Source of the DNA: Spirochaetota bacterium
Lineage (GTDB): Bacteria; Spirochaetota; Spirochaetia; Treponematales; UBA12059
Length of the DNA: 64,000 nt
Direction: 5' to 3'
Assembly: GCA_018262985.1 (NCBI GenBank)
Contig: JADFDI010000001.1
Coordinates: forward strand, 1-64,000
Part shown: one piece after another, positions 1-64,000 of the stretch
Numbering within the stretch: position 1 is the first letter of the stretch
Layout of the letters: each line of letters begins with the position of its first letter
The notes under the pieces: model-generated
Told to the model about the DNA's origin: nothing
Databases searched by the model: none
Seen by the model: only the letters and a program-made list of their open reading frames with translations
Translations under genes and position numbers: made by a program

Positions 1-702
1 GGCTCGTTCGCGGAAACGCTCCTCGAAGGGTTTTCGGGCCACCTCCAGACGGACGGCTATTCGGGCTACCGTCACCTCGAGGAGCGGGCCTGCATCGCCC
101 ACGTCGGATGCTTCGCGCACATCCGCAGGAAATTCTTCGAGGCCGCGAAGGTCGCTGGCGCGTCGGGACTCGCCGACGAAGCGATCAGGATCATCGGCCG
201 GATCTACGCGTTCGAAGACTCGATGCGGAAGGAACTCGACGCCGCGCGGATCGACGAAGCCGATTTCCTTGCGCGGAGGAGGGCGATCCTTTCGCCGGTT
301 TTCGAGGAACTCCGCGACTGGCTCGCGAAGCACGGTCCCGACGTCGCGCCGCAGAGCCTCCTCGGGAAGGCCATCGCCTACGCGTCGGTCGAACTTCCGC
401 GCGCCGCACGTTTCGCGGAGCACGCGCTTCTCACTCCCGACACGAACGCGGTCGAGAACGCCATCCGGCCCTTCGTCATCGGTCGCAAGAACTGGCTATT
501 CTCGGGCAGTCCCGCCGGCGCCCACGCGAGCGCCGGACTCTACAGCCTCATCGAGACCGCCAAGGCTAACGGCCACGAACCCTTCGCCTACCTCTGCCAC
601 CTCTTCGATGTCCTGCCGACCTGCGCCAACGACGCCGAGCGCGAAGCATTGCTCCCGTACCGCCTCGATCCGTCAAGCTACAGGAACAATGGGGTGAAAT
701 AG
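1..702 (+). CDS. IS66-family transposase (C-terminal part)
   Basis: This is the C-terminal 233 residues of a DDE transposase; the frame is open to the window start. The visible family signatures are LQTDGYSGY near the beginning (second catalytic Asp region), a Cys/His-containing segment VGCFAHIRRKFFEA, and the conserved block NAVENAIRPFVIGRKNWLF, which carries the catalytic Glu, followed by GSPAGAHASAGLYSLIETAKANG. It catalyses cut-and-paste movement of IS66 elements. The stop TAG at 700-702 overlaps the presumed terminal inverted repeat, as is usual for compact insertion sequences. Whether the gene is intact upstream is unknown. The family assignment is secure from the E-region motif. Confidence 0.9.
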   Translation, partial: GSFAETLLEGFSGHLQTDGYSGYRHLEERACIAHVGCFAHIRRKFFEAAKVAGASGLADEAIRIIGRIYAFEDSMRKELDAARIDEADFLARRRAILSPVFEELRDWLAKHGPDVAPQSLLGKAIAYASVELPRAARFAEHALLTPDTNAVENAIRPFVIGRKNWLFSGSPAGAHASAGLYSLIETAKANGHEPFAYLCHLFDVLPTCANDAEREALLPYRLDPSSYRNNGVK

Positions 703-710
703 ACGCTTAC
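1..710 (+). mobile_element. IS66-family insertion sequence, right end
   Basis: The window opens inside an IS66-type element. Its transposase ends at 702 and the sequence AGACGCTTAC lies at 701-710. Its complement GTAAGCGTCT resembles the GTAAGCG-type terminal inverted repeats of IS66 elements, so 710 is the probable right boundary. The base composition drops sharply just outside it. The left end and the accessory genes (TnpA/TnpB type) lie outside the window, so completeness and target duplication cannot be judged. Confidence 0.75.
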
Positions 711-845
711 GAAATTTCCCAGCATTTCAATCGACATTGCTTACTCCTTACATTGATTTGATATGCGCATATCGATTTGTATATTCCCCCCCCCTATTTG
801 TTTGTCAAGAAGAATCCAGCGCTCCATTCCGTTCCCCCGCCGTGC
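711..845. other. AT-rich intergenic island with palindrome and poly-C tract
   Basis: This stretch between the IS66 end and the ABC transporter promoter is far richer in A/T than the rest of the window. It contains a perfect 14-bp palindrome GATATGCGCATATC at 760-773 and a run of nine C at 785-793. I see no convincing coding sequence. The palindrome could be an operator. The island may be a remnant of mobile or acquired DNA next to the insertion sequence. Confidence 0.5.
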
Positions 846-851
846 TATTAT
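846..851 (+). promoter_or_regulatory. -10 element of the ABC transporter gene
   Basis: TATTAT preceded by TGC makes an extended -10 (TG at 843-844). It ends 9 bp before the ATG at 861, and no Shine-Dalgarno sequence lies between them, so the mRNA is probably leaderless or nearly so. No good -35 is visible, which is acceptable for an extended -10. Confidence 0.6.
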
Positions 852-860
852 CCTCGCATC

Positions 861-2591
861 ATGCTCAAGCGCTTCCTCCCCTATTATCGCCCGTACCGGG
901 GCATCTTCGCGATCGACCTCGCCGCGGCGCTCGCCCTGGCGGGCATCGACCTCGCCTTCCCCGTCGCCACGCGCGCGGTCATAGACTCCATCGTCCCCGA
1001 AGGGAACTGGCGCCTGCTCGCTCTCTTCGTCGCGGGCCTCGGTGCGCTCTACCTCGTCCGCGCCGGGCTCGAGTGGATCGTGGGCTACGTCGGGCACGAG
1101 CTCGGCGTGAACATCCAGCGCGACATGCGCCGCGACATCTTCGCGCACCTGCAAAGGCTCGACGCCCGCTTCTACGACGACACCAAGACCGGCCAGGTGA
1201 TGAGCCGCGTCGTCTCCGACCTCTTCGAGATCGCCGAGGTCTCGCACCACCTGCCCGAGGACCTGCTCGTCGCGTCGACGCGCCTGCTCGGCACGGTGGC
1301 CGTCATGGCCACCATCGAGTGGCGGCTCGCCCTGCTCGTCATGCTGGTCATCCCCTTCGAGCTGGCGTTGGCCCTGCGCTTCCGCCACGGTTTCAAGCGC
1401 GTGTTCAAGCTGTCGAAGGAGACCATCGCGGCGGTCAACGAGCGCATCGAGGAGAACGTGTCCGGCTCGCGCGTGGTGCGGGCCTTCGGCCGCGAGGACT
1501 ACGAGCGCGGGCTCTTCGACGAGGGCAACGAACGCTTCCGCGACGCGCGCCTCGCGACGGTGCGGCAGTTCGTCTCGTTCAACATGCTCACCGGCCTGCT
1601 CTCCAATTTCGGCCTCGTCCTAGTGCTCGGCGCGGGCGGCTGGGCGGCCATCCGGGGCGACATCTCCGCGGGCGGCTTCGCGGCCTTCGCCCTCTTCGTC
1701 ACCCGCTTCTTCCAGCCCCTGGAAACCCTCGTCCGCTCGGTGGAGATGTTCCAGGACGGCGCCGCGGGCTTCCGCCGCTTCCTCGAGATCATGGATCGCA
1801 AGCCCTCCGTGGCCGACGCGCCGGACGCCGTCGAGCTCCGCGCGGTCAAGGGCGAAGTGGAATTCCGCGACGTCGGCTTCCGCTATTCCGACGAGCGCGA
1901 CCGGGTGCTCCACCGGGTCAGCCTCAAGGTCGAGCCGGGCAGGACCGTCGCCATCGTCGGCCCTTCGGGCGCCGGCAAGTCGACGCTTTGCTCGCTCATT
2001 CCGCGCTTCTACGAGATCGAGGAAGGCTCCATCTCCATCGACGGCCTCGACGTCCGCAAGGCGACGCTCGCGTCCCTGCGCGCCGCCGTGGGCATCGTGC
2101 AGCAGGACGTCTTCCTCTTCTCCGGCACCATCCGCGACAACGTGCTCTACGGCAAGCTCGACGCCACCGAGGAGGAGTTGCGCGAGGCCCTGCGCGCCGC
2201 GAACGCCCTCGAGTTCGTGGAAGGCTTTCCCGACGGGCTCGACACCGTCATCGGCGAGCGCGGCGTCAAGCTCTCCGGCGGCCAGAAGCAGCGCGTGGCC
2301 ATCGCGCGCATGTTCCTCAGGAACCCGCCGGTGCTGATCCTCGACGAGGCCACGAGCTCGCTCGACGCCGCGAGCGAGGCGGCCATCCGCGACTCCCTCG
2401 AGCGCCTGTCCGAGGGCCGCACCACCTTCGTCATCGCGCACCGCCTGGCCACCATCCGCCGGGCTGAGCGCATCCTCGTGCTGACCGAGGACGGGATCGT
2501 GGAGGAAGGCTCGCACGCCGAGCTCATGGAGCGCGACGGCCACTACCGCGAACTCTTCGAGATCCAGATGGACGGGCTGTTGGCGGGCTAG
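861..2591 (+). CDS. ABC exporter half-transporter (MsbA/MDR type)
   Basis: A 576-residue fusion of a six-helix membrane domain (about residues 1-310) and an ATP-binding cassette. The nucleotide-binding domain shows Walker A GPSGAGKST from about residue 367, signature LSGGQKQRVAIARM near 471, Walker B VLILDEATSSLD near 490 and the switch His in VIAHRLATI. Size and layout match homodimeric type IV exporters that flip lipids or export drugs across the inner membrane; the substrate cannot be read. I chose the ATG at 861 (MLKRFLPYYRPYRG). The same frame extends to 777, but that part encodes a non-conserved Pro-rich stretch across the promoter. It stands alone, facing away from the chemoreceptor gene downstream. 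Confidence 0.9.
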   Translation: MLKRFLPYYRPYRGIFAIDLAAALALAGIDLAFPVATRAVIDSIVPEGNWRLLALFVAGLGALYLVRAGLEWIVGYVGHELGVNIQRDMRRDIFAHLQRLDARFYDDTKTGQVMSRVVSDLFEIAEVSHHLPEDLLVASTRLLGTVAVMATIEWRLALLVMLVIPFELALALRFRHGFKRVFKLSKETIAAVNERIEENVSGSRVVRAFGREDYERGLFDEGNERFRDARLATVRQFVSFNMLTGLLSNFGLVLVLGAGGWAAIRGDISAGGFAAFALFVTRFFQPLETLVRSVEMFQDGAAGFRRFLEIMDRKPSVADAPDAVELRAVKGEVEFRDVGFRYSDERDRVLHRVSLKVEPGRTVAIVGPSGAGKSTLCSLIPRFYEIEEGSISIDGLDVRKATLASLRAAVGIVQQDVFLFSGTIRDNVLYGKLDATEEELREALRAANALEFVEGFPDGLDTVIGERGVKLSGGQKQRVAIARMFLRNPPVLILDEATSSLDAASEAAIRDSLERLSEGRTTFVIAHRLATIRRAERILVLTEDGIVEEGSHAELMERDGHYRELFEIQMDGLLAG

Positions 2592-2603
2592 GGGCGATCG
2601 ACC

Positions 2604-2631
2604 GGGAGGAAAGGGCGGGCCCTTCCCTCCC
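2604..2631 (+). terminator. Hairpin after ABC transporter gene
   Basis: A near-perfect inverted repeat, arms GGGAGG-a-AAGGGC and GCCCTT-c-CCTCCC with a 2-nt loop, lies 13 bp after the stop codon. It lacks a following T-tract, so it may stabilise the 3' end rather than terminate. Confidence 0.5.
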
Positions 2632-2657
2632 GGACCCACCCATCCCCGGCCATGCGC

Positions 2658-2682
2658 AAAAAGCCCGGGCCGGGGCCCGGGC
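2658..2682 (-). terminator. Intrinsic terminator of the chemoreceptor gene
   Basis: On the minus strand, arms GCCCGGG and CCCGGGC with a 6-nt loop are followed directly by TTTTT (the A-run at 2658-2662). It sits about 105 bp downstream of the minus-strand chemoreceptor stop codon. Confidence 0.75.
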
Positions 2683-2788
2683 CTTCGTGGAATCGGTCTT
2701 CGCGGGAGCGCCCCGCCGCGCCGGATCACGCCTCCGGAGCGCCGAGCAAGGGCGGCTCGTCCCCGTCGCGTGAGTCGCGCCCGGCGGC

Positions 2789-4789
2789 TCAGAGCTCCGG
2801 CGCGTCGAGCAACGGGGTCGACTCCTCGTCCCCGCGGCGGCCTTCGGTTCGTCGCGCGTCCCCGGCGTCCACCGTGAAGAAGGCGATGGCGTCGAGCAAG
2901 GCGCGCGACTGGCCGGAGAGCTCCTCCGACATGCTGGCGAGCTCCTCGCTCGAGCTGGCGTTGCCCTGGATGACCTGGTCCAGCTGGAGCAGGGCCTTGT
3001 TCACCTGGGCGATGCCGTTGGACTGCTCGCCGGTGGACGCGGAGATCTCCTCCACGAGCTCGGCCGTCTTCCGGATGTCGGGGACTATGCCCTGGATGAT
3101 GCGGCCCGCGTTCTCCGCGGTGACCGTGGTGGAGCCGGAAAGCGCGGTGATCTCCTGGGCGGCCTTCTGGCTGCGCTCGGCGAGCTTGCGCACCTCGCTG
3201 GCCACGACGGCGAAGCCCTTGCCCGCCTCGCCCGCGCGCGCGGCCTCGATGGCGGCGTTCAGGGCCAGCAGGTTGGTCTGCCGCGCGATCTCCTCGATGA
3301 TGGACACCCGCGAGGCGATCTCCTTCATGGCGGCCACGGCCTCGACGACGGCGGAGCCGCCGGCGGCGGCGTCCTCGGCGGCCTTCTTGGAGATGCCCTC
3401 GGTGGTCCGGGCGTTGTCCGCGGTCTGCCGGACGGTGGCGCCCATCTCCTCCATGGACGACGAGACCTCTTCGCCGCTCGCGGCCTGTTCCGTGGCGCCC
3501 TGCGAGATGGACTGCGAGGAGGAGGCCACCTGCTCGGCTCCGGAGGAAACCTGCTTCGCGGCGACCCGGATGGTGCCGACGATGTCGATGATCGAGTCGC
3601 GCATGGCCAGGATCGAGGAGTACATGCTGCCGATCTCGTCCGTGCGGCGGCTCGAGCGGCGCGCCTGATCGAGGTCGTAGCCGTCGAGGAGGAAGTCGCC
3701 TTGGGCGGTGCGGTTGATGGCCACGGTGGCCCACTTGATCGGCACCGAGACGCCGCGCGCCACCACGATTATGAGCGCCGCGGCGAGCACTAGGCCGATG
3801 CCGCCGGCGATGACCAGCACCAGAAGCATGCGGTCGACGGGCTTGAGCAGGACGTCGAGCGGCGTGTTCATGATGAGCGACCAGGGGGTGCCGGTCTGAC
3901 CCACGACGATGGGGGCGTAGCCCGTGTGCGAGAGGGCGCCCGTGGCGAGGTTCTTCTTCACCAGGTCGTAGGTTTCGCCCTTCTTGATGGCGGCCAGCAG
4001 GGCGTCCTTGTGGTCGGGCACGTCGCCGCCGACCTGCTTGCCGATGTTCTCCACCTTGGGATGGGTGATCCGGATGCCGTCGTTGTCGGTGATGACCGCG
4101 TAGGCGTCCGGGAGCGGGTGGATTTCCTCGACGCGCTTCTTGAAATCCTCGAGGTTCATGTCGACGCCCGCGATGCCGAGGAAACGTCCGTTGTCGATGA
4201 TGGGCACCGTGAAGCTGGTGACGAGCACCTCGTCCTCGGGCTTGCCGGAGTACGAGTAGGTGTACGGGGATATCTGCGATTCCTTGAGCGAGGCGCGCGG
4301 GGTCGCGTAGAAGTCGGTCTCGTACTCCGCGTCGCCGATCTGCGACCAGACCACGCCGCCTTTGTCCATGTAGTACTGTATGGCCAGGGCTCCGCTCGAG
4401 AGGCGGAAGCCCTCCGCCGCGGCTTCGTCGTCGCCGAAGGCGCCCGGCTCCCAGAGCGTGTAGGCGGAGATGAGGGGGACGTGCTTGGTGGCGTTGAAGA
4501 GCGTGTTGGCCACCAGGTCCGCCAGGAGGGTGCGGTCGAGCACGCCGTTGTTCCGGATCTGGAGGATGTTCCAGGCCATGGTCCGCGCCGTGTCCATGGG
4601 CACGGACAGGTAGGCCGCGAGCTTGTTGGCGTCGGCCGCGGCGTAGCCGTTGGAAATCTTGTAGGCCATCTCGGTGATCGCGTCCGCGGAGGTCGCGTAG
4701 GCCACCACCGCCACGACGGCGAGGGTGATGGCCAGGAGCGCGATTATCGGTATCAGCAGGCGATACTGGACGTTGAGGCGGAGCTTCAT
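2789..4789 (-). CDS. Methyl-accepting chemotaxis protein with Cache sensor
   Basis: A 666-residue transmembrane chemoreceptor. A first membrane helix (about residues 10-32) is followed by a roughly 280-residue periplasmic double-Cache-like sensor with the typical small-molecule-pocket segments. A second helix ([20 protein letters not shown]), a HAMP region and a long coiled-coil signalling domain follow. The hairpin tip [20 protein letters not shown] is the CheA/CheW contact site. The ligand is unknown. The start ATG is preceded by a good GGAGGAG. A dyad CTTGAA/TTCAAG at 4813-4830 lies in the promoter region and could be an operator. No CheB/CheR docking pentapeptide is evident at the C-terminus. 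It is transcribed in the same direction as the PilZ-receptor upstream, with about 325 bp between them. Confidence 0.92.
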
Positions 4790-4831
4790 ATGGTTCTCCT
4801 CCCGCGGACGGACTTGAATGCTCGTTCAAGC

Positions 4832-5113
4832 CTAGTCCGGCGCCCCCGAGGGCGCAAGACCGGAATCGGCCTTATCGAGGAGGTCGGGCATCACGGTCCG
4901 GCGCGCGCGATCGCCGGTACCACGGGCTTCCGGAGCGGCGCGGGACACGCGGGAGGCCACGACCGTAGCCGAGACCGGCTGCGCTCGCGCCGGCAAGTCG
5001 ACCTGTCGCCCCGCGTCGGGCGGCGGGGGAGGGGGCGAGGGTTTTTCGGGCGGGGGTGGCGCCGCTTCGCGGACCGGGGCCGGGGGCGAGGGAACCGTTT
5101 CGGTCGCGCCGCC
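4832..5113 (-). other. In-frame proline-rich tail after the PilZ-receptor stop codon
   Basis: Directly after the TGA of the upstream receptor, the same frame stays open for 93 codons to a TAG at 4832-4834. It encodes a Pro-rich region containing [16 protein letters not shown]. The miniprotein at 7044-7196 ends almost identically ([16 protein letters not shown]). No ATG opens this tail near its beginning. It could be a separate small gene with an unusual start, a stop-codon readthrough extension, or a remnant of a longer receptor. The shared motif argues that it is or was protein-coding. Otherwise this 325-bp stretch holds only the promoter of the downstream chemoreceptor. Confidence 0.45.
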
Positions 5114-6934
5114 TCAGGGCAGCGACTCGAGCTCGGCCGGCTCGTCGGCGTCCGCGTCCGCGCTGCCGTCGGCGGGCGCGCGGGCGCCCGGGGCCGCGGA
5201 CGCGGGGAAATCGGGGCCGGGGGCCGCCCCCGGCGCCCGGAGGCGCGAAAGGCCGAGCGTCCCCTCGAGCGCGTCGAGCGCGCGCCGTCCTTCCGCGTCG
5301 CCGTCGGCGAGCGAGCAACCCACGCGGAAGGTCCTGCCCGAGGCCTCGATGCGTCGCGGCGTGATCGTCACCCGGACGAAACGTTCGCCCTCGGCGCTGA
5401 GGGGCAGGCGGATGCGGGCCTCGAACGGCGTCCCGACCGGCGGCGGACTGTCGGAGTAGAACGACAGCCCCGAGCAGGACACGTCGCCGACCTGGCCGAG
5501 CAGGTCGGGGCCGGGGCCGAAGAGCTCCAGGTTGTAGACGAGCGAGTCGCGGGCCTCGCGGCGGCCGTTCCGGAGCTCGGCCATCTTCGAGTCGTAGCGC
5601 AGCCGCCCGATCACCCGGTCGAGGTCGAAGCCGCCCGCCTTGAGGTAGACCCCGAGCTGCCCGAGGATCGAGGCGGCGCGGGCTCCCGAGCGCGCGGCGT
5701 CGGATTGCGCCTGGAGGGCTTCGACCAGCGCGGCGTAGCCTTCCGCCTGGCGGTCGACGCTGCCGGAAAGCGAGCGGTTCCGCTCGAGGGCGGCGGCGTA
5801 CGCCTCGGTCGCCCGCGCCGTGGCCCGGGCCTGGGCCGCGAAGGCCTCGCGGAAGCCCGCGGCCTCGACCTCCAGGCTCGAAGCGCTTTCCTCCAGGTTC
5901 CCGAAGGTGGCGGCCTCCGCGCCGGCCTCCTCGCCGAGGCGCGAGGCCATCCCCGCTCCCGAGCGCGCCCGGTCGCGCGCGGCGGCGATATCCCCGACGG
6001 TCTCGCCGAGGAAGGCCGACACCTCGACCGTGGTGGCCGCGACGCTCTCCGCCAGCTTCCGCACCTCCGCGGCGATCACCTTGAAGCCCCGTCCCGCCGG
6101 ACCCGCCCGCGCCGCCTCGATCGAGGCGTTGGTGGCGAGGATGCGGGTGCGCTCCGCGATGTCGTCGATGCGGGCGACGGCGTCCCGTATCCGCTCCGAG
6201 CGCTCGGCCACGCGTTCCATGGCGTCGCGGGCGGCTTCGAGGCCGGAGCGGACCTCGGCCACGGTCGCAACGATCGACGAGACGCCGGCCGCGCCTTCGC
6301 GCGCGACGAGCGCCGAGGCCCCGATGCGCGAGGCCAGGGTCGCGAGCCCGCCCTCGCTCTCGCGGCTCCTGCCCGCCAGGTCCGAGAAGACCGAGGACCC
6401 CTCCTCGAGCGTGGCCCCGAGCGCGGCGAAGTCGCCGTGCATGGCGCGGAGCTCGCGCTCGAAGTCCACAGCGGAATGCTTGAGCGCGTCCATCCCGGTC
6501 GCGCGCTCCGAAGACTCGGACGCGAGCCGCTGGGCCGAGAAGGAGACGTCCTGCGAGAACAGGTCGAACTTGAGGGTGGACTTGGCGATGTCCGCGACGT
6601 GCTCGTTGAGCCGCTCGGCGAGCGAGGCGAGGCGCGCGCCGGCGGAACGCGGCGCGCGAGCGGCGCCGGCCGCGATCATCGCGCCGAGGTCGATGGCGTC
6701 GGGCCCCGCGCCCTCGAGGAAGCGTTCGAGCGCGGCCCGGTCGCGCGCAGCCGACCGGCCGACGGTGAGGGCGAGCGCGGCCGCGATGACGAACGCCGTC
6801 GCCGCGCCGGCCGCGAGCTCGACGCTCGGGGCGACCGTCGCGAACCGCGCCAGCCAGACCGCGCCGAGTCCGCCGGCCGCCGACGCGAAGAGGATCGTGA
6901 AGGACCCCGCGAGGCCCGAGCCCGACGTTTTCAT
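5114..6934 (-). CDS. Chemoreceptor-like protein fused to a PilZ domain
   Basis: A 606-residue protein with two hydrophobic segments at the N-terminus (residues about 8-60) and no periplasmic sensor domain. A coiled-coil methyl-accepting signalling domain follows, with tip region [20 protein letters not shown]. The C-terminal PilZ-like domain has a [13 protein letters not shown] strand motif downstream of an Arg-rich stretch ([11 protein letters not shown]). PilZ domains bind cyclic di-GMP, so the receptor is probably a route by which c-di-GMP level feeds into the chemotaxis array or another partner. The PilZ RxxxR motif is not canonical, so ligand binding is uncertain. It probably shares a transcript with the proline-rich miniprotein gene just upstream (109-bp gap). 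Confidence 0.8.
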
Positions 6935-7043
6935 GCTTTCCCAAGCATCGCGGACGCGGTCCGCGGAAACAAGGAAGCTCGAGGCGGACCGGACGGGGCG
7001 AGGGGAGGGGACCTTGCCCGGGTTTCGCGTCGCCGCGCGGCTC

Positions 7044-7196
7044 CTAGGCGAGCAGGTCCACCTGCTGCCCGGCGTCCGGGGGCGGGGGCGGAGGCTCGGG
7101 CGCCTCGGGCGGCGGCGGGGGCGCTTCTTCGCGCGCCGGGGGCGGCGGGGGCGGAGGCTGCGGCGGCACGCCTTCTACGGAATCGATGCCTTCCAT
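7044..7196 (-). CDS. Proline-rich 50-residue protein ending in [10 protein letters not shown]
   Basis: A short gene missed by length cut-offs. It starts at ATG 7194-7196 with an AAGGAG ribosome site 6 nt upstream and ends with TAG at 7044. The product begins MEGIDSVEG and consists mainly of Pro runs broken by AREEA and EAPE. It finishes with [16 protein letters not shown], a motif repeated in the frame after the next receptor gene. There is no signal peptide or membrane segment. The -10-like TATATT at 7215-7220 lies just upstream. Function is unknown. Its place next to a chemoreceptor suggests an accessory to motility or the receptor array; this is inference only. Confidence 0.65.
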
Positions 7197-7232
7197 GGCT
7201 GGCTCCTTGGTTTAAATATAGCGTTTCGCGCG

Positions 7233-7279
7233 AAAAAAGGGCGGGCGCGCCCCGGTCCATGACCGGAACGCGCCCGCCC
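7233..7279 (-). terminator. Strong intrinsic terminator of the DEAD-box helicase gene
   Basis: Outer arms GGGCGGGCGCG and CGCGCCCGCCC, inner arms CCGGTC and GACCGG with a CAT loop, are followed on the minus strand by TTTTTT (A-run 7233-7238). It lies about 30 bp after the helicase stop codon. Confidence 0.85.
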
Positions 7280-7311
7280 TCGCGAAGGGGGTGTCGACCC
7301 CGCGCCCCGCG

Positions 7312-9342
7312 TCAGTCCTTGTTCTTTTTCCTGCCGAGGCCAAAAACGCCGAGCAGCTTGCCGACCAGGCCGGGCTTGGGCTGCGCGGCGGGTTTCGCGG
7401 CGGCCGCGGCCGGCCTCCGGTCCTGGTTGCGCGACCTGCCCTGCCCGGCCGGGGCGTTCCGGTCGCGGCGACCGTCCGAAGGCGCCGGACCGCGCGTGCC
7501 GCGCGCGTCGGCCTCGGGGCCGCGCCGCCCGTTCAGGCCCTGTCCCTGCGCCGGGGCGCGGCCGTCGCGGCGCTTGCCTTCGCCGCGCGAACCATCGCGT
7601 CCGTCGGCGGGCTTCCCGTCGCCGCGGCCCCTGCCGTCGCGCGCGCCCTCTGCCCTCGGACCGCGCCCGTCGCGCCGGTCCTCGCCGCCGCGGCCCTCGC
7701 CGCGCCGGTTCCGGTCGCCGCCCGCGGTCTTGCCGCGGCCGCCAGGGCCCTGGGCGCCTTCCGCGCCGGCCTTGGCGCCCTCGGGAGCTGAACCCGGACC
7801 CGCGTACTTTTCCTTGTAGCGCTTCATGCGCTCGTCGGCGCTGACCGAGTACGGGTTGTCGCCGGAGGCTTCGGTGAAGGTGACGCGCGGCGTGGGCGAA
7901 GGCGCGTTCCCGCGTCCGCGCCCGTCGCGCCTGCCGCGTTCCTCCCGCTGTCCGCGCTCCTCTCGGGGTCCGCGAACGTCCGCGCCTCGGGGACTGGCTG
8001 CCTGCGGCCGGCCCTCGTCCCGCCGCGGTTCCGCGGCGCGGCCTTCGCCGCCGCGCTCCGGCCGCTGCCTCGGCGCGCCGGAGCGGCCGCGCTCGTGCTC
8101 GCGCTCGCGCCGCGGACCGCGCTCGCCGCCCGCCCGGTGGCGGTCGCGCGAGGCGCCGTCGCGGGCCCGCTCGCGCGAGTGGCCGAAGCGGAGCTCGGCG
8201 CTCTTGTCCTCTTTGAGCAGGTCCTCGGTGACGGGGAAGACCGGCAGCTTCATCTCGATGTACTTCTCCACGGCCGGCAGGCCGTAGACGAACTTCTCGC
8301 AGGCCAGGGTGACGGCCTTGCCCGCCTTGCCGGCGCGCGCGGTGCGGCCGATGCGGTGCACGTAGCTCTCCGCGTCGAGCGGCACGTCGTAGTTGACCAC
8401 CAGGTCGAGCGCCTCGACGTCGAGCCCGCGCGCCGCCACGTCGGTGGCCACGAGGATCTCGAGCCGGCCGGCCTTGAGGTTGTCGATGATCTTGAGGCGC
8501 TGCGACTGGGGCAGGTCGCCCATGATGAACTCGCACTCGACCCCGTTGATGCCGAGGCGCCGCGCGACCTCCTCGACCATGAACTTCTGGTTGCAGAAGA
8601 TCAGCGCGCTCTTCGGCTTCTCGCGCTCGAGGATGCCGAGCAGCACGCGCATCTTCTCGTGCGCGCCCACGTGGTAGAGCTCCTGCGTCACCATGTCGAC
8701 CGTCACCGTCTCGGCGGCGATGACGATCTCCTTCGGCTCGTGCATGTACTCCCAGGCCAGGTTCTTGACGCGGAAGTTGAGCGTGGCCGAAAAGAGGTAG
8801 GTCTGGCGGCGCTCGGCCGAGGGCAGGTAGCGGAGGAGCTTGCGGAGGTCGTCCACGAAGCCCATGTCGAACATGCGGTCGGCCTCGTCCACGACGAGGA
8901 AGCCCACGTCGCCGAGCATCATCTTGCCCTGCTGCACCAGGTCGATGATGCGGCCGGGCGTGCCCACCAGCATCTGCGCGCCGTTCCGGAGGGCGTCCAC
9001 CTGGGGGCCGTAGCTCACGCCCCCGAAGAAGCTGGCCATCTTGATCGGCAGGTGCCGGCCGAGCTTCTGCGCCTCCTCCTCGATCTGGGCGGCGAGTTCG
9101 CGCGTGGGCGCCAGGATCAGCGCTTTGCGGTGCCGCCAGTCCTCCTCGGTCATCATGCGCTGGAAGATGGAGACGAGGAAGGCGGCGGTCTTGCCCGTGC
9201 CCGTCTGCGACTGGGCGTAGATGTCCTCGCCCTTGAAGGCGTGCGGGTAGACCTGTTCCTGCACCGGCATGCAGTCCACGTAGCCGGCCTCGTCGATTCC
9301 CCGTCTCAGGTCGGGGTGCATTTCGAGTTCGCTGAATTTCAT
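7312..9342 (-). CDS. DEAD-box RNA helicase with long basic RG-rich tail
   Basis: A 676-residue ATP-dependent RNA helicase. The core (about residues 1-385) shows a Q motif, Walker A SQTGTGKT, PTRELA, TPGR, the DEAD box VVDEADRM, SAT, ARGLD and HRIGRTARAG. From about residue 400 follows a very basic, low-complexity tail of Arg, Gly, Asp and Glu with many RG-type repeats. It ends in a conserved-looking GLVGKLLGVFGLGRKKNKD. Such tails bind RNA and suit roles in ribosome assembly or RNA decay in the cold. I start at the ATG 9340-9342 (MKFSELEMHP), which matches the family's Q-motif spacing; the frame upstream is untranslated leader. A leader of about 140 nt suggests post-transcriptional control. 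Confidence 0.93.
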   Translation of the reverse strand: MKFSELEMHPDLRRGIDEAGYVDCMPVQEQVYPHAFKGEDIYAQSQTGTGKTAAFLVSIFQRMMTEEDWRHRKALILAPTRELAAQIEEEAQKLGRHLPIKMASFFGGVSYGPQVDALRNGAQMLVGTPGRIIDLVQQGKMMLGDVGFLVVDEADRMFDMGFVDDLRKLLRYLPSAERRQTYLFSATLNFRVKNLAWEYMHEPKEIVIAAETVTVDMVTQELYHVGAHEKMRVLLGILEREKPKSALIFCNQKFMVEEVARRLGINGVECEFIMGDLPQSQRLKIIDNLKAGRLEILVATDVAARGLDVEALDLVVNYDVPLDAESYVHRIGRTARAGKAGKAVTLACEKFVYGLPAVEKYIEMKLPVFPVTEDLLKEDKSAELRFGHSRERARDGASRDRHRAGGERGPRREREHERGRSGAPRQRPERGGEGRAAEPRRDEGRPQAASPRGADVRGPREERGQREERGRRDGRGRGNAPSPTPRVTFTEASGDNPYSVSADERMKRYKEKYAGPGSAPEGAKAGAEGAQGPGGRGKTAGGDRNRRGEGRGGEDRRDGRGPRAEGARDGRGRGDGKPADGRDGSRGEGKRRDGRAPAQGQGLNGRRGPEADARGTRGPAPSDGRRDRNAPAGQGRSRNQDRRPAAAAAKPAAQPKPGLVGKLLGVFGLGRKKNKD

Positions 9343-9408
9343 CGTGCGTCCGTAGGGCGCCGCGCGCCTTCGGGCCCGCTGACGGGGGCCTCGCGCGCCG
9401 CGCGGGAT

Positions 9409-9427
9409 CCGGTTTCGGCGAAACCGG
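9409..9427 (-). promoter_or_regulatory. Hairpin in the helicase mRNA leader
   Basis: Perfect arms CCGGTTTC and GAAACCGG with a 3-nt loop lie about 65 nt upstream of the helicase start, inside the predicted 5' leader. The position is compatible with a structured autoregulatory or cold-sensitive leader; this is inference. Confidence 0.4.
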
Positions 9428-9489
9428 CGATATCTGCGGCCCTCGATTTCCATGTCCCGGAATGCCGGGCGTCGGCCGCGATCGCGTCC

Positions 9490-9518
9490 ATCATACTCCA
9501 AAAAGACTTGCGTGGTAA
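9490..9518 (-). promoter_or_regulatory. Sigma-70 promoter of the DEAD-box helicase gene
   Basis: On the minus strand TTACCA (9513-9518), a 17-bp spacer and TATGAT (9490-9495). It places the start of transcription about 140 nt before the helicase ATG. Confidence 0.6.
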
Positions 9519-9692
9519 GGGCCGGGCGTCGGCAAGGCCCGGCCCGGCGGAATCGTCTGCCCCGGGGAGGAAGAACCATGGGAAAACAGGCGCCGGAGCC
9601 CCGGCTCGCTCCACGTCGACCCGAGGCGGCGGGCCGCGTTTCCCGGCCCGTCGTCCGCCCGCCCCTCGTAGCCGCCCGCGGCCCTTCCCGGC

Positions 9693-9698
9693 TATAGT
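9693..9698 (+). promoter_or_regulatory. -10 element of the ABC-F gene
   Basis: TATAGT ends 9 bp before the ATG at 9708, with no ribosome site between them, as at several other genes here. No clear -35. Confidence 0.5.
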
Positions 9699-9707
9699 GG
9701 CGGCCGC

Positions 9708-11642
<1,935 letters not shown>

Positions 11643-11668
11643 CGGGACCCGCGAAATCGCGGGTCCCG
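11643..11668 (+). terminator. Perfect hairpin right after uup
   Basis: Arms CGGGACCCGCG and CGCGGGTCCCG with loop AAAT start at the base after the stop codon. No T-tract follows, so termination may be weak. The hairpin could also serve the converging Lys-rich gene. Confidence 0.6.
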
Positions 11669-11728
11669 GCGATGTGAGGAACCGATGGGCGGGAACGCTC
11701 CCTCGAAGGGATGCGCCCGCAGGGGATC

Positions 11729-11845
11729 TCAGTCCGCGCTCTCGTGCTTGTGCGCGGCCTTTTCCTTCTTCGCGGCGCGCTTTTCCTTCAGGGTCTTCTG
11801 CGCTTCCTTCTTCGGCTCCTTGGCCTGTTTGCTCTTGTCTTTCAT
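11729..11845 (-). CDS. Lys-rich 38-residue protein
   Basis: A short gene missed by length cut-offs. ATG at 11843-11845 with GGAGG seven bases upstream; stop TGA at 11729. The product MKDKSKQAKEPKKEAQ... is almost all Lys, Glu, Ala and Gln with a C-terminal AHKHESAD. It is strongly charged and likely helical or disordered. A good promoter lies about 110 bp upstream, with two small dyads (GATCCCG/CGGGATC near 11864-11880 and GGGACC/GGTCCC near 11928-11942) in the leader. Function unknown; such peptides often bind nucleic acid or ribosomes. Confidence 0.6.
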   Translation of the reverse strand: MKDKSKQAKEPKKEAQKTLKEKRAAKKEKAAHKHESAD

Positions 11846-11952
11846 TCGACCTCCTTCGGGAAGATCCCGGCACGGGATCGGGGCGGAGGGCGTCGCGGGC
11901 CGGCCGATCCGGCGCGCGGCGCCCGGGACCCGCGGTCCCGTCGTCAGACCCC

Positions 11953-11981
11953 ATTATAGCACCGCCGGAGAGGGCGCGCAA
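11953..11981 (-). promoter_or_regulatory. Strong sigma-70 promoter for the Lys-rich miniprotein
   Basis: On the minus strand TTGCGC (11976-11981), a 17-bp spacer and a perfect TATAAT (11953-11958). It gives a leader of about 100 nt containing two inverted repeats. Confidence 0.75.
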
Positions 11982-12001
11982 ACGACCGGGGACCGGTCCG
12001 C

Positions 12002-13051
12002 TCAGGACGCCCGCGTCGGGCGGGGAAACGCGAGCTCGAAGCGCGTCCCCCTTTCCTGGCGTATCCAGGCGACCTCGCCCTTGAGCTGCTTGGCCAGGAG
12101 CCTGCTCAGCTTGACGCCGAGGCTGCTGGTCGGCACCGAGTCCGGGTCGAAGCCCGGCCCGTCGTCCAGCACCGAGAAGACGTAGGAAGCGCCGCGCCGT
12201 TCGAGCGAGACTTCGAGGCGCGGGTGGCGCGATCGGGGCACCGCGTACTTGATGGCGTTGGTTATCGCCTCCGTGGCGACGAGTCCGAGCGGGCTCGCCA
12301 GGTCCACGCCGAGACGGTCGTCCCCTACGTCCACATGGATTTCGAGCGAGAGGCCCGAACCCGAATCGATCTGGGCGGAGACGAGGGCGGACGCGAGGAT
12401 CCTGAGGTATTCCGCGGGCTCGATGTCGGAAAGGCTCTCGTTCCGGTACAGCAGCTCGTGCACCAGCGATATGGCCTGGATGCGACGGGTCAGGCGTCCG
12501 CTCTCCTCGCGGAAGACGGGGTCGGAGGAGCGGGAGCTCTGGAGCGAGATGATGCTCTTGACGACGCCGAGGTTGTTCTTGACCCGGTGGTGGACTTCCC
12601 GCGCCAGCGTCTCCTTTTCGCGGAGCGTGCGGCGGAGGTCCTCCTCGATGGCGAGGCGGCGGTCGATCTCGGCGTGCAGCTTCCGGTAGTAGTCGGAAAG
12701 GTAGCCGAGCGCCGAGCCGACCAGCACGCCCGAGGCCTCGGCGATCACCTTCGAGGCGGGAGAGAACTCCGGGTGGCCGATGAGGCGGAAGAGGAGGAGG
12801 TTCGCGGGCAGGCCGAGGGCGCCGGCGACGAGGCCTCCCCGGAAGCCCCAGGCGACGGCGGCCGCGATGACCGGGAGGAGCACGAAGTAATTGGAGGAGA
12901 TCTCGAGGCGCCTGCCGGCCAGGAGGACGACGAGGGCGTAGGCGGCGGTGACGGCCGCGACCGAGAGAGCCGGATACCGGACGAAGAGGAAATAGTGGAG
13001 GGCGCCCATCACCCGGTCGAGGGTGGAGAAATCGGTCCGCCGGCGAAGCAT
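12002..13051 (-). CDS. Membrane histidine kinase, HisKA_2 type
   Basis: A 349-residue sensor kinase. The N-terminal half holds about four hydrophobic helices (residues 26-118), with little outside the membrane, so the signal is probably sensed in the bilayer. The H-box REVHHRVKNNLGVVKSIISLQ around His154 is the signature of the HisKA_2/HWE-related kinases. The HATPase domain has N-box EAITNAIKYA and G-box DDGPGFD. The start at 13049-13051 (MLRRRTDFST) lies 8 bp after a -10 element, so the mRNA is probably leaderless. No response regulator is adjacent; it is divergent from an iron alcohol dehydrogenase. The phosphorylation partner is unknown. Confidence 0.88.
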   Translation of the reverse strand: MLRRRTDFSTLDRVMGALHYFLFVRYPALSVAAVTAAYALVVLLAGRRLEISSNYFVLLPVIAAAVAWGFRGGLVAGALGLPANLLLFRLIGHPEFSPASKVIAEASGVLVGSALGYLSDYYRKLHAEIDRRLAIEEDLRRTLREKETLAREVHHRVKNNLGVVKSIISLQSSRSSDPVFREESGRLTRRIQAISLVHELLYRNESLSDIEPAEYLRILASALVSAQIDSGSGLSLEIHVDVGDDRLGVDLASPLGLVATEAITNAIKYAVPRSRHPRLEVSLERRGASYVFSVLDDGPGFDPDSVPTSSLGVKLSRLLAKQLKGEVAWIRQERGTRFELAFPRPTRAS

Positions 13052-13059
13052 TTGCCGGA

Positions 13060-13088
13060 ATAGTAGCGTTCCGGTGGCGCGCGCACAA
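13060..13088 (-). promoter_or_regulatory. Promoter of the histidine kinase gene
   Basis: On the minus strand TTGTGC (13083-13088), a 17-bp spacer and TACTAT (13060-13065), which ends 8 bp before the ATG. It lies back to back with the alcohol dehydrogenase promoter. Confidence 0.6.
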
Positions 13089-13099
13089 CCCGGAGCTCC

Positions 13100-13105
13100 T
13101 ATAAT
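13100..13105 (+). promoter_or_regulatory. -10 element of the alcohol dehydrogenase gene
   Basis: A perfect TATAAT. The leader of about 40 nt holds a small hairpin (GCCCGT, loop TCG, ACGGGC, 13113-13127) and an AGGAGG ribosome site before the ATG at 13149. Confidence 0.6.
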
Positions 13106-13148
13106 CGAAGCGTGCCCGTTCGACGGGCGGACCAGGAGGCCGGGAGCC

Positions 13149-14333
13149 ATGCAGTCTTCGTTCACCTTCCGCAGTCCCACGAGGATCGTTTTCGGCGAAG
13201 GCTCGGTCGACGCGCTCGGCGCCGAGCTGCGCGCCCTCGGCGCGACGCGCGTCCTGCTCGTCACCGGCTCCTCCCACACCATAGGCAGCGAGGGTTTCCG
13301 GCGCGCGCGGGCATCCGCCGCCTCGGCCGGCGTCGCCGTCGAGGTGTTCTCCGGCGTCACGTCCGATCCTCCCGTGCCGATCATCGAAGCGTGCTCCGCC
13401 GCCATAGCCGCGAGCGGCGCGGACGCCGTGGTCGCCTACGGCGGCGGCAGCCCGATCGACTGCGCCAAGGCGGCCTGCCTGCACGCCGCGGACGCTCGGC
13501 TTCCGGGCGCCGCCCATCCGGACGCCGCGTGGGGCGATTACGTCCACGGCCGGATCAAGGCGGAGCGGACCGGACCGCCCCTCGTGGCCATTCCCACCAC
13601 CGCGGGCTCCGGTTCCGAGACGAGTTCCGCCGCGGTCACCACCGACCTCGTGGCGCGCCGCAAGATCGGCATGTCGGACGAGCGCTTCTTTCCCAGGCTC
13701 GCCCTGGTCGATCCGCGGCTGCAGGCAAGCATGCCCCCCGCGCTGACCGCGGCCACGGGCATGGACGCGATGACGCACGCGATCGAATCGCTCGCGTCGC
13801 GGAACGCCAACGCCCTGTCGGCGGCCATCGCGCTCGAGTCCGCCCGCCTGGTCGGCGCGAACCTGGCGCGCGCCTTCGCCGACGGCTCGGACGCCGAGGC
13901 GCGCTCCGGCACGGCACTCGGCGCGGCCATCGCGGGCATCGCCTTCAGCCAATCGGGCCTCGGCATGGTCCACGGCTTCGCGCACCCCGTCGGGGCGCTC
14001 GCGGGCGCCGCCCACGGCCTGGCGAACGCGGTCATGCTGCCGTACGTGATGGAAGCCTGCATCGAGGCGACGCCCGGACCCTACGCCCGCCTGGCCTCCG
14101 CCTTCGGCCTCGTCCCGACGGGAGACGAGGACCTCGACGCCCGCGCCGCGCTCGCCTTCGTCCGGGAGCTTTCGAAAACGCTCGGCATACCGCGCCGGCT
14201 CAGGGACGCGGGCGTCGACCGCGAGCTCCTGCCGGCCATCCTGGCCGACGCGCTCTCGTACCGCAACCGCGCCGCGAGCCCGCGCGCCTTCACGGACGCG
14301 GAGCTCCACGCCCTGCTCGAGTCCGCGTGGTGA
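13149..14333 (+). CDS. Iron-containing alcohol dehydrogenase
   Basis: A 394-residue member of the group III, metal-dependent alcohol dehydrogenases. It has the dinucleotide-binding block GGGSPIDCAKAA, the TTAGSGSE motif and the metal site built from ALVDPRL, MTHAIES and HGFAHPVGALAGAAHGLAN (one Asp and three His). These enzymes interconvert alcohols and aldehydes with NAD(P)H, typically in fermentation or diol metabolism; the exact substrate is not readable. ATG 13149 follows AGGAGG with suitable spacing, whereas the longer open frame from 13023 crosses the promoter. It appears to be transcribed alone. Confidence 0.92.
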   Translation: MQSSFTFRSPTRIVFGEGSVDALGAELRALGATRVLLVTGSSHTIGSEGFRRARASAASAGVAVEVFSGVTSDPPVPIIEACSAAIAASGADAVVAYGGGSPIDCAKAACLHAADARLPGAAHPDAAWGDYVHGRIKAERTGPPLVAIPTTAGSGSETSSAAVTTDLVARRKIGMSDERFFPRLALVDPRLQASMPPALTAATGMDAMTHAIESLASRNANALSAAIALESARLVGANLARAFADGSDAEARSGTALGAAIAGIAFSQSGLGMVHGFAHPVGALAGAAHGLANAVMLPYVMEACIEATPGPYARLASAFGLVPTGDEDLDARAALAFVRELSKTLGIPRRLRDAGVDRELLPAILADALSYRNRAASPRAFTDAELHALLESAW

Positions 14334-14383
14334 GTCCCCGGCGCGGAGCGGCGGTCGAACCGGACGTCGCGGATCGATCGCGC

Positions 14384-14426
14384 TATGATGAGTGGACGCG
14401 CCGCCTCGAACGCGGCGCGACGGAGG
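14384..14426 (+). promoter_or_regulatory. -10 element, leader hairpin and ribosome site
   Basis: TATGAT at 14384-14389, then a hairpin CGCGCCGC/GCGGCGCG (14397-14419), then CGGAGG (14421-14426) before the ATG at 14434. The hairpin directly abuts the ribosome site and could modulate translation. Confidence 0.45.
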
Positions 14427-14433
14427 CTTTTCC

Positions 14434-14838
14434 ATGAAGAGAATCGTGGCCGTCGCCTGCCTGGTCCTGTCGGTCGCCGCGCTCGCCGCCGAGGGCTACA
14501 AGGCGCCCGTGGTCGTAAAGGAGATGGGCTTCAGCGCGAAGCTCGAAGGCGGCAAGGTGTTGTTCGCCTGGAAGCAGTATCTGCGCGACGACCTCAAGTA
14601 CTACAAGCTGGTCAAGTCGAAGACCAACCCGAATCCGGTCTACCCCGAGGACGGCTACATTTTCGTCGGCGACCGCGAGGCGCGCGGCTGGGTGGAGGAG
14701 AAGCCCGAGGCCGGCGTCTGGTACTACCGCCTTTGCATCATCACGACCGGAGGGGAGCGCTGGGTCAGCCCCGTCGTCAAGATCGAGGTCTCGGCCAAAT
14801 CCTCCGGCGTTCCCACGTCGAAGGACTTCGGGGACTAA
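14434..14838 (+). CDS. Small secreted fibronectin-III-like protein
   Basis: A 134-residue protein with a clear Sec signal peptide (MKRIVAVACLVLSVAALAA). A single beta-sandwich-like domain follows, with patterns seen in fibronectin-III folds: KVLFAWKQY, LKYYKLVKSKTNPNPVYPED, and WYYRLCIITTGG. No catalytic residues are evident. It probably acts in the periplasm or at the surface as a binding module. ATG 14434 has an upstream CGGAGG; the same frame can be read from 14392, but that part overlaps the leader hairpin. Function unknown. Confidence 0.7.
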   Translation: MKRIVAVACLVLSVAALAAEGYKAPVVVKEMGFSAKLEGGKVLFAWKQYLRDDLKYYKLVKSKTNPNPVYPEDGYIFVGDREARGWVEEKPEAGVWYYRLCIITTGGERWVSPVVKIEVSAKSSGVPTSKDFGD

Positions 14839-14919
14839 GCGGGTCGGACGGAAACCAGGGCTTTTCCTGAGCGGGCTTATCGGATAAAATATGGGCGATC
14901 AAACCCGAAGGAGCGTGCC

Positions 14920-15060
14920 GTGACCGTCCGCAAGAGCCTCCCCGCCTTCCTCGTCGCCCTTTCCCTCGTCTTCGTCCTGTCCTGCAAGACCGCGCCCGAG
15001 CCGGAGCCCGTTCCCGCGCCCGACGCGGAAACCGCGGCCAGCGAGCCCTGGGAGGGCTGA
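14920..15060 (+). CDS. Small lipoprotein (46 residues)
   Basis: A short gene missed by length cut-offs. GTG at 14920 follows GAAGGAG at good distance. TAAAAT at 14885-14890 could be its -10. The product has a hydrophobic N-terminus ending in the lipobox VLSC, then a short acidic Pro-rich tail (TAPEPEPVPAPDAE...). It is likely a tiny envelope lipoprotein in the style of entericidins. The gene ends before a clear terminator, which supports it as a real transcript. Confidence 0.65.
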   Translation: MTVRKSLPAFLVALSLVFVLSCKTAPEPEPVPAPDAETAASEPWEG

Positions 15061-15099
15061 GGACGACCGAGACCCGCGCGTTCCGATGGAACGCGGACG

Positions 15100-15130
15100 C
15101 GCCGCCCGGCACTCCGGGCGGCGTCTTCAT
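15100..15130 (+). terminator. Intrinsic terminator after the small lipoprotein
   Basis: Arms CGCCGCCCGG and CCGGGCGGCG with loop CACT, followed by TCTTCATTT. It separates this gene from the surface-protein cassette. Confidence 0.75.
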
Positions 15131-15178
15131 TTCCAGGGGCCGGGACGTTAATTTTTCTTGTCCGGCGCGTTACTTTCC

Positions 15179-15209
15179 ATAGAAAAACGAACCTCCGCGG
15201 TATAGACTC
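15179..15209 (+). promoter_or_regulatory. Conserved promoter block of cassette 1
   Basis: ATAGAAA, 16 bp, then ATAGACTC, 38 bp before the ATG at 15247. The same arrangement, ATAGAAA-N16-ATAGAATC, stands before cassette 2 at 21444-21474, and short similarity continues upstream (GTTACTTTCC versus GTCACCTCCC). It may combine promoter and regulator site. Confidence 0.5.
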
Positions 15210-15246
15210 GTCGTATATCCCGACAAGTCGAGTGAGGAGGGTCGTC

Positions 15247-17313
15247 ATGTCACGACCGCGTTTCCTCGCACCGGCGCTCATCGCAGGCGCGTCCATCCTT
15301 TTCGCCAGTCAGCTCGCGGCCCAGGCCAGTTCCGACCTGCAGCTCTCCCTGGTTCCGACCGTGGCGGTGCCCATCGGCCCGACCCTCGAGGACGGGTTGC
15401 CCTTCTACGGCATCGGCGGCGGCGGAGGCCTCGAGGGCGAGCTCGTGCCGGGTTTCCTCCCCTTCACCATGCTGCGTTTCGGCGTCGACGCCGAGCTTTT
15501 GCCGATCAACCGTTCCGAGGGGGGACTTACCCTCGTCGCGGCGGGCGGCGGCCTCGGGGCGAGGCTCCGCGCGGGCGCCCGCTTCACCTTCAAGGCCTGG
15601 GGCGGCGGCGGCATCTACATGGGCATGGTCGAAGCGGGAACGGTGCGGAATCCCTTCTGGGAAGCCGGCGCCGGCATCGGCCTCAGGCTCGGACCGACCC
15701 TCGAACTGACTCTGGGCGGCCGCTACCGCGACTTCCTCACGCCGACGGGCAGCCTTTACCGCGGCGTATCGATCGCGGCGGGGGTCGGCTACGACCTCGC
15801 TGGCGCGCGGAAGGGCGGCTCGATACGGATGGAGCCGTCGCTGCGTCCCATCTTCCCCCTCTTCTACACCTGGTACGACGACAATCCCGCGGGAGAGCTG
15901 GTGCTTCGCAACGACGAGTCGTCGCCGCTCGAGAAGGTCAAGGTCAGCTTCGAGGTGAAGCAGTACATGGACGGCCCGCGCGTCTGCGCCGAACTGCCCC
16001 GCCTCGCGCCGGGCGCCTCGGCCTCGGTGCCGGTCTTCGCCCTGTTCAACGACCAGATCTTCCGCGTGACGGAAGGCACCAAGAGCGCCGGCGAGATCGT
16101 CGTGGAGTACTTCTACCTCGGCTCGGCCCGCACGGCGCGCTACCCGGTCACGGTGACGGTGAACAACCGCAACGCCATGACCTGGGACGACGACCGCAAG
16201 GCGGCCGCCTTCGTGGCCGCGAAGAATCCGCTCGTGCTCGCGTTCTCCAAGAGCGTCGCCTCCGCCGCCCGGCGCACGGGCTCGGGCACCGCCACCACCG
16301 AGATCCGCACCGCCCTCGGCCTGCTCGAGGCCTTGCGCGTGCACGGGCTCGGCTACGTGGTCGACCCCGCGACGCCCTACGAGAAACTGGCCGAGAGCGA
16401 CACCGCCGTCGACTTCCTCCAGTTCCCGCAGCAGACCCTGGCCTACAAGGCCGGCGACTGCGACGACCTCTCGGTGCTCTACGCCGCCCTGCTCGAGGCC
16501 GCGGGCATCCGCTCGGCCTTCGTGCTGGTGCCCGGCCACGTCTACGTCGCCTTCGATTCGGGGCTCTCGCCCGACGCGGCGCGCCGGCTGTTCGCGAATC
16601 CCTCCGAATGGGTCGAGCGCGAGGGGACGGCGTGGATCCCCGTCGAGGTGACCCTGGTCGCCGACGGCTTCCTCAAGTCCTGGCGCACCGGCGCCCGCGA
16701 GTGGCGGGAGGCCGAGCGCGACGCCACGCTCGCCTTCTTCGAGACGCGCAAGGCCTGGGAGCTCTACGAGCCCGTCGGCATCGCCGACGAGGGCGTGGCG
16801 GTGATGCTGCCGGATTCCGCCAGGGTGCAGGCCGCGTACGAGGCCGAGCTCGCGCGCTTCGTGTCCGACCAGACGAGCGGGCGCATCGCCGCGCTCACCG
16901 CCGCCATCGGCTCGGGCGGCGGCTCCGAGGTCGACCTGAACCGGCTCGGCATCCTTTACGCCCAGTTCGGCCAGTACGACGAGGCCGAGGCCCGCTTCGT
17001 CGAGGCGCTCGGACGCCGCGAGAACCTCGCCTCGCTCGTCAACCTCGGAAACATTTCCTACCTTCGGGACGAAAGCCGCGAGGCCGTCGGCTGGTACGAG
17101 CGCGCGCTCAAGCTATCGCCCGAGAGCGGCGTCGCCCTGCTCGGCCTCGCCCGCGCCCTCTACGAGCTCGAGGACTTCAGCGCCCTCGAATCCGCCGTCG
17201 CCAAGCTCAAGGCGGTCAGCCCCGAGCTGGCGGCCAGGCTCGAACTGCCCGGCGCCTCGACCGCGCGCGCCTCCGACGCCGCCGAGAAGGAGATCGACAC
17301 ATGGACCGAATGA
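15247..17313 (+). CDS. Secreted transglutaminase-like/TPR protein, cassette 1
   Basis: A 688-residue envelope protein. After a signal peptide (ending near SQLAAQA), residues about 30-190 alternate Gly-rich amphipathic strands like a small beta-barrel. A beta-rich middle domain follows. Next comes a transglutaminase-like core with Cys405 in AGDCDDLSVLYAALLEAAGI and His431 in VPGHVYVAFD. The end carries about three TPR units from LNRLGILYAQFGQYDEAEA onward. The fold could cleave or crosslink peptides or amides, or be a non-catalytic binder. ATG 15247 follows GAGGAGGG. Its C-terminal codons contain the ribosome site of the next gene and the two overlap by 13 bp, implying coupled synthesis. About 75% identical by eye to the protein at 21510-23564. 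Confidence 0.82.
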   Translation: MSRPRFLAPALIAGASILFASQLAAQASSDLQLSLVPTVAVPIGPTLEDGLPFYGIGGGGGLEGELVPGFLPFTMLRFGVDAELLPINRSEGGLTLVAAGGGLGARLRAGARFTFKAWGGGGIYMGMVEAGTVRNPFWEAGAGIGLRLGPTLELTLGGRYRDFLTPTGSLYRGVSIAAGVGYDLAGARKGGSIRMEPSLRPIFPLFYTWYDDNPAGELVLRNDESSPLEKVKVSFEVKQYMDGPRVCAELPRLAPGASASVPVFALFNDQIFRVTEGTKSAGEIVVEYFYLGSARTARYPVTVTVNNRNAMTWDDDRKAAAFVAAKNPLVLAFSKSVASAARRTGSGTATTEIRTALGLLEALRVHGLGYVVDPATPYEKLAESDTAVDFLQFPQQTLAYKAGDCDDLSVLYAALLEAAGIRSAFVLVPGHVYVAFDSGLSPDAARRLFANPSEWVEREGTAWIPVEVTLVADGFLKSWRTGAREWREAERDATLAFFETRKAWELYEPVGIADEGVAVMLPDSARVQAAYEAELARFVSDQTSGRIAALTAAIGSGGGSEVDLNRLGILYAQFGQYDEAEARFVEALGRRENLASLVNLGNISYLRDESREAVGWYERALKLSPESGVALLGLARALYELEDFSALESAVAKLKAVSPELAARLELPGASTARASDAAEKEIDTWTE

Positions 17314-20300
17314 AGCGTCCCGCCCGCCGCGCCGCCAGCGTCCTCGTCCTCCTCGCGCTCGCGACCACCTGCTCCAACCCCATCGACATCGTCTCCGAGG
17401 TCCAGCGCGAGGTGATGCTGGCGAACGACCGGTTTTTGGAGGTGACCGGGGTCTACCCGGCGCGCGACGCGGCCTCGGTCAACCCGTCCGAATCCATCCG
17501 CGTCACCTTTGACCGGCTGGTCGACGCGGCGACCATCGAGGGCAACGTCGCGGTGCGGTACAGCGACACCGACAACCTGATCGACGAGGACTGGGGCGTC
17601 GAATTCTCGGAGGCGACGCGCACGCTCACCATAACGCCGTACCCCTTCCTGCAGAACGGCAAGACGGTGGTCGTGGAGCTGCTCGGCGGCCTGCGCGCCC
17701 TGGACGGTACGGAATTGGCGGATCCCGTCTCGTTCATGTTCACCACGAACAACGAGGTGTCCTTCAGCTTCGCGTTCTGGGACGGCGGCCAGCGGCTCGC
17801 CTACGCGAACGCGGCGCTCGCGGCCGCCCGCGGCGACGAGGTCGTGCCGGCGCAAATCACGTGCACCAGTTCCGGAAACCATCTTTACTATTACATTTCA
17901 TCCGCGGCCCCGAACAGCTCGGACGTGCCCTGGGGCAGTTTCGCCGCCTGGCCGCAGCTGACGGACCCGACCACCCTGGTCGAGACTTTGTCGATTCCCG
18001 CGGACGGCGCGATAACCTACTACCTCTGGGTCTACGACGCGAACGCGGGCGAGCCCCTGATAACGACGGCCAAGCCCGCGACCATCCTCGTGGACCGCAC
18101 GCTCCCCGCCTTCGAACTCGGCGCGACCATAAACGCGAACGCGGCCCGAACCCTCGCCCCCGCGGTGACCGAGTCGGGCAGCGGCATCGCCTCCTACGCC
18201 TGGAGCGGCACCGACCTTTCCTTCTCCGCGCCCGCCGCCGCTTCCAGCGTCGTCAGCTCGACCGTCCAGGGCGAGCACCTGGTCACGTTCGAGGTTACGG
18301 ATCGCGCCGGGAACGTAGGGTCCGACACCGTGTCCTTCGTGTGGGACACCATCGCCCCCGATCCGCCCACCGCGCCGGATCTCGACGCGGCCGACGACTC
18401 GGGCTGGTTCCAGGACGATGACCTCACGAACGCCTCCGATACGCTCACCCTGTCGGGAAGCGCCGAGGCCGGCGCCGCCATAGACATCATCTTGAACGGC
18501 GCGACCATCGCGAGCGCGATCGCGGACGGCGCGGGCGCATGGAGCGTCGATCTGCCCGAAATGGACGACGGCGCGGCGTCGCTCGGCGCGACGGCGACCG
18601 ACGCCGCGGGCAACGCGAGCGCGGCCTCCGGAGCCCTGACGCTCGTCGTCGACACGTACTGCCCGGCGCCTCGCGACCTCGAGCTGGCGGACGATTTCGA
18701 CACGCGCTACTCCACCGACAACATCACCAATCTCTCGACCGGCCTTTCGATCATCGGGTCGGTCGACGAGCCCGGCTCGCGGATCACATTGTCGACCTCC
18801 ACCGAGACGCTCGGCACGGCGGACTCCGACGGCGCCGGAGCGTGGTCCGTAACGGGTCTCGACCGCTCCGAAGGCACCCATGCGATCTTCGCGACCGCGG
18901 AGGATCCAGCCGGCAACGCGAGCGCTTCTTCGTCCGTCATGACCCTTATCGTGGACCAGACGCCGCCCGTCGTCGCGCTCGGCGCGGACTTCTACGCGCG
19001 CTCCGGCTACCAGGACTCGGTTACGGCTGGCGTCACCGAAGCGAACGGATACACGCTCGAATGGCTCCGCGATTCCGGCGTCGGCGTAACCTTCACGCAA
19101 TCGACATCCGCGACCACGGGCTTCTCGGCATCGTCCGACGGGCCCGCGGTCCTGCGCTGCGCGGTCATGGACTACGCGGGCAACACGGGCGACGACTCCG
19201 TTTCTATGACCTGGGACGCAACCGCGCCGAGCGCGGGCGCCTGGCGCGTGGACGGGGCCGCCGCGTACGCGTTGACGGCGGGCGTGACCCTCGCGCCGGT
19301 GGTGGATCCGACGGATGCCACGAGCGGCGTCTACCAGATGCAGTTCTCCAACAACGGGACGCTGTGGTCCGCCTGGGAGGAGTACTCCTCCTCGAAGGCC
19401 TGGAATCTCGTCACCGGCGAGGGCGGCACCACGACGGAAGGCGCGCGGACCGTGCGCTTCCGCGTCAGGGACCGCGCCCTGAACGTGTCCGCGACCGTGG
19501 ACGATTCCATCATCTACGACGCCACGGCGCCGACGAGCGGCGCGTGGTACGTCAACGCGGGGAACCCGACCTACACCAACTCCGCCGTCGTCAACATCGT
19601 AGCCGCCACGGCGCCCGCGGACTCGGGCTCCGGCATCGCGCAGATCCGCTTCTCCAACGACGGCGGTACGACGTGGTCCGCGTGGGAAGCCTACGGAACC
19701 CCGAAGGCCTGGGATCTCCAGACCGGAGCGGGCGGCTCGGCGACCCAGGGGACGCGGGCCGTCGCCGTGCAGGTGATGGACGGCGCCGGCAGAACCTCAG
19801 CCCCCGCTTCGGATACGATAGTCTACGACTACACCGCGCCGAGCCCCGGCGCCTGGCAGATCAGCGGCACGACCGCCTACACGAACGCCGCCTCCCACAC
19901 GGTCGCCAAGTCCACCGATCCGGGCGACGCGTACAGCGGCGTCGTCGCTCAGTGCTTCTCGAACGACAACTCGAGCTGGACCGCCTGGGAAGCCTACACG
20001 GGCTCCAAGGTCGCGTGGAACCTGACGAGCGGCTACGGCGGCACCACCGCCCAGGGCACCAAGTACGTCTACGTCAAGGTGCGGGACGGGGCCGGCAACG
20101 AATCCGCGGCGACGAGCGACTCGATCGTGTACGACACCGTCGCCCCGACCGTGGACGCGGTGACCAACACCTACTCCGGCTCGAGCCAGTCCTACCTCAA
20201 GTCGGGCACCTACACCTTCACGGCCGCCGTCACCAACACCGGAACGGGGACCATCGCGCCGGTAGCGGACGTCAAGTTCTACCGGGACAGCGCCTCCACC

Positions 20301-21317
20301 GGGACGACGACCCTGGTCGCGACGGATACCGTCGCCGCGTACACCTGGGCCTGGGACACCTCGGCCACGACCGAGGGCACCTGGTACGTCAAGGCCGTGG
20401 CCACCGACGCCGCCGGCAACGCGTCCACCGTAAGCGTGAACACCCGCTATCTCGACAAGACGGCGCCCGTCTATACGTCGGGTTCGTTCAGCCTCAACGC
20501 AGGCGCTACCTATACCAATTCCCTCACGGTGACCGGTACCCAAACAGCCACGGGCGCGGATCAGATCAGCTTCCTGCTCTACACCTATACCGGAAGCTCG
20601 TGGACCTACAATTCAGCCACCGCCTGGGCGACCTACGCCTCCTCGAATTCCATAACACTCGCGAGCGGCGACCAGAACAAGCTGGTTTACATGTCGGTGC
20701 GCGACTTCGCCGGCAATGAGCTTGGCAACATCGGGTATGATTACATCATTCTCGACACGACGCCTCCGGCCGTTCCGACCCTCACGCTCAGCGTGACCCC
20801 CATCAACGGGCAGACCGTCGCAACCTCGGTGACCTGGAACTGGGTTTCGGGCGGAGGGGGCAACGGAACCTTCCGCTATGGCACCACGAAGCCGGTGACC
20901 GCGACGACGGGCACTTCCTACACCATTTCGAGCGACGGATCCTACACCTTGTACGTCGACGAACTGGACGCCGCGGGCAACGATTCCGCCGACGCGTCCA
21001 AGTCGATCCGGATCACTCCGTGCATACCTTACGACTTGGCGCAGAACGTGAATCCCGTGATCAGCTCGACCAACCCGCTCATGTGGCGGCCGGTCGCCAA
21101 TGCGACCAATTACAAGGTACGGTTCACCTACTCGACAGACGGGGGCAAGACCTGGAGCGCCTGGACTTACAGCCCGACGACCACGCACAACTATTTCACC
21201 TCAGGCTTCTCGCCGCCGAGCAAGGCGATACTCCGATGGCAGGTGTACTGGTATATCGGAACCACTTGGTACCCCAAAGAGGCGAGCACGCCGTATTGGA
21301 CCTTCACCACGTCCTGA
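17301..21317 (+). CDS. Large Ig-repeat surface lipoprotein, cassette 1
   Basis: A 1338-residue lipoprotein: lipobox LALATTC followed by SNPIDIVSEVQREVMLANDRF, a sequence shared with its paralogue at 23552. A Big_5-like domain (VYPARDAASVNPSESIRVTF) leads the chain. Next come Ig-like repeats carrying DTIAPDPPTAPDL and AGNASAASGALTLVVD, then several repeats of about 100 residues with SGIAQIRFSNDGGTTWSAWE and DTIVYDYTAPSPGAW. It ends in a beta-rich domain (RFTYSTDGGKTWSAWTY). This is the layout of surface adhesins or substrate-binding filaments anchored in the outer membrane. The start ATG 17301 has AAGGAG within the upstream gene; the second ATG at 17310 is less well spaced. It ends before a strong terminator. 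Confidence 0.85.
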   Translation: MDRMKRPARRAASVLVLLALATTCSNPIDIVSEVQREVMLANDRFLEVTGVYPARDAASVNPSESIRVTFDRLVDAATIEGNVAVRYSDTDNLIDEDWGVEFSEATRTLTITPYPFLQNGKTVVVELLGGLRALDGTELADPVSFMFTTNNEVSFSFAFWDGGQRLAYANAALAAARGDEVVPAQITCTSSGNHLYYYISSAAPNSSDVPWGSFAAWPQLTDPTTLVETLSIPADGAITYYLWVYDANAGEPLITTAKPATILVDRTLPAFELGATINANAARTLAPAVTESGSGIASYAWSGTDLSFSAPAAASSVVSSTVQGEHLVTFEVTDRAGNVGSDTVSFVWDTIAPDPPTAPDLDAADDSGWFQDDDLTNASDTLTLSGSAEAGAAIDIILNGATIASAIADGAGAWSVDLPEMDDGAASLGATATDAAGNASAASGALTLVVDTYCPAPRDLELADDFDTRYSTDNITNLSTGLSIIGSVDEPGSRITLSTSTETLGTADSDGAGAWSVTGLDRSEGTHAIFATAEDPAGNASASSSVMTLIVDQTPPVVALGADFYARSGYQDSVTAGVTEANGYTLEWLRDSGVGVTFTQSTSATTGFSASSDGPAVLRCAVMDYAGNTGDDSVSMTWDATAPSAGAWRVDGAAAYALTAGVTLAPVVDPTDATSGVYQMQFSNNGTLWSAWEEYSSSKAWNLVTGEGGTTTEGARTVRFRVRDRALNVSATVDDSIIYDATAPTSGAWYVNAGNPTYTNSAVVNIVAATAPADSGSGIAQIRFSNDGGTTWSAWEAYGTPKAWDLQTGAGGSATQGTRAVAVQVMDGAGRTSAPASDTIVYDYTAPSPGAWQISGTTAYTNAASHTVAKSTDPGDAYSGVVAQCFSNDNSSWTAWEAYTGSKVAWNLTSGYGGTTAQGTKYVYVKVRDGAGNESAATSDSIVYDTVAPTVDAVTNTYSGSSQSYLKSGTYTFTAAVTNTGTGTIAPVADVKFYRDSASTGTTTLVATDTVAAYTWAWDTSATTEGTWYVKAVATDAAGNASTVSVNTRYLDKTAPVYTSGSFSLNAGATYTNSLTVTGTQTATGADQISFLLYTYTGSSWTYNSATAWATYASSNSITLASGDQNKLVYMSVRDFAGNELGNIGYDYIILDTTPPAVPTLTLSVTPINGQTVATSVTWNWVSGGGGNGTFRYGTTKPVTATTGTSYTISSDGSYTLYVDELDAAGNDSADASKSIRITPCIPYDLAQNVNPVISSTNPLMWRPVANATNYKVRFTYSTDGGKTWSAWTYSPTTTHNYFTSGFSPPSKAILRWQVYWYIGTTWYPKEASTPYWTFTTS

Positions 21318-21357
21318 TGCGGAAGCTCGGCGACGTACGACGTACGTTCGACCAGAA

Positions 21358-21387
21358 ACGCCCGGGCCCCGCGCCCGGGCGTTTTCT
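21358..21387 (+). terminator. Intrinsic terminator after cassette 1
   Basis: Arms ACGCCCGGGC and GCCCGGGCGT with a 5-nt loop run into TTTTCTT. It lies about 40 bp after the stop codon. Confidence 0.9.
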
Positions 21388-21443
21388 TGGCCCGGCGGAC
21401 ACGCTTTGGTTACAAAAAAAGTCAGAAAAAGGGTCACCTCCCG

Positions 21444-21474
21444 ATAGAAATTCCGCGTTCCGGGGGATAGAATC
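21444..21474 (+). promoter_or_regulatory. Conserved promoter block of cassette 2
   Basis: ATAGAAA, exactly 16 bp, then ATAGAATC, 35 bp before the ATG at 21510. TAGAAT can serve as -10. Matches the block before cassette 1 in sequence and spacing, so the cassettes are probably co-regulated. Confidence 0.5.
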
Positions 21475-21509
21475 AGTGCATCTGAAAGTTCCCTCTCCGG
21501 GGGTGTCCC

Positions 21510-23564
21510 ATGTCCCGCCGCGCATCCATCGCGAGTCCGCTCGCCCTTCTGTTCGCCGTCCTGGCCTTCGCGCAGGTCGACGTCTCCATGTCGGCCGTTC
21601 CGACCGTGGCGGTGCCCTTGGCGCCCACGCTTTCGGACGGCTTGCCGTTCTACGAGCTCGGGTACGGCGCGGGAATCCGCGTCGACCTGGTGCCGGGCTT
21701 CGCTGACTTCGGCTTCCTGCGCGCCGGCGTCGACGCGGAGCTCCTGCCGCTCAAGAACGGCGATTCCGCGCTGACCCTGGTGTCGGCGGGAACGGCGCTC
21801 GGCGCCTCGTGGTCGCCGGCGGCGAGGCTTTCGCTGCGGGCCTGGGGAGGCGGGGGCATCTACCAGGCGCTGGCCGAAGCCGGTTCCATCCGCAACCCCT
21901 TCTGGGAGGCCGGAACCGAATTCGCGGTGCGCCTCGGCCCCACCCTCGAGCTGGGCCTCGGCGGCCGCTACCGCGATTTCCTGGCGCCGGGCGGCTCCAT
22001 CTACCAGGGCGTCTCGGTCTCGCTCGGCGTCGCCTACGATCTCGCGGGCGCGAAGCGCGGCGGCGGCATCCGCATGGAGCCGAGCATCCGCCCCATCTTC
22101 CCCCTCTTCTATACCTGGTACGACGAGAACCCCGCGGGCGAGCTCGTCATCTCCAACGACGAGCGCGTGCCGCTCGAAAAGGTGAAGATAAGCTTCTACG
22201 CGAAACAGTACATGGACGGCCCGAGGCTCTGCGCGGAGTTGCCGAGCCTGGCGCCGGGCGCGCAGGCCGCCGTGCCCGTATACGCCCTTTTCAACGACCA
22301 GATCTTCCGGGTGACCGAAGGGACGAAGAGCGCCGGCGAGATAGTCGTGGAGTACTTCTACCTGGGCTCGGCGCGCACGGTCAGCTACCCGGTGACCGTG
22401 ACGGTGAACAACCGCAACGCCATGACCTGGGACGACGACCGCAAGGCCGCCGCCTTCGTGGCCGCGAAGAACCCCGCCGTCCTCGCCTTCTCGAAGAGCG
22501 TCGCCTCGACCGCGCGTCGTTCGGGTTCGGGTACCGCGACGACCGAGATCCGCACGGCCATCGGCCTCTTCGAGGCCCTGCGCGTGCACGGCCTCGGCTA
22601 CGTGATCGACCCCGCCACCCCGTACGAGAAGCTCGCGGCGAGCGACACCGCCGTCGACTTCCTCCAGTTCCCGCAGCAGACCCTGGCCTATCGCGCGGGC
22701 GACTGCGACGACCTCTCCGTGGTCTACGCCGCCCTGCTCGAAGCCGCGGGCATCAAGTCCGCCTTCGTGCTGGTGCCGGGCCACGTCTACGTGGCATTCG
22801 ACACGGGCCTTTCGCACTCGGCCGCCCGCCGGCTCTTCGCGAGCGAATCGGATTTCGTCGAGATCGACGGCGCCGCCTGGCTGCCCGTCGAGGTGACCCT
22901 GGTGGCGGACGGCTTCATGAAGGCCTGGCGCACCGGCGCGCGCGAGTGGCGCGAGGCGGAGCGCGACGCCAGCCTCTCGTACTTCGAGACCCGCAAGGCC
23001 TGGGAGCTCTACGAGCCCGTCGGCATCGCGGACGAGGGCGTGGCGGTTTCGCTGCCCGACCCGGCCAGGGTGGCCAAGGCCTATGAGGCCGAGCTCGCCG
23101 CCTTCGTCGCCGACCAGACCGCCGCCCGCGTGTCGGAGCTGAACGCCTCGCTCAAGGCCGGCAAGGACCCCGAGGGCGACCTGAACCGGCTCGGCATCCT
23201 CTACGCCCAGTTCGGCGTGTTCGACAAGGCGCGCGCGCAGTTCCTCGAGGCGCTGAAGCGCCGCGAGAATCCCGCGGCCCTGGTCAACCTCGGCAACATC
23301 GCCTATCTCGAGGACAAGCCGCGCGAGGCGGTCGGCTGGTACGAGCGGGCCCTCAAGGTCTCGCCGAAGAGCGGCGTCGCCCTGCTCGGCCTCGCGCGCG
23401 CCCTTTACGAGCTCGAGGACTTCACCGCCCTCGGCGCCGCCGTGGCGCGGCTCAAGGAGGCGAGCCCCGAGCTCGCCGAAAAGCTCGCGCTGCCCGGCGC
23501 GGGCGCCACGACCGCGCGCGCCTCCGAATCCGGCGAGAAGGAGATCGAATCATGGTCCGAATGA
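21510..23564 (+). CDS. Secreted transglutaminase-like/TPR protein, cassette 2
   Basis: A 684-residue paralogue of the 15247-17313 product with the same order of parts: signal peptide, Gly-rich beta-barrel-like N-terminus, beta-sandwich middle, transglutaminase-like core and C-terminal TPRs. In the core, Cys399 lies in AGDCDDLSVVYAALLEAAGI and His425 in VPGHVYVAFD. Long stretches of the middle and core are identical between the two, while the N-terminal 170 residues diverge more. The C-terminus (EKEIESWSE) holds the AAGGAG that serves the next gene, again with a 13-bp overlap. The start ATG 21510 is preceded by a G-rich stretch rather than a clear ribosome site. Substrate unknown. Confidence 0.82.
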   Translation: MSRRASIASPLALLFAVLAFAQVDVSMSAVPTVAVPLAPTLSDGLPFYELGYGAGIRVDLVPGFADFGFLRAGVDAELLPLKNGDSALTLVSAGTALGASWSPAARLSLRAWGGGGIYQALAEAGSIRNPFWEAGTEFAVRLGPTLELGLGGRYRDFLAPGGSIYQGVSVSLGVAYDLAGAKRGGGIRMEPSIRPIFPLFYTWYDENPAGELVISNDERVPLEKVKISFYAKQYMDGPRLCAELPSLAPGAQAAVPVYALFNDQIFRVTEGTKSAGEIVVEYFYLGSARTVSYPVTVTVNNRNAMTWDDDRKAAAFVAAKNPAVLAFSKSVASTARRSGSGTATTEIRTAIGLFEALRVHGLGYVIDPATPYEKLAASDTAVDFLQFPQQTLAYRAGDCDDLSVVYAALLEAAGIKSAFVLVPGHVYVAFDTGLSHSAARRLFASESDFVEIDGAAWLPVEVTLVADGFMKAWRTGAREWREAERDASLSYFETRKAWELYEPVGIADEGVAVSLPDPARVAKAYEAELAAFVADQTAARVSELNASLKAGKDPEGDLNRLGILYAQFGVFDKARAQFLEALKRRENPAALVNLGNIAYLEDKPREAVGWYERALKVSPKSGVALLGLARALYELEDFTALGAAVARLKEASPELAEKLALPGAGATTARASESGEKEIESWSE

Positions 23565-26500
23565 CGAACGCCCGCCGCGCCGCGACCGGCCTTTTCATCC
23601 TGCTTTCGGTCGCCCTCGCCGCTACCTGCTCCAACCCCGTCAACCTGCTCGTCGAGCTCGAGCGCGAGGTGATGCGGGCGAACGACAGGTTTTTGGTGGT
23701 GGAGGAGATAACGGTGCCGCTAGGGTCCGACAATACGTTTATTCCGACCGGCACCATTACGATCAAATTTGATCGGCAAATCGACTTTTCCTCGGTTTCG
23801 AGCGAATCGGTCGTGATCATGCCGGTGGGCGGCGAACCGCTCGTCTATACCTTCCCGGCTGATGCCTACACCGCGGAGCTGAGAAGCCTGGCGGTCAAAG
23901 TCGAGCCTTTCCTCAATCCGAACACCGACTTCATCATCTCGGTGCTCGGCGTCAAAGGAAGCGACGGCAGCGCGATCGATTTGGAGGCGACGGGCATTTC
24001 CCGAAGCTTCAAGACGACGAACATTCTCGCCGGCTCCATCGAAAGCGTCGTGCCCGACGACGCGACCAGCAATCCGGGCTTCACGAAATCGAGCGGGGTC
24101 ACGCTCGACCTCGAGGTCAGCACGAACCTGTATCAATGGATCAAATACAGGGTGAGCGCGGATGTCGAAGGATTCCAACTTGTATCCAATTGGGTGAACG
24201 TCTGGGATTCGGGGTTCGTATCGCTTCCTCCCGTTCCGGTCGATCTCGCGAGCGACTTGGGCGCTATCGACGGTGTGTTGGAGCTGACCGTCGAGTTCTT
24301 CGGAAATGAAGATCCAACTGACATGCTGGAGAAGGCCGGTATGGCCCCGACCGCGACCATCGTGATGGACCGCGTCGCCCCGGCTGCCCCGGCCGCCCCC
24401 GACCTGACGGCAGCGTCCGATACGGGCGCTTCCGAGTCCGACAACGTCACCAAGCTCTCCACGGGACTCGTTTTCAACGGGAATCTCGGAGCCGGGGAAG
24501 CCGGTTCTACGCTTACCCTTCTTGTCGACGGAGTCGAGGAAGCGACGGCCGTCGCCGATGCCACTGGCGCGTGGGAGGCGACGGTCCTGTCCGCTCTCGT
24601 CGACGGCGCGCGCTCCGTCACCGCCACGGTATCCGACGCCGCCGGTTGGATTTCCGATCCGTCCGGCGAGCTCTCGGTGACGATCGACGCCACCGTCCCC
24701 CTGCCCGGCACCTGGGCGGTCGGGGCTTCGGAGTACGTCAACACCACGACCCACGATATCTCGGCCAGCGTCGTTCCGAGCACCGACGTCGTCGAGATGG
24801 CGTTCTCTAACGACGGCATGGCGTGGAGTCCATGGGAAGCCTACATGGCCACCAGGACGGATTGGGATTTCGCGGACGGAGCCTATGGCGGGAACGCAAT
24901 CGAGGAGCTCAAGACCATTCACGTCCAGGTCCGCGACCTGGCGGGCAACGAGGCGTCGACGAGCGATACCGTCCGCTACGACGTGACCGCTCCGGTCCTC
25001 AGCTCATTCTGGATCAACGGCACGGGCGACGGCACGCACGCGTACGTGAACACTGTGAACACGACGATCGCCGTCACCGCGACCGACGCATCGCCGCTCG
25101 AGTACAGCTACGACAGCGGCGGCGGCTGGAGCGCCTGGTCGACCTCGACGGCTTGCGCCCTGCCTGCGGGCGACGGCGAAAAGACCGTGAACCTGCAGGT
25201 GCGCGACCGGGCAGGAAACCAGGCGACGGGTCCCTTAACCGACGCGATCATCCTGGATACCCTCGCGCCTTCGGGGGTAGCGATCACGTCGCCGACGGGG
25301 GGCATTGCCTCGAGCCTCGGCCTGACCATTGAGGGGGCCGGCGCGGCGTACGACTTGAATGGAATCTGGAAGGCCGATTTCTACGTCGACGCCACCCTGC
25401 TCGGCTCGGATGCGCTCGCGCCCTTCACCAGTACATGGAACACCACGACCTACTCCGAAGGCGCGCACGGCCTCAAGGTCCGGGCTTACGACAAGGCCGG
25501 CAACTATGCGGACTCAGCGGCCGTCTCGGTGACCGTCAACAACTTCGACGTGTACGAAGCGCAAGACATGGGAAAACTGCTAGGTTTGGCCGATGTCGGC
25601 GCGACGCGCGCTTTCGCGGCAAGCCAGGATTTCAAGAACATGTACCTCGCCCTTACGACGACCATAGAAAAGACGCCTGTTGTAATGGTCGTTTACAGCC
25701 TCGATTCCGGGCAGACTTGGACTCCGAGTCTTCTGAACCCCACAGGCACGTCAGGGGGATCCAGTCCCGCCATCGTTTTGGATGGGTCGTACCTGCACGT
25801 CCTGTACGTCAGCGGTTCGGAACTTTACTACGCCTATTCCAAGAACAATGGGGGTACGTGGACGCAAGTCGGGCGGCTCGCCACCGATGTGTTCGCAGGC
25901 TCCCAGCCCGTCATGGGTTTGTTGCCCGGTTCGACCCTGGCGCACGTCCTCTATGTCAATCTAGAAGGCGTGCTCACGTATGGATCCTTGCCGCTCGGGA
26001 ACAAAGTGTTCTCCGCGACAGATCGGCTCTACGGACCCGCAACCTCGCCCGCGATTTCCGTAACCGAAAGCGGCGTTCACGTCGCGGCATTCGACTCCAA
26101 AGCGAAGGAGCTGATCTACAGCCTGCGCGACGAGACGACCGGGAAGGAAATCCTCGCGCCGAGGAATTTCGGACCGACGGACGCTGGAGACTATCCCTCC
26201 ATCGCAGCCGGACCGCTTGGCGAGGTACTCGCGCTCTGCGGCGACGGCGCATCGAACGAGGTGCTCTGGAGCGTTTTCAGCGCCGATCCGGCAAGCGGGA
26301 AGTGGTACTACCATGAGGTCGCGGGTAAGGTCCCCTACGTCGAAGTCGCGGCCACCGCGGTTTTGGGACCGGACGGCAAGACTCCGGTCTACCACGCCGC
26401 GTTCTACAGCCTCGATCGACGCTCCCTGTCGCTCGGCCGTTCCGAGGACATGGGCAAGTGGGCCTCGGTCACGCTTTTCGATGATTTGATCAATGAAGGC

Positions 26501-26605
26501 GGTCGAGGTCCGTCCATGCTGTCGGACGGAAGGGATCAGTTCATCGTTTTCTACGATTCCGTGTCTGGGACGACTGTGTACCAACGCGTTCGCCTTAATT
26601 TCTGA
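23552..26605 (+). CDS. Ig-repeat lipoprotein with Asp-box C-terminus, cassette 2
   Basis: A 1017-residue lipoprotein starting MVRMTNARRAATG, lipobox VALAATC, then SNPVNLLVELEREVMRANDRF as in cassette 1. Ig-like modules follow (residues about 50-640; SDNVTKLSTGLVFNGNLG and DTVRYDVTAPVLSSFW types). The last 350 residues form a beta-propeller-like region with Asp-box motifs such as YSLDSGQTWTP and YSKNNGGTWTQ, as in sialidase-type or BNR proteins. The partner-like N-terminus with a different C-terminus suggests domain shuffling on a common anchor. Local codon use in parts (AAT, TTG, ATA) is more A/T rich than in the neighbours. Surface binding or glycan contact is plausible but unproven. Confidence 0.82.
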   Translation: MVRMTNARRAATGLFILLSVALAATCSNPVNLLVELEREVMRANDRFLVVEEITVPLGSDNTFIPTGTITIKFDRQIDFSSVSSESVVIMPVGGEPLVYTFPADAYTAELRSLAVKVEPFLNPNTDFIISVLGVKGSDGSAIDLEATGISRSFKTTNILAGSIESVVPDDATSNPGFTKSSGVTLDLEVSTNLYQWIKYRVSADVEGFQLVSNWVNVWDSGFVSLPPVPVDLASDLGAIDGVLELTVEFFGNEDPTDMLEKAGMAPTATIVMDRVAPAAPAAPDLTAASDTGASESDNVTKLSTGLVFNGNLGAGEAGSTLTLLVDGVEEATAVADATGAWEATVLSALVDGARSVTATVSDAAGWISDPSGELSVTIDATVPLPGTWAVGASEYVNTTTHDISASVVPSTDVVEMAFSNDGMAWSPWEAYMATRTDWDFADGAYGGNAIEELKTIHVQVRDLAGNEASTSDTVRYDVTAPVLSSFWINGTGDGTHAYVNTVNTTIAVTATDASPLEYSYDSGGGWSAWSTSTACALPAGDGEKTVNLQVRDRAGNQATGPLTDAIILDTLAPSGVAITSPTGGIASSLGLTIEGAGAAYDLNGIWKADFYVDATLLGSDALAPFTSTWNTTTYSEGAHGLKVRAYDKAGNYADSAAVSVTVNNFDVYEAQDMGKLLGLADVGATRAFAASQDFKNMYLALTTTIEKTPVVMVVYSLDSGQTWTPSLLNPTGTSGGSSPAIVLDGSYLHVLYVSGSELYYAYSKNNGGTWTQVGRLATDVFAGSQPVMGLLPGSTLAHVLYVNLEGVLTYGSLPLGNKVFSATDRLYGPATSPAISVTESGVHVAAFDSKAKELIYSLRDETTGKEILAPRNFGPTDAGDYPSIAAGPLGEVLALCGDGASNEVLWSVFSADPASGKWYYHEVAGKVPYVEVAATAVLGPDGKTPVYHAAFYSLDRRSLSLGRSEDMGKWASVTLFDDLINEGGRGPSMLSDGRDQFIVFYDSVSGTTVYQRVRLNF

Positions 26606-26764
26606 ACGCTCGCCGATCTCCCGCGTTCTGCCCCGCCCCGGCCCCGCGCCGGTCGCTGGTCGGACTTCGTGTCCGGCCTCGCGACATCGACGACGCTCCG
26701 CGTCGTCCGTGGCAGCGCTCGGACCTCCCGTCCTCGCCTCGATGGCGGATGGGATGAGGAGCAT

Positions 26765-26836
26765 GAGGAGAAGGGAAGGGGCCCCCGATCGGGCGATCGG
26801 CGCGGTCGGCGAGGCGGCGCCCCTTCCCTTTTCCTC
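26765..26836 (+). terminator. Long-armed terminator after cassette 2
   Basis: Arms of 18 nt (26765-26782 and 26819-26836) pair completely with one G-U pair. The core arms are AAGGGAAGGGGC and GCCCCTTCCCTT, with a GC-rich loop that can fold on itself. It lies within the 284-bp stretch 26606-26889, where I see no gene. Confidence 0.6.
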
Positions 26837-26876
26837 ATACAGGTTCCCTCGCTCGCTTCCCCGCTTCGCCGGATGC

Positions 26877-26882
26877 TATAAT
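26877..26882 (+). promoter_or_regulatory. -10 element of the aldo/keto reductase gene
   Basis: A perfect TATAAT preceded by TGC (extended -10), ending 7 bp before the ATG at 26890. There is no ribosome site, so a leaderless mRNA is likely. Confidence 0.65.
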
Positions 26883-26889
26883 CGGCGTC

Positions 26890-28035
26890 ATGCAGTACCG
26901 ACGTTTCCCGAAGATTCCGGAGCTCGAGGTGTCGGCGCTCGGCATGGGGCTCATGCGCCTGCCGACCGTCGACGGCGACAACGCGCGCATCGACGAGGCG
27001 GCCGCCGACGCGGCCCTGCTCGCCGCGGTGGAGGAGGGAGTCAACTACCTCGACACGGCGTACCCGTACCACGGGGGCGCGAGCGAGAAGTGGCTCGGCG
27101 CGGCGCTCGGGCGGCACGGTCTCCGCGACAGGGTGCTGGTGGCCACGAAGAGCCCGGTGTGGCTCGTCAAGGAGCCGGGCGATTTCGAGCGCCTGCTCGA
27201 CGAGCAGCTCGCGCGGCTCCGGACCGACCACGTCGATTTCTACCTTTTGCACGCGCTCGGCGCCGAGCGCTGGGACAACGTCTTGAAGAACCGCGGGCTC
27301 GAGTTCCTCGAGAAGGCGCGGCGCGACGGGCGGATCCGGCACGCCGGCTTCTCGTTCCACGACTCGCTGCCCGTGTTCAAGCGAATCGTCGACGCGTGGG
27401 AGGGCTGGGAGTTCTGCCAGGTGCAGTACAACTACGTCGACACCGCCTACCAGGCGGGCGACGAGGGCATCCGCTACGCGGCGGAGCGCGAAATCGGAAC
27501 CATCGTCATGGAGCCGCTCCGGGGCGGATCGCTCGTCAGGGTGCCGCAGGGCATCCGCGAAATTTTCGCCGAGTACCCCAAGCCGCGGCTCCCCGCGGAG
27601 TGGGCGCTGCGCTTCGCGCTCGAGCGGCAGGAGGTCGGCACGGTGCTCTCGGGCATGGGCTCGGTCGACCAGGTTCGCGAGAACGCGGGCGTGGCCGAGG
27701 CTGCCCGGGCCAACTCGATGACGCGCGCCGAGCTCGACCTGGTGGAACGCGCCGCAGCGTTTTTCCGCGAGCGCATGCCGGTGCCCTGCACCACCTGCGG
27801 GTACTGCATGCCGTGCCCGCACGGCGTGGCCATTCCGGACGTGTTCTCGACCTACAACTCGGGCTACGCCTTCGACGCGAAGGCCGACCGGGCGGGCTGG
27901 TACAAATTCGCGTACCAGGGCCAAGGGAAGGGCGGCGACGCCTGCGTGAACTGCGGCGAGTGCCTGCCCAAGTGCCCGCAGGGCATTCCCATACCCGACA
28001 AGCTGGCCGAGGCGCACGGGTGGCTGATGAGCTGA
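26890..28035 (+). CDS. Aldo/keto reductase with ferredoxin-like C-terminus
   Basis: A 381-residue oxidoreductase. The N-terminal 270 residues form the AKR barrel: Asp and Tyr in YLDTAYPYHGGASE, Lys in VATKSP, and His in YLLHALG make the catalytic set. The C-terminal part carries two Cys clusters, CTTCGYCMPCPHG and CVNCGECLPKCPQG, typical of the 4Fe-4S branch of this family. The combination suggests NAD(P)H- or ferredoxin-linked carbonyl reduction in an anaerobe. It is followed 14 bp later by a small membrane protein gene with its own GGAGG, probably in the same transcript. Confidence 0.92.
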   Translation: MQYRRFPKIPELEVSALGMGLMRLPTVDGDNARIDEAAADAALLAAVEEGVNYLDTAYPYHGGASEKWLGAALGRHGLRDRVLVATKSPVWLVKEPGDFERLLDEQLARLRTDHVDFYLLHALGAERWDNVLKNRGLEFLEKARRDGRIRHAGFSFHDSLPVFKRIVDAWEGWEFCQVQYNYVDTAYQAGDEGIRYAAEREIGTIVMEPLRGGSLVRVPQGIREIFAEYPKPRLPAEWALRFALERQEVGTVLSGMGSVDQVRENAGVAEAARANSMTRAELDLVERAAAFFRERMPVPCTTCGYCMPCPHGVAIPDVFSTYNSGYAFDAKADRAGWYKFAYQGQGKGGDACVNCGECLPKCPQGIPIPDKLAEAHGWLMS

Positions 28036-28049
28036 GTTCCGGAGGTTCC

Positions 28050-28640
28050 ATGCGCGGTTTCAAGCGTTTTGTCGGGTCGCCCTTCGCGCTCGCCGCGAGC
28101 GGCCTCGTCCTCGCGGCCTTCATGGCCTTCGTCCTGCCGCTCCCGGATTTCTCGGGGGCCATCGTGGCGGGCGACGGCTCGGCCTTCGACCTGGATTTTT
28201 CCTACACGGTCGCCGAGGCCTTCGAGCGGGCCGCGGCTTTCGAGGGGGCCGAGAAGGCGGCTTTCGCGCGCGCGCACTGGACCTGGGACCTCGCCTACCC
28301 GCTCGCGTACGGCGCGTTCTTCCTCTGCGCCTGGACTTTCGCCCTCGAGCGGCTCGCGCCGGGATCCAGGGCCGCGCGGATCCTGCCGTGGCTGACCGTT
28401 GCGGCGCCGCTTTTCGACCTGGCCGAGAACGCGGCGGCCAGCGTGCTGGTGGCCCTGGCCCCCGCGCGGGAGGGCCTCGCGGCGTTCGCGGCGCGCGCCG
28501 CGGTCGTCGCGACGCCGGCCAAGTGGGTGGCGGTCGCCGCGTGCTTCGCGGGCGCGGTCGTCCTGTTCGCGGCGCTGGGGGCGAGGGCGCTCCGGCGGCG
28601 CGCCGGTTCAGCCGGAGGACCTGGCGGCCGCCGCGCCTGA
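28050..28640 (+). CDS. Uncharacterised four-helix membrane protein
   Basis: A 196-residue protein with about four hydrophobic helices: residues 10-30, the YPLAYGAFFLCAWTFAL region, LPWLTVAAPLFDLAENAAAS, and a last one before a basic Ala/Arg-rich tail. The conserved-looking HWTWDLAYP and FDLAEN motifs recall a family of small membrane proteins without known function. ATG 28050 follows GGAGG. It is the second gene of a likely two-gene unit with the aldo/keto reductase and ends just before a hairpin. Confidence 0.7.
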   Translation: MRGFKRFVGSPFALAASGLVLAAFMAFVLPLPDFSGAIVAGDGSAFDLDFSYTVAEAFERAAAFEGAEKAAFARAHWTWDLAYPLAYGAFFLCAWTFALERLAPGSRAARILPWLTVAAPLFDLAENAAASVLVALAPAREGLAAFAARAAVVATPAKWVAVAACFAGAVVLFAALGARALRRRAGSAGGPGGRRA

Positions 28641-28650
28641 GAGCGGACCG

Positions 28651-28676
28651 GGACCGGCGCTGGCCGGTCCTCATTC
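28651..28676 (+). terminator. Hairpin after the membrane protein gene
   Basis: Perfect arms GGACCGGC and GCCGGTCC with loop GCTG, then TCATTC. Likely ends the aldo/keto reductase transcript. Confidence 0.55.
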
Positions 28677-28698
28677 CTGACGGCGAGGCTCGGAAACG

Positions 28699-28727
28699 TT
28701 GACCCTCCGGCCGCTTCTTCTTACCTT
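28699..28727 (+). promoter_or_regulatory. Promoter of fhs-tpx
   Basis: TTGACC (28699-28704), a 17-bp spacer and TACCTT (28722-28727). A ribosome site GGAGG stands before the ATG at 28758. Confidence 0.5.
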
Positions 28728-28757
28728 GAAACGAAGAACGATTCGGGAGGAACGCCC

Positions 28758-30521
<1,764 letters not shown>

Positions 30522-30538
30522 TCACGAGGAGGATGCAC

Positions 30539-31060
30539 GTGGCCACCATCACGCTCAAAGGCAATCCCATACACACCGTCGGGGAGCTGCCCGCCGTCGG
30601 CTCCAAGGCGCCGGACTTCAGGCTGACCAAGGCGGACCTGTCCGACGTCGGCCTCAAGGACTACGCCGGAAAGGTGAAGATCCTCAACATCGTGCCGAGC
30701 CTCGACACCGGCACCTGCGCCGCCAGCGCCCGCGCCTTCGAGATCAAGGCCGGGACGGTGCCCGGCGCCGTCGTCCTGACCGTCAGCCGCGACCTGCCCT
30801 TCGCCCAGGCGCGCTTCTGCAAGGCCGAGGGCATCGAGCACGTCGTGACGCTCTCGGTCCTGCGCGACCTCTCCTTCGGGAAGGACTGGGGAGTCGCCAT
30901 CGTCGACGGGCCGATGGCGGGCCTGCTTTCCCGCGCGGTGGTGGTCCTGGACGCCGCCGACCGCGTGGTTTTCACCCAGCAGGTGCCGGAGATAGCCCAG
31001 GAGCCGGACTACGCCGCGGCCCTGGCGGCCGCGAGGAAAGCGGCCATGTCGGCCTACTGA
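30539..31060 (+). CDS. tpx: Thiol peroxidase (atypical 2-Cys peroxiredoxin)
   Basis: A 173-residue Tpx that reduces hydroperoxides with thioredoxin. The peroxidatic Cys is in PSLDTGTCAASARAF and the resolving Cys in ARFCKAEGIEHV. The N-terminal beta-hairpin (ATITLKGNPIHTVGELP) and the total length match the family. I start at GTG 30539 because GAGGAGG ends 6 nt upstream; the ATG at 30533 would be too close to it. It is the second gene after fhs and ends at a long hairpin. It likely protects oxygen-sensitive one-carbon and fermentative enzymes. Confidence 0.95.
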   Translation: MATITLKGNPIHTVGELPAVGSKAPDFRLTKADLSDVGLKDYAGKVKILNIVPSLDTGTCAASARAFEIKAGTVPGAVVLTVSRDLPFAQARFCKAEGIEHVVTLSVLRDLSFGKDWGVAIVDGPMAGLLSRAVVVLDAADRVVFTQQVPEIAQEPDYAAALAAARKAAMSAY

Positions 31061-31069
31061 GGTCGCGGT

Positions 31070-31112
31070 CGCGCCGGACGGTCCCTTCCCTTGACTGGGG
31101 ACCTCCGGCGCG
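31070..31112 (+). terminator. Long hairpin after tpx overlapping the next promoter
   Basis: Left arm CGCGCCGGA plus GGTCCC (one bulged C) pairs with GGGACC plus TCCGGCGCG, 15 bp in all. The loop contains TTGACT, the -35 of the next gene. Confidence 0.6.
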
Positions 31113-31118
31113 TAAGCT
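31091..31118 (+). promoter_or_regulatory. Promoter of the HD-GYP response regulator
   Basis: TTGACT (31091-31096), a 16-bp spacer and TAAGCT (31113-31118). The -35 lies in the loop of the tpx terminator hairpin. No ribosome site lies before either possible ATG (31122, 31131). Confidence 0.55.
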
Positions 31119-31121
31119 TTC

Positions 31122-32198
31122 ATGGAAGCTATGGCGGCGACCGACGATCTCCCCATCGTCCTCTGCGTCGATGACGAGCGCATCATCCTCATGAGCCTCA
31201 AGATGGAGCTCAAGGACCGTTTCTCCGACCGCGCGCGCATCGAGACCGCCGACTCCGGGGAGGACGGCCTGGCCATCCTGCGCCAGTGCGTCGAGGAGGG
31301 CGACGACGTCGCCCTTATCATCTCCGACCAGCGCATGCCGGGCATGCACGGCGACCGCTTCCTCGAGGAAGCGCACAAGCTCGTGCCGGGCGCCCGCACC
31401 ATCCTGCTGACCGGCTACGCCGACATCGACGCCGTGAAGAACGCCGTCAACAAGGCCGACCTCTACCGCTACATCCCGAAGCCCTGGGAGTCCGAGGACT
31501 TCGCCCTGACCGTCGCCAAGGCCATCGACGCGCACATCCAGGCCAGGCTCGTGCTCGAGAAGCAGGAGCAGATCGAGCGCCTGACCGTGGCCATGGTCAC
31601 CGCGCTCGAGAACGTCAACCTCATCAACGACGAGAACACGGGCCTGCACATCAAGCGGGTGGGGTCGTATTCGGAATTCCTGGCGAGGAAGGCGGGGAAG
31701 GACGAGATCTTCTGCCGGCGCATCGGCCTTTACGCCTCGCTGCACGACATCGGCAAGGTGGGCGTGCCGCGCGAGATCCTCGTGAAGCCCGGGCGCTACA
31801 CGCCCGAGGAATTCGAGATCATGAAGAGCCACGTGCTAGTGGCCGAGCGCATGCTCGTCGGCGCGGACATCGACGACATGGTGCGGAACATCGCGCTCTA
31901 CCACCACGAGCGCTGGGACGGTTCCGGCTACATGCGCGGCCTCGCCGGCGAGCGCATCCCCCTCGAGGCGCGGATCGTCGCCGTGGCGGACGTGTTCGAC
32001 GCGCTGATCACCGAACGTCCCTACAAGCCGGCCCTGCCCGTGTCCGAGGCCGTGGATTTCATCACCAGAAGCTCCGGCTCGCAGTTCGACCCGAGGCTCG
32101 TGGAGCTGTTCCTGGCCAACGTGGACGAGGCCATCGAGCTCAAGGTCCTCATCGACGCGGAATACGCCCAGGAAGGGTTCGCTCCGCTGCCCGGCTGA
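31122..32198 (+). CDS. Response regulator with HD-GYP domain
   Basis: A 358-residue protein: receiver domain (residues about 11-135; phospho-acceptor Asp69 in LIISDQRMPG, Thr and Lys in LLTGYA and YIPKPW) followed by an HD-GYP domain. That domain has SLHDIGKVGVP with the metal-binding HD at 208-209 and HHERWDGSGYMRGLAGERIP. HD-GYP enzymes degrade cyclic di-GMP, so this is probably a two-component switch lowering c-di-GMP. The third GYP residue is Met (GYM), a mild deviation. No kinase is adjacent. The start could be ATG 31122 or, given the -10 at 31113-31118, ATG 31131, which would suit a leaderless mRNA better. Confidence 0.92.
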   Translation: MEAMAATDDLPIVLCVDDERIILMSLKMELKDRFSDRARIETADSGEDGLAILRQCVEEGDDVALIISDQRMPGMHGDRFLEEAHKLVPGARTILLTGYADIDAVKNAVNKADLYRYIPKPWESEDFALTVAKAIDAHIQARLVLEKQEQIERLTVAMVTALENVNLINDENTGLHIKRVGSYSEFLARKAGKDEIFCRRIGLYASLHDIGKVGVPREILVKPGRYTPEEFEIMKSHVLVAERMLVGADIDDMVRNIALYHHERWDGSGYMRGLAGERIPLEARIVAVADVFDALITERPYKPALPVSEAVDFITRSSGSQFDPRLVELFLANVDEAIELKVLIDAEYAQEGFAPLPG

Positions 32199-32216
32199 CG
32201 CCCGGTCCCGCGCCGG

Positions 32217-33098
32217 CTAGAGTCCGCTCGCCACGATGACGACGCGCCCTTCCCTGACCAGCGCCGAATTCTCCGGGGAACCGAAGATCCGCCGCGCGTC
32301 CTCGGTCGAGATGACCAGGTCGGTGCGGCCGTTCCCGAACACCATGCGCGCGCTGGCGCGGAGCGGCGCGTCGCCCACGCGTTCCTCGAGCCCCACCGAA
32401 TCGACGCTCGATGCGTAGCCGACCACCCCCCAGCGGGCGATGGCTCCGGGGGCGACCATGTTGGACTCGAGGACGCTGCCCATGTCGCCGTCCCATACTC
32501 GCGGGAAGAGGCAGGGCCTGACCGCCGCCTCCCCGTGCTCGCCGCGGACGGGCAGGGGCAGGGCGGCGTAGATCACTATGCCCGTGTAGGCGCCGGTCGG
32601 CGCCCACTCGAGGCTCGGCGGACGGTCCGAAGGGCTCGTGTGGCGGACGTAGAGGATCTCGAGCGCGGACAGGGGCAGCTCGAACGCCACCGAAAAGGTG
32701 GAAAAATCCGTCGAGAACGAACCGGAGACGCGGCGCCGCGACTCGAGCGCGCCCAGGACCGAGTCCACGTCTATCGTGCCGTCGGCGATCGTGTCGAGGA
32801 TGGTGCGGCGGGCGTCGACGGGAATGGAGAACAGCAGGTCCTTGGCGAGCGCGGGCAACGCGGCCTCGATGGCGCGCTCGGCCTCGATTCGCGCCGAGGG
32901 CAGGCGGAGCCCCGCGGCGCGGCCGTCGATGGTGGCGGTGAAGCGCACGAGGCGCGCCGACCAGTCGACGAAGCCGGAGAGGTTCGCCGCGCCGACCGCC
33001 GTGACGACGGGAGAGGCCGCCCGGGCTCCGGGCGCCGCGACGGCGAGCAGGACCAGCAGGATCGCGGCGAAAGCGTGGGGTGCCTGGTGGCGTCGCAT
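32217..33098 (-). CDS. Secreted protein of unknown function
   Basis: A 293-residue protein with signal peptide (RRHQAPHAFAAILLVLLAVA, cleaved near GARA). The mature part begins SPVVTAVGAANLSGFVDWSA and has alternating beta and Ala-rich helical segments such as ARIEAERAIEAALPALAKDL, features seen in periplasmic LPP20/FlgT-like families. The C-terminal half has a repeated pattern of strands (RTDLVISTEDARRIFG). It is the last gene of a three-gene minus-strand unit with the transglycosylase and a lipoprotein (67-bp gap), so an envelope role is likely. The start ATG follows GGGAGGG. No confident family assignment. Confidence 0.7.
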   Translation of the reverse strand: MRRHQAPHAFAAILLVLLAVAAPGARAASPVVTAVGAANLSGFVDWSARLVRFTATIDGRAAGLRLPSARIEAERAIEAALPALAKDLLFSIPVDARRTILDTIADGTIDVDSVLGALESRRRVSGSFSTDFSTFSVAFELPLSALEILYVRHTSPSDRPPSLEWAPTGAYTGIVIYAALPLPVRGEHGEAAVRPCLFPRVWDGDMGSVLESNMVAPGAIARWGVVGYASSVDSVGLEERVGDAPLRASARMVFGNGRTDLVISTEDARRIFGSPENSALVREGRVVIVASGL

Positions 33099-33165
33099 GA
33101 TCCCTCCCGGGGTGGGCCCAGAGGCTGAAAGGATGCGGGCTTGCGTCGAATCCCGCGGCAAGCCG

Positions 33166-34545
33166 CTAGAAGGGCGTCCCGCTATCCAATATCGGCACCT
33201 TGAGGGCCTGTCCTTCGCGGATGACGGCGTCGAGGGCCATGCCGTTCCGTTCCGCGAGCGTTTCCGGGCGCACTTCGTAGCGGAGGGCGAGGGCCCAGAG
33301 GGTCTCGCCCCTGGCCACCACGTGGGTGCCGTCGAAGGGACGGTCGTCGCGGGGGGCGTCCGGCGGCACGTAGGGCGCCACGTCCTTGAGCGCCGGTATG
33401 ACGACCTTCGTGCCGATGCGCATGGCCTCGGGCCTCAGGCCCGGGTTGAAGCGGAGGATGAGGGCGACGGAGACGTCGTAGTGCCGGGAGAGCGCGGAAA
33501 GCGTGTCCCCCGATCTCACCGCGTAGAGGTGGAAGCGCATGAGCTGCAGCTCGGGGCGCGAGAGGGCGGCTCGGACCGAGTCGGCGTATTCCGCGGGTAC
33601 CTTGAGGTTCCACTTCCGGTCCGGCGGGCTGACCGACCAGGCGAGCTCGGCGTTGCCCTCGCGGAGTCGCGCGACTGGCACCCCGGCGGCTTCCGCCAGC
33701 AGGACGAGGTCGACCGGCTTTTCGAGGGGCACGGTCACCCATTCGCGGACCGGATCCCAGCGCGGCTCGAGCCCGGACCTGCCGGGATAGGAGAGCATGA
33801 CGGCGGCGGCCATGAGCTTCGGCACGTAGTCCGCGGTCTCGGCCTTGAGGAAGCCGCGTTCCGAGAGCTCGAAGTAGTCGCGGGTGCCGGCGGCGGCGAT
33901 GGCGCGCTGCACCGCTCCGAGGCCGGCGTTGTAGGCCGCCAGGGCGAGGTACCAGTCGCCGAGCTGCTCGCGGTTGTACGCGAGCTTGCGGAGAGCGCCT
34001 TCGGTGGCCTTCATGAAATCGCGGCGCTCGTCGACCCATTCGTCCACGCGCATGTCGTAGCCCGCGATCGAGTTCGTCATGAACTGCCAGAGGCCTACGG
34101 CGCCCGATCTCGAGACCGCCCAGGGATGGTAGTCGGACTCCACGACGGGCAGCCAGGCGAGCTCGGCCGGCAGGCCGTGCGCGGAGACGCGCTCCTTGAT
34201 CCAGTCGAGGATGGGCTCCGCGCGGTCCAGGGCCCGCTCGAGGCGCTTCAGTCCGTCGGCCTTGCGATACGAGGCCAGGAAGCGCTCGAAGCGCGCCTCG
34301 CCCCAGGGGGGCTCGATGTCGAAGCGGTGCTCCGCGGCGTGGTTGCGCCCGGCGGGAACGGGGACCGAGCCGGGGAGCGGGGGGAGCGAGCGGGACGGCG
34401 CGAGGCCGCGCGGCGGAGGCGGCTCCGGGGCGGCGGGCGGCGGGAGGGAGGCGGTCTCGGTAGTTCCCGCTCCGGGGAGCCCGGCCTGGGCCTCCAGCCC
34501 GGCAGCGAGGCCCAGCGCGAGGAAGAGAAGCAGGACCGCGCGCAT
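33166..34545 (-). CDS. Membrane-bound lytic transglycosylase, MltD-like, two LysM
   Basis: A 459-residue murein-cleaving enzyme. A signal peptide is followed by a Pro-rich linker (residues about 30-65). The SLT domain has catalytic Glu136 in LPVVESDYHPWAVS, then GAVGLWQFM and ALAAYNAGLGAVQRA. Two LysM peptidoglycan-binding repeats follow, near 346-392 (YAVRSGDTLSALSRHYDVS) and 410-455 (HVVARGETLWALALRYEV). This is the MltD arrangement. It starts 2 bp after the stop of the lipoprotein gene upstream, so the two are co-transcribed and probably coupled. Likely role: peptidoglycan turnover or making room for envelope machines. The longer open frame upstream overlaps the lipoprotein gene and is rejected. 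Confidence 0.92.
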   Translation of the reverse strand: MRAVLLLFLALGLAAGLEAQAGLPGAGTTETASLPPPAAPEPPPPRGLAPSRSLPPLPGSVPVPAGRNHAAEHRFDIEPPWGEARFERFLASYRKADGLKRLERALDRAEPILDWIKERVSAHGLPAELAWLPVVESDYHPWAVSRSGAVGLWQFMTNSIAGYDMRVDEWVDERRDFMKATEGALRKLAYNREQLGDWYLALAAYNAGLGAVQRAIAAAGTRDYFELSERGFLKAETADYVPKLMAAAVMLSYPGRSGLEPRWDPVREWVTVPLEKPVDLVLLAEAAGVPVARLREGNAELAWSVSPPDRKWNLKVPAEYADSVRAALSRPELQLMRFHLYAVRSGDTLSALSRHYDVSVALILRFNPGLRPEAMRIGTKVVIPALKDVAPYVPPDAPRDDRPFDGTHVVARGETLWALALRYEVRPETLAERNGMALDAVIREGQALKVPILDSGTPF

Positions 34546-34547
34546 GC

Positions 34548-35597
34548 TCAGGGGCGCTCCCCGAAATAGATGCCGGCCCATTCCCATTGGCCGTGGACGT
34601 CCGGATCCGCCGGAAAGTCGATCTTGCGGAAATAGAGGTACCAGGTCGAGATCCGGTCGGACCAGCCGCTCGTCCGCAGGAAGGCTTCCCGGGCGTTCGA
34701 GCTCGGATCCCAGTCCGGCGCCGCCTGGACCTTGACCCCGCGCATGAATTCCGCGAACTCGAACAGCTTCTGGGCGTTTCCGAGCTCCGTGCTCTGGTGC
34801 CAGCTCATCGCGAAGAAGCCGACCCGCGCGCGCAGGCGACGGAGCGCCGCGGGGTCCCCGTCCGCGAGCGCCTTGCGGACGCGCGAGGCGAGGTCGTCGA
34901 GCCGCACGAAAGTCCAGTCCTTCTGGCTGGAGGAGAAGTCGAGCAGGTTGCGGGCGTAGCGCTGGGCGTCGGGGTAGCCGGGCACGACGCTCTCGCCTTT
35001 GGGAATGAAGCGCTTGTACGCGTCGAGGGCCTCGGCCCAGTCGCCGATGGCCTCGTAGTCCTTGCCCAGCAGGAAGAGCTCCGCGCCGAGGTCGACGCGG
35101 TCGGCGAAGCGCGAGATGACCGCTCGACGGTAGTCCAGCCGCCGCTCCGGGGCGTCGGCGAGCTCGATGAGCTTGCGCAGGCAGGCCAGGTGGACGGACT
35201 CGCCCTTCACGAGGAGGTCGGGATGATTCTTGACGGCGCGGTCGAACCATAGTTCCGCTATCGGCGCGTCGTCGAGCTCTATGTAGGCATGACCGATGGC
35301 CATCAGGTGGTGGGCGGAGTACTCGTCCTCCGGGCGCGCTTCCACGAGGCCCTGGAGGAAGTCGGCGAGCCGGGTCCATTCGCCGCGGCGCCTGAAGGAG
35401 TCGGAAACCGCCTGGATGACGGCGAAGCGCTCCTCGCCCGCGATGGACGGGTCGTCGAGCAAGGTGAACAGGTCGCGGAGCTCCGAACGTTCGGCGCGGC
35501 CCGAGTCGTCGAAGTACCAGCCGCGCGGCGACGTGCAGGAGAGGGCCGAGAGGGCGCCTGCAGCCAGCGCGAGCACCAGGGGAAGGCCGCCTCGCAT
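34548..35597 (-). CDS. TPR-like lipoprotein
   Basis: A 349-residue protein with lipobox LSALSC at residue 21 and a mature part made of helical pairs resembling TPRs (AEYSAHHLMAIGHAYIEL region, GAELFLLGKDYEAIGDWAEA, and others). The C-terminal 80 residues are rich in aromatic residues (WSDRISTWYLYFRKIDFP). It heads the three-gene operon with the lytic transglycosylase. Its ATG lies 7 bp after a -10 element and lacks a ribosome site. It may be an outer-membrane partner for the transglycosylase; this is inference from gene order. Confidence 0.78.
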   Translation of the reverse strand: MRGGLPLVLALAAGALSALSCTSPRGWYFDDSGRAERSELRDLFTLLDDPSIAGEERFAVIQAVSDSFRRRGEWTRLADFLQGLVEARPEDEYSAHHLMAIGHAYIELDDAPIAELWFDRAVKNHPDLLVKGESVHLACLRKLIELADAPERRLDYRRAVISRFADRVDLGAELFLLGKDYEAIGDWAEALDAYKRFIPKGESVVPGYPDAQRYARNLLDFSSSQKDWTFVRLDDLASRVRKALADGDPAALRRLRARVGFFAMSWHQSTELGNAQKLFEFAEFMRGVKVQAAPDWDPSSNAREAFLRTSGWSDRISTWYLYFRKIDFPADPDVHGQWEWAGIYFGERP

Positions 35598-35604
35598 GGG
35601 CGCG

Positions 35605-35656
35605 ATGCTAGCACGCTGAAAGCGCTGTTGGCAAGGATGGAAGGGGACGATACAAT
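35605..35656. promoter_or_regulatory. Divergent promoters with overlapping -35 boxes
   Basis: Rightward: TTGGCA (35628-35633), 17 bp, TACAAT (35651-35656), 6 bp before ATG 35663. Leftward: TTGCCA (35634-35629), 18 bp, TAGCAT (35610-35605), 7 bp before ATG 35597. The two -35 boxes share TTGGCAA on opposite strands, so the two polymerases exclude each other. Confidence 0.65.
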
Positions 35657-35662
35657 CAAGGT

Positions 35663-36235
35663 ATGCCCCGCATCGCGCGTTCCCGCAAAGGCGCCGACAT
35701 ACTCTTCGTCGGCGCGGTGATACTTCTCGTGGCCGGCATCTGGCTCCTCCCCGTGACCACCGGGACGGCGACCCGCCCGGGGCGGCTCTGGCCTCTCCTG
35801 CTCGTCGGCGCGGGCGCGATCTGGCTCTACCTGGCGCTTTCGCGGCGCTTCACCTCCGGCGCGGTCTTCGGCGGCACCATGCTCGGACTCTCCGGCCTCC
35901 TCCTCGTGCTGTCGGAATTCCTCGGGTGGCGCACGAGCCAGATCTGGCCGCTCTTCATGATCGTGCTGGGCCTGTCCCTGCTGGCCAAGGGCGTCAGCAG
36001 GTCTCGCAGCCTGACCGCTTCCTACCTCGTTCCCGCGTTGTGCTTCATCGGGCTCGGCGTGTTCTTCGCGGCGTTCTCCTTCGACGCCACGCCGCTTTCG
36101 TTCATGCAGTTCATGCGAGCCTACTGGCCGCTCGCCTTCGTCGTCGGCGGCGCCGGGCTCTTCGGCGCCTGGGCTCTCGGCAGGAGTCCGCTGGCGCCGC
36201 CGCGGCGGCGGCGGGGACGGGAAGGGAAGGCATGA
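35663..36235 (+). CDS. Small multi-pass membrane protein
   Basis: A 190-residue protein with about five membrane helices (GADILFVGAVILLVAGIWLL, RLWPLLLVGAGAIWLYLAL and others) and a basic C-terminal tail. The repeated WPL...VLGLSLLAKG pattern resembles the LiaF/DUF5668-type membrane regions of envelope stress proteins. It is followed by an overlapping lipoprotein gene (ATGA), so the two are coupled. The ATG is probably at the very start of the mRNA. Function unknown; an envelope-sensing role is possible. Confidence 0.72.
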   Translation: MPRIARSRKGADILFVGAVILLVAGIWLLPVTTGTATRPGRLWPLLLVGAGAIWLYLALSRRFTSGAVFGGTMLGLSGLLLVLSEFLGWRTSQIWPLFMIVLGLSLLAKGVSRSRSLTASYLVPALCFIGLGVFFAAFSFDATPLSFMQFMRAYWPLAFVVGGAGLFGAWALGRSPLAPPRRRRGREGKA

Positions 36236-37956
36236 GTCGACGCCCCGGTCGCGCGGACCCGGTCGGGTTTTCGCGACCATGGCGGGCGGCGCTCGCCACG
36301 GCGCTGCTGGCGGCCGCGCTAGCCTCGTGCGCGGGGACCGCGCCGGTTCCCGCGGGCGGCGTGCCGCTCGAGACCCGGGCGGTTCCCGACCCGGCGCGGG
36401 CCGAGCGCGGCGCCATCGAGGCGGCCTTGTTCCTGGGCACGCCGTCCTCGTTCTCCGAGGCCGCGACCCTCGCGCTTTCCGCCGAGCACATTCCCGCCGT
36501 CGACGCGCAGGCCTATCGCTACCTGGCCATCGAGGCGGCGACGATCGTCTACGGTCAAGCACCGGGCGGCGCCGCCTCCGCGGATCCGCCCATCGGGCAT
36601 CCGTGGGTCGCCGCCCTGGGCGACGCGAAGGCGGGTCGCCTGCCCCGCGACCCGGCCGACCGACTGGCCGACTTCTTCGCCCTGCTGGCCGCCTTCAGGA
36701 CCGATTCGAAGGAACTGGCGCGCGGGGCCGTCGAGGCAGCCGCGCGCGTGCGGTCGCGCTCGGCGGGTTCGACGCTGGCCGCGCTGTCCGAGGCCCGCGC
36801 GCGCGAATCGCGCGTGGAGTACGCCGACGCGCTCCTCGCCTGGGAGGCCGCGCTCGCCCTCGACCCGGCCAACGTTCCGGCGCTGCTCGGCCGGATCCGG
36901 GCGCTGCTCGCGCTCGGCCGTCCGGCGGAAGCCGCCGCGGCCGTGGAAGCCGCCTCTTCCTCGCTTCCCCCCTCGCGCGAGCGCGACAAGCTCTACGCCC
37001 GCGCCCTCTTCGCCTCGGGGCGCAGGGCGGAGGCCGAGCCGCTCGTCGCCAAGGTGCTCACCTCGGATCCGCTCGACGCGGATTTCCTCCTCATGCGCGC
37101 ATCCATGCTGGCGGACTCCGGCGCGTGGCGGCAGGCGGCGCCCCTGCTCGACGCCCTCGGGGGGCTCAGGCCGAACGACCGGGCCTACCTCCTGCTCAGG
37201 GTGCGCTCCTCGCTCGAAGGGACGAGGAACCGCGAGGACGCTGAACGCTGGGCGCGCAAGGCGCTCGCGACCTTCCCGGGCGACCTCGAGATAGCGCTGA
37301 TCGCGTCGGAGGTGCTCGCCACCGGCACCCTCGAGGACATCGCGGAGTCGCGCACGCTCGCGGCGCTGGTGCTGGCCGCCAGACCCGGCGACTCGCGCAC
37401 GCTCCACACCCTGCTGGCCGCGTCCGCGGCGCTCGGGGACTGGGCGGACGCCGCGACGCGCGTCGACGCCATCCTGCGGGGCGGCCTCGATCTGCGAAGC
37501 TACGCCTCGGCCTTCGAGGCGTACCTGCGCACCGGCCGGCTGGCCGAGGCGGCCGGAATCGCGGAAACCTGGCTCGCCTCGGACCCCGGAAGCGAAAGCG
37601 CCACGCTCGCGCTGCTCCGGATCCGCGTGCTGCGCGGCGAACGGGCCGCGGCCGCCGAGCTCGCGACCAGGGCCCTGGCCTCGGGCGGGTCCGCGCGCTT
37701 CCGTTCGACGGTCTACTACCTCCAAAGCCGCACGCAGGCCGCCGACGACAGCATCCTTTCCTCCCTGCGTTCGGCCCTCGTGGAGGACGCGTCCAACGTC
37801 GAGGCCCTGGCCGCGCTCTACGACTTCTACGCGAGGCGTTCGGACCTGGAGAAGGCGCGCTTCTACCTCAGGCAGGCGCTGTCGCTGGCTCCCGGCGATC
37901 CGGAGCTCGCGAAGCGCCGGGAGGACCTGGCCGCGCGCGGGGTCGCGACTCCCTGA
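36232..37956 (+). CDS. Large TPR lipoprotein
   Basis: A 574-residue protein: basic N-terminus, hydrophobic helix and lipobox ALASC at residue 33, then a long array of Ala/Leu-rich helical hairpins, at least ten TPR-like units. Examples are LDPANVPALLGRIRALLALG, DADFLLMRASMLADSGAW and YFYARRS-type segments near the end. It probably scaffolds envelope protein assembly. The gene begins within the stop of the membrane protein gene (ATGA, 36232-36235) and ends within the apparent start of the TIGR02757-like gene, making a coupled three-gene string. Confidence 0.8.
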   Translation: MSRRPGRADPVGFSRPWRAALATALLAAALASCAGTAPVPAGGVPLETRAVPDPARAERGAIEAALFLGTPSSFSEAATLALSAEHIPAVDAQAYRYLAIEAATIVYGQAPGGAASADPPIGHPWVAALGDAKAGRLPRDPADRLADFFALLAAFRTDSKELARGAVEAAARVRSRSAGSTLAALSEARARESRVEYADALLAWEAALALDPANVPALLGRIRALLALGRPAEAAAAVEAASSSLPPSRERDKLYARALFASGRRAEAEPLVAKVLTSDPLDADFLLMRASMLADSGAWRQAAPLLDALGGLRPNDRAYLLLRVRSSLEGTRNREDAERWARKALATFPGDLEIALIASEVLATGTLEDIAESRTLAALVLAARPGDSRTLHTLLAASAALGDWADAATRVDAILRGGLDLRSYASAFEAYLRTGRLAEAAGIAETWLASDPGSESATLALLRIRVLRGERAAAAELATRALASGGSARFRSTVYYLQSRTQAADDSILSSLRSALVEDASNVEALAALYDFYARRSDLEKARFYLRQALSLAPGDPELAKRREDLAARGVATP

Positions 37957-38825
37957 ACCGACGCGGGCCGTCCCATCCCGATCCGGCACTCGCCGCCTTC
38001 CTCGACCGGGCTTACCGGAGCTTCGCGAAACCGGAATGGATCCACCCCGATCCGCTCGAGCTGGTGAGGCGCTACGCGGATCCCGAGGACCGCGAGGTCG
38101 CCGGCCTGGTCTGCGCGACCCTGGCCCTGGGCGGCGTCGCCGTCATCCTGCGCTCCGCCGGCACCGTGCTGGACGCGCTCGGCGAGCGGCCGGCGCGGAA
38201 CCTGGCTCGCGAAACCGACGCCCGCCTCAGGACGCGGCTCGAAGGCTTCAGGCACCGCTTCTTCGACGGAGGCGACCTGGCCGCCTTGCTGGGAGCCGTC
38301 CGCGACCTCCGGGAGGAATCCGGGGGACTCGAGCGCGTCTTCGTCGACGGCGACGACGGGTCCGAGGCGGATTACGCGAGGGCGGCCTCCGCCCTCGTGC
38401 GCGCCTTGGTCGCCCGCGCTCCGCGTCGGCCCGACGGGAAGCCATGCTGGCCGGTAAACCTGCTTCCCGATCCGGCGCGCGGCTCGGCTTCGAAGCGGAC
38501 CTTCATGTACCTCCGCTGGATGGTGCGCCGGGACGAGGTCGACCCGGGCGGCTGGGAGCGCTGCGATAGCGCGCGGCTCGTCGTTCCCCTCGATACGCAC
38601 ATGGGGGCGGCCTGCCGCGCGCTCGGCCTCGTTTCCCGGAGGGCGGACGACCTCAAGGCGGCCCGGGAGGCGACCGCGGCGTTCAGGCTCTACGACGCGA
38701 GCGATCCGGTGCGCTGGGACTTCGCCTTGACCCGGCCCGGCATCCATCCCCGCCTGGTGGCCGGGGCGTGCTTCGACAGCCTGGACGAGCGCCTCGCCCA
38801 TCCCGGGAGCGATACGCGAGCTTGA
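37953..38825 (+). CDS. TIGR02757/DUF2400-family protein with apparent CTG start
   Basis: About 290 residues. The family hallmarks are WIHPDPLELVRRYADPEDREVAG, LASKRTFMYLRWMVRR-like (here SASKRTFMYLRWMVRRDEVD) and RLVVPLDTHMGAACRALGL. The fold resembles helix-hairpin DNA glycosylases, but no function is proven. Conserved sequence extends upstream of the first standard start codon (GTG 38064) to at least the WIHPDPL segment. No ATG, GTG or TTG exists in frame there. The only candidate is CTG at 37953, which overlaps the upstream TGA as CTGA. Termination-coupled initiation at CTG is therefore proposed. A frameshift or sequence error near the junction is the alternative. Confidence 0.75.
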   Translation: MNRRGPSHPDPALAAFLDRAYRSFAKPEWIHPDPLELVRRYADPEDREVAGLVCATLALGGVAVILRSAGTVLDALGERPARNLARETDARLRTRLEGFRHRFFDGGDLAALLGAVRDLREESGGLERVFVDGDDGSEADYARAASALVRALVARAPRRPDGKPCWPVNLLPDPARGSASKRTFMYLRWMVRRDEVDPGGWERCDSARLVVPLDTHMGAACRALGLVSRRADDLKAAREATAAFRLYDASDPVRWDFALTRPGIHPRLVAGACFDSLDERLAHPGSDTRA

Positions 38826-38850
38826 CGGCTCATCGGGGGCCGGATAGTCT
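38822..38850 (+). promoter_or_regulatory. Promoter of the cyclase gene
   Basis: TTGACG (38822-38827), a 17-bp spacer and TAGTCT (38845-38850). It overlaps the stop codon of the preceding gene. The ATG at 38861 follows after 10 bp without a ribosome site. Confidence 0.65.
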
Positions 38851-38860
38851 GCCTACCATA

Positions 38861-40903
38861 ATGATGAGAGTCCGCCGCAAGATCATGCCGCTGCCGATCG
38901 CGTTCGCCGTCGCGTTGCTAGCCTCCTGCGTCGACGAGCCCGGACCGGGCTCGCTCGATCTCGGGAAGGGCTGGACCTTGGAACGCGGCCAGGGCTCCGA
39001 GCGGATCGACCTTCCCGCCAGCATCGGACTCGGGGAATCCAAGCGCTTCTCGCTGGCCCGGGACCTGCCGCGCGAGGTCCTGCGATCGGGCGACACCGTC
39101 TATATCGAGCTCGGCCGCAGCCAGGTGCCCTTCCGCGCGACGCTGAACGGCATGCCGGTGGGGTCGTACGGCGAGCCCGGACCCGACGGGTATCGGGCCC
39201 ATGCCGAGGCCACGCCCGTCCTGGAGATCCCGACCAGGCTCCTCAAGCTCGACGGGACGGACCGGCTCGTCCTCGCGTGCCGCTACGAAGGCGACGCGGC
39301 CCCCTTTCCGGCCGTGCACGCGGTGGAGGCGTCGCGGGCCGAACTCGTCAGGAAGCTGATCCGGCCCCTCAACACCACGGTCTACGTGTTCATGACCGCC
39401 GCCAGCCTCTTCGCCGCCCTGGTCATGTTCATGCAATGGTCGGCCCTGCGCGAGCCCGGCTACCTGCTCTTCGGCCTCGCTTCCATGACCTTCGCCGTTT
39501 TTTTCGCGGAATTCGGGTTGCCCGCCCTGTGGGTGCCCTACCACGCGCTCCGGGGCGCGGCGAAGGCCTCCTTGCCGCTCGCGGCGCTCTTCACGCTCCT
39601 GTTCGCCGGCCGCGCGTACTCGAAGCGCAAGAGGCTTCGTTCGGGCTGGGCCTGGGCGTTGGTCCTCGCTGCCGCCGGCGCCTGGGTCGCCTGGTCGGCC
39701 GGAGACGACGTGAAGCTCGATGCGGCGCTGTCCTTGGCCGTGGCGCCGTCCTTGCTGGCCTTCCTGCACGCCGGTCTGATCGCCATCCTGGCCTGGCGCC
39801 GGAAGGTGCCCGGCGCCGGGACCGTGTCCATCGGCCTTCTGGTCGGCATCGCCTGTTCCATCTGGGACGGCGCCTGGTTCCTCTCGGGCATGAAGCCGAT
39901 GGTCTGGCTCGCCGGACCCGGCCTGTTCGCCCTGGACCTGGGCATCTTCCTCGCGCTCGGCCGGCTCTCGCTCAAGTCCAAGGACGACCTCGAGGAGTCC
40001 AGGGCCGAGATCGAGGACCGCACGCGCAAGCTGCAATCCCTCAACGTAGCGTTCTCGCGCTTCGTCCCTTCGGAGTTCATCGAGCTGCTCGGCCGCGACG
40101 GCGTGGACGAGGTGGAGCTCGGCGACCAGGCCCTGGCCGAGATGGCGGTGATCGTCGCCGACATCCGCGACTTCACCGGGCTATCCGAGGAGATGGGCGC
40201 CGACGACGTCTTCCGCTTCCTGAACGGCTTCTACGGACGCATCGTGCCGGCGGTGCGGGCGCAGGGAGGCCTGGTCGACAAGTTCATGGGCGACGCGCTG
40301 ATGGCGATCTTCCCCGGCGGCTCCGCGGACGCGCTCGCGGCCGCCCAGGACATCCGTCGCATCGTGGTTCGCTACAACGAGGAACGCAAGGGCTGGGGCA
40401 AGAAGCCGGTCGAAATGGGCATCGGGATCCATGCCGGCGACCTGATCCTCGGAACCATCGGCGAGGTCGAACGGATGGACACCACGGTGATCTCCGACGC
40501 GGTCAACGTGACGAGCCGCCTGCAGGACCTGACCAAGCGTTTCCGCGTGCCGATCATCGTCTCCGGTCCCGCCCTCGAGCGCTGCGCCGACGCCCGCGCC
40601 AGGTTCGCCCTTCGCTACCTCGGGCAGATACGCCTCAAAGGCAAGGCCGCCACGGTTCCGACCTACGAGCTCATCAGCGAGGACGTGGACCCTCTCGCGG
40701 CGGAGAAGCTGAAGAACCGCGGCGTGTTCGAACGCGCGGTTTTCCTCCTCGAGTCCGGCGACCTCGTCGGCGCGCTCGCGGCGTTCAAGGACTGCGCCCG
40801 GCGCTTCCCGAAGGATCCCGCGCTTTATTGGTACGTCGAGCGCTTCCGGCGCGCGCGTCGCGGCGTCCGTCTCGAGGACCTGTTGGCCGACGACGGGGTC
40901 TAG
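38861..40903 (+). CDS. 7TM-sensor adenylate/guanylate cyclase (class III)
   Basis: A 680-residue receptor cyclase. Signal-like N-terminus (lipobox-like LLASC) and an external beta-rich domain (about residues 35-160, 7TMR-DISMED2-like). Seven membrane helices follow (about 170-370), then a short coiled coil and a class III catalytic domain. That domain shows metal-binding Asp in VIVADIRDFTGLSEEM and DKFMGDALMAIF, and MGIGIHAGDLILGTIGEVER. The C-terminus carries a TPR-like stretch. It converts ATP or GTP to cAMP/cGMP in response to an external ligand. Start is 38861 (MMRVRR) or 38864. A strong TTGACG-N17-TAGTCT promoter ends 10 bp before it. Substrate choice cannot be read confidently. Confidence 0.88.
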   Translation: MMRVRRKIMPLPIAFAVALLASCVDEPGPGSLDLGKGWTLERGQGSERIDLPASIGLGESKRFSLARDLPREVLRSGDTVYIELGRSQVPFRATLNGMPVGSYGEPGPDGYRAHAEATPVLEIPTRLLKLDGTDRLVLACRYEGDAAPFPAVHAVEASRAELVRKLIRPLNTTVYVFMTAASLFAALVMFMQWSALREPGYLLFGLASMTFAVFFAEFGLPALWVPYHALRGAAKASLPLAALFTLLFAGRAYSKRKRLRSGWAWALVLAAAGAWVAWSAGDDVKLDAALSLAVAPSLLAFLHAGLIAILAWRRKVPGAGTVSIGLLVGIACSIWDGAWFLSGMKPMVWLAGPGLFALDLGIFLALGRLSLKSKDDLEESRAEIEDRTRKLQSLNVAFSRFVPSEFIELLGRDGVDEVELGDQALAEMAVIVADIRDFTGLSEEMGADDVFRFLNGFYGRIVPAVRAQGGLVDKFMGDALMAIFPGGSADALAAAQDIRRIVVRYNEERKGWGKKPVEMGIGIHAGDLILGTIGEVERMDTTVISDAVNVTSRLQDLTKRFRVPIIVSGPALERCADARARFALRYLGQIRLKGKAATVPTYELISEDVDPLAAEKLKNRGVFERAVFLLESGDLVGALAAFKDCARRFPKDPALYWYVERFRRARRGVRLEDLLADDGV

Positions 40904-41011
40904 CGCATCGAGGCCTCGATGGGGCGCCTCCCGTCCCGCCCCTTGCGCGCCGCGCCTCGGCATGGCAAACTGATGTATGACAATTCTTGTAAGGTATCTT
41001 CGGGAGGCGCA

Positions 41012-41461
41012 ATGAAGTCCAGGTTCGTCATGATCGCGCTCGTCCTCGCCCTCTTCGCGTCCGTCGGGGCCGCCCAAACCGCGCCTTCCGCCGGTGACTG
41101 GCTGCTGCTGGTTCCGTCCGCGCTCAAGGCGGCGGCGCCGTTCGCCCTGATTCCCGAGGCGCTCTCGGATCCTGAGGTCTACTGGAATATCGGGGCGGGA
41201 CTCGCCCTCTGGACCGTCCCGAACGTCGCGCTCGGCGTCAACGTGGCCCGGGGCGACGCCGAAGGCGCTCGCTTCTGGCGGAAGGTCAACCTGGGGATCG
41301 ATGGCCTGGCCTTCGTCGCCAGCCTCGGCATCGGCGCCTGGCTCGTGCTCAAGGACGACTCGGGCTGGGACGGCATGGTAGGCGCCATCTACCTGGCCAT
41401 GTCCGTGCCGATAGGCGGCGCCTTCGCGCTCGACTTCATCCGCTTCCCGATGGAGCGCTGA
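41012..41461 (+). CDS. Small exported or membrane protein
   Basis: A 149-residue protein with a signal peptide (MKSRFVMIALVLALFASVGA, cleaved near AAQTA). Three further hydrophobic segments follow: LLLVPSALKAAAPFALIPEA, VNLGIDGLAFVASLGIGAWL and AIYLAMSVPIGGAFALDF. ATG 41012 follows GGGAGG. It has no recognised domain. It lies between the cyclase and the tRNA region. Function unknown. Confidence 0.65.
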   Translation: MKSRFVMIALVLALFASVGAAQTAPSAGDWLLLVPSALKAAAPFALIPEALSDPEVYWNIGAGLALWTVPNVALGVNVARGDAEGARFWRKVNLGIDGLAFVASLGIGAWLVLKDDSGWDGMVGAIYLAMSVPIGGAFALDFIRFPMER

Positions 41462-41537
41462 GAGGGCGCCCTCCGCGCGCTTGACCCTCCGCGAGCGCGC
41501 GTGTTATGTTGGCCGGGCGTTCCGAAAGGGACGAGAC

Positions 41538-41563
41538 GGGCATTAGCGCAGGTGGTCAGCGTC
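41538..41563 (+). pseudogene. Duplicated 5' half of tRNA-Pro
   Basis: 26 bp match the first 26 bases of the intact tRNA-Pro gene downstream, with one change (GGTC for GGTT in the D loop). This is the acceptor 5' strand plus the whole D arm. The match then stops and no anticodon arm follows. It lies 55 bp upstream of the real gene. A TATGTT-like -10 near 41504-41509 may drive transcription through it. Confidence 0.75.
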
Positions 41564-41592
41564 GTCGAGACGTGGATTAAAGATTTATCGGT

Positions 41593-41666
41593 CGGGCATT
41601 AGCGCAGGTGGTTAGCGTACAAGTCTGGGGGACTTGGGGTCCCCGGTTCGAGTCCGGGATGCCCGA
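41593..41666 (+). tRNA. tRNA-Pro (anticodon GGG)
   Basis: The cloverleaf folds fully. Acceptor CGGGCAT pairs with ATGCCCG and the discriminator is A. The D arm is GCGC/GCGT. The anticodon stem CAAGT/ACTTG has loop CTGGGGG, which places GGG at positions 34-36. The variable loop is 5 nt. The T arm CCCGG/CCGGG has loop TTCGAGT. The length is 74 nt and the CCA end is not encoded. It reads CCC and CCU proline codons. The 3' end from the T stem onward is the founding copy of the tandem repeats that follow. Confidence 0.95.
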
Positions 41667-42145
41667 CCGATAAATTTTCAGGCGAAGGCCGCACCGATCA
41701 AGGTGCGGCTTTTGCTTTCATGAGGGGTCGGGCATCCCGGTTTTTCAAGGAATTTCATTGAAAGGCGTCGCCTTCGGCGACGTTTAAATCCGGGATGCCC
41801 GACCGATAAATTTTCAGGCAAAGGCCGCACCGATCAAGGTGCGGCTTTTATTTTCTGGTGGGTCGGGCATCCCGGCTTTGCAAGGAAGGGGTTGAAAAGC
41901 GTCGCCTTCGGCGACTGGTAAGTCCTGGATGCCCGACCGATATATCTTCAGGCGAAGGCCGCACCGAGTCAGGTGCGGCTCTCGCTTGTATGCGGGGTCG
42001 GGCATCCCGGTTTTTCAAGGAAATTCATTGTATGTCGTCGCCTTCGGCGACGTTTAAATCCGGGATGCCCGACCGATAAATCTTCAGGCGAAGGCCGCGC
42101 CGATCAAGGTGCGGCTTTTATTTTCTGGTGGGTCGGGCATCCCGG
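41654..42145 (+). repeat. Tandem repeats derived from the tRNA-Pro 3' end
   Basis: Four units start at 41654 (inside the tRNA), 41790, 41924 and 42060, with periods of 136, 134 and 136 bp. Each unit has five parts. (a) CCGGGATGCCCGACC, the tRNA T-stem and acceptor 3' strand. (b) Terminator-like hairpin CCGCACC/GGTGCGG followed by CTTTT. (c) GGTCGGGCATCCCGG, the exact inverse of (a), at 41726, 41861, 41996 and 42131. (d) A TTTTTCAAGG-type spacer. (e) Hairpin CGTCGCC-TTC-GGCGACG. The last unit lacks (d)-(e). Parts (a) and (c) form a 15-bp stem around (b). There are compensatory changes (CCGCGCC with GGTGCGG in unit 4), suggesting that structure is conserved. No coding role is evident. Confidence 0.9.
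41688..41717 (+). terminator. Intrinsic terminator of tRNA-Pro, first repeat unit
   Basis: Arms GCCGCACC and GGTGCGGC with loop GATCAA, then TTTTGCTTT, 22 bp after the tRNA. Copies recur in the other repeat units near 41824, 41959 and 42094. Confidence 0.8.
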
Positions 42146-42206
42146 TTTTTTCAGGGGCTGCCGCGGGGGGCGCGCGGGGCGCGGGAAAAGCGTTGCTAAA
42201 AAGCCG

Positions 42207-42215
42207 TGTTACACT
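42207..42215 (+). promoter_or_regulatory. Extended -10 of the 42222 gene
   Basis: TG, one base, TACACT (42210-42215), ending 6 bp before the ATG. Leaderless arrangement. Confidence 0.5.
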
Positions 42216-42221
42216 GGCTTC

Positions 42222-43211
42222 ATGGAACGGCATGGACTCTGGACCGAGGTCGAGAGGGAGCTCCTTGACTCCGTACGGCTCAAGCTCGACGGCGAAGGAA
42301 GGGTCGGCGACCTCGATGCGCTGGTCGCCAATCTTGAGGCGCTGCGCCTGCAGGCGGACGCCCTGGCGCTCTACCCGGGCATCAACGAATGGAGCCGGAT
42401 TTCGGGCTCGGGAAGGAACATCGACACCCTCGTCGCCGCGCTCGGCGAACGTTATCACGACGACGACGTCTTTGTGATGCCGACCAAAGCCCTGCTCGGT
42501 CGGACCTTCGAGCTCAGCCGCATCAACCTGCTCGCCCTGGTCCGGCGCCTGCTCGGCTCAGGCGAGACGGAGCGGGAGGCGCGACGAGCGGTCGGGGCCG
42601 CGATGCTCGCCCGCCTCCTCGGCGTGATGACCGAGGACGTGCTGCTTGAGATCCTCGGGTACGAGCGGGATCGGGAGTCGAGGTTGCGAGCCGCCCACGT
42701 GCTGGCCAGGATCTGGGACCGGCGTCCCGAGGCGGTGGGGCATCCGTTCATTCCGGAGCTGTCCACCATGTGGCTGATGCGCCGCGACCTGATTCCCGTG
42801 TTCGGGACCTTGCTCGGCACCCAGGAGTACATTTCGCTCTACCTGACGGTCGATGCCGCGTGCCAGGATTATATCGACCGCGCCGCCGGGGCGCCGGACG
42901 AAGCGGCGGCTCTCGAGGAATTCCTTTTCGGCCTTCCCTTCGAGGAACTCGAAAGCGTGAAGTCGCATCTCGACAGTTCGGGCATGGCGAGCATCGACCA
43001 GGCGGACATCAAACGCCTGCTCGGCAAGGAATCCATCTACCTGAGCGAGCGCGGCGAAGATCCGCTCGAGCTCTACCGCTTCTTCAACTATCGGCGCAAG
43101 TGCGCGGCCCGTCGGAAGTACGGCGGCGGATCGGGCCCGACCCGCACTTTCGAGGAGAATTTCATGCGCTTCCTGCTGGAGCGGAACGGGAACGCAGCCT
43201 CGGTCGGCTGA
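42222..43211 (+). CDS. Uncharacterised 329-residue protein next to the tRNA repeats
   Basis: A soluble-looking, mostly helical protein starting MERHGLWTEVERELLDSVRL. Visible segments include a helical region with Leu/Arg repeats (residues about 105-170, HEAT-like: EREARRAVGAAMLARLLGVM, ESRLRAAHVLARIWDRRPEA). A C-terminal EDPLELYRFFNYRRKCAARR and FEENFMRFLLERNG stretch could bind nucleic acid. No signal peptide or known catalytic motif. The start follows an extended -10 at once. It converges on the CARF-sigma54 activator gene with 69 bp between. I do not recognise the family. Confidence 0.72.
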   Translation: MERHGLWTEVERELLDSVRLKLDGEGRVGDLDALVANLEALRLQADALALYPGINEWSRISGSGRNIDTLVAALGERYHDDDVFVMPTKALLGRTFELSRINLLALVRRLLGSGETEREARRAVGAAMLARLLGVMTEDVLLEILGYERDRESRLRAAHVLARIWDRRPEAVGHPFIPELSTMWLMRRDLIPVFGTLLGTQEYISLYLTVDAACQDYIDRAAGAPDEAAALEEFLFGLPFEELESVKSHLDSSGMASIDQADIKRLLGKESIYLSERGEDPLELYRFFNYRRKCAARRKYGGGSGPTRTFEENFMRFLLERNGNAASVG

Positions 43212-43280
43212 ATCCCGGGGGCGGAGACCGGTCGAGGTCGCGGCTTCGGCGCAAGGCGGGAGACCGTCTCCGGCCGCGGC

Positions 43281-44966
43281 TCACTCGTCGAAGCGAGGAT
43301 CGGAAAGCCCCGGGAAGCGCTCGCGGAGCGCCTTGCGGAAGGCCGGCCCGTTGAGGCCCAACAGGGCGGCTGCCCGTTCGCGGTTCCCGCCGGCGCGTGC
43401 GAGCGCTTCGCGGAAGAACTCGCGCTCGGCGGCGTAGAGCCAGGCCCTGAGGTCCATCCCGCCTTCGGGAATACTGCCGCGACCGGAGGATGCACCCGGC
43501 GCGAACCAGGTGCCGCCGGATCCGCTCGCGGCGGGGCCCGCGCCAGGATGCTCCGGCGGCTCGTCCCCCAGCTCGTCGCCGAGGGCGACGGCGGCCATGC
43601 GCTCGACCGCGTTGCGGAGCTCGCGGATGTTGCCCGGCCAGTCGCGCGACTCGAGGGCGCGGAGGACGCCGGGCGCGAAGCGCTTGTCCTCGCCGTAGCG
43701 TTCGTTCCAGGCCTCGAGGAAGCCTTCCGCCAATGGCGCGATCTCGGAGCGGCGTTCCCGGAGCGGCGGGATGCGGAGCTCGATGCCGGCGACGCGGCCG
43801 AGCAGGTCGGCGCGGAAGGTACCGGAGCGAGCCATCGCGGAAAGGTCGCGGTTGGTGGCCGCGACGAGCCTGACGTCCGCGCGGACCTCGCGGTCGGAGC
43901 CCACGGGCGCGAAGCTGCCCTGCTCGAGCGCGCGGAGCAGCTTGGGCTGCACCTCGAGGGGCAGGTCGCCGATCTCGTCGAGGAAGAGCGTGCCGCCGTC
44001 CGCGGAGCGGAATTTGCCGAGCCGCTCGCGCTCGGCCCCGGTGAAGGCACCGCGGGCGTGGCCGAACAGCTCGCTCTCGACCAGCTCGCGCGGGATGGCC
44101 GCGCAGTTCAGGACGACGAAGGGGCCGTCGGAGCGGCGCGAGCGCGCCTGGATGAAGCGGGCGAGCACGTCCTTCCCGACCCCGGTCTCGCCGAGGAGGA
44201 GGATGGGGTTGTCGTAGGCCGCCACCCGCGCGGCCCTCTCGAAGAGCTCGAGCATGGCGGGGTCGCGCACGGTAAAGGCGGGCAGGTCGGCGATGAACCA
44301 CTCCGCGCCCGCGCGCCCGCGCTCCGTCGCCGCGCTTCCCGTATCCTCCGTCGTCCCGAGGCCGTCGAGCTTGTAAAGGCGCTCGACGTAATGCACATGC
44401 CAGTCAGGCTGGAAGAGGACGACGGGTGATTCAGGTTTGATCGCGCGGCTCTCGAGCGTGACCCGCGGCAGGTCCGCCGCCTCGAGGTCGACCTCGCGGA
44501 CCTTGTAGGCCCCGCCCGCGAAGCGCCGCGGCACGCCCTGGAGCAGCCGTGCGCGCACGAGGCCCGAACGCGCGAGCAGGAACCACGAGGTCTGCATCTG
44601 CGGGGTGCCGGGATCGAGAAGGATGAAGACTTCCGGCTCCGGAACGTCGACGGACGCGAGGACGCGCCAGGTCAGGTCGCGCAGCTTGGGATAGATTTCC
44701 GCGTAGTCGATGACCGACTCGAGCTCGAGGTCCACGAAGGAGAACGCGCCTTGAAAGCCCCAGGCCTCGGCCTCCGCCTGCACGGCGCGGGCGCGCTCGA
44801 CGTAGGCGGGTCCCGTGCAGTAGACGACGACCCGGTCGAAGGGCTTCGCGTCGAGGAGCGAGAGCACGGGGCCGTAGTCGTCGGAATCCGTCCCGCGCGG
44901 GTCGTGGTTGCCGACGAAGGTGAGGAGGACGCGGTAGTTCCCGTCGGGATCGTCGCTGAATGTCAT
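43281..44966 (-). CDS. Sigma-54 activator with N-terminal CARF-like sensor (RtcR-type)
   Basis: A 561-residue enhancer-binding protein. Residues about 12-175 look like a CARF Rossmann fold: strand RVLLTFVGNHDP, strand DRVVVYCTGP and the ligand-loop motif LLDPGTPQMQTSWFLLA, as in RtcR and CRISPR-linked sensors. The AAA+ domain (about 235-470) has Walker A GETGVGKD at 259, the sigma-54 contact loop GAFTGA at 306, Walker B GGTLFLDEIGD and arginine finger region LRERRSEI. A Fis-type helix-turn-helix closes the protein (GNRERAAALLGLNGPAFRK). CARF domains bind cyclic oligonucleotides or RNA-end signals. Only a divergent sigma-54 operon is nearby: no rtcBA and no CRISPR genes. Its ATG lies 7 bp after a TGC-TATCAT -10. 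Confidence 0.85.
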   Translation of the reverse strand: MTFSDDPDGNYRVLLTFVGNHDPRGTDSDDYGPVLSLLDAKPFDRVVVYCTGPAYVERARAVQAEAEAWGFQGAFSFVDLELESVIDYAEIYPKLRDLTWRVLASVDVPEPEVFILLDPGTPQMQTSWFLLARSGLVRARLLQGVPRRFAGGAYKVREVDLEAADLPRVTLESRAIKPESPVVLFQPDWHVHYVERLYKLDGLGTTEDTGSAATERGRAGAEWFIADLPAFTVRDPAMLELFERAARVAAYDNPILLLGETGVGKDVLARFIQARSRRSDGPFVVLNCAAIPRELVESELFGHARGAFTGAERERLGKFRSADGGTLFLDEIGDLPLEVQPKLLRALEQGSFAPVGSDREVRADVRLVAATNRDLSAMARSGTFRADLLGRVAGIELRIPPLRERRSEIAPLAEGFLEAWNERYGEDKRFAPGVLRALESRDWPGNIRELRNAVERMAAVALGDELGDEPPEHPGAGPAASGSGGTWFAPGASSGRGSIPEGGMDLRAWLYAAEREFFREALARAGGNRERAAALLGLNGPAFRKALRERFPGLSDPRFDE

Positions 44967-44973
44967 GTCCCCG

Positions 44974-44979
44974 ATGATA
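44974..44979 (-). promoter_or_regulatory. Extended -10 of the activator gene
   Basis: On the minus strand TGC-TATCAT, 7 bp before the ATG; no -35 and no ribosome site. Confidence 0.55.
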
Positions 44980-45020
44980 GCAGGGAATCGGGCATGGCGC
45001 GACGGGCACCGGTCGCGCCG

Positions 45021-45058
45021 TCGCGCAACCCGGGTTGCGCGAGTGGAACCGCGGTTGC
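45021..45058. promoter_or_regulatory. Twin enhancer sites for the sigma-54 activator
   Basis: Two related dyads: GCAACC-CG-GGTTGC (45025-45038, embedded in a perfect 22-bp palindrome at 45021-45042) and GGAACC-GC-GGTTGC (45045-45058). Their centres are 20 bp apart, two helical turns, on the same face. They lie about 180 bp upstream of the -24/-12 promoter and next to the activator gene, the classic position for enhancer sites. Confidence 0.75.
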
Positions 45059-45219
45059 GGTACGACGCCTCGAGTAGGAAGGACGGGACGCCGCCTGCGG
45101 GACCGATCCGCTCGCGAGGCGGGAGCGAACGGTCGCGCCGGGTCGTAAGTCAAGGATCCTGAAGGAAATGCGGGTTCGCGATTTTTCTCCGAGGGCGAAG
45201 CCCCGATGCTGACATCCCG

Positions 45220-45235
45220 TGGCAAGGTTCTTGCT
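45220..45235 (+). promoter_or_regulatory. Sigma-54 (-24/-12) promoter of the PrsW operon
   Basis: TGGCAAGGTTCTTGCT fits the consensus TGGCAC-N5-TTGCW with exact spacing of the GG and GC elements. Transcription should start near 45247, just before the GAGGAGG ribosome site and the ATG at 45258. Only one base departs from the core (A for C at the sixth position). Confidence 0.85.
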
Positions 45236-45257
45236 TATGCTTCTCGAGGAGGCAGCG

Positions 45258-46604
45258 ATGACGAACTGGGAAGCCATGGGCGGAGGATTCGCGATACTGG
45301 CCGTCGACCTCGCGGCGCTGGTCGGTTGGTCCGCCTGGCTGGCGCGCAAGGATCGGTACGCATCCAGGAAGCGCCGCGTCGCGTGGCTGCCGGTCTTCGT
45401 GCTGGCGGGCATGGCGAGCGCCCCGCTGTCGGCGTTCGCCTACGGAATCAACGGCCTCTGGGTGTTGGCGGGAACGGGCGACGGCGTCGTCGCGAGCTTT
45501 CTCTACAACACCCTGTTCGTCGCGATCTCCGAGGAATCCGTGAAGTTCCTTGCCTTCCTTGCCGCCGCCCGGCTGGCGAAGGCCTACCGCGAGCCCCTGG
45601 ACGGGGCCCTGCACGGCGCGACGGTGGGGTTAGGCTTCGCGCTTGTCGAGAACTTCCTCTACGGGCTCGACTATGGAATCGCGAACATCGCGATCCGTTC
45701 GCTTTCGGAACTCGGCGGGCACATGGCCTACACCGCGCTCTCGGGCGCGGTCTGGGGCGGGACGCTCTACTGGGGTGAAATCCGGGCCGAGCGCCTGTGG
45801 CGGGGACTGCCCGTCCTGGGCGTCGCGGCCGCGAGCCTGGCGCACGGCCTCCACAACACCATCGCGGATAACGCGGGATTTCCGGTCTTCCTTTGGGACG
45901 CCCTGGCGGCGTTCGCCGTCGCTCGCTTCGTGCGCGAGGCCGGGCGTCGTTCCCCCTACCGCGCCTATCCGGTGGCCGATCGCGAGAAGGCGCTCGAGGC
46001 GATCGGGCGGGGACTCGCGCTGGATCCGCGCAACCGGACCCTCCTCTTGAGGCGGGGCCTGTACCTCGCGTCGGGCGGCGAGTGGGAGGGGGCGGCGGAG
46101 TCGTTCCGCGAGGCGTACCTAGCCCCCGGCGGCGGTCACTACTCGAAAGCCCTGTGGGCGGCGGCGCGCCTCGCCTCGGGCGAGGAAGGCGCCCTGGAGA
46201 TCCTCGAGGACGCGTACCGCTGGATGCCGGACAGGACCCGCGACGCCTTCGCGCGCGACGTCAGGACCGTGACGGGCAAGGACGAGCGGACGGCGCGGAC
46301 CATCCTCGAGCCTTTCCTCGGCGTGGCGGCGCGTTCCCGGCCGGAGCCGGTCGACGATCCGAGGGCGCCCTGGGTCCTTCTCGAAATGAATTTCCGGGAT
46401 CCCGCGCCCGCGCCTCGAGAGCGGGACTGGCGGCGGCCTCGGGCGCCCGGCGAGACGCACCGGGACCCCGACGTTCGCGACGCGATAGCGGAGCGGAGCG
46501 AGGGCAAGCGCTATACGTCCCGGCGGGCCGCGCTGGCCGAAACGCGCTACCGGAATCCGGACGCGGTCTGGAAGCGCTTCGGCGAAGTCGCGCGCCGGAG
46601 CTGA
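45258..46604 (+). CDS. PrsW-family intramembrane protease with soluble extension
   Basis: A 448-residue protein. The N-terminal 220 residues form about seven membrane helices with the PrsW motifs: SEESVKFL (Glu92-Glu93, Lys96), GFALVENFLYG (Glu131), GGHMAYTALSG (His155) and ASLAHGLHN (His196, His199), which bind the metal. These membrane CAAX-like proteases cut membrane proteins such as anti-sigma factors. The remaining 220 residues are cytosolic. The first part is a TPR-like segment (ADREKALEAIGRGLALDPRN); the rest is an Arg/Pro-rich tail. I start at ATG 45258 because GAGGAGG precedes it and the -12 element lies upstream; the frame itself is open from 45219, inside the promoter. First gene of the sigma-54 unit. 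Confidence 0.85.
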   Translation: MTNWEAMGGGFAILAVDLAALVGWSAWLARKDRYASRKRRVAWLPVFVLAGMASAPLSAFAYGINGLWVLAGTGDGVVASFLYNTLFVAISEESVKFLAFLAAARLAKAYREPLDGALHGATVGLGFALVENFLYGLDYGIANIAIRSLSELGGHMAYTALSGAVWGGTLYWGEIRAERLWRGLPVLGVAAASLAHGLHNTIADNAGFPVFLWDALAAFAVARFVREAGRRSPYRAYPVADREKALEAIGRGLALDPRNRTLLLRRGLYLASGGEWEGAAESFREAYLAPGGGHYSKALWAAARLASGEEGALEILEDAYRWMPDRTRDAFARDVRTVTGKDERTARTILEPFLGVAARSRPEPVDDPRAPWVLLEMNFRDPAPAPRERDWRRPRAPGETHRDPDVRDAIAERSEGKRYTSRRAALAETRYRNPDAVWKRFGEVARRS

Positions 46605-46637
46605 GCACGGTCGCATTCCGTTTGAAGAAGGAGGAGC

Positions 46638-47054
46638 ATGACTATGGATACTTGCGTGATCGAGGCGCTTCCGGGCGGCCAGGAGCTTGAAGGACGGGTC
46701 CCGGCGACGCCGCGGAAAAGGAAACGGCGCTCGCGCCTGGCTCCTCAGGCGGCGCGCGCGCGGACCGAGCGCTGGCTGTACGAGATGGCGATCGTCTTCT
46801 CCATCCTCGATCACGGCGAGCTGACCGGAAAGCTTCGCCGCGGGGAGGTGGTGGGCCTCCGGGCAGTCGCGGAGGACGGGCGCGCCGTGTACTCCTGTCG
46901 TTTCCTCGACTCCGTCACCGAACACGAGGTGTGCCTCGCGGTCGCCCGCGTCTGCCTCCTCGACCTGCGGATCGACTGCGTGCTTCGTGGCGGCGCCGCG
47001 ATGACCTTCCTGCCGCCCCTCGGGCCCGAGGCGCGTCGCTTCGCTCCCCGCTGA
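46638..47054 (+). CDS. Small basic protein of unknown function
   Basis: 138 residues, ATG 46638 with AAGGAGGAG just upstream (33 bp after the PrsW gene). A basic stretch TPRKRKRRSRLAPQAARART precedes a compact domain with three strands (EMAIVFSILDHG, DGRAVYSCRFLD, CLLDLRIDCVLRGG). No signal peptide, membrane helix or known motif. It could bind nucleic acid or the membrane surface. Its position between PrsW and the transglutaminase gene argues for membership in the same module. Confidence 0.6.
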   Translation: MTMDTCVIEALPGGQELEGRVPATPRKRKRRSRLAPQAARARTERWLYEMAIVFSILDHGELTGKLRRGEVVGLRAVAEDGRAVYSCRFLDSVTEHEVCLAVARVCLLDLRIDCVLRGGAAMTFLPPLGPEARRFAPR

Positions 47055-47164
47055 AGCTCTGGCGCGCGGCGCGTCCGCTTGCCTTCGCGCGGGGATGGCG
47101 TAGAATGGACTGGCAGGCCACGCGCGTGGATGCGCGGTCGAGCGCTGCCCGGTGGATAGAACCA

Positions 47165-48574
47165 ATGGCGGAATCCTTTCCGAAGCGAAGTCCGGACGAG
47201 TCGCCGACGGGGGCCATCCCGGGCCGTTCGCGCCACGAACGCTCAGGCGATTTCCTCGCCCTGCTCGGCCTCGCCTTCCTCGCGCCTCCCGCGCTCGCGG
47301 CCTTCGGCGTAACGGGACCCGCGAGTTTCGCAAGGAACGCATTCGGCGCATTCGGGGAGAGCGGCATCCTGCTTCTCGCGTTCGCCGCCTGCTTCCTCCT
47401 CGCTGCGCTCCTCGGCACGGTGAAAAAGGCGATTCCCGTGTTGTCGGGGCTCGCGGCCGGCCTCTTCCTGTTCGCGGGCGCCTTCGAGCTGCCGGGACTC
47501 GAAGGCGTGCGGCGCGCGCTCTTCCGCTTCGCGCCTTTCGCCGAAACCGGGTCCGCGCTCTTCGCCGGCGCGCTCGCCGTAGTCTCGGGGAATCTGGCCG
47601 GCCGCGTCGCGCGGCTCAAGGCGGGGCCGGGGCTCGTCCTGCCGCCCGCCCTCGGCCTCGCCGCCCTGCTCGTCCTCGCCGGACTCGACCCGTTCCCCGA
47701 AGGCGCGACGAGGCTCGACGCCTCGAGCGTCGAGGCGGCGCTCCGCTCGGTGGCCGCCTCCTTCGGCGCCGAGTACCGGAATCCCGAGGTCGAGGCCGCC
47801 GTCCGGCGCGCGCTCGAGGGGAAGGACGCGACGCTCGCGGAGAAGGAGAAGGCCCTCGCGGAACTCTCCGAACGCCTCGAACGGGCCGAGGCGGACAAGG
47901 CCGCGCTCGAGCGGGCCGCGGAAGGCGGCGCGGCGCTCGAGGCCGAGCTCGCGGCCGCGCGGAAATCCCTCGCGGAACTGGAGGGGCGGCTCGAGCGCGA
48001 CCTGCCGCCGGTGACGGGCGGCCGCTACGACAAGGCCGTCCAGCCGGCCGACCCCGCGGTCCGCGACTTCGCCGTCAAGGCCGCTTCCGCCGCGCCCGGC
48101 GCCTGGGACGAGCCCCAGGGTTCGCGGCTCCCCGACGCCGCGGGCGCGAGGCAGCTCGTCCTCGTGCACGCCGCCTTGGCCTCCGCGTGGAAGTACGTTT
48201 CCGACCCGGCCGTGTCGTGGACCGACTACACGAGCCCCGCGCGCCGGAGCCTCGCGCTCGGCCTCGCGGGCGACTGCGACGATTTCGCCGCGCTTGTCGC
48301 CTCCTGCGTGGTAGCGGTGGGCGGCCGGGCTCGCATCGTGCACGGGATCAAGGGAAGCTCCGGCCACGCCTGGGCGGAAGCCTGGGTCGGGAAGGGCGCG
48401 ACGGCCGAGGCCGTGCTGGACGCGATCGCGCGCGCCGCGGGCCGGCGCGCGGCCTCGCTCGCGACGACGCTCGACCGCTCGACGGGTGAACGCTGGCTTT
48501 CGCTCGATTGGGAACTCGGCGCGTACAGTTTCAAAGGCGACCGGCTCGAGGTCGCGTGGGAGAGCGGGCGATGA
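47165..48574 (+). CDS. Membrane protein with coiled coil and transglutaminase-like domain
   Basis: 469 residues: about four membrane helices (residues 30-185), a Glu/Ala-rich coiled coil (about 215-285) and a transglutaminase-like domain. Its putative triad is Cys371 (LAGDCDDFAAL), His401 (SSGHAWAEAW) and Asp448 (WLSLDWE). It could process or crosslink peptides at the membrane; unlike the three secreted paralogue-like proteins it lacks TPRs. ATG 47165 starts MAESFPKRS. An ATG at 47105 in the same frame overlaps a TAGAAT -10-like sequence, so an extra promoter may exist. The gene overlaps the vWA gene by ATGA. Confidence 0.75.
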   Translation: MAESFPKRSPDESPTGAIPGRSRHERSGDFLALLGLAFLAPPALAAFGVTGPASFARNAFGAFGESGILLLAFAACFLLAALLGTVKKAIPVLSGLAAGLFLFAGAFELPGLEGVRRALFRFAPFAETGSALFAGALAVVSGNLAGRVARLKAGPGLVLPPALGLAALLVLAGLDPFPEGATRLDASSVEAALRSVAASFGAEYRNPEVEAAVRRALEGKDATLAEKEKALAELSERLERAEADKAALERAAEGGAALEAELAAARKSLAELEGRLERDLPPVTGGRYDKAVQPADPAVRDFAVKAASAAPGAWDEPQGSRLPDAAGARQLVLVHAALASAWKYVSDPAVSWTDYTSPARRSLALGLAGDCDDFAALVASCVVAVGGRARIVHGIKGSSGHAWAEAWVGKGATAEAVLDAIARAAGRRAASLATTLDRSTGERWLSLDWELGAYSFKGDRLEVAWESGR

Positions 48575-50856
48575 ACGAGATCATGGTGCTCGGCACGGCG
48601 TACGAGTTCCCGCGGATAAAGGACGAGCGCTTCGAGCGCCTGCAGGACGAGATCCGCGAGGCCCGGGAGCGCATCGCGACGGAGGGGAAGGGCCGGGGCA
48701 TCTTCGCCCTCGCGCGGAAGCCCTTGCCGCCGGAGGAGCGGCTCGCGCTCATGGAGGGTCTCGTCGCCAACTACGACGCGCTGATCACCCTGCTCCGCGG
48801 CCGAATCGACCAATGCCGCGAAGTGTTCGGCCGCGTGGGCGAGGGCGTGCAGGCGGAATTCGCGCGGCGGCTCGCGGAACTCGAGAAGGCGGAGGAGCGC
48901 AGGCTCGCGCTCGCGGCCAGGGTGGCGGGCCTCGGCCGGGCCGAGGCGGACGCTGCGATGGACGAGGGGCGGGAACGCGTGCGCGCGCTCGCCATGGACC
49001 TGACGCGGGCCAGCGTCCTCATCGTCCGGAAGCTCCGACACGCCCTCGACGCGCTCGAGACGCTCGCGAGCGACGACGACAAGCAGCGCCTCGTGCACGA
49101 AAAGCTCCGCGGCGACGTGGCCCTCTACCGCGAGGTGTACGAGTTCAACCGCGACCTCTCGAAGCTCGAGCGCGAAATCGCCGAGATGACGGCCCTCGCC
49201 CTTTCATTCGACGGCATGCTCCGCGACAACCTGGGTCCGCTCGCCTTCCTGGTCGACGAGATCGGCTCGGTCGACGCCCGGCTCGGCGAAAGCCTCGCGG
49301 AGATCGAGCGCCTCTCGGCCGAGCTGCAGCAGGGCAGGTCCTCGGGCCTCGGCCGCGACGTACTCTCGGATGCCCTGCTGTCGCGCCTCGTGTCCGCGCG
49401 GGTCCGGGGCGACGCGGTGCAGGAACTCGTGGCGGCGCTGGCCGATCCGAAGCGCGATCGCGTCGACGTCGCGTTCGAGGTCGAGGTGGCGGGGACGGCG
49501 GGAGAACTCGACTTCGCCGCGCTCGCCGCGAACATGAGCGCCCTCGTGCGCGAAGGGCTCGAGTCGCTCGGCCGCGCGGGCGAGCGGCTTACGGATCTTC
49601 CGGAACTTCCGGAAGCCGCGACGCCGGTTCCGGACGCGTCCCTGGCGCCCGCGTCGCCTTCCGGGGTTCCCGACCCCGAGCCGCCGGCCGCGCCATTCCC
49701 CGCGATCGAAGCCGAGACCGTCGCCGCCGAGCCGGCCGACGAGCTCGACGAGGACGACGCCGCGCGGCCGAAGCGCCCGGCCGTTCCCGTTCCCGTTCCC
49801 GGATCGACTCCGACCGGGGAGACGGCGCCGGAAATGCCGATGCCGCCGACGGCCTCCGCGTCGGCCGAACCGGAAACGCCCGAGTCCGCGAGTGGCGCAG
49901 GTTCCGTCGCGCCTGAAGAAGGACAGCCTGAACCGGAAACGCTTGAACCTGCGTCGCGCGCCGGGGCCGATCCGACCGACGACGAGGCTGAGCCGCCCGC
50001 CGCGCCAGCCTGGGTTCCTCCGCCGCCTCGCGCCGAAGCCGCGCCGGGACCGCGCGTCCGGCCCGCCTATTCGGCCGCGATCAGCCGCGTGCGTCCCACC
50101 CTCGTCCTTTTCCTGCTCGACCGCTCGGGCTCCATGGACGCGGCGTACTCCGGCGGCCGCACGCGCGCCGAATACCTTTCCCGCGTCGTCGATTCGGCGA
50201 TCGCCGAGCTGGCCGTCCGCTGCAACAAGGCCGGGGGCCTGCGCGACTACTTCCACCTGGCCGCCCTCGGCTACGGCGACGACCGCGTGGAGAGCGCATT
50301 CGGCGGCGTTCTCGCCGGGCCAGACTGGCAGCCCGTCTCGCGCGTCGCCGCGAATCCCTACGCCGTGGACCGCGACGGAGCCTCGGGGCCCCGCCCGCGC
50401 TGGATCGAGCCGCGCGCCTCGGGCGGCACCCCCATGCGCGAAGCCTTCGAGCGCGCCTGCCGCCTCGTCGCCGCCTGGTGCGACGCCCATTCCGATTCCT
50501 ACCCGCCCACGGTCATCAACGTCACCGACGGGGAGCCGACCGACGGCAGCCCCGAGGACGCGGCCGCGATCCTCCGCCGCCTGCACACCGACGACGGCGA
50601 GACCCTCCTGTTCAACCTGCACGTCGCGGGCGAGGGCCGGCGCGAGACGATCTTCCCCGCGGACGAGCGCGAGGTCGAACCGAGCGGGCGCCAGCTCTTC
50701 CGCATGTCGAGCGAGTTCCCCCCGCACCTCCGCGACGGCGCCGAGGCCTCGGGCTTCGCCCTGCCGGAAGGCGCGCGCTTCTTCGCCTACGGCGTCGGCG
50801 CCGAGCTCGCGACGCGCTTCCTCGACCTCGGCACGCGGCCCGCGAGGATGGCGTGA
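48571..50856 (+). CDS. vWA-domain protein with long coiled-coil N-terminus
   Basis: 761 residues. Residues about 10-280 are helical and strongly charged, a rod-like coiled coil (LMEGLVANYDALITLL, ERRLALAARVAGL). Residues 350-500 are a low-complexity Pro/Glu/Ala linker. The C-terminal vWA domain has MIDAS DRSGSM at about 517, a conserved Thr in ASGGTPMREAFERA and Asp in VINVTDGEPTDGSP, all needed for metal-dependent binding. No signal peptide, so cytosolic. With the following PP2C and kinase genes it forms the triad typical of TerY-P-like signalling. It begins within the stop of the transglutaminase gene (ATGA) and ends within the start of the PP2C gene (GTGA). Confidence 0.85.
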   Translation: MNEIMVLGTAYEFPRIKDERFERLQDEIREARERIATEGKGRGIFALARKPLPPEERLALMEGLVANYDALITLLRGRIDQCREVFGRVGEGVQAEFARRLAELEKAEERRLALAARVAGLGRAEADAAMDEGRERVRALAMDLTRASVLIVRKLRHALDALETLASDDDKQRLVHEKLRGDVALYREVYEFNRDLSKLEREIAEMTALALSFDGMLRDNLGPLAFLVDEIGSVDARLGESLAEIERLSAELQQGRSSGLGRDVLSDALLSRLVSARVRGDAVQELVAALADPKRDRVDVAFEVEVAGTAGELDFAALAANMSALVREGLESLGRAGERLTDLPELPEAATPVPDASLAPASPSGVPDPEPPAAPFPAIEAETVAAEPADELDEDDAARPKRPAVPVPVPGSTPTGETAPEMPMPPTASASAEPETPESASGAGSVAPEEGQPEPETLEPASRAGADPTDDEAEPPAAPAWVPPPPRAEAAPGPRVRPAYSAAISRVRPTLVLFLLDRSGSMDAAYSGGRTRAEYLSRVVDSAIAELAVRCNKAGGLRDYFHLAALGYGDDRVESAFGGVLAGPDWQPVSRVAANPYAVDRDGASGPRPRWIEPRASGGTPMREAFERACRLVAAWCDAHSDSYPPTVINVTDGEPTDGSPEDAAAILRRLHTDDGETLLFNLHVAGEGRRETIFPADEREVEPSGRQLFRMSSEFPPHLRDGAEASGFALPEGARFFAYGVGAELATRFLDLGTRPARMA

Positions 50857-51851
50857 GGGAACGCGCTCCCGGACCGGTCCCGCCCGCGCTGCCCTGCCGT
50901 CGCGGGCGCTTCCTGCCCCGGCGCTTCGGCCTCGCCTCGGTGCTTGCGCTGCCGCGCCACGGCGACTCGGGCGAGGACCGCTGGGCCGCGGCCGGGGGCG
51001 CGTGGGCGCTCTGCGACGGCGCGAGCGAAGGCTGGGACGGCGCCGGCTGGGCGGCCGCGCTCGCCCGCGCCCTCGTCCGATTCGAGGACCCGCGCGAAGC
51101 GACGCGCGAGGCGCGCCGCGGCTATCACACATTCGGCGCAGTTTATACAGGGCAGCCTAATCCCAATCATGGCGCGGGTTACGCTGTTCAGCCTAATCCC
51201 CACATCCCAGCGCCTGGGGGTGGGGCTTACGCTGTTCAGCCTCATCCCCCCACCCCGCCGCCCCGCGATGGGGCTTATGCCGTTCAGCCTAATCCCCAAA
51301 GTACGGATTATACCGTTCAGCCTAATCCCTCCCCCCGCATTCCCGACCTGGCCAGCCCCACCGCGGCGAGCTGGCTCGACGAGGCCGCCGCCGCGCGCGG
51401 CTCCTTCTCCACGGCGCTCGTCGTCCGGGTATCCCGTTCAGGCGGCTTCGTCCGCGCGTACGCCCGCGGCGACACCGTCCTCTTCATCCGCGACGGCCTC
51501 GACACCCTCGCCGCCTTCCCCCTCGACGACCCTGGCGATTTCAGCCTCCGCCCCGAGCTCGTCGCGGACCGCCCTGCCGCGAACGGCTCGGTCGGCGGAG
51601 CTTCCGCGCCTGTCCCGGACGACTTCCTCTCGACCATAATCCCGATCGGCGGCCTCCGCCGTCCCGTCCTCTGCCTCGCCACCGACGCCCTCGCCGCGCG
51701 CGTGCTCCGCGCCGCCGGAAGCGAGCGCGCGGAGCTCTGGGATTTCCTCGACCGCGCGGGCGCCGCGGAAGTCGACGCCTGGGCGCGCGCCGAAACGGCG
51801 CGGGGCGCGCTCCGCGAGGACGACCTGACCCTCCTCGAGGTCCGACCCTGA
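50853..51851 (+). CDS. PP2C-like phosphatase carrying in-frame repeats
   Basis: 332 residues from GTG 50853, which overlaps the vWA stop as GTGA. The N-terminal region fits a PP2C start (RHGDSGEDRWAAAGGAWALC, then DGASEGWDGAGWA, the metal-binding DG). The second half resumes with STALVVRVSRSGGFVRAYARG and DTVLFIRDGLDTLA, strands of the PP2C core. Between them residues about 97-159 are five copies of a (G/A/D)Y(A/T)VQPNP-type repeat in unusually A/T-rich codons. Likely role: dephosphorylating targets of the downstream kinase. Several of the usual PP2C Asp residues are hard to place, so activity is uncertain. Confidence 0.72.
   Translation: MRERAPGPVPPALPCRRGRFLPRRFGLASVLALPRHGDSGEDRWAAAGGAWALCDGASEGWDGAGWAAALARALVRFEDPREATREARRGYHTFGAVYTGQPNPNHGAGYAVQPNPHIPAPGGGAYAVQPHPPTPPPRDGAYAVQPNPQSTDYTVQPNPSPRIPDLASPTAASWLDEAAAARGSFSTALVVRVSRSGGFVRAYARGDTVLFIRDGLDTLAAFPLDDPGDFSLRPELVADRPAANGSVGGASAPVPDDFLSTIIPIGGLRRPVLCLATDALAARVLRAAGSERAELWDFLDRAGAAEVDAWARAETARGALREDDLTLLEVRP
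51141..51329 (+). repeat. Five in-frame VQPNP-coding repeats inside the PP2C gene
   Basis: Units beginning at 51141, 51177, 51225, 51273 and 51306 share GTTCAGCCTAATCCC (the first with GGGCAGCCTAATCCC). The steps are 36, 48, 48 and 33 bp, all multiples of three. Spacers between units contain GC-rich inverted pieces. The A/T-rich core stands out from the GC-rich gene. It looks like a small repeat element that inserted and expanded without breaking the frame. Confidence 0.85.
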
Positions 51852-53815
51852 GTCCCGCGGCGGCCGCGGCCGGCTCCTGGCCCGGCCTCGAAGCCTACAA
51901 CGCCGCCCTGCTCTCGGGCGGCGCGGCCCTGCTCGACGGCGAGCTCGCGGGCGCGAAACCCGCGCTCAACCCCTTCGGGCAGGCCAATCCCATCTCGGGC
52001 GGCTTCGCCTACACCTACGAGCTCAAGCTGCCCGGCGGCGGACGCAAGGCCCTCCGCCTCTTCCATTCGGGCGCCGCCGCGCGCCGCGAGTCCATGGCCG
52101 CCACCTACCGCACGGTCGCCGAGGCGCGCCGCTCGCCCGCCCTCGCGCGCTTCCTCGTCGGCGCCCGCTGGTCGGACGCGTGCGTGCGCGCCGACGGCGT
52201 CGAGGCGCCCGGCGTTGTCATGGACTGGGTCGACGCCCCCACGCTCGGCGAGTGGCTCGAGAACGCGCACCGCGACCCCGACGCCCTCGAGCGCCTCCGC
52301 GGCGAGCTCGCCGCCCTCCAGGCCGCGCTCGAGGACGAAGGCTACGTCCACGGCGACGTCCAGGCCGGCAACCTCGCGCTCCGCGATGGACAAGAGCTCG
52401 TCCTCCTCGACTACGACGGCTTCCGCGCCGAGGAGGACCCCGCCGCGGTCCGCGAACGCGGCCATGTCCACTTCCAGCACCCCGCCGCCGAGCCCGGCGC
52501 CCCCGGCCCCGCCGACCGCTTCCCCCTCCTCGCCTTCGACCTCGGCCTCGCGGCCCTCGCCGCCGAACCCGACCTCTTCGACTGCTGCGAAGGCGAGAAC
52601 GTCGTCTGGCGCGGCGACGACTTCGACGACCCCGACTCGAGCCCCGCCTTCGCGCGCGTCGCCGCCATCCCCGCGCTCTCCCGCGCGGCCGCCCTCTTCG
52701 CCGCCGCGTGCAAGGCGGACGCCGACGCCGCCCCGACCCTCGCGGATTTCCGCGCCGCCGCGGGCCTCACGTCCCCCGGACCCGTCCCGGGAAGGGTGGG
52801 GAAGAAAGGCAACTCGGCCGCCTCCGCCGCTCCATCCGCCGCGGCTCCCGTCGGCACCTGGTTCGACGGCTCCGCCCGCCCGCCGCACCCACGCGGGGCG
52901 GACATCCCCTCCGGGACGGCGTCGGCGCGCGCGCGGAAGCCGGGGAGCCGCGCCTACCGCGGCCAGTATCCCGTCGTGGACGCCGCCAGCCTTTCCGCGG
53001 TCGCCGCTTCCGTCGGCGCCAAGGTCGAGCTCGTCGGCCGCGTCGTCTCGGTGAAGCGCGCGCTCACCAAGTACGGCAAGCCCTACGCCTTCGTGAATTT
53101 CGGCGACTGGCGCCGCGACGGAACCAAGCTCGTCTACTGGTCGGAGGGCCTCGAGGCCGTGGGCGAGTCCTCGGCCCCCACCGAAGCCTGGGAGGGACGC
53201 TGGCTCAGCGCCACCGGCCTCGTCGACGAGCCCTACGAGAACCTGCGCTTCGGCACCACGCAGCACTCGATCACCATCCTCTCCGGTTCGCAGGTGCGCG
53301 TCATCCCGGAGGCCGAAGCCCGCCGCCGCCTCGCCGCCGGCGCGGGGGCGCCGTTCGCCGTCGTCGAGGAGGACGGGGGACAGACCTCGTTTTCCGCAGG
53401 CTGCGAGGACGACGGGGGACGGACCTCGCCCGCCGGCGCGAACGCCGCCTTCGTCGCCGACCGCTTCGGCAACGTGTACGACGCGCGGCCCCCATCGTGG
53501 GGACGGAGCTCGGGCCCGGGTTCCGCGACGCACTCCTCCCGTCCGGGCCCGACCGGCGCCGTCGCGACGGGCGCTTCCCCGAGTCGGCCGAGCAACGCGG
53601 AGCTTCTCGCCGGGCTCGCGGGCGGCCCCAAGGCCACGGGGCCCGCCCCGTCCGCCCCGCCGCGGCCCGCGTCGCCGGGCGGCCCGTCCCCGGCCTCGCG
53701 CCACGCGCCCGCGGCGCCCGCGGAGGCGAGCGGGCGCGAAGGGCTCCCCGCGGGCTGCGCGTGGGCCATCGTGGCCGCCATCGCTGCCTTCATTTTCTGG
53801 GCGATGGGACGGTAA
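51848..53815 (+). CDS. Kinase-like protein with C-terminal membrane anchor
   Basis: About 655 residues. Residues 1-300 resemble a protein-kinase fold: NPISGGFAYTYELKLPGG (glycine loop and strand), KALRLFH (possible ATP-binding Lys), YVHGDVQAGNLAL (catalytic loop, Asp near 170) and LVLLDYDGFRAEE (DYD in place of DFG, near 188). An OB-like domain follows (about 395-480, AKVELVGRVVSVKRALTKYG). A Pro/Ala-rich linker leads to a final membrane helix (CAWAIVAAIAAFIFWAMG), a tail anchor. Homologous sequence clearly extends above the first ATG (52094). The only in-frame candidate is CTG 51848, overlapping the upstream TGA. Last gene of the sigma-54 unit. Confidence 0.75.
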   Translation: MSPAAAAAGSWPGLEAYNAALLSGGAALLDGELAGAKPALNPFGQANPISGGFAYTYELKLPGGGRKALRLFHSGAAARRESMAATYRTVAEARRSPALARFLVGARWSDACVRADGVEAPGVVMDWVDAPTLGEWLENAHRDPDALERLRGELAALQAALEDEGYVHGDVQAGNLALRDGQELVLLDYDGFRAEEDPAAVRERGHVHFQHPAAEPGAPGPADRFPLLAFDLGLAALAAEPDLFDCCEGENVVWRGDDFDDPDSSPAFARVAAIPALSRAAALFAAACKADADAAPTLADFRAAAGLTSPGPVPGRVGKKGNSAASAAPSAAAPVGTWFDGSARPPHPRGADIPSGTASARARKPGSRAYRGQYPVVDAASLSAVAASVGAKVELVGRVVSVKRALTKYGKPYAFVNFGDWRRDGTKLVYWSEGLEAVGESSAPTEAWEGRWLSATGLVDEPYENLRFGTTQHSITILSGSQVRVIPEAEARRRLAAGAGAPFAVVEEDGGQTSFSAGCEDDGGRTSPAGANAAFVADRFGNVYDARPPSWGRSSGPGSATHSSRPGPTGAVATGASPSRPSNAELLAGLAGGPKATGPAPSAPPRPASPGGPSPASRHAPAAPAEASGREGLPAGCAWAIVAAIAAFIFWAMGR

Positions 53816-53901
53816 GGCGTACGCCGCGACGCGGACGGGCGACTCCCGGCCGGCCGGTCCTCCATCTCCTACGACAGTTCGATTTACGGCGCGGGTCGGC
53901 C

Positions 53902-53929
53902 TTGAACGCGCGGACAGGCGCGTTATCAT
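53902..53929 (+). promoter_or_regulatory. Promoter before cassette 3
   Basis: TTGAAC (53902-53907), 16 bp, TATCAT (53924-53929). It lies in the 303-bp stretch 53816-54118, where I see no gene. The leader of about 180 nt is GC-rich and ends in GGAGG before the ATG at 54119. It lacks the ATAGAAA block of cassettes 1 and 2. Confidence 0.6.
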
Positions 53930-54118
53930 ACATAGAAGCACAGTGTCGATTTGGAGAAAACGCGTCCGACCGGACACCCTGGCGGGAAGGGACGCCGAGT
54001 CCCCGCCCCGCAGGTCCCCACGTTCCCTTCCGAACCGAGCCTCATGCCGGCTGCCCCTGCCGGTCGCGATCTGTATGGATCCGGCTCCCGCCTGCCCGCC
54101 CGGATCCCGGAGGTTCAC

Positions 54119-57094
54119 ATGGAACGAAGAGGATGCCCGCGATCATTCGCGACGGCGGCGCTGGCCCTGGCGAGCTCGGCGGCCCTGATCCTGTCGTCGT
54201 GCCCCAACCCTTCCATCGACGCGCTCGCGAAGGCCAAGCTGGTGCTCAGGCAGGGCGCGACGGCCATCGAAGCGGGCGATCCCTTCGACTTCGGGACCGC
54301 GACGGTCGGCGACTCGCGCCAGTTCACGTTCACGGTTTCCAACGCGGGAACCATCGACCTGGAGCTGACCGGGGCGGACCTGGTCCTCATCGGCGGCGCG
54401 AATGCCGGGCAGTTCTCCGTGGCCAGCCAACCCGCCACCGTCGTCCGGCCGGGTGAATCGACCTCCTTCGTGCTCGCCTTCGAACCGAGCGCGAGCGGCC
54501 TCAAGACCGGCACGGTCACCATCGCCACGAACGGCTAGGGGCAGTCCTCCTACGTCTTCTTCGTTTCGGGAACCGGCGTCGCCCCCGACCTGCCCGATAT
54601 CGGCGTCAGCCTCGGCGCCACCGAAATAAGCTCGGGGGGCAGCATCGACGTCGGCTCGGCGGTCGTCGGGACGCCGGCCGATTTCGTCTTCACCATCGCT
54701 AACGCCGGCACCGCGACCCTCAACCTGACCGGCACGCCGAACCGGGTGGCGCTCGACAGCGCGACCGACTTCACGGTCTTCGCCCAGCCCGTCGCCGCCG
54801 TCGCCGGCTCCGGCGGCACGACGACGTTCACCGTGCGCTTCGCGCCCGGCACGGCCGGCAACAAGAGCGTCGGCGTCACCATCGCCAGCGACGATCCCGA
54901 CGAGAATCCGTTCACGTTCACGGTCAACGGACAGGCGAGCGCCTCGCCGGAACCGGAGATCGATCTCCGCTATTCGGGCTCGAGCGTGAGTTCGCCCGGA
55001 AGCGTCGACATCGGCACCGCGGTCGCCTCGGGCGCGCCCCTCGACCGGACCTTCACCATCCACAACCTGGGCTCGGCTGACCTCGTACTGAGCGGTTCGC
55101 CGAAGGTCACGATCTCGGGCGGCGACTCGGTCCACTTCCAGTTGACGAGCCAGCCCTCCTCGCCGATCGCGGCGGGCGCCGACTCGAGCTTAACGCTGCG
55201 CTTCGCGCCGAGCTCCGCCGGGGCCAAGAGCGTGACCATGAGCATCCTGAACAACGACTCGAACGAAGGGACGTACACGGTGACCGTCAACGCGACGGCG
55301 ACGCCGGCGCCCGCGCCCGAGATCAACCTGAAGGTCGGGACGACGAGCTACAGCTCGGGGCAGGAGGTGAGCGTGGGCACCACCGCGCTCGGCACGCCGA
55401 AGGACGTTAAATTCACCATCGAGAACCTCGGCGACGCGAACCTCGTCCTGTCCTCCAGCCCGAACTACGTCGGACTGTCGAGCGCGGAGGATTTCCAGGT
55501 GACAACGCAGCCCGCCTCGACCATCGCGGGCGGCTCGAGCGCCGACTTCTGGCTGCGCTTCAACCCGACCACGGCCGCCGCCAAGGTGGTCATCCTCACC
55601 ATCCAGAGCAACGACGCGGACGAGGGCAGCTACAAGGTCACCGTGTCGGGCACCGGGCAGGCGCCGGAAATCAACCTCAAGCAGGGTTCCACCTCGATCG
55701 CCTCGGCCGGCGGCTGGAACTTCGGCACGAAGATCGAGGGCGAGTACGTCGACGTGGCTTTCGACATCGAGAATACGGGGCCCGTGCCGCTCTACCTGAC
55801 GGGCAGTCCGGCGGTCCAGGTTTCGGCCGGCGACTTCAGCGTGCTGTCCCAGCCCGCGACCACCGTCGCTGCCGGCGGGAGCGTCCAGTTCACGGTCCGC
55901 TTCCTGCCGACGGCCACCGGAACCCGGAGCGGCACCCTGAGCATCGCGAACGACGATCCCGACGAGGGAAGCTACACCGTGAGCCTCTCCGGCACCGGCG
56001 AGGAATTCCACGGCACCCGGGAAATCTCGGGCGAGAGCACCTACACCGGCCAGTCGGCGTCGGTCGCGACGAGCGGCTCGAACGTCTACGTCGCGTACTA
56101 CCGGTACATCAACTCCTCGGCCGGTTCGGCGCTCATGTTCGGCAAGTCGACGAATTCCGGCGGCACCTGGACCTTCAGCTACCCGCCGCTCCACTCGGAC
56201 CTGTCGATGACCTACGACCCGAACCCGGCCACCAAGATCGTGCCGATCGCGGCGGACGGGGCGAACGTGTTCTTCGCCTACAAGGCGGGCGGCGATTCCC
56301 TCATCCTCGAGTATTCCTCCGACTACGGCGCGACCTGGCAGACCCGCAACATCGCGAACGCGCAGTACGGCGTGCTCGACCTCGCGGTCGACGGGACCTA
56401 CGTCTACGTCATCTACTGGGACGCGAGCTGGAACCTCGACATCGTGCGCCTGCCCTACAACTGCGGCACGCAGACCTCGTACACGATCGACGACGCCCTG
56501 CAGCTGTCCGAGCCGTCGATCGCCGTCGACTCCGCGAACGTCACCGTGCTCTGCGCCTACGGCTCCGCCGGATACCGCGACGGCGTCTACTGCTTCCGCA
56601 TAGCCAAGGCCAGCCTCGGCGGCGCCTGGACGAAGACCACCGTGGCGACGACCGCCAACCATTCGACCAACCAGATCGGCTACGTGACGGCTGTGCAGTC
56701 GAGCGGCAGCTCGGTGTACGCGCTCTACTCCTATACCGGGAATTTCATCTTCTCGAAGTCGACTGACGGCGGCGCGACCTGGTCCCCGACCACGCTCGAC
56801 CCCGCCCAGAGCGCGTCGATAACGTATGTTTCCAACGCCTACTTCGCCGACCTGGTCCTCTCGGGCGGAGCGCTGTACTACGTCGGCTGTACGACGAGCC
56901 AGGAGCTCGCGTTCCGGAAATCCGCCGACGGCGGGGCGAACTGGAGCGCCGCCACGATCATCAACGCCGCCGCCGGCATCCACGGCCTCGGTCGCTGCTG
57001 CTCGATCGCGGTCAATGGAAGCCGCGTATTCATCGGCAGTCATGATTATGCCCTGTTCTTCTCGAAGTCCGTCGACGGGGGCGCGTCATGGTGA
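54119..57094 (+). pseudogene. Repeat-domain lipoprotein interrupted by an in-frame TAG, cassette 3
   Basis: A lipoprotein (ATG 54119 after GGAGG; lipobox ALILSSC then PNPS) of four or five ~110-residue HYDIN-like, choice-of-anchor-D repeats. Typical pieces are FDFGTATVGDSRQFTFTVSN, FTIHNLGSADLVLSGSP and SAGAKSVTMSILNNDSNEGT. A C-terminal Asp-box/propeller-like part follows (FGKSTNSGGTWTFSYPP). An amber codon at 54536-54538 breaks repeat 1; the frame continues unchanged on both sides (TIATNG, stop, GQSSYVFFVSGTG). Intact length would be 991 codons. It overlaps the next gene by 7 bp. Either a recent nonsense mutation, readthrough, or a sequence error. Confidence 0.8.
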
Positions 57095-59283
57095 GCGCGC
57101 TTTCGCCGCGGAATCGTCCGCGCGCCCGCCGCGCGCCGCGCGGCCGGTGGACGGGAAGCGCCGCGTTCGCGCCCTTCGCGTTCGCGCTGGCCTTGGCGTC
57201 GTCGTCGCCGGCCGGGGCCCAGGAAGCTCCGGGCTTCCTCTCCTTCGGGGTCGCGCCGACCGGGCAAGTGCCTCTCGGCGGGAGCGCGTCATTGTTCGAG
57301 CCCGGCGCCGGCTTCAGGCTCGAGGGACGCTACGCGCTGCCCGGCTCGGGCCTGTTCTTCCTTTCCGGGGCGCTCGACTACCGCTACGGACCCACCAAGG
57401 TGGAGGACCCGTCGTCGCTGAGCTTCATCTCGCTCGGCGCCGGCGGCGGCCTCGACTTCGCGTTCGCCGAGGCGATGGGCCTCCGCGTCGGAGCCCGGGC
57501 CGGAGCGTATGCGGACCTGTATGCCATGGGCGGCGCCGCCTATTTCGCCGCGAACCCGTTCGTCGAAGCCGGCGTCGACCTTTACCTTGTCCTCGGATCC
57601 TCGTCCATCGTGGAGCTCGGAAGCTCCTACCGGAACGACCTCGGCCTCTGGAACGGCGTCGGGCTCTCGCTCGGCGCCTCCGTCGCGCTCCCGTCCGGCG
57701 GCACGACCCTGCGCGCGGCGAGGGCGCTCTCCGCGGCGCGGAGCGGGGTCGCCGTCATCGAGGAAAGCGCCGACAAGGTGCTGCTCGGCAACCTGGTGCT
57801 GGAACCCGTGTTCCCCGTGCTCTTCAAGCATTATTTCAGCCATCCCGTCGGCATGGCCCGCGTCATCAACCGGGGCAAGGCGCCCATGGAGGACCTGCGG
57901 GTCAAGCTCGTGAACCGGCAGTACATGGGAGCGTCGACCGAAAGCGCGCCGGTCACCCTGGCCCCGGGCGGGACGGTCGCCGTCGAGCTTTCGGCGCTCT
58001 TCACCGACGCCGTGCTCCAGGTCACCGAGGGCACCCGCGTCGCGGTCGAGATCGAGATCTCGTACACGGTCGAGGGCAGGCGCCACCTCGCGACGAAGGT
58101 GCAGGAGCTGCAGATCCACGGACGGAACGCGCTGACCTGGGATCCGGACAGCAAGGCGGCGGCCTTCGTCACCGCGAAGGATCCGGTGATCCTCGCCTTC
58201 GCCAAGGACGCCGTCGGCCTGTCGCGGGACTACGGCAATCCGGCGCTCGACCGGAAGATCGGCGCCGCGATGGCGGTCTGGCACCTGCTCAAGGAGCGCG
58301 GGATGCGCTACACCGTCGATCCGCTCTCGTCGTACGCGGCGCGGGGAGAGCGCGGCGCCGAGCCGGATTTCCTCCAGTTCCCGCGCGAAACCCTGCGCTT
58401 CGGCGGCGGCGACTGCGACGACCTGACCCTGCTGGACTGCGCGCTCCTCGAGGCGGTCGGCGTCGAAACCGCGATGATCACGGTGCCCGGCCACATCTTC
58501 ATGGCCTTCTCGACGGGCATGACCAGGGAACAGGCAGGCTCGTGGTTCTCGCGGCCGGCGGACCTCGTGTACGCCGAGGACGGCGGCGCCTGGATTCCGG
58601 TCGAGGTGACCGAGCTCTCGGGCGGCTTCCTCAAGGCCTGGGAACTCGGCGCGCGCCAATGGCGCGACGCCTCGGCGTCCGGCTCCGCCAGTTTCATACC
58701 GGTGCACGAGGCCTGGATGGACTACGAGCCGGTGGGCTTGCCCGGCGACGAGACCCTCTTCGCCATGCCGGGTCTCGCCAAGGCCGGCGCGGCGTTCAAG
58801 GCGGAACTCTCCCGCTTCGTCGACCGCGAGATGGCCGACGGCGTGAAGAAGATCGGCGCGGAGATAGCGGCGGCTCCGCAGGATCCGAAGCCGCTCAACA
58901 AGCTCGGCGTGTTCTACGCGAAGTGGGGCCTCTACGCGCAGGCCGAGGAGAGGCTCCTCGCCGCGGTCCGCATCCGGGAATACGCGCCCGCCCTCGTCAA
59001 TCTCGGGAACATATCGCTCCTGTCCAAGGACGCCGCGCAGGCGATCGATTTCTTCGATCGGGCCCGGAATGCGGACGCGAAGAACGCCGTCGCCGCGCTC
59101 GGGCTCGCGCGCGCGAGCTACGAACTCGAGCGCTGGGACGCAGCCGCGTCGCTCTATGCCGAGGCCGCGAAGCTCGATCCCCGCCTCGAGGCGGACTGGT
59201 CATGGCTGGGCAGGGCGGTGGCCGAGACGACGAAGGCCGCCGACTCCGGAGCGCGGGACGCCGCGACGCTCTGGGCGGAGTAG
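57088..59283 (+). CDS. Secreted transglutaminase-like/TPR protein, cassette 3
   Basis: A 731-residue, more distant relative of the proteins at 15247 and 21510. It has a basic N-terminus and signal peptide (cleaved near PAGAQEA), a Gly-rich beta-barrel-like region (about 50-220) and a beta-sandwich middle. The transglutaminase-like core has Cys443 (GGDCDDLTLLDCALLEAVGV) and His469 (VPGHIFMAFS). TPRs close the protein (LNKLGVFYAKWGLYAQAEER onward). Shared phrases such as NRQYMG, VTEGT and NALTWDPDSKAAAFVTAKDP confirm homology. Here the order is reversed: the lipoprotein gene comes first, overlapping it by 7 bp. No ribosome site precedes the ATG, so translation probably depends on coupling. Confidence 0.82.
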   Translation: MVSALSPRNRPRARRAPRGRWTGSAAFAPFAFALALASSSPAGAQEAPGFLSFGVAPTGQVPLGGSASLFEPGAGFRLEGRYALPGSGLFFLSGALDYRYGPTKVEDPSSLSFISLGAGGGLDFAFAEAMGLRVGARAGAYADLYAMGGAAYFAANPFVEAGVDLYLVLGSSSIVELGSSYRNDLGLWNGVGLSLGASVALPSGGTTLRAARALSAARSGVAVIEESADKVLLGNLVLEPVFPVLFKHYFSHPVGMARVINRGKAPMEDLRVKLVNRQYMGASTESAPVTLAPGGTVAVELSALFTDAVLQVTEGTRVAVEIEISYTVEGRRHLATKVQELQIHGRNALTWDPDSKAAAFVTAKDPVILAFAKDAVGLSRDYGNPALDRKIGAAMAVWHLLKERGMRYTVDPLSSYAARGERGAEPDFLQFPRETLRFGGGDCDDLTLLDCALLEAVGVETAMITVPGHIFMAFSTGMTREQAGSWFSRPADLVYAEDGGAWIPVEVTELSGGFLKAWELGARQWRDASASGSASFIPVHEAWMDYEPVGLPGDETLFAMPGLAKAGAAFKAELSRFVDREMADGVKKIGAEIAAAPQDPKPLNKLGVFYAKWGLYAQAEERLLAAVRIREYAPALVNLGNISLLSKDAAQAIDFFDRARNADAKNAVAALGLARASYELERWDAAASLYAEAAKLDPRLEADWSWLGRAVAETTKAADSGARDAATLWAE

Positions 59284-59305
59284 CCGGAAGTCGCCTCGAG
59301 CGCAC

Positions 59306-59338
59306 GGGACCTTCGCGTCGAACCGGAGCGAAGGTCCC
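59306..59338 (+). terminator. Hairpin after cassette 3
   Basis: Perfect arms GGGACCTTCGC and GCGAAGGTCCC with an 11-nt loop, 23 bp after the stop codon. No T-tract follows. Confidence 0.6.
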
Positions 59339-59395
59339 CGCCGCCATCCCGTCTGAGCGCGCGCCCGCCTCGGGCGGCACGATTCCGGACCGGGG

Positions 59396-59962
59396 TCATG
59401 CGTCCAGGCGCGCGAGGCCGTCCGGCACCTCGACCTCGAAGAAGCGCAGCTTGCCCTTCACGCCCGTCACGGGCTCGTCGAAGAGCACCGGGTTCCGCAG
59501 CACCCACGCGTAGCGCTCGTCCGTGCGCCACGGCGAGTCGTACTTCTCGACCACGTCGACGATCTCCACCGAGCCCACGATGGCCGCGTTGCGGAACGCG
59601 ACGCGCCCGGCCGCGCGCTCGCGGAAAATCCGGTCGATGAATTCCACCTGCTTCTCCTCGTGCTCGCCGAACGCGTACGTCGCGTCGAAGACGAAGCGCC
59701 CTTCCTCGTCCGCGCGCCAGTACCGCCCGCGCGCGCGGGAGCGCTGGAACTCCGGCAGCCGCATGAGGCGCTCGAGCTCGTCGTAGACGCGGATCGGCTC
59801 GCCCTCCGCCGGAAAGAAGCCGTCCCAAGAATCCGGCCCGCTCGAGTGGATGAACACGCGCCCGCGGAACTCCGTGGACCACGAGCGGTTCTCGACGTCC
59901 TTGAGGCCGGCGCATACGAGGTACGAGAGCGGATTGCGGACGGAGAGCGCGGTGACGGTCAT
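59396..59962 (-). CDS. ASCH/PUA-like domain protein
   Basis: 188 residues with the N-terminal ASCH pattern ALSVRNPLSYLVCAGLKDVENRSW, RGRVFIHSS and the later strand AAIVGSVEIVDVVE, then WVLRNPVLFDEPV, which closes the barrel. ASCH domains are PUA-related and thought to bind RNA or modified bases; some act as nucleases or regulate translation. ATG 59960-59962 has AAAGGA upstream. It is divergent from the helicase pair. The 200-bp gap to that pair carries the helicase promoter. Substrate unknown. Confidence 0.82.
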   Translation of the reverse strand: MTVTALSVRNPLSYLVCAGLKDVENRSWSTEFRGRVFIHSSGPDSWDGFFPAEGEPIRVYDELERLMRLPEFQRSRARGRYWRADEEGRFVFDATYAFGEHEEKQVEFIDRIFRERAAGRVAFRNAAIVGSVEIVDVVEKYDSPWRTDERYAWVLRNPVLFDEPVTGVKGKLRFFEVEVPDGLARLDA

Positions 59963-60097
59963 GGCGGATTTCCTTTCGGGATGGTTTTTCGCTTGCGCGG
60001 GCGCCCGCGCGCCGACGGAAGGCGGATCCGGGGAAGATAGCGGAGAACGGGCGGGGCGGGAAGGGGGCATGCGGCCGATTTCCTGAAGCGCCCCGCG

Positions 60098-60126
60098 TTG
60101 CCCGCTCCCCGATTCCGGACTATACT
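60098..60126 (+). promoter_or_regulatory. Promoter of the helicase pair
   Basis: TTGCCC (60098-60103), a 17-bp spacer and TATACT (60121-60126). A GAGGA ribosome site lies before the ATG at 60171. Confidence 0.7.
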
Positions 60127-60170
60127 CGGCGGATTGGATCGACGCCATCAACGAATGCCGAGGACAGAAC

Positions 60171-62360
60171 ATGGAATCCGCCGCCCCTGACCCGACCGCT
60201 TCCGCCATCTCGCCCGCAATTGTCGACCGCAATCTCGAGCGCCTCGAAACCCTCCAGGGCACCGACGAAGGCGTCTTCGTCCTCGCCGTCCATGCCTTCG
60301 TGGAAGGGTGGATCAGGGACAGGTTCGGCCATGGCGAGGTGGATACGACCTTTCCCTCCCTCCTGCAGGAGTTCATCGACCACTGCAAGACGAACCTGGG
60401 CGGATGGATTCCGCGGCTCGGCTCGTTCACCACCATGAATCTGGCTCATCATGGCACCAATGGCGTACGGCACCGCTTCATGGCGCTGACGCGGCAGGAC
60501 GCCGAGGTGGCCACCTCCCATCTCGAGATGTTCTGCAAGCTTGCCCGGATCGGCAAACCCGAGCGCCTCGACTCGATCCGCCGCTACCTTGCCGCCTGGG
60601 ACGAGCGCAAACCCTTGGGCGCGACCATCGAAGCCCTCGCCGCGCTCAAGGAAATCAATAAACGCGATGCGGAAGACAAGCGTCGACTCATGGAGCAAGT
60701 GAGCGAGCTGAGCCAGGTCCGGAGCGAGGCCGAGCATCTTGGCGAGCTCATCAAGCAAAAGGATCGGCGCATCGGCGAGCTTGAGAAGACCGCGGAAGCC
60801 CGAGGCGAGAAGGCGGATGCCGAGCGTCGCGAGCGCGCCGCCACTGCGGCGCGGCTCAAGGATGTGGAGAAGAAGCTGGCTGAATTGGGGGACGCCAGCG
60901 CATATATCGAGATGAACCGCAAAGCCTCCGTGTTCGCCCGAACGCGGGCAGATTATGAGCGCGCCATCATCCGTCTCTCGCCGGAGCAGCGGGCCGTGCT
61001 GTCGCAGATCAAGCTGGACGCCGATTTCCTGGTGAAAGGCGCCGCGGGCACCGGCAAGACCCTGGTGCTTCTCAAGGCCATCGAGAAGGCCAAGAGCGGC
61101 GGGGAGGAAGCCTCGCTCGATTTCCAGGAGCTGTCGGGAAGCGTCGCCCTCCTCACCTACACGCGAACCCTGGTGAAATACGACGCATACGTGGCCAGGG
61201 TCCTTTCGGATCGGAACGGCGCGGACCGCATCTCCACCGCCGACGCGTTCATCCAGGATCGCCTCGCATCGATCGAGCCCGGGGCGCGCATGGATTACGA
61301 CGTCCTCGAGGAACTCTGCAAACGCTACGCATTCGAAGGATTCGGCTACAAGGACCTGTTCCACGAAGCGGAGGACTTCATCTGGGGGAACGACGTTTCC
61401 TGCGATGAATACGTGACCCGGGTCATGGAACGCCGCGGCATGAAAAAGCCGCTCGCCCGGGAACTGCGCGAGCGGGTCTGGGCTGCCTGCGAGGCCATGG
61501 CCACGGAAATGGAATCGGAGCGGCGCTTCTCGAAAGGCTATTCACGCATCAAGCTCCTGCGCGCCGTCGCATCGATGCCCGACGATCCGCGCATCAAGTG
61601 CATGGACTACATCTTCGTCGACGAGGTGCAGGACCTCACCGCGGCGGACCTCAAGGCGATCAAGGCCTGCGCCAGGCGTTGCGTGGTGATGGCCGGCGAC
61701 GCGGACCAATCCATTTTCCAGCCGGGATTCTCCTTCGCGCGCGCCGGGCTCGACATCCTCGGGCGGGCCCGCATCCTCAAGACCAATTTCCGGAATACTG
61801 TAGCCTTGCACGAGCTCTCCGAACGGTACCGCGCCTTGATTCCTGGGCAGGACGCCGCCAACCAGCCCATGGCCTATCGGGAGGGTCCGCCGCCCGAACT
61901 GTACCAGGCGAAGGACAACCGGGGGCTCCTCGACCTGCTCGTCGCGCGTGTGGAGTTCTTCGCGCGCGACCTGGAGTACGACCCCGGCAACATCTGCGTC
62001 CTCTTCTCGTACAACAAGGATTTCGACGCGATCGAGGAGCGGCTGAGCGCCGCCGGTTTCGGCGTGTCGGATATCCGCAAATCCGACCACGCGTTCGAGG
62101 AGTTCGGGCGCGTGCGCCTGTCGACCTTCCAGTCTTCCAAGGGGCTCGATTTCCCGGTGGTGCTCCTCTTCCTGAATCGACCTCCGTTCGTGGGCGACGG
62201 TTACGAGGATGCCGCCGCCGAGCGCATGCGACGCAGCTCGATCTACGTGGGCATGACGCGCGCAATGGACCATCTCGACGTCCTCGCATACGAGGAAGCG
62301 TCCTCGCCCGCAATCGCCGACCTCGTCGGGCTCTTCTCCGATGAAGGGCAGGACCGGTGA
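60171..62360 (+). CDS. SF1 (UvrD-like) helicase with helical N-terminal domain
   Basis: 729 residues. Residues about 15-130 form a helical domain (VFVLAVHAFVEGWIRDRF, LAHHGTNGVRHRF) that recalls the DUF4145/HEPN-like modules of restriction and defence proteins. A coiled coil follows (160-250). The helicase core has Walker A KGAAGTGKT at about 289, DEVQD at 484, GDADQSIFQPG, KTNFRNT, STFQSSKGLDFP and IYVGMTRAMDHL. It probably unwinds or translocates on DNA using ATP. It overlaps the next helicase gene by GTGA, so the two are made together and may act as a complex. Start ATG 60171 has GAGGA upstream and a good promoter. Confidence 0.87.
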   Translation: MESAAPDPTASAISPAIVDRNLERLETLQGTDEGVFVLAVHAFVEGWIRDRFGHGEVDTTFPSLLQEFIDHCKTNLGGWIPRLGSFTTMNLAHHGTNGVRHRFMALTRQDAEVATSHLEMFCKLARIGKPERLDSIRRYLAAWDERKPLGATIEALAALKEINKRDAEDKRRLMEQVSELSQVRSEAEHLGELIKQKDRRIGELEKTAEARGEKADAERRERAATAARLKDVEKKLAELGDASAYIEMNRKASVFARTRADYERAIIRLSPEQRAVLSQIKLDADFLVKGAAGTGKTLVLLKAIEKAKSGGEEASLDFQELSGSVALLTYTRTLVKYDAYVARVLSDRNGADRISTADAFIQDRLASIEPGARMDYDVLEELCKRYAFEGFGYKDLFHEAEDFIWGNDVSCDEYVTRVMERRGMKKPLARELRERVWAACEAMATEMESERRFSKGYSRIKLLRAVASMPDDPRIKCMDYIFVDEVQDLTAADLKAIKACARRCVVMAGDADQSIFQPGFSFARAGLDILGRARILKTNFRNTVALHELSERYRALIPGQDAANQPMAYREGPPPELYQAKDNRGLLDLLVARVEFFARDLEYDPGNICVLFSYNKDFDAIEERLSAAGFGVSDIRKSDHAFEEFGRVRLSTFQSSKGLDFPVVLLFLNRPPFVGDGYEDAAAERMRRSSIYVGMTRAMDHLDVLAYEEASSPAIADLVGLFSDEGQDR

Positions 62361-64000
62361 CGGACGGACCGAAACTCTCCGCGGCGCAGCTCGAAGCGGT
62401 TGCTTACCGAGGGACCGCGCTCCAGATCATCGCCTGCGCGGGCTCGGGCAAGACCGAAGCGGTGTCTCGGCGAGTGGCCGCGCTGTTGGCGGAGGGCGCG
62501 GAGCCCGAGTCGATCGTCGCCTTCACGTTCACGGAAAAGGCCGGCGCGGAGCTCAAGGAGCGGATATACCGCCGCGCGGGCGAACTGCTGGGCGGGACCT
62601 CGACCGAAAGGCTCTCGCCCATGTACGTGGGCACCATCCATGGCTGGTGCTTCCACACGCTCCAGGCCTTCGATCCGCGCTTCGGCAACTACGAGGTCAT
62701 CGACGAACACCGCCACGCCGCGCTGCTCTCGCGCGAGGCGAGAGCGCTCGAGCTCAAGGGCCTGGCCGGCCGCCATTGGGATGGCATCCGCGCCTGGATC
62801 CGCATCGTCGACCTGGTCGGCGACGAACTCCTCGATCGAGGCGCGCTCGAGGCGGCGAGCCTGCTCGGTCGTTGGGACACTTACCTCGGGCTCATGGACC
62901 GCTACCGGCTCCTGACCTTCGGGCGCCTCGTGGTCGAGCTGATCCGCCTGCTCGAAGATCCTGTCGCAGGCGCGAGGATCCGGGCGCCGCTCCGTCACCT
63001 CGTGGTCGACGAGTACCAGGACGTGAATCCCGCGCAGGAACGGCTCGTCTCGTTGCTCGCTTCTGACGGAGCCTCGCTCTGCGTCGTAGGCGACGACGAC
63101 CAGGCCATCTACCAATGGCGCGGAGCCGACGTGGCCAATATCGTGGGATTCGGGCGTCGCCGCCCCGAATCCCACGGCGTGCGCCTTCTCGAAAACCGGA
63201 GAAGCCGCCCCGGCATCGTCCGCGCCGCGTCGGATTTCGCCTCGCGCATCGACGGCCGTCTCGAGAAGTCCATGCATGCGGTTCGTCCCGATGACGGCGA
63301 CGCGCTCTTCGCTTGGTCCGCCCCGACCGATCTGGAAGAGGCGGAAATCCTCGCCGACACCGTCGTGAGGTTGCGCGCGCAGGGCCGGCGCTGGTCGGAC
63401 ATGGCGGTCCTGCTCAGATCCGTGAGGGGCGCGGGAGGCCCGATCATCGCCGCCTTGAACGCCCGCCACGTGCCCGTCTCCGCGGGCGGACGCACCGGCC
63501 TGTTTCTGGTGCCCGAGCTCTCCGCGCTCGGCGAGACGTACGCGTACCTCGCCGGGTTCCAATGGCGTGACGGGGCCTTCGGCGCGCCGCGCGATCCCGA
63601 CCTCGGCGCCGCCTCTGCGACGCTGCATGCCCGGTTCCCGGCTCGGACCGTCGCGGATATCGAAGGCTACGTCGTCGACTGGAGATCGTTCTATACCCGG
63701 CTCAACACCAAACCGGTCGATCTCGTTTCCGACTACTACCGATTCCTCGACTGGCTCGGGATTCCCCGCGCGCTCGGACCGGGTGAGGACGGAGATTCCG
63801 GTCTGCTCGGCTCGCTCGCGCGCTTCTCGAACCTGCTGGCCGACTACGAGCATATGAACAGGCGGGGCCGCTACTCGGGCGAAGGCGGCAAGCTCGTCTT
63901 CGAGCCGGGACCCGACCGGGGCAAGGCGTATTGGTTCGGGCTCGGGAATTACCTGCTCCACTACGCCTTCGGCGCCTATGAGGATTTCGAGGGTGAACCG
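62357..64000 (+). CDS. UvrD/Rep-type helicase (N-terminal part, runs off window)
   Basis: The frame is open from GTG 62357 (GTGA overlap with the preceding gene) to the last base: 548 codons with no stop. Motifs: LSAAQLEAVAY (Q motif), Walker A CAGSGKTEAV at 27, motif Ia AFTFTEKAGAELKERI, IHGWCFHTLQ, Walker B LVVDEYQDVNPAQ at 218, GDDDQAIYQWRGAD and ENRRSRPGIV. This is a classic SF1A helicase layout. The C-terminal domains lie outside, so a fused nuclease cannot be excluded. With its partner helicase it resembles two-component DNA-processing or defence modules. Confidence 0.9.
   Translation, partial: MTDGPKLSAAQLEAVAYRGTALQIIACAGSGKTEAVSRRVAALLAEGAEPESIVAFTFTEKAGAELKERIYRRAGELLGGTSTERLSPMYVGTIHGWCFHTLQAFDPRFGNYEVIDEHRHAALLSREARALELKGLAGRHWDGIRAWIRIVDLVGDELLDRGALEAASLLGRWDTYLGLMDRYRLLTFGRLVVELIRLLEDPVAGARIRAPLRHLVVDEYQDVNPAQERLVSLLASDGASLCVVGDDDQAIYQWRGADVANIVGFGRRRPESHGVRLLENRRSRPGIVRAASDFASRIDGRLEKSMHAVRPDDGDALFAWSAPTDLEEAEILADTVVRLRAQGRRWSDMAVLLRSVRGAGGPIIAALNARHVPVSAGGRTGLFLVPELSALGETYAYLAGFQWRDGAFGAPRDPDLGAASATLHARFPARTVADIEGYVVDWRSFYTRLNTKPVDLVSDYYRFLDWLGIPRALGPGEDGDSGLLGSLARFSNLLADYEHMNRRGRYSGEGGKLVFEPGPDRGKAYWFGLGNYLLHYAFGAYEDFEGEP

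Follow-up and report, generated by a model that had tools for sequence, protein, structure and literature searches.

Tandem repeats of 178 bp lie downstream of the tRNA gene tyrT in E. coli (rtT RNA, RF00391). They begin with the last bases of the tRNA, and termination takes place in the repeat region. The array described here follows a tRNA-Pro(GGG) gene in a spirochaete genome of 3.44 Mb (G000), and like the tyrT repeats it consists of direct tandem repeats carrying a tRNA 3' end. Each unit has the order x T x' C, where x is the tRNA 3' end, T a terminator-like hairpin, x' the exact inverse of x, and C a core. In the tyrT repeats, however, an inverted copy of the tRNA end is not known, nor is a core that covaries or that recurs at other tRNA genes. 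An Rfam scan of the window, which is the whole stretch of 64,000 nucleotides analysed, reported only tRNA at the gathering threshold, and RF00391 was unmatched.

Elements with tyrosine integrases at tRNA genes offer a second comparison. Entry at the T-arm, a rebuilt tRNA and a partial copy at the far end are common to both. Unlike these elements, the spirochaete cassettes are about 130-250 bp long, carry no integrase gene and have no room for a gene, match their target to each tRNA, and add the inverse x'. REP/BIME sequences with their RAYT proteins (Y1, HUH) are alike in being short interspersed intergenic hairpin repeats, often in tandem. A REP hairpin has a conserved GTAG-like tetranucleotide at its foot; type II cores carry GTAG-NG 5' of the hairpin, and type I cores mostly GTA-. 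However, the stems around the core of a cassette come from the host gene, and whereas REP copies flank RAYT genes, only one of the six Y1_Tnp genes in G000 adjoins a core. Quasipalindrome template-switch mutations of E. coli and yeast resemble the cassettes in their exact inverted copies made by hairpins and in their covarying stems, but the known cases are local corrections and do not bring one structured core to a fixed site in many genes. Integron attC sites were also considered and rejected. Their GTTRRRY / RYYYAAC boxes were not seen by eye, and the cores end in GTAAGT, TTTAAAT, CCTCAT or GGAAGC.

Structure of the tRNA-Pro array

The functional tRNA-Pro(GGG) gene lies at 41593-41668 on the forward strand, as do all features of the array, and was recognized by ARAGORN and by Rfam RF00005 (56.7 bits). 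Four tandem units of 134-136 bp follow at its 3' side. The x of the first unit is the last 15 nt of the tRNA itself (41654-41668). Its sequence, CCGGGATGCCCGACC, starts at 41654, 41790, 41924 and 42060, with spacings of 136, 134 and 136, and the exact inverse starts at 41726, 41861, 41996 and 42131, with a spacing of 135. Matches with at most two mismatches numbered 10, against 0.87 expected from shuffles of the window; the arrangement is far beyond chance.

Unit 1 (41654-41740) comprises x, a T stem-loop at 41685-41709 followed by TTTT, and x' at 41726-41740. Core copy 1, of type I, occupies 41741-41789 and consists of TTTTTCAAGGAATTTCATTGAAAGG, a hairpin at 41766-41782 and TTTAAAT, with the next x directly after. 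It matched the R1 covariance model with 65.8 bits and an E-value of 1.9e-10 (E-values of R1 and of the R2 model below are rough), and it belongs to the sequences from which R1 was built. Unit 2 (41790-41875) contains x, T at 41820-41849 and x' at 41861-41875, and is followed by core copy 2 at 41876-41923 (46 bits, E 3.2e-6). The x of unit 3 (41924-42010) carries one mismatch, CCTGG, and its x' at 41996-42010 is unaltered; core copy 3 lies at 42011-42059 (69.1 bits, E 3.8e-11). Unit 4 (42060-42145) again contains x, T at 42090-42119 and x' at 42131-42145. Only the start of a fourth core (TTTTTTCAGG...) can be read at the end of the array, at 42146-42160. It stops after about 15 nt, leaving three complete cores. 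The core is about 49 nt long, with its own hairpin, CGTCGCC-TTC-GGCGACG. Folded together, unit 1, its core and the next x reached -85.6 kcal/mol (z -8.0).

The preliminary description had reported four units of 134-136 bp, and the repeat coordinates and the excess over shuffles bear this out. The anatomy it gave, with x, a hairpin, the exact inverse and a second hairpin in every unit, holds except that the last core is incomplete. It had also placed a terminator-like hairpin in each unit. A GC-rich hairpin followed by a T-run is indeed present in all four, but a simple terminator scan passed only the T of units 2 and 4, so that for units 1 and 3 the term terminator is our own reading. An assembly artefact, which it had named as a refutation, is not obvious. 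G002, one of two congeneric genomes (G001 and G002), has a four-unit array with the same two flanking genes and 75% identity, and a single assembly error is therefore unlikely.

Upstream of the gene, 41537-41592 holds a leader preceded by an incomplete copy of the 5' part of the tRNA (41537-41562); direct repeat D2 (96%) was detected in this region, as were the inverted repeats I1-I4. The end of the leader (41580-41592) is the inverse of the tRNA-Pro trailer (41669-41678), which lengthens the acceptor stem by about 10 bp. This partial copy with its leader is a separate rearrangement at the same gene. Similar yet different complementary leader and trailer pairs were seen in other genera (L032, L034, L036 and L037). 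The complementary pairs look as if an intact tRNA had been placed within an older broken one.

Related cores at other genes and in other genomes

When the array was searched against 59 genomes, other genes of G000 came up. About 46 copies of the core were counted in this genome, over two subtypes and including some copies found by both searches, so the unit does have relatives elsewhere in the genome, as the preliminary description had proposed to check. The R1 model matched 22 times in G000, 13 and 6 times in the two congeners, and only rarely outside the genus. The second subtype, type II, was found by a pattern search in 24, 29 and 23 copies in three congeners, against at most one per genome for the reversed pattern with two mismatches allowed; the R1 and type II searches partly overlap. 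In 55 of 72 core copies, a GTAG-like box was followed by a perfect hairpin with 5 bp or more; the inner stems were of 14 different kinds, and shuffling left 6 of 72. Type II cores also stand head to tail in arrays of 63-66 bp (L079, G000 C15:385658-385838; L080, G000 C17:207961-208134; L091, G001 C47). Downstream of tRNA-Gly(tcc), at a distance of about 420-600 bp, stands the C15 array, which is reversed in orientation.

The arrangement x T x' C x was present in G000 at tRNA-Cys, tuf, a thiolase gene and the uvrB leader, the names of the protein genes being a reading of the translated sequence, and x and x' were specific to each gene. In the case of tuf, the repeated stretch covered the final 50-odd coding bases, the stop codon and the terminator, and the core lay between the copies; the thiolase gene had the same layout. 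The gene-proximal copy at tuf was intact and the distal one no longer had a stop codon, which would be expected of a near copy that restores the gene and a far copy left to decay. At uvrB, the region of the start codon was repeated in antisense. The uvrB insert (L077, G000 C6; L086, G002) has a good ribosome binding site just before the start codon, GAGGAGG in G000, and the empty uvrB site of G001 is without it. The congeners showed the same design at tRNA-Cys, and at tRNA-Pro(GGG) with a different core type. In two genomes, the tRNA-Cys copies formed perfect x T x' palindromes of 26-27 bp. Contigs C5 and C8 of G000 (L186, L209) both end in TAGTGTCCCCCGTAGTGGTGTAAA..., likely an insertion sequence beside tRNA-associated repeats.

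We then surveyed tRNA genes as a group, taking all 44 of G000 and 76 from two congeners and scanning 160 nt downstream of each. An exact inverse of the gene's own 3' end was found at 26 of 113 tRNA genes at a length of at least 14 nt, and at 32 of 113 at 12 nt or more. With the downstream region of another isotype as control, the corresponding values were 0 of 4000 and 0.6%. Most of the genes with an inverse carried a core of a second, longer kind (about 105-190 nt) at the T55|C56 step, with a conserved fold. Its 3' hairpin had 61 double-change cells against 22 in shuffles, and a covariation score of 0.75 against 0.26.

A model of this 3' hairpin alone, R2, was built from copies behind tRNA genes and used in a search blind to tRNA genes. 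Matches were found in at least 40 of 59 Spirochaetales genomes and at least 21 of 32 genera, which are lower bounds because the filters were strict and the number of candidates was capped. Thirty loci were examined, a few of them from genomes used to build R2. The longer core lay behind a tRNA on the same strand at 22 of these, and behind tmRNA at two of the other eight (L311 in G013 and L312 in G020), with x taken from the tmRNA T-arm. At 24 of the 30, x' was 9 nt or longer and its match began at the edge of the core. When 247 genomes sampled more widely from the phylum were searched with stricter filters, at least 15 had R2 matches, all of them in the same class. The sample consisted mostly of draft MAGs, in which contigs often break close to these repeats. 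In the complete genome G242, five units of 185 bp follow tRNA-Asn and three of 228 bp follow tRNA-Leu(gag), each of the form x T x' C.

The longer core matched no Rfam family, one strict pattern of it had no match in viral contigs, and our literature search found no account of tRNA-end repeats in spirochaetes. TD-2 RNA (RF03162) is a structured motif listed for Treponema whose first hairpin, with its AUGGA loop, resembles the third hairpin of the longer core. Sub-threshold TD-2 matches lay beside tRNA-Pro in G010 (42.8 bits, gathering threshold 48.7) and G015; such matches fall in the broken 3' half of tRNA-Pro (L032:693-788 and 1060-1154, L034:644-739, all on the minus strand). However, these scores are below the cut-off, the overall structure is another one, and the matched sequence, in a neighbouring stretch of another locus, is distinct from the core. 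TD-2 may be a distant relative.

A shared point P and a proposed cassette model

All these loci follow one rule. Along the gene, the order is gene, a point P, x T, x', C and again x T, with P inside the gene close to its end. The x' segment, directly next to the core, is the exact inverse of the 8-22 nt that come first after P; the second x stands at the core's other edge, and the gene-proximal copy of x T keeps the gene intact. P usually falls at an (A/G)T|C step where the core is of the window type, and at T55|C56 of the T-loop for the longer core at most tRNA and tmRNA genes.

Some sites were empty. The uvrB sequence of G001 runs straight through P, and tuf in G001 and G002 is without the type I array, with a type II element further downstream. 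The tRNA-Gly(tcc) and tRNA-Val(tac) genes are occupied in G000 and empty in G001. Only AAC separates x' from x at tRNA-Ser(gct) of G001, where two relatives have a core; this could be an empty site or a recombinational loss. The empty uvrB site and some of the empty tRNA sites could also reflect loss through recombination between the direct copies. The core type at one and the same tRNA differs between species, one core is nested within another at tRNA-Met of G002, and some tRNA genes have x' with neither core nor second x.

We consider the array to be a tandemly amplified, small, non-coding and non-autonomous cassette, which enters a gene near its end, restores that end by a copy and leaves an inverted copy behind, and we assign this reading a probability of about 0.6. 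The preliminary description had suggested a recombination target, since tRNA 3' ends serve as attachment sites, and this was the right direction, the array being one case of a class-wide family of cassettes that stand at the T-arm of tRNA and tmRNA genes and also at some protein genes. The architecture, the exact junctions, the patchy occupancy, the differing cores at the same tRNA, the nesting and the tandem arrays are direct observations. We infer that the cores move. The spread of the cassettes over many tRNA genes, two tmRNA genes and a few protein genes of the spirochaete class suggests a type of mobile or recombining DNA that has not been described before and that restores its target gene on entry.

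Such an insertion might proceed as follows. At P, some activity would link the core with the 5' end of x. The gene-side 3' end would be extended through x and T, fold back on the T hairpin and be copied back to P, which would make x' end exactly at P. The copied-back product would then be joined to the core. The unit x T x' C could fold as a dumbbell, and its direct repeats of x would let the array lengthen through unequal exchange or rolling-circle copying. Because a plain insertion would kill the cell when the tRNA is essential, only events that restore the end would survive, and we infer that selection for gene function explains why only these are seen. The tRNA-Cys palindromes of 26-27 bp are what a fresh fold-back would leave. 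However, a linker of about 5-10 nt without complementarity stands between the T-run and x' at several loci, and simple contiguous fold-back fails to account for x' there. T is also not always a fresh host copy, because the terminators of the two copies differ or swap order between species at tRNA-Pro(cgg) and tRNA-Leu(gag). The T segment is missing from the empty uvrB site. At tRNA-Pro(cgg), the terminator order is opposite in G000 and G001 (L195 and L252; L247 in G002), which suggests exchange or re-insertion of whole units.

No recombinase-carrying element was found among the cassettes, and a tyrosine recombinase acting in trans is the most obvious candidate for mobilising them. RAYT/Y1 transposases were rejected in this role. 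Their presence does not track the elements: Y1_Tnp is absent in nine element-positive genomes, and Y1-negative genomes carry the longer core. Numerous short GGGGACAGAGCTC / CTGTCCC repeats, in either orientation, surround the RAYT genes of the three congeneric genomes (L130, L131, L136 and L137 in G000, G001 and G002) and probably form a family that belongs to these genes. A retroelement (group II intron, retron or DGR) was rejected as well; reverse transcriptase (PF00078) does not track the elements, being absent in G000, G001, G002 and most element-positive genomes. Self-priming at transcript ends as a general source of x' was discarded because uvrB is an antisense case and pairing is lacking in most linkers. 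A reverse transcriptase stop at a modified T-loop base was discarded because P differs between core types and also occurs within protein genes.

Alternative readings and what the cassettes would mean

The arrays might also have arisen by neutral replication accidents. Template switches at terminator or REP-like hairpins would extend a palindrome into the tRNA, giving x', match its arms and duplicate the stretch between hairpins, and the cores would be interspersed hairpin repeats that drifted in, with no machinery or function. Template switching does create and repair inverted copies (PMC8794818; for E. coli, PMC7202029), and the perfect tRNA-Cys palindromes fit this account. So does the behaviour of x and x' between species. 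One pair of the tRNA-Pro T-stem is flipped from C-G in G000 to G-C in G002, and all copies of x and x' follow it, with one further change confined to the x of unit 3. Units are more alike within a genome (0.90 and 0.89) than between G000 and G002 (0.76), and the joint change of x, x' and T-stem is concerted evolution. Template switching makes such stem changes without selection on pairing (PMC8794818), so covariation between species would also be expected from template-switch correction together with concerted evolution. Neutral accidents nonetheless leave unexplained why a covarying longer core, accompanied by an edge-matched x', follows tRNA and tmRNA genes in a single orientation, and why the arrangement is restricted to some spirochaetes. 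We regard them as an unlikely origin of the array, though the likeliest of the rivals.

An RNA regulator is a good deal less probable. In one form, proposed in the preliminary description, the inverse would pair with the nascent tRNA 3' half in competition with the cloverleaf; in another, x'-C-x would be a conserved small RNA in tRNA maturation. Folding does prefer x:x' once x' is transcribed (-84.5 against -69.2 kcal/mol for the cloverleaf, a gap of about 15 kcal/mol), and the secondary structure of the longer core persists despite changes of sequence. However, x' lies past the terminator-like hairpin, and only read-through transcripts would carry it. The design also occurs at tuf, the thiolase gene and, in antisense, uvrB, where no cloverleaf is at stake. 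Occupancy is patchy between congeners, and the extended acceptor stem of the pre-tRNA in the window opposes such competition. The co-varying bases from which selection on RNA structure had been deduced are clear between species but weak inside the array, where the x of unit 3 is mutated and its x' is not; x and x' of tRNA-Leu(taa) in G000 also drift separately. With x' past the hairpin and drift going uncompensated, RNA pairing is disfavoured as an explanation, and neither the inferred selection nor the competition with the cloverleaf finds support.

That the arrays are decoy attachment sites, kept to absorb phage or island integration and spare the functional tRNA, is hardly credible, for although x begins in the T-arm, a usual crossover region of tyrosine integrases, and each array offers several copies of it, a decoy needs neither the inverse copy nor the structured core, and protein genes have the same design.

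Returning to the insertion cassette, its broadest form can be held only tentatively, at somewhat less than even odds. The cassettes would then be a class of non-coding mobile DNA widespread in Spirochaetia. A structured core would enter the T-loop of tRNA and tmRNA genes, with related forms at the ends of protein genes; the host would copy its own 3' end as repair, and the core would be left wrapped in an inverted copy of the target, with both arms rewritten at each site. Covariation between a tRNA and its downstream inverse can arise without selection on RNA pairing, and automated searches for RNA motifs would read function into it. If the broad form is true, the cassettes would be a natural system for the entry of DNA into essential RNA genes without killing the cell, and the tRNA and tmRNA neighbourhoods of a whole bacterial class would have been shaped in part by a so far undescribed element whose flanks are rewritten from its target.
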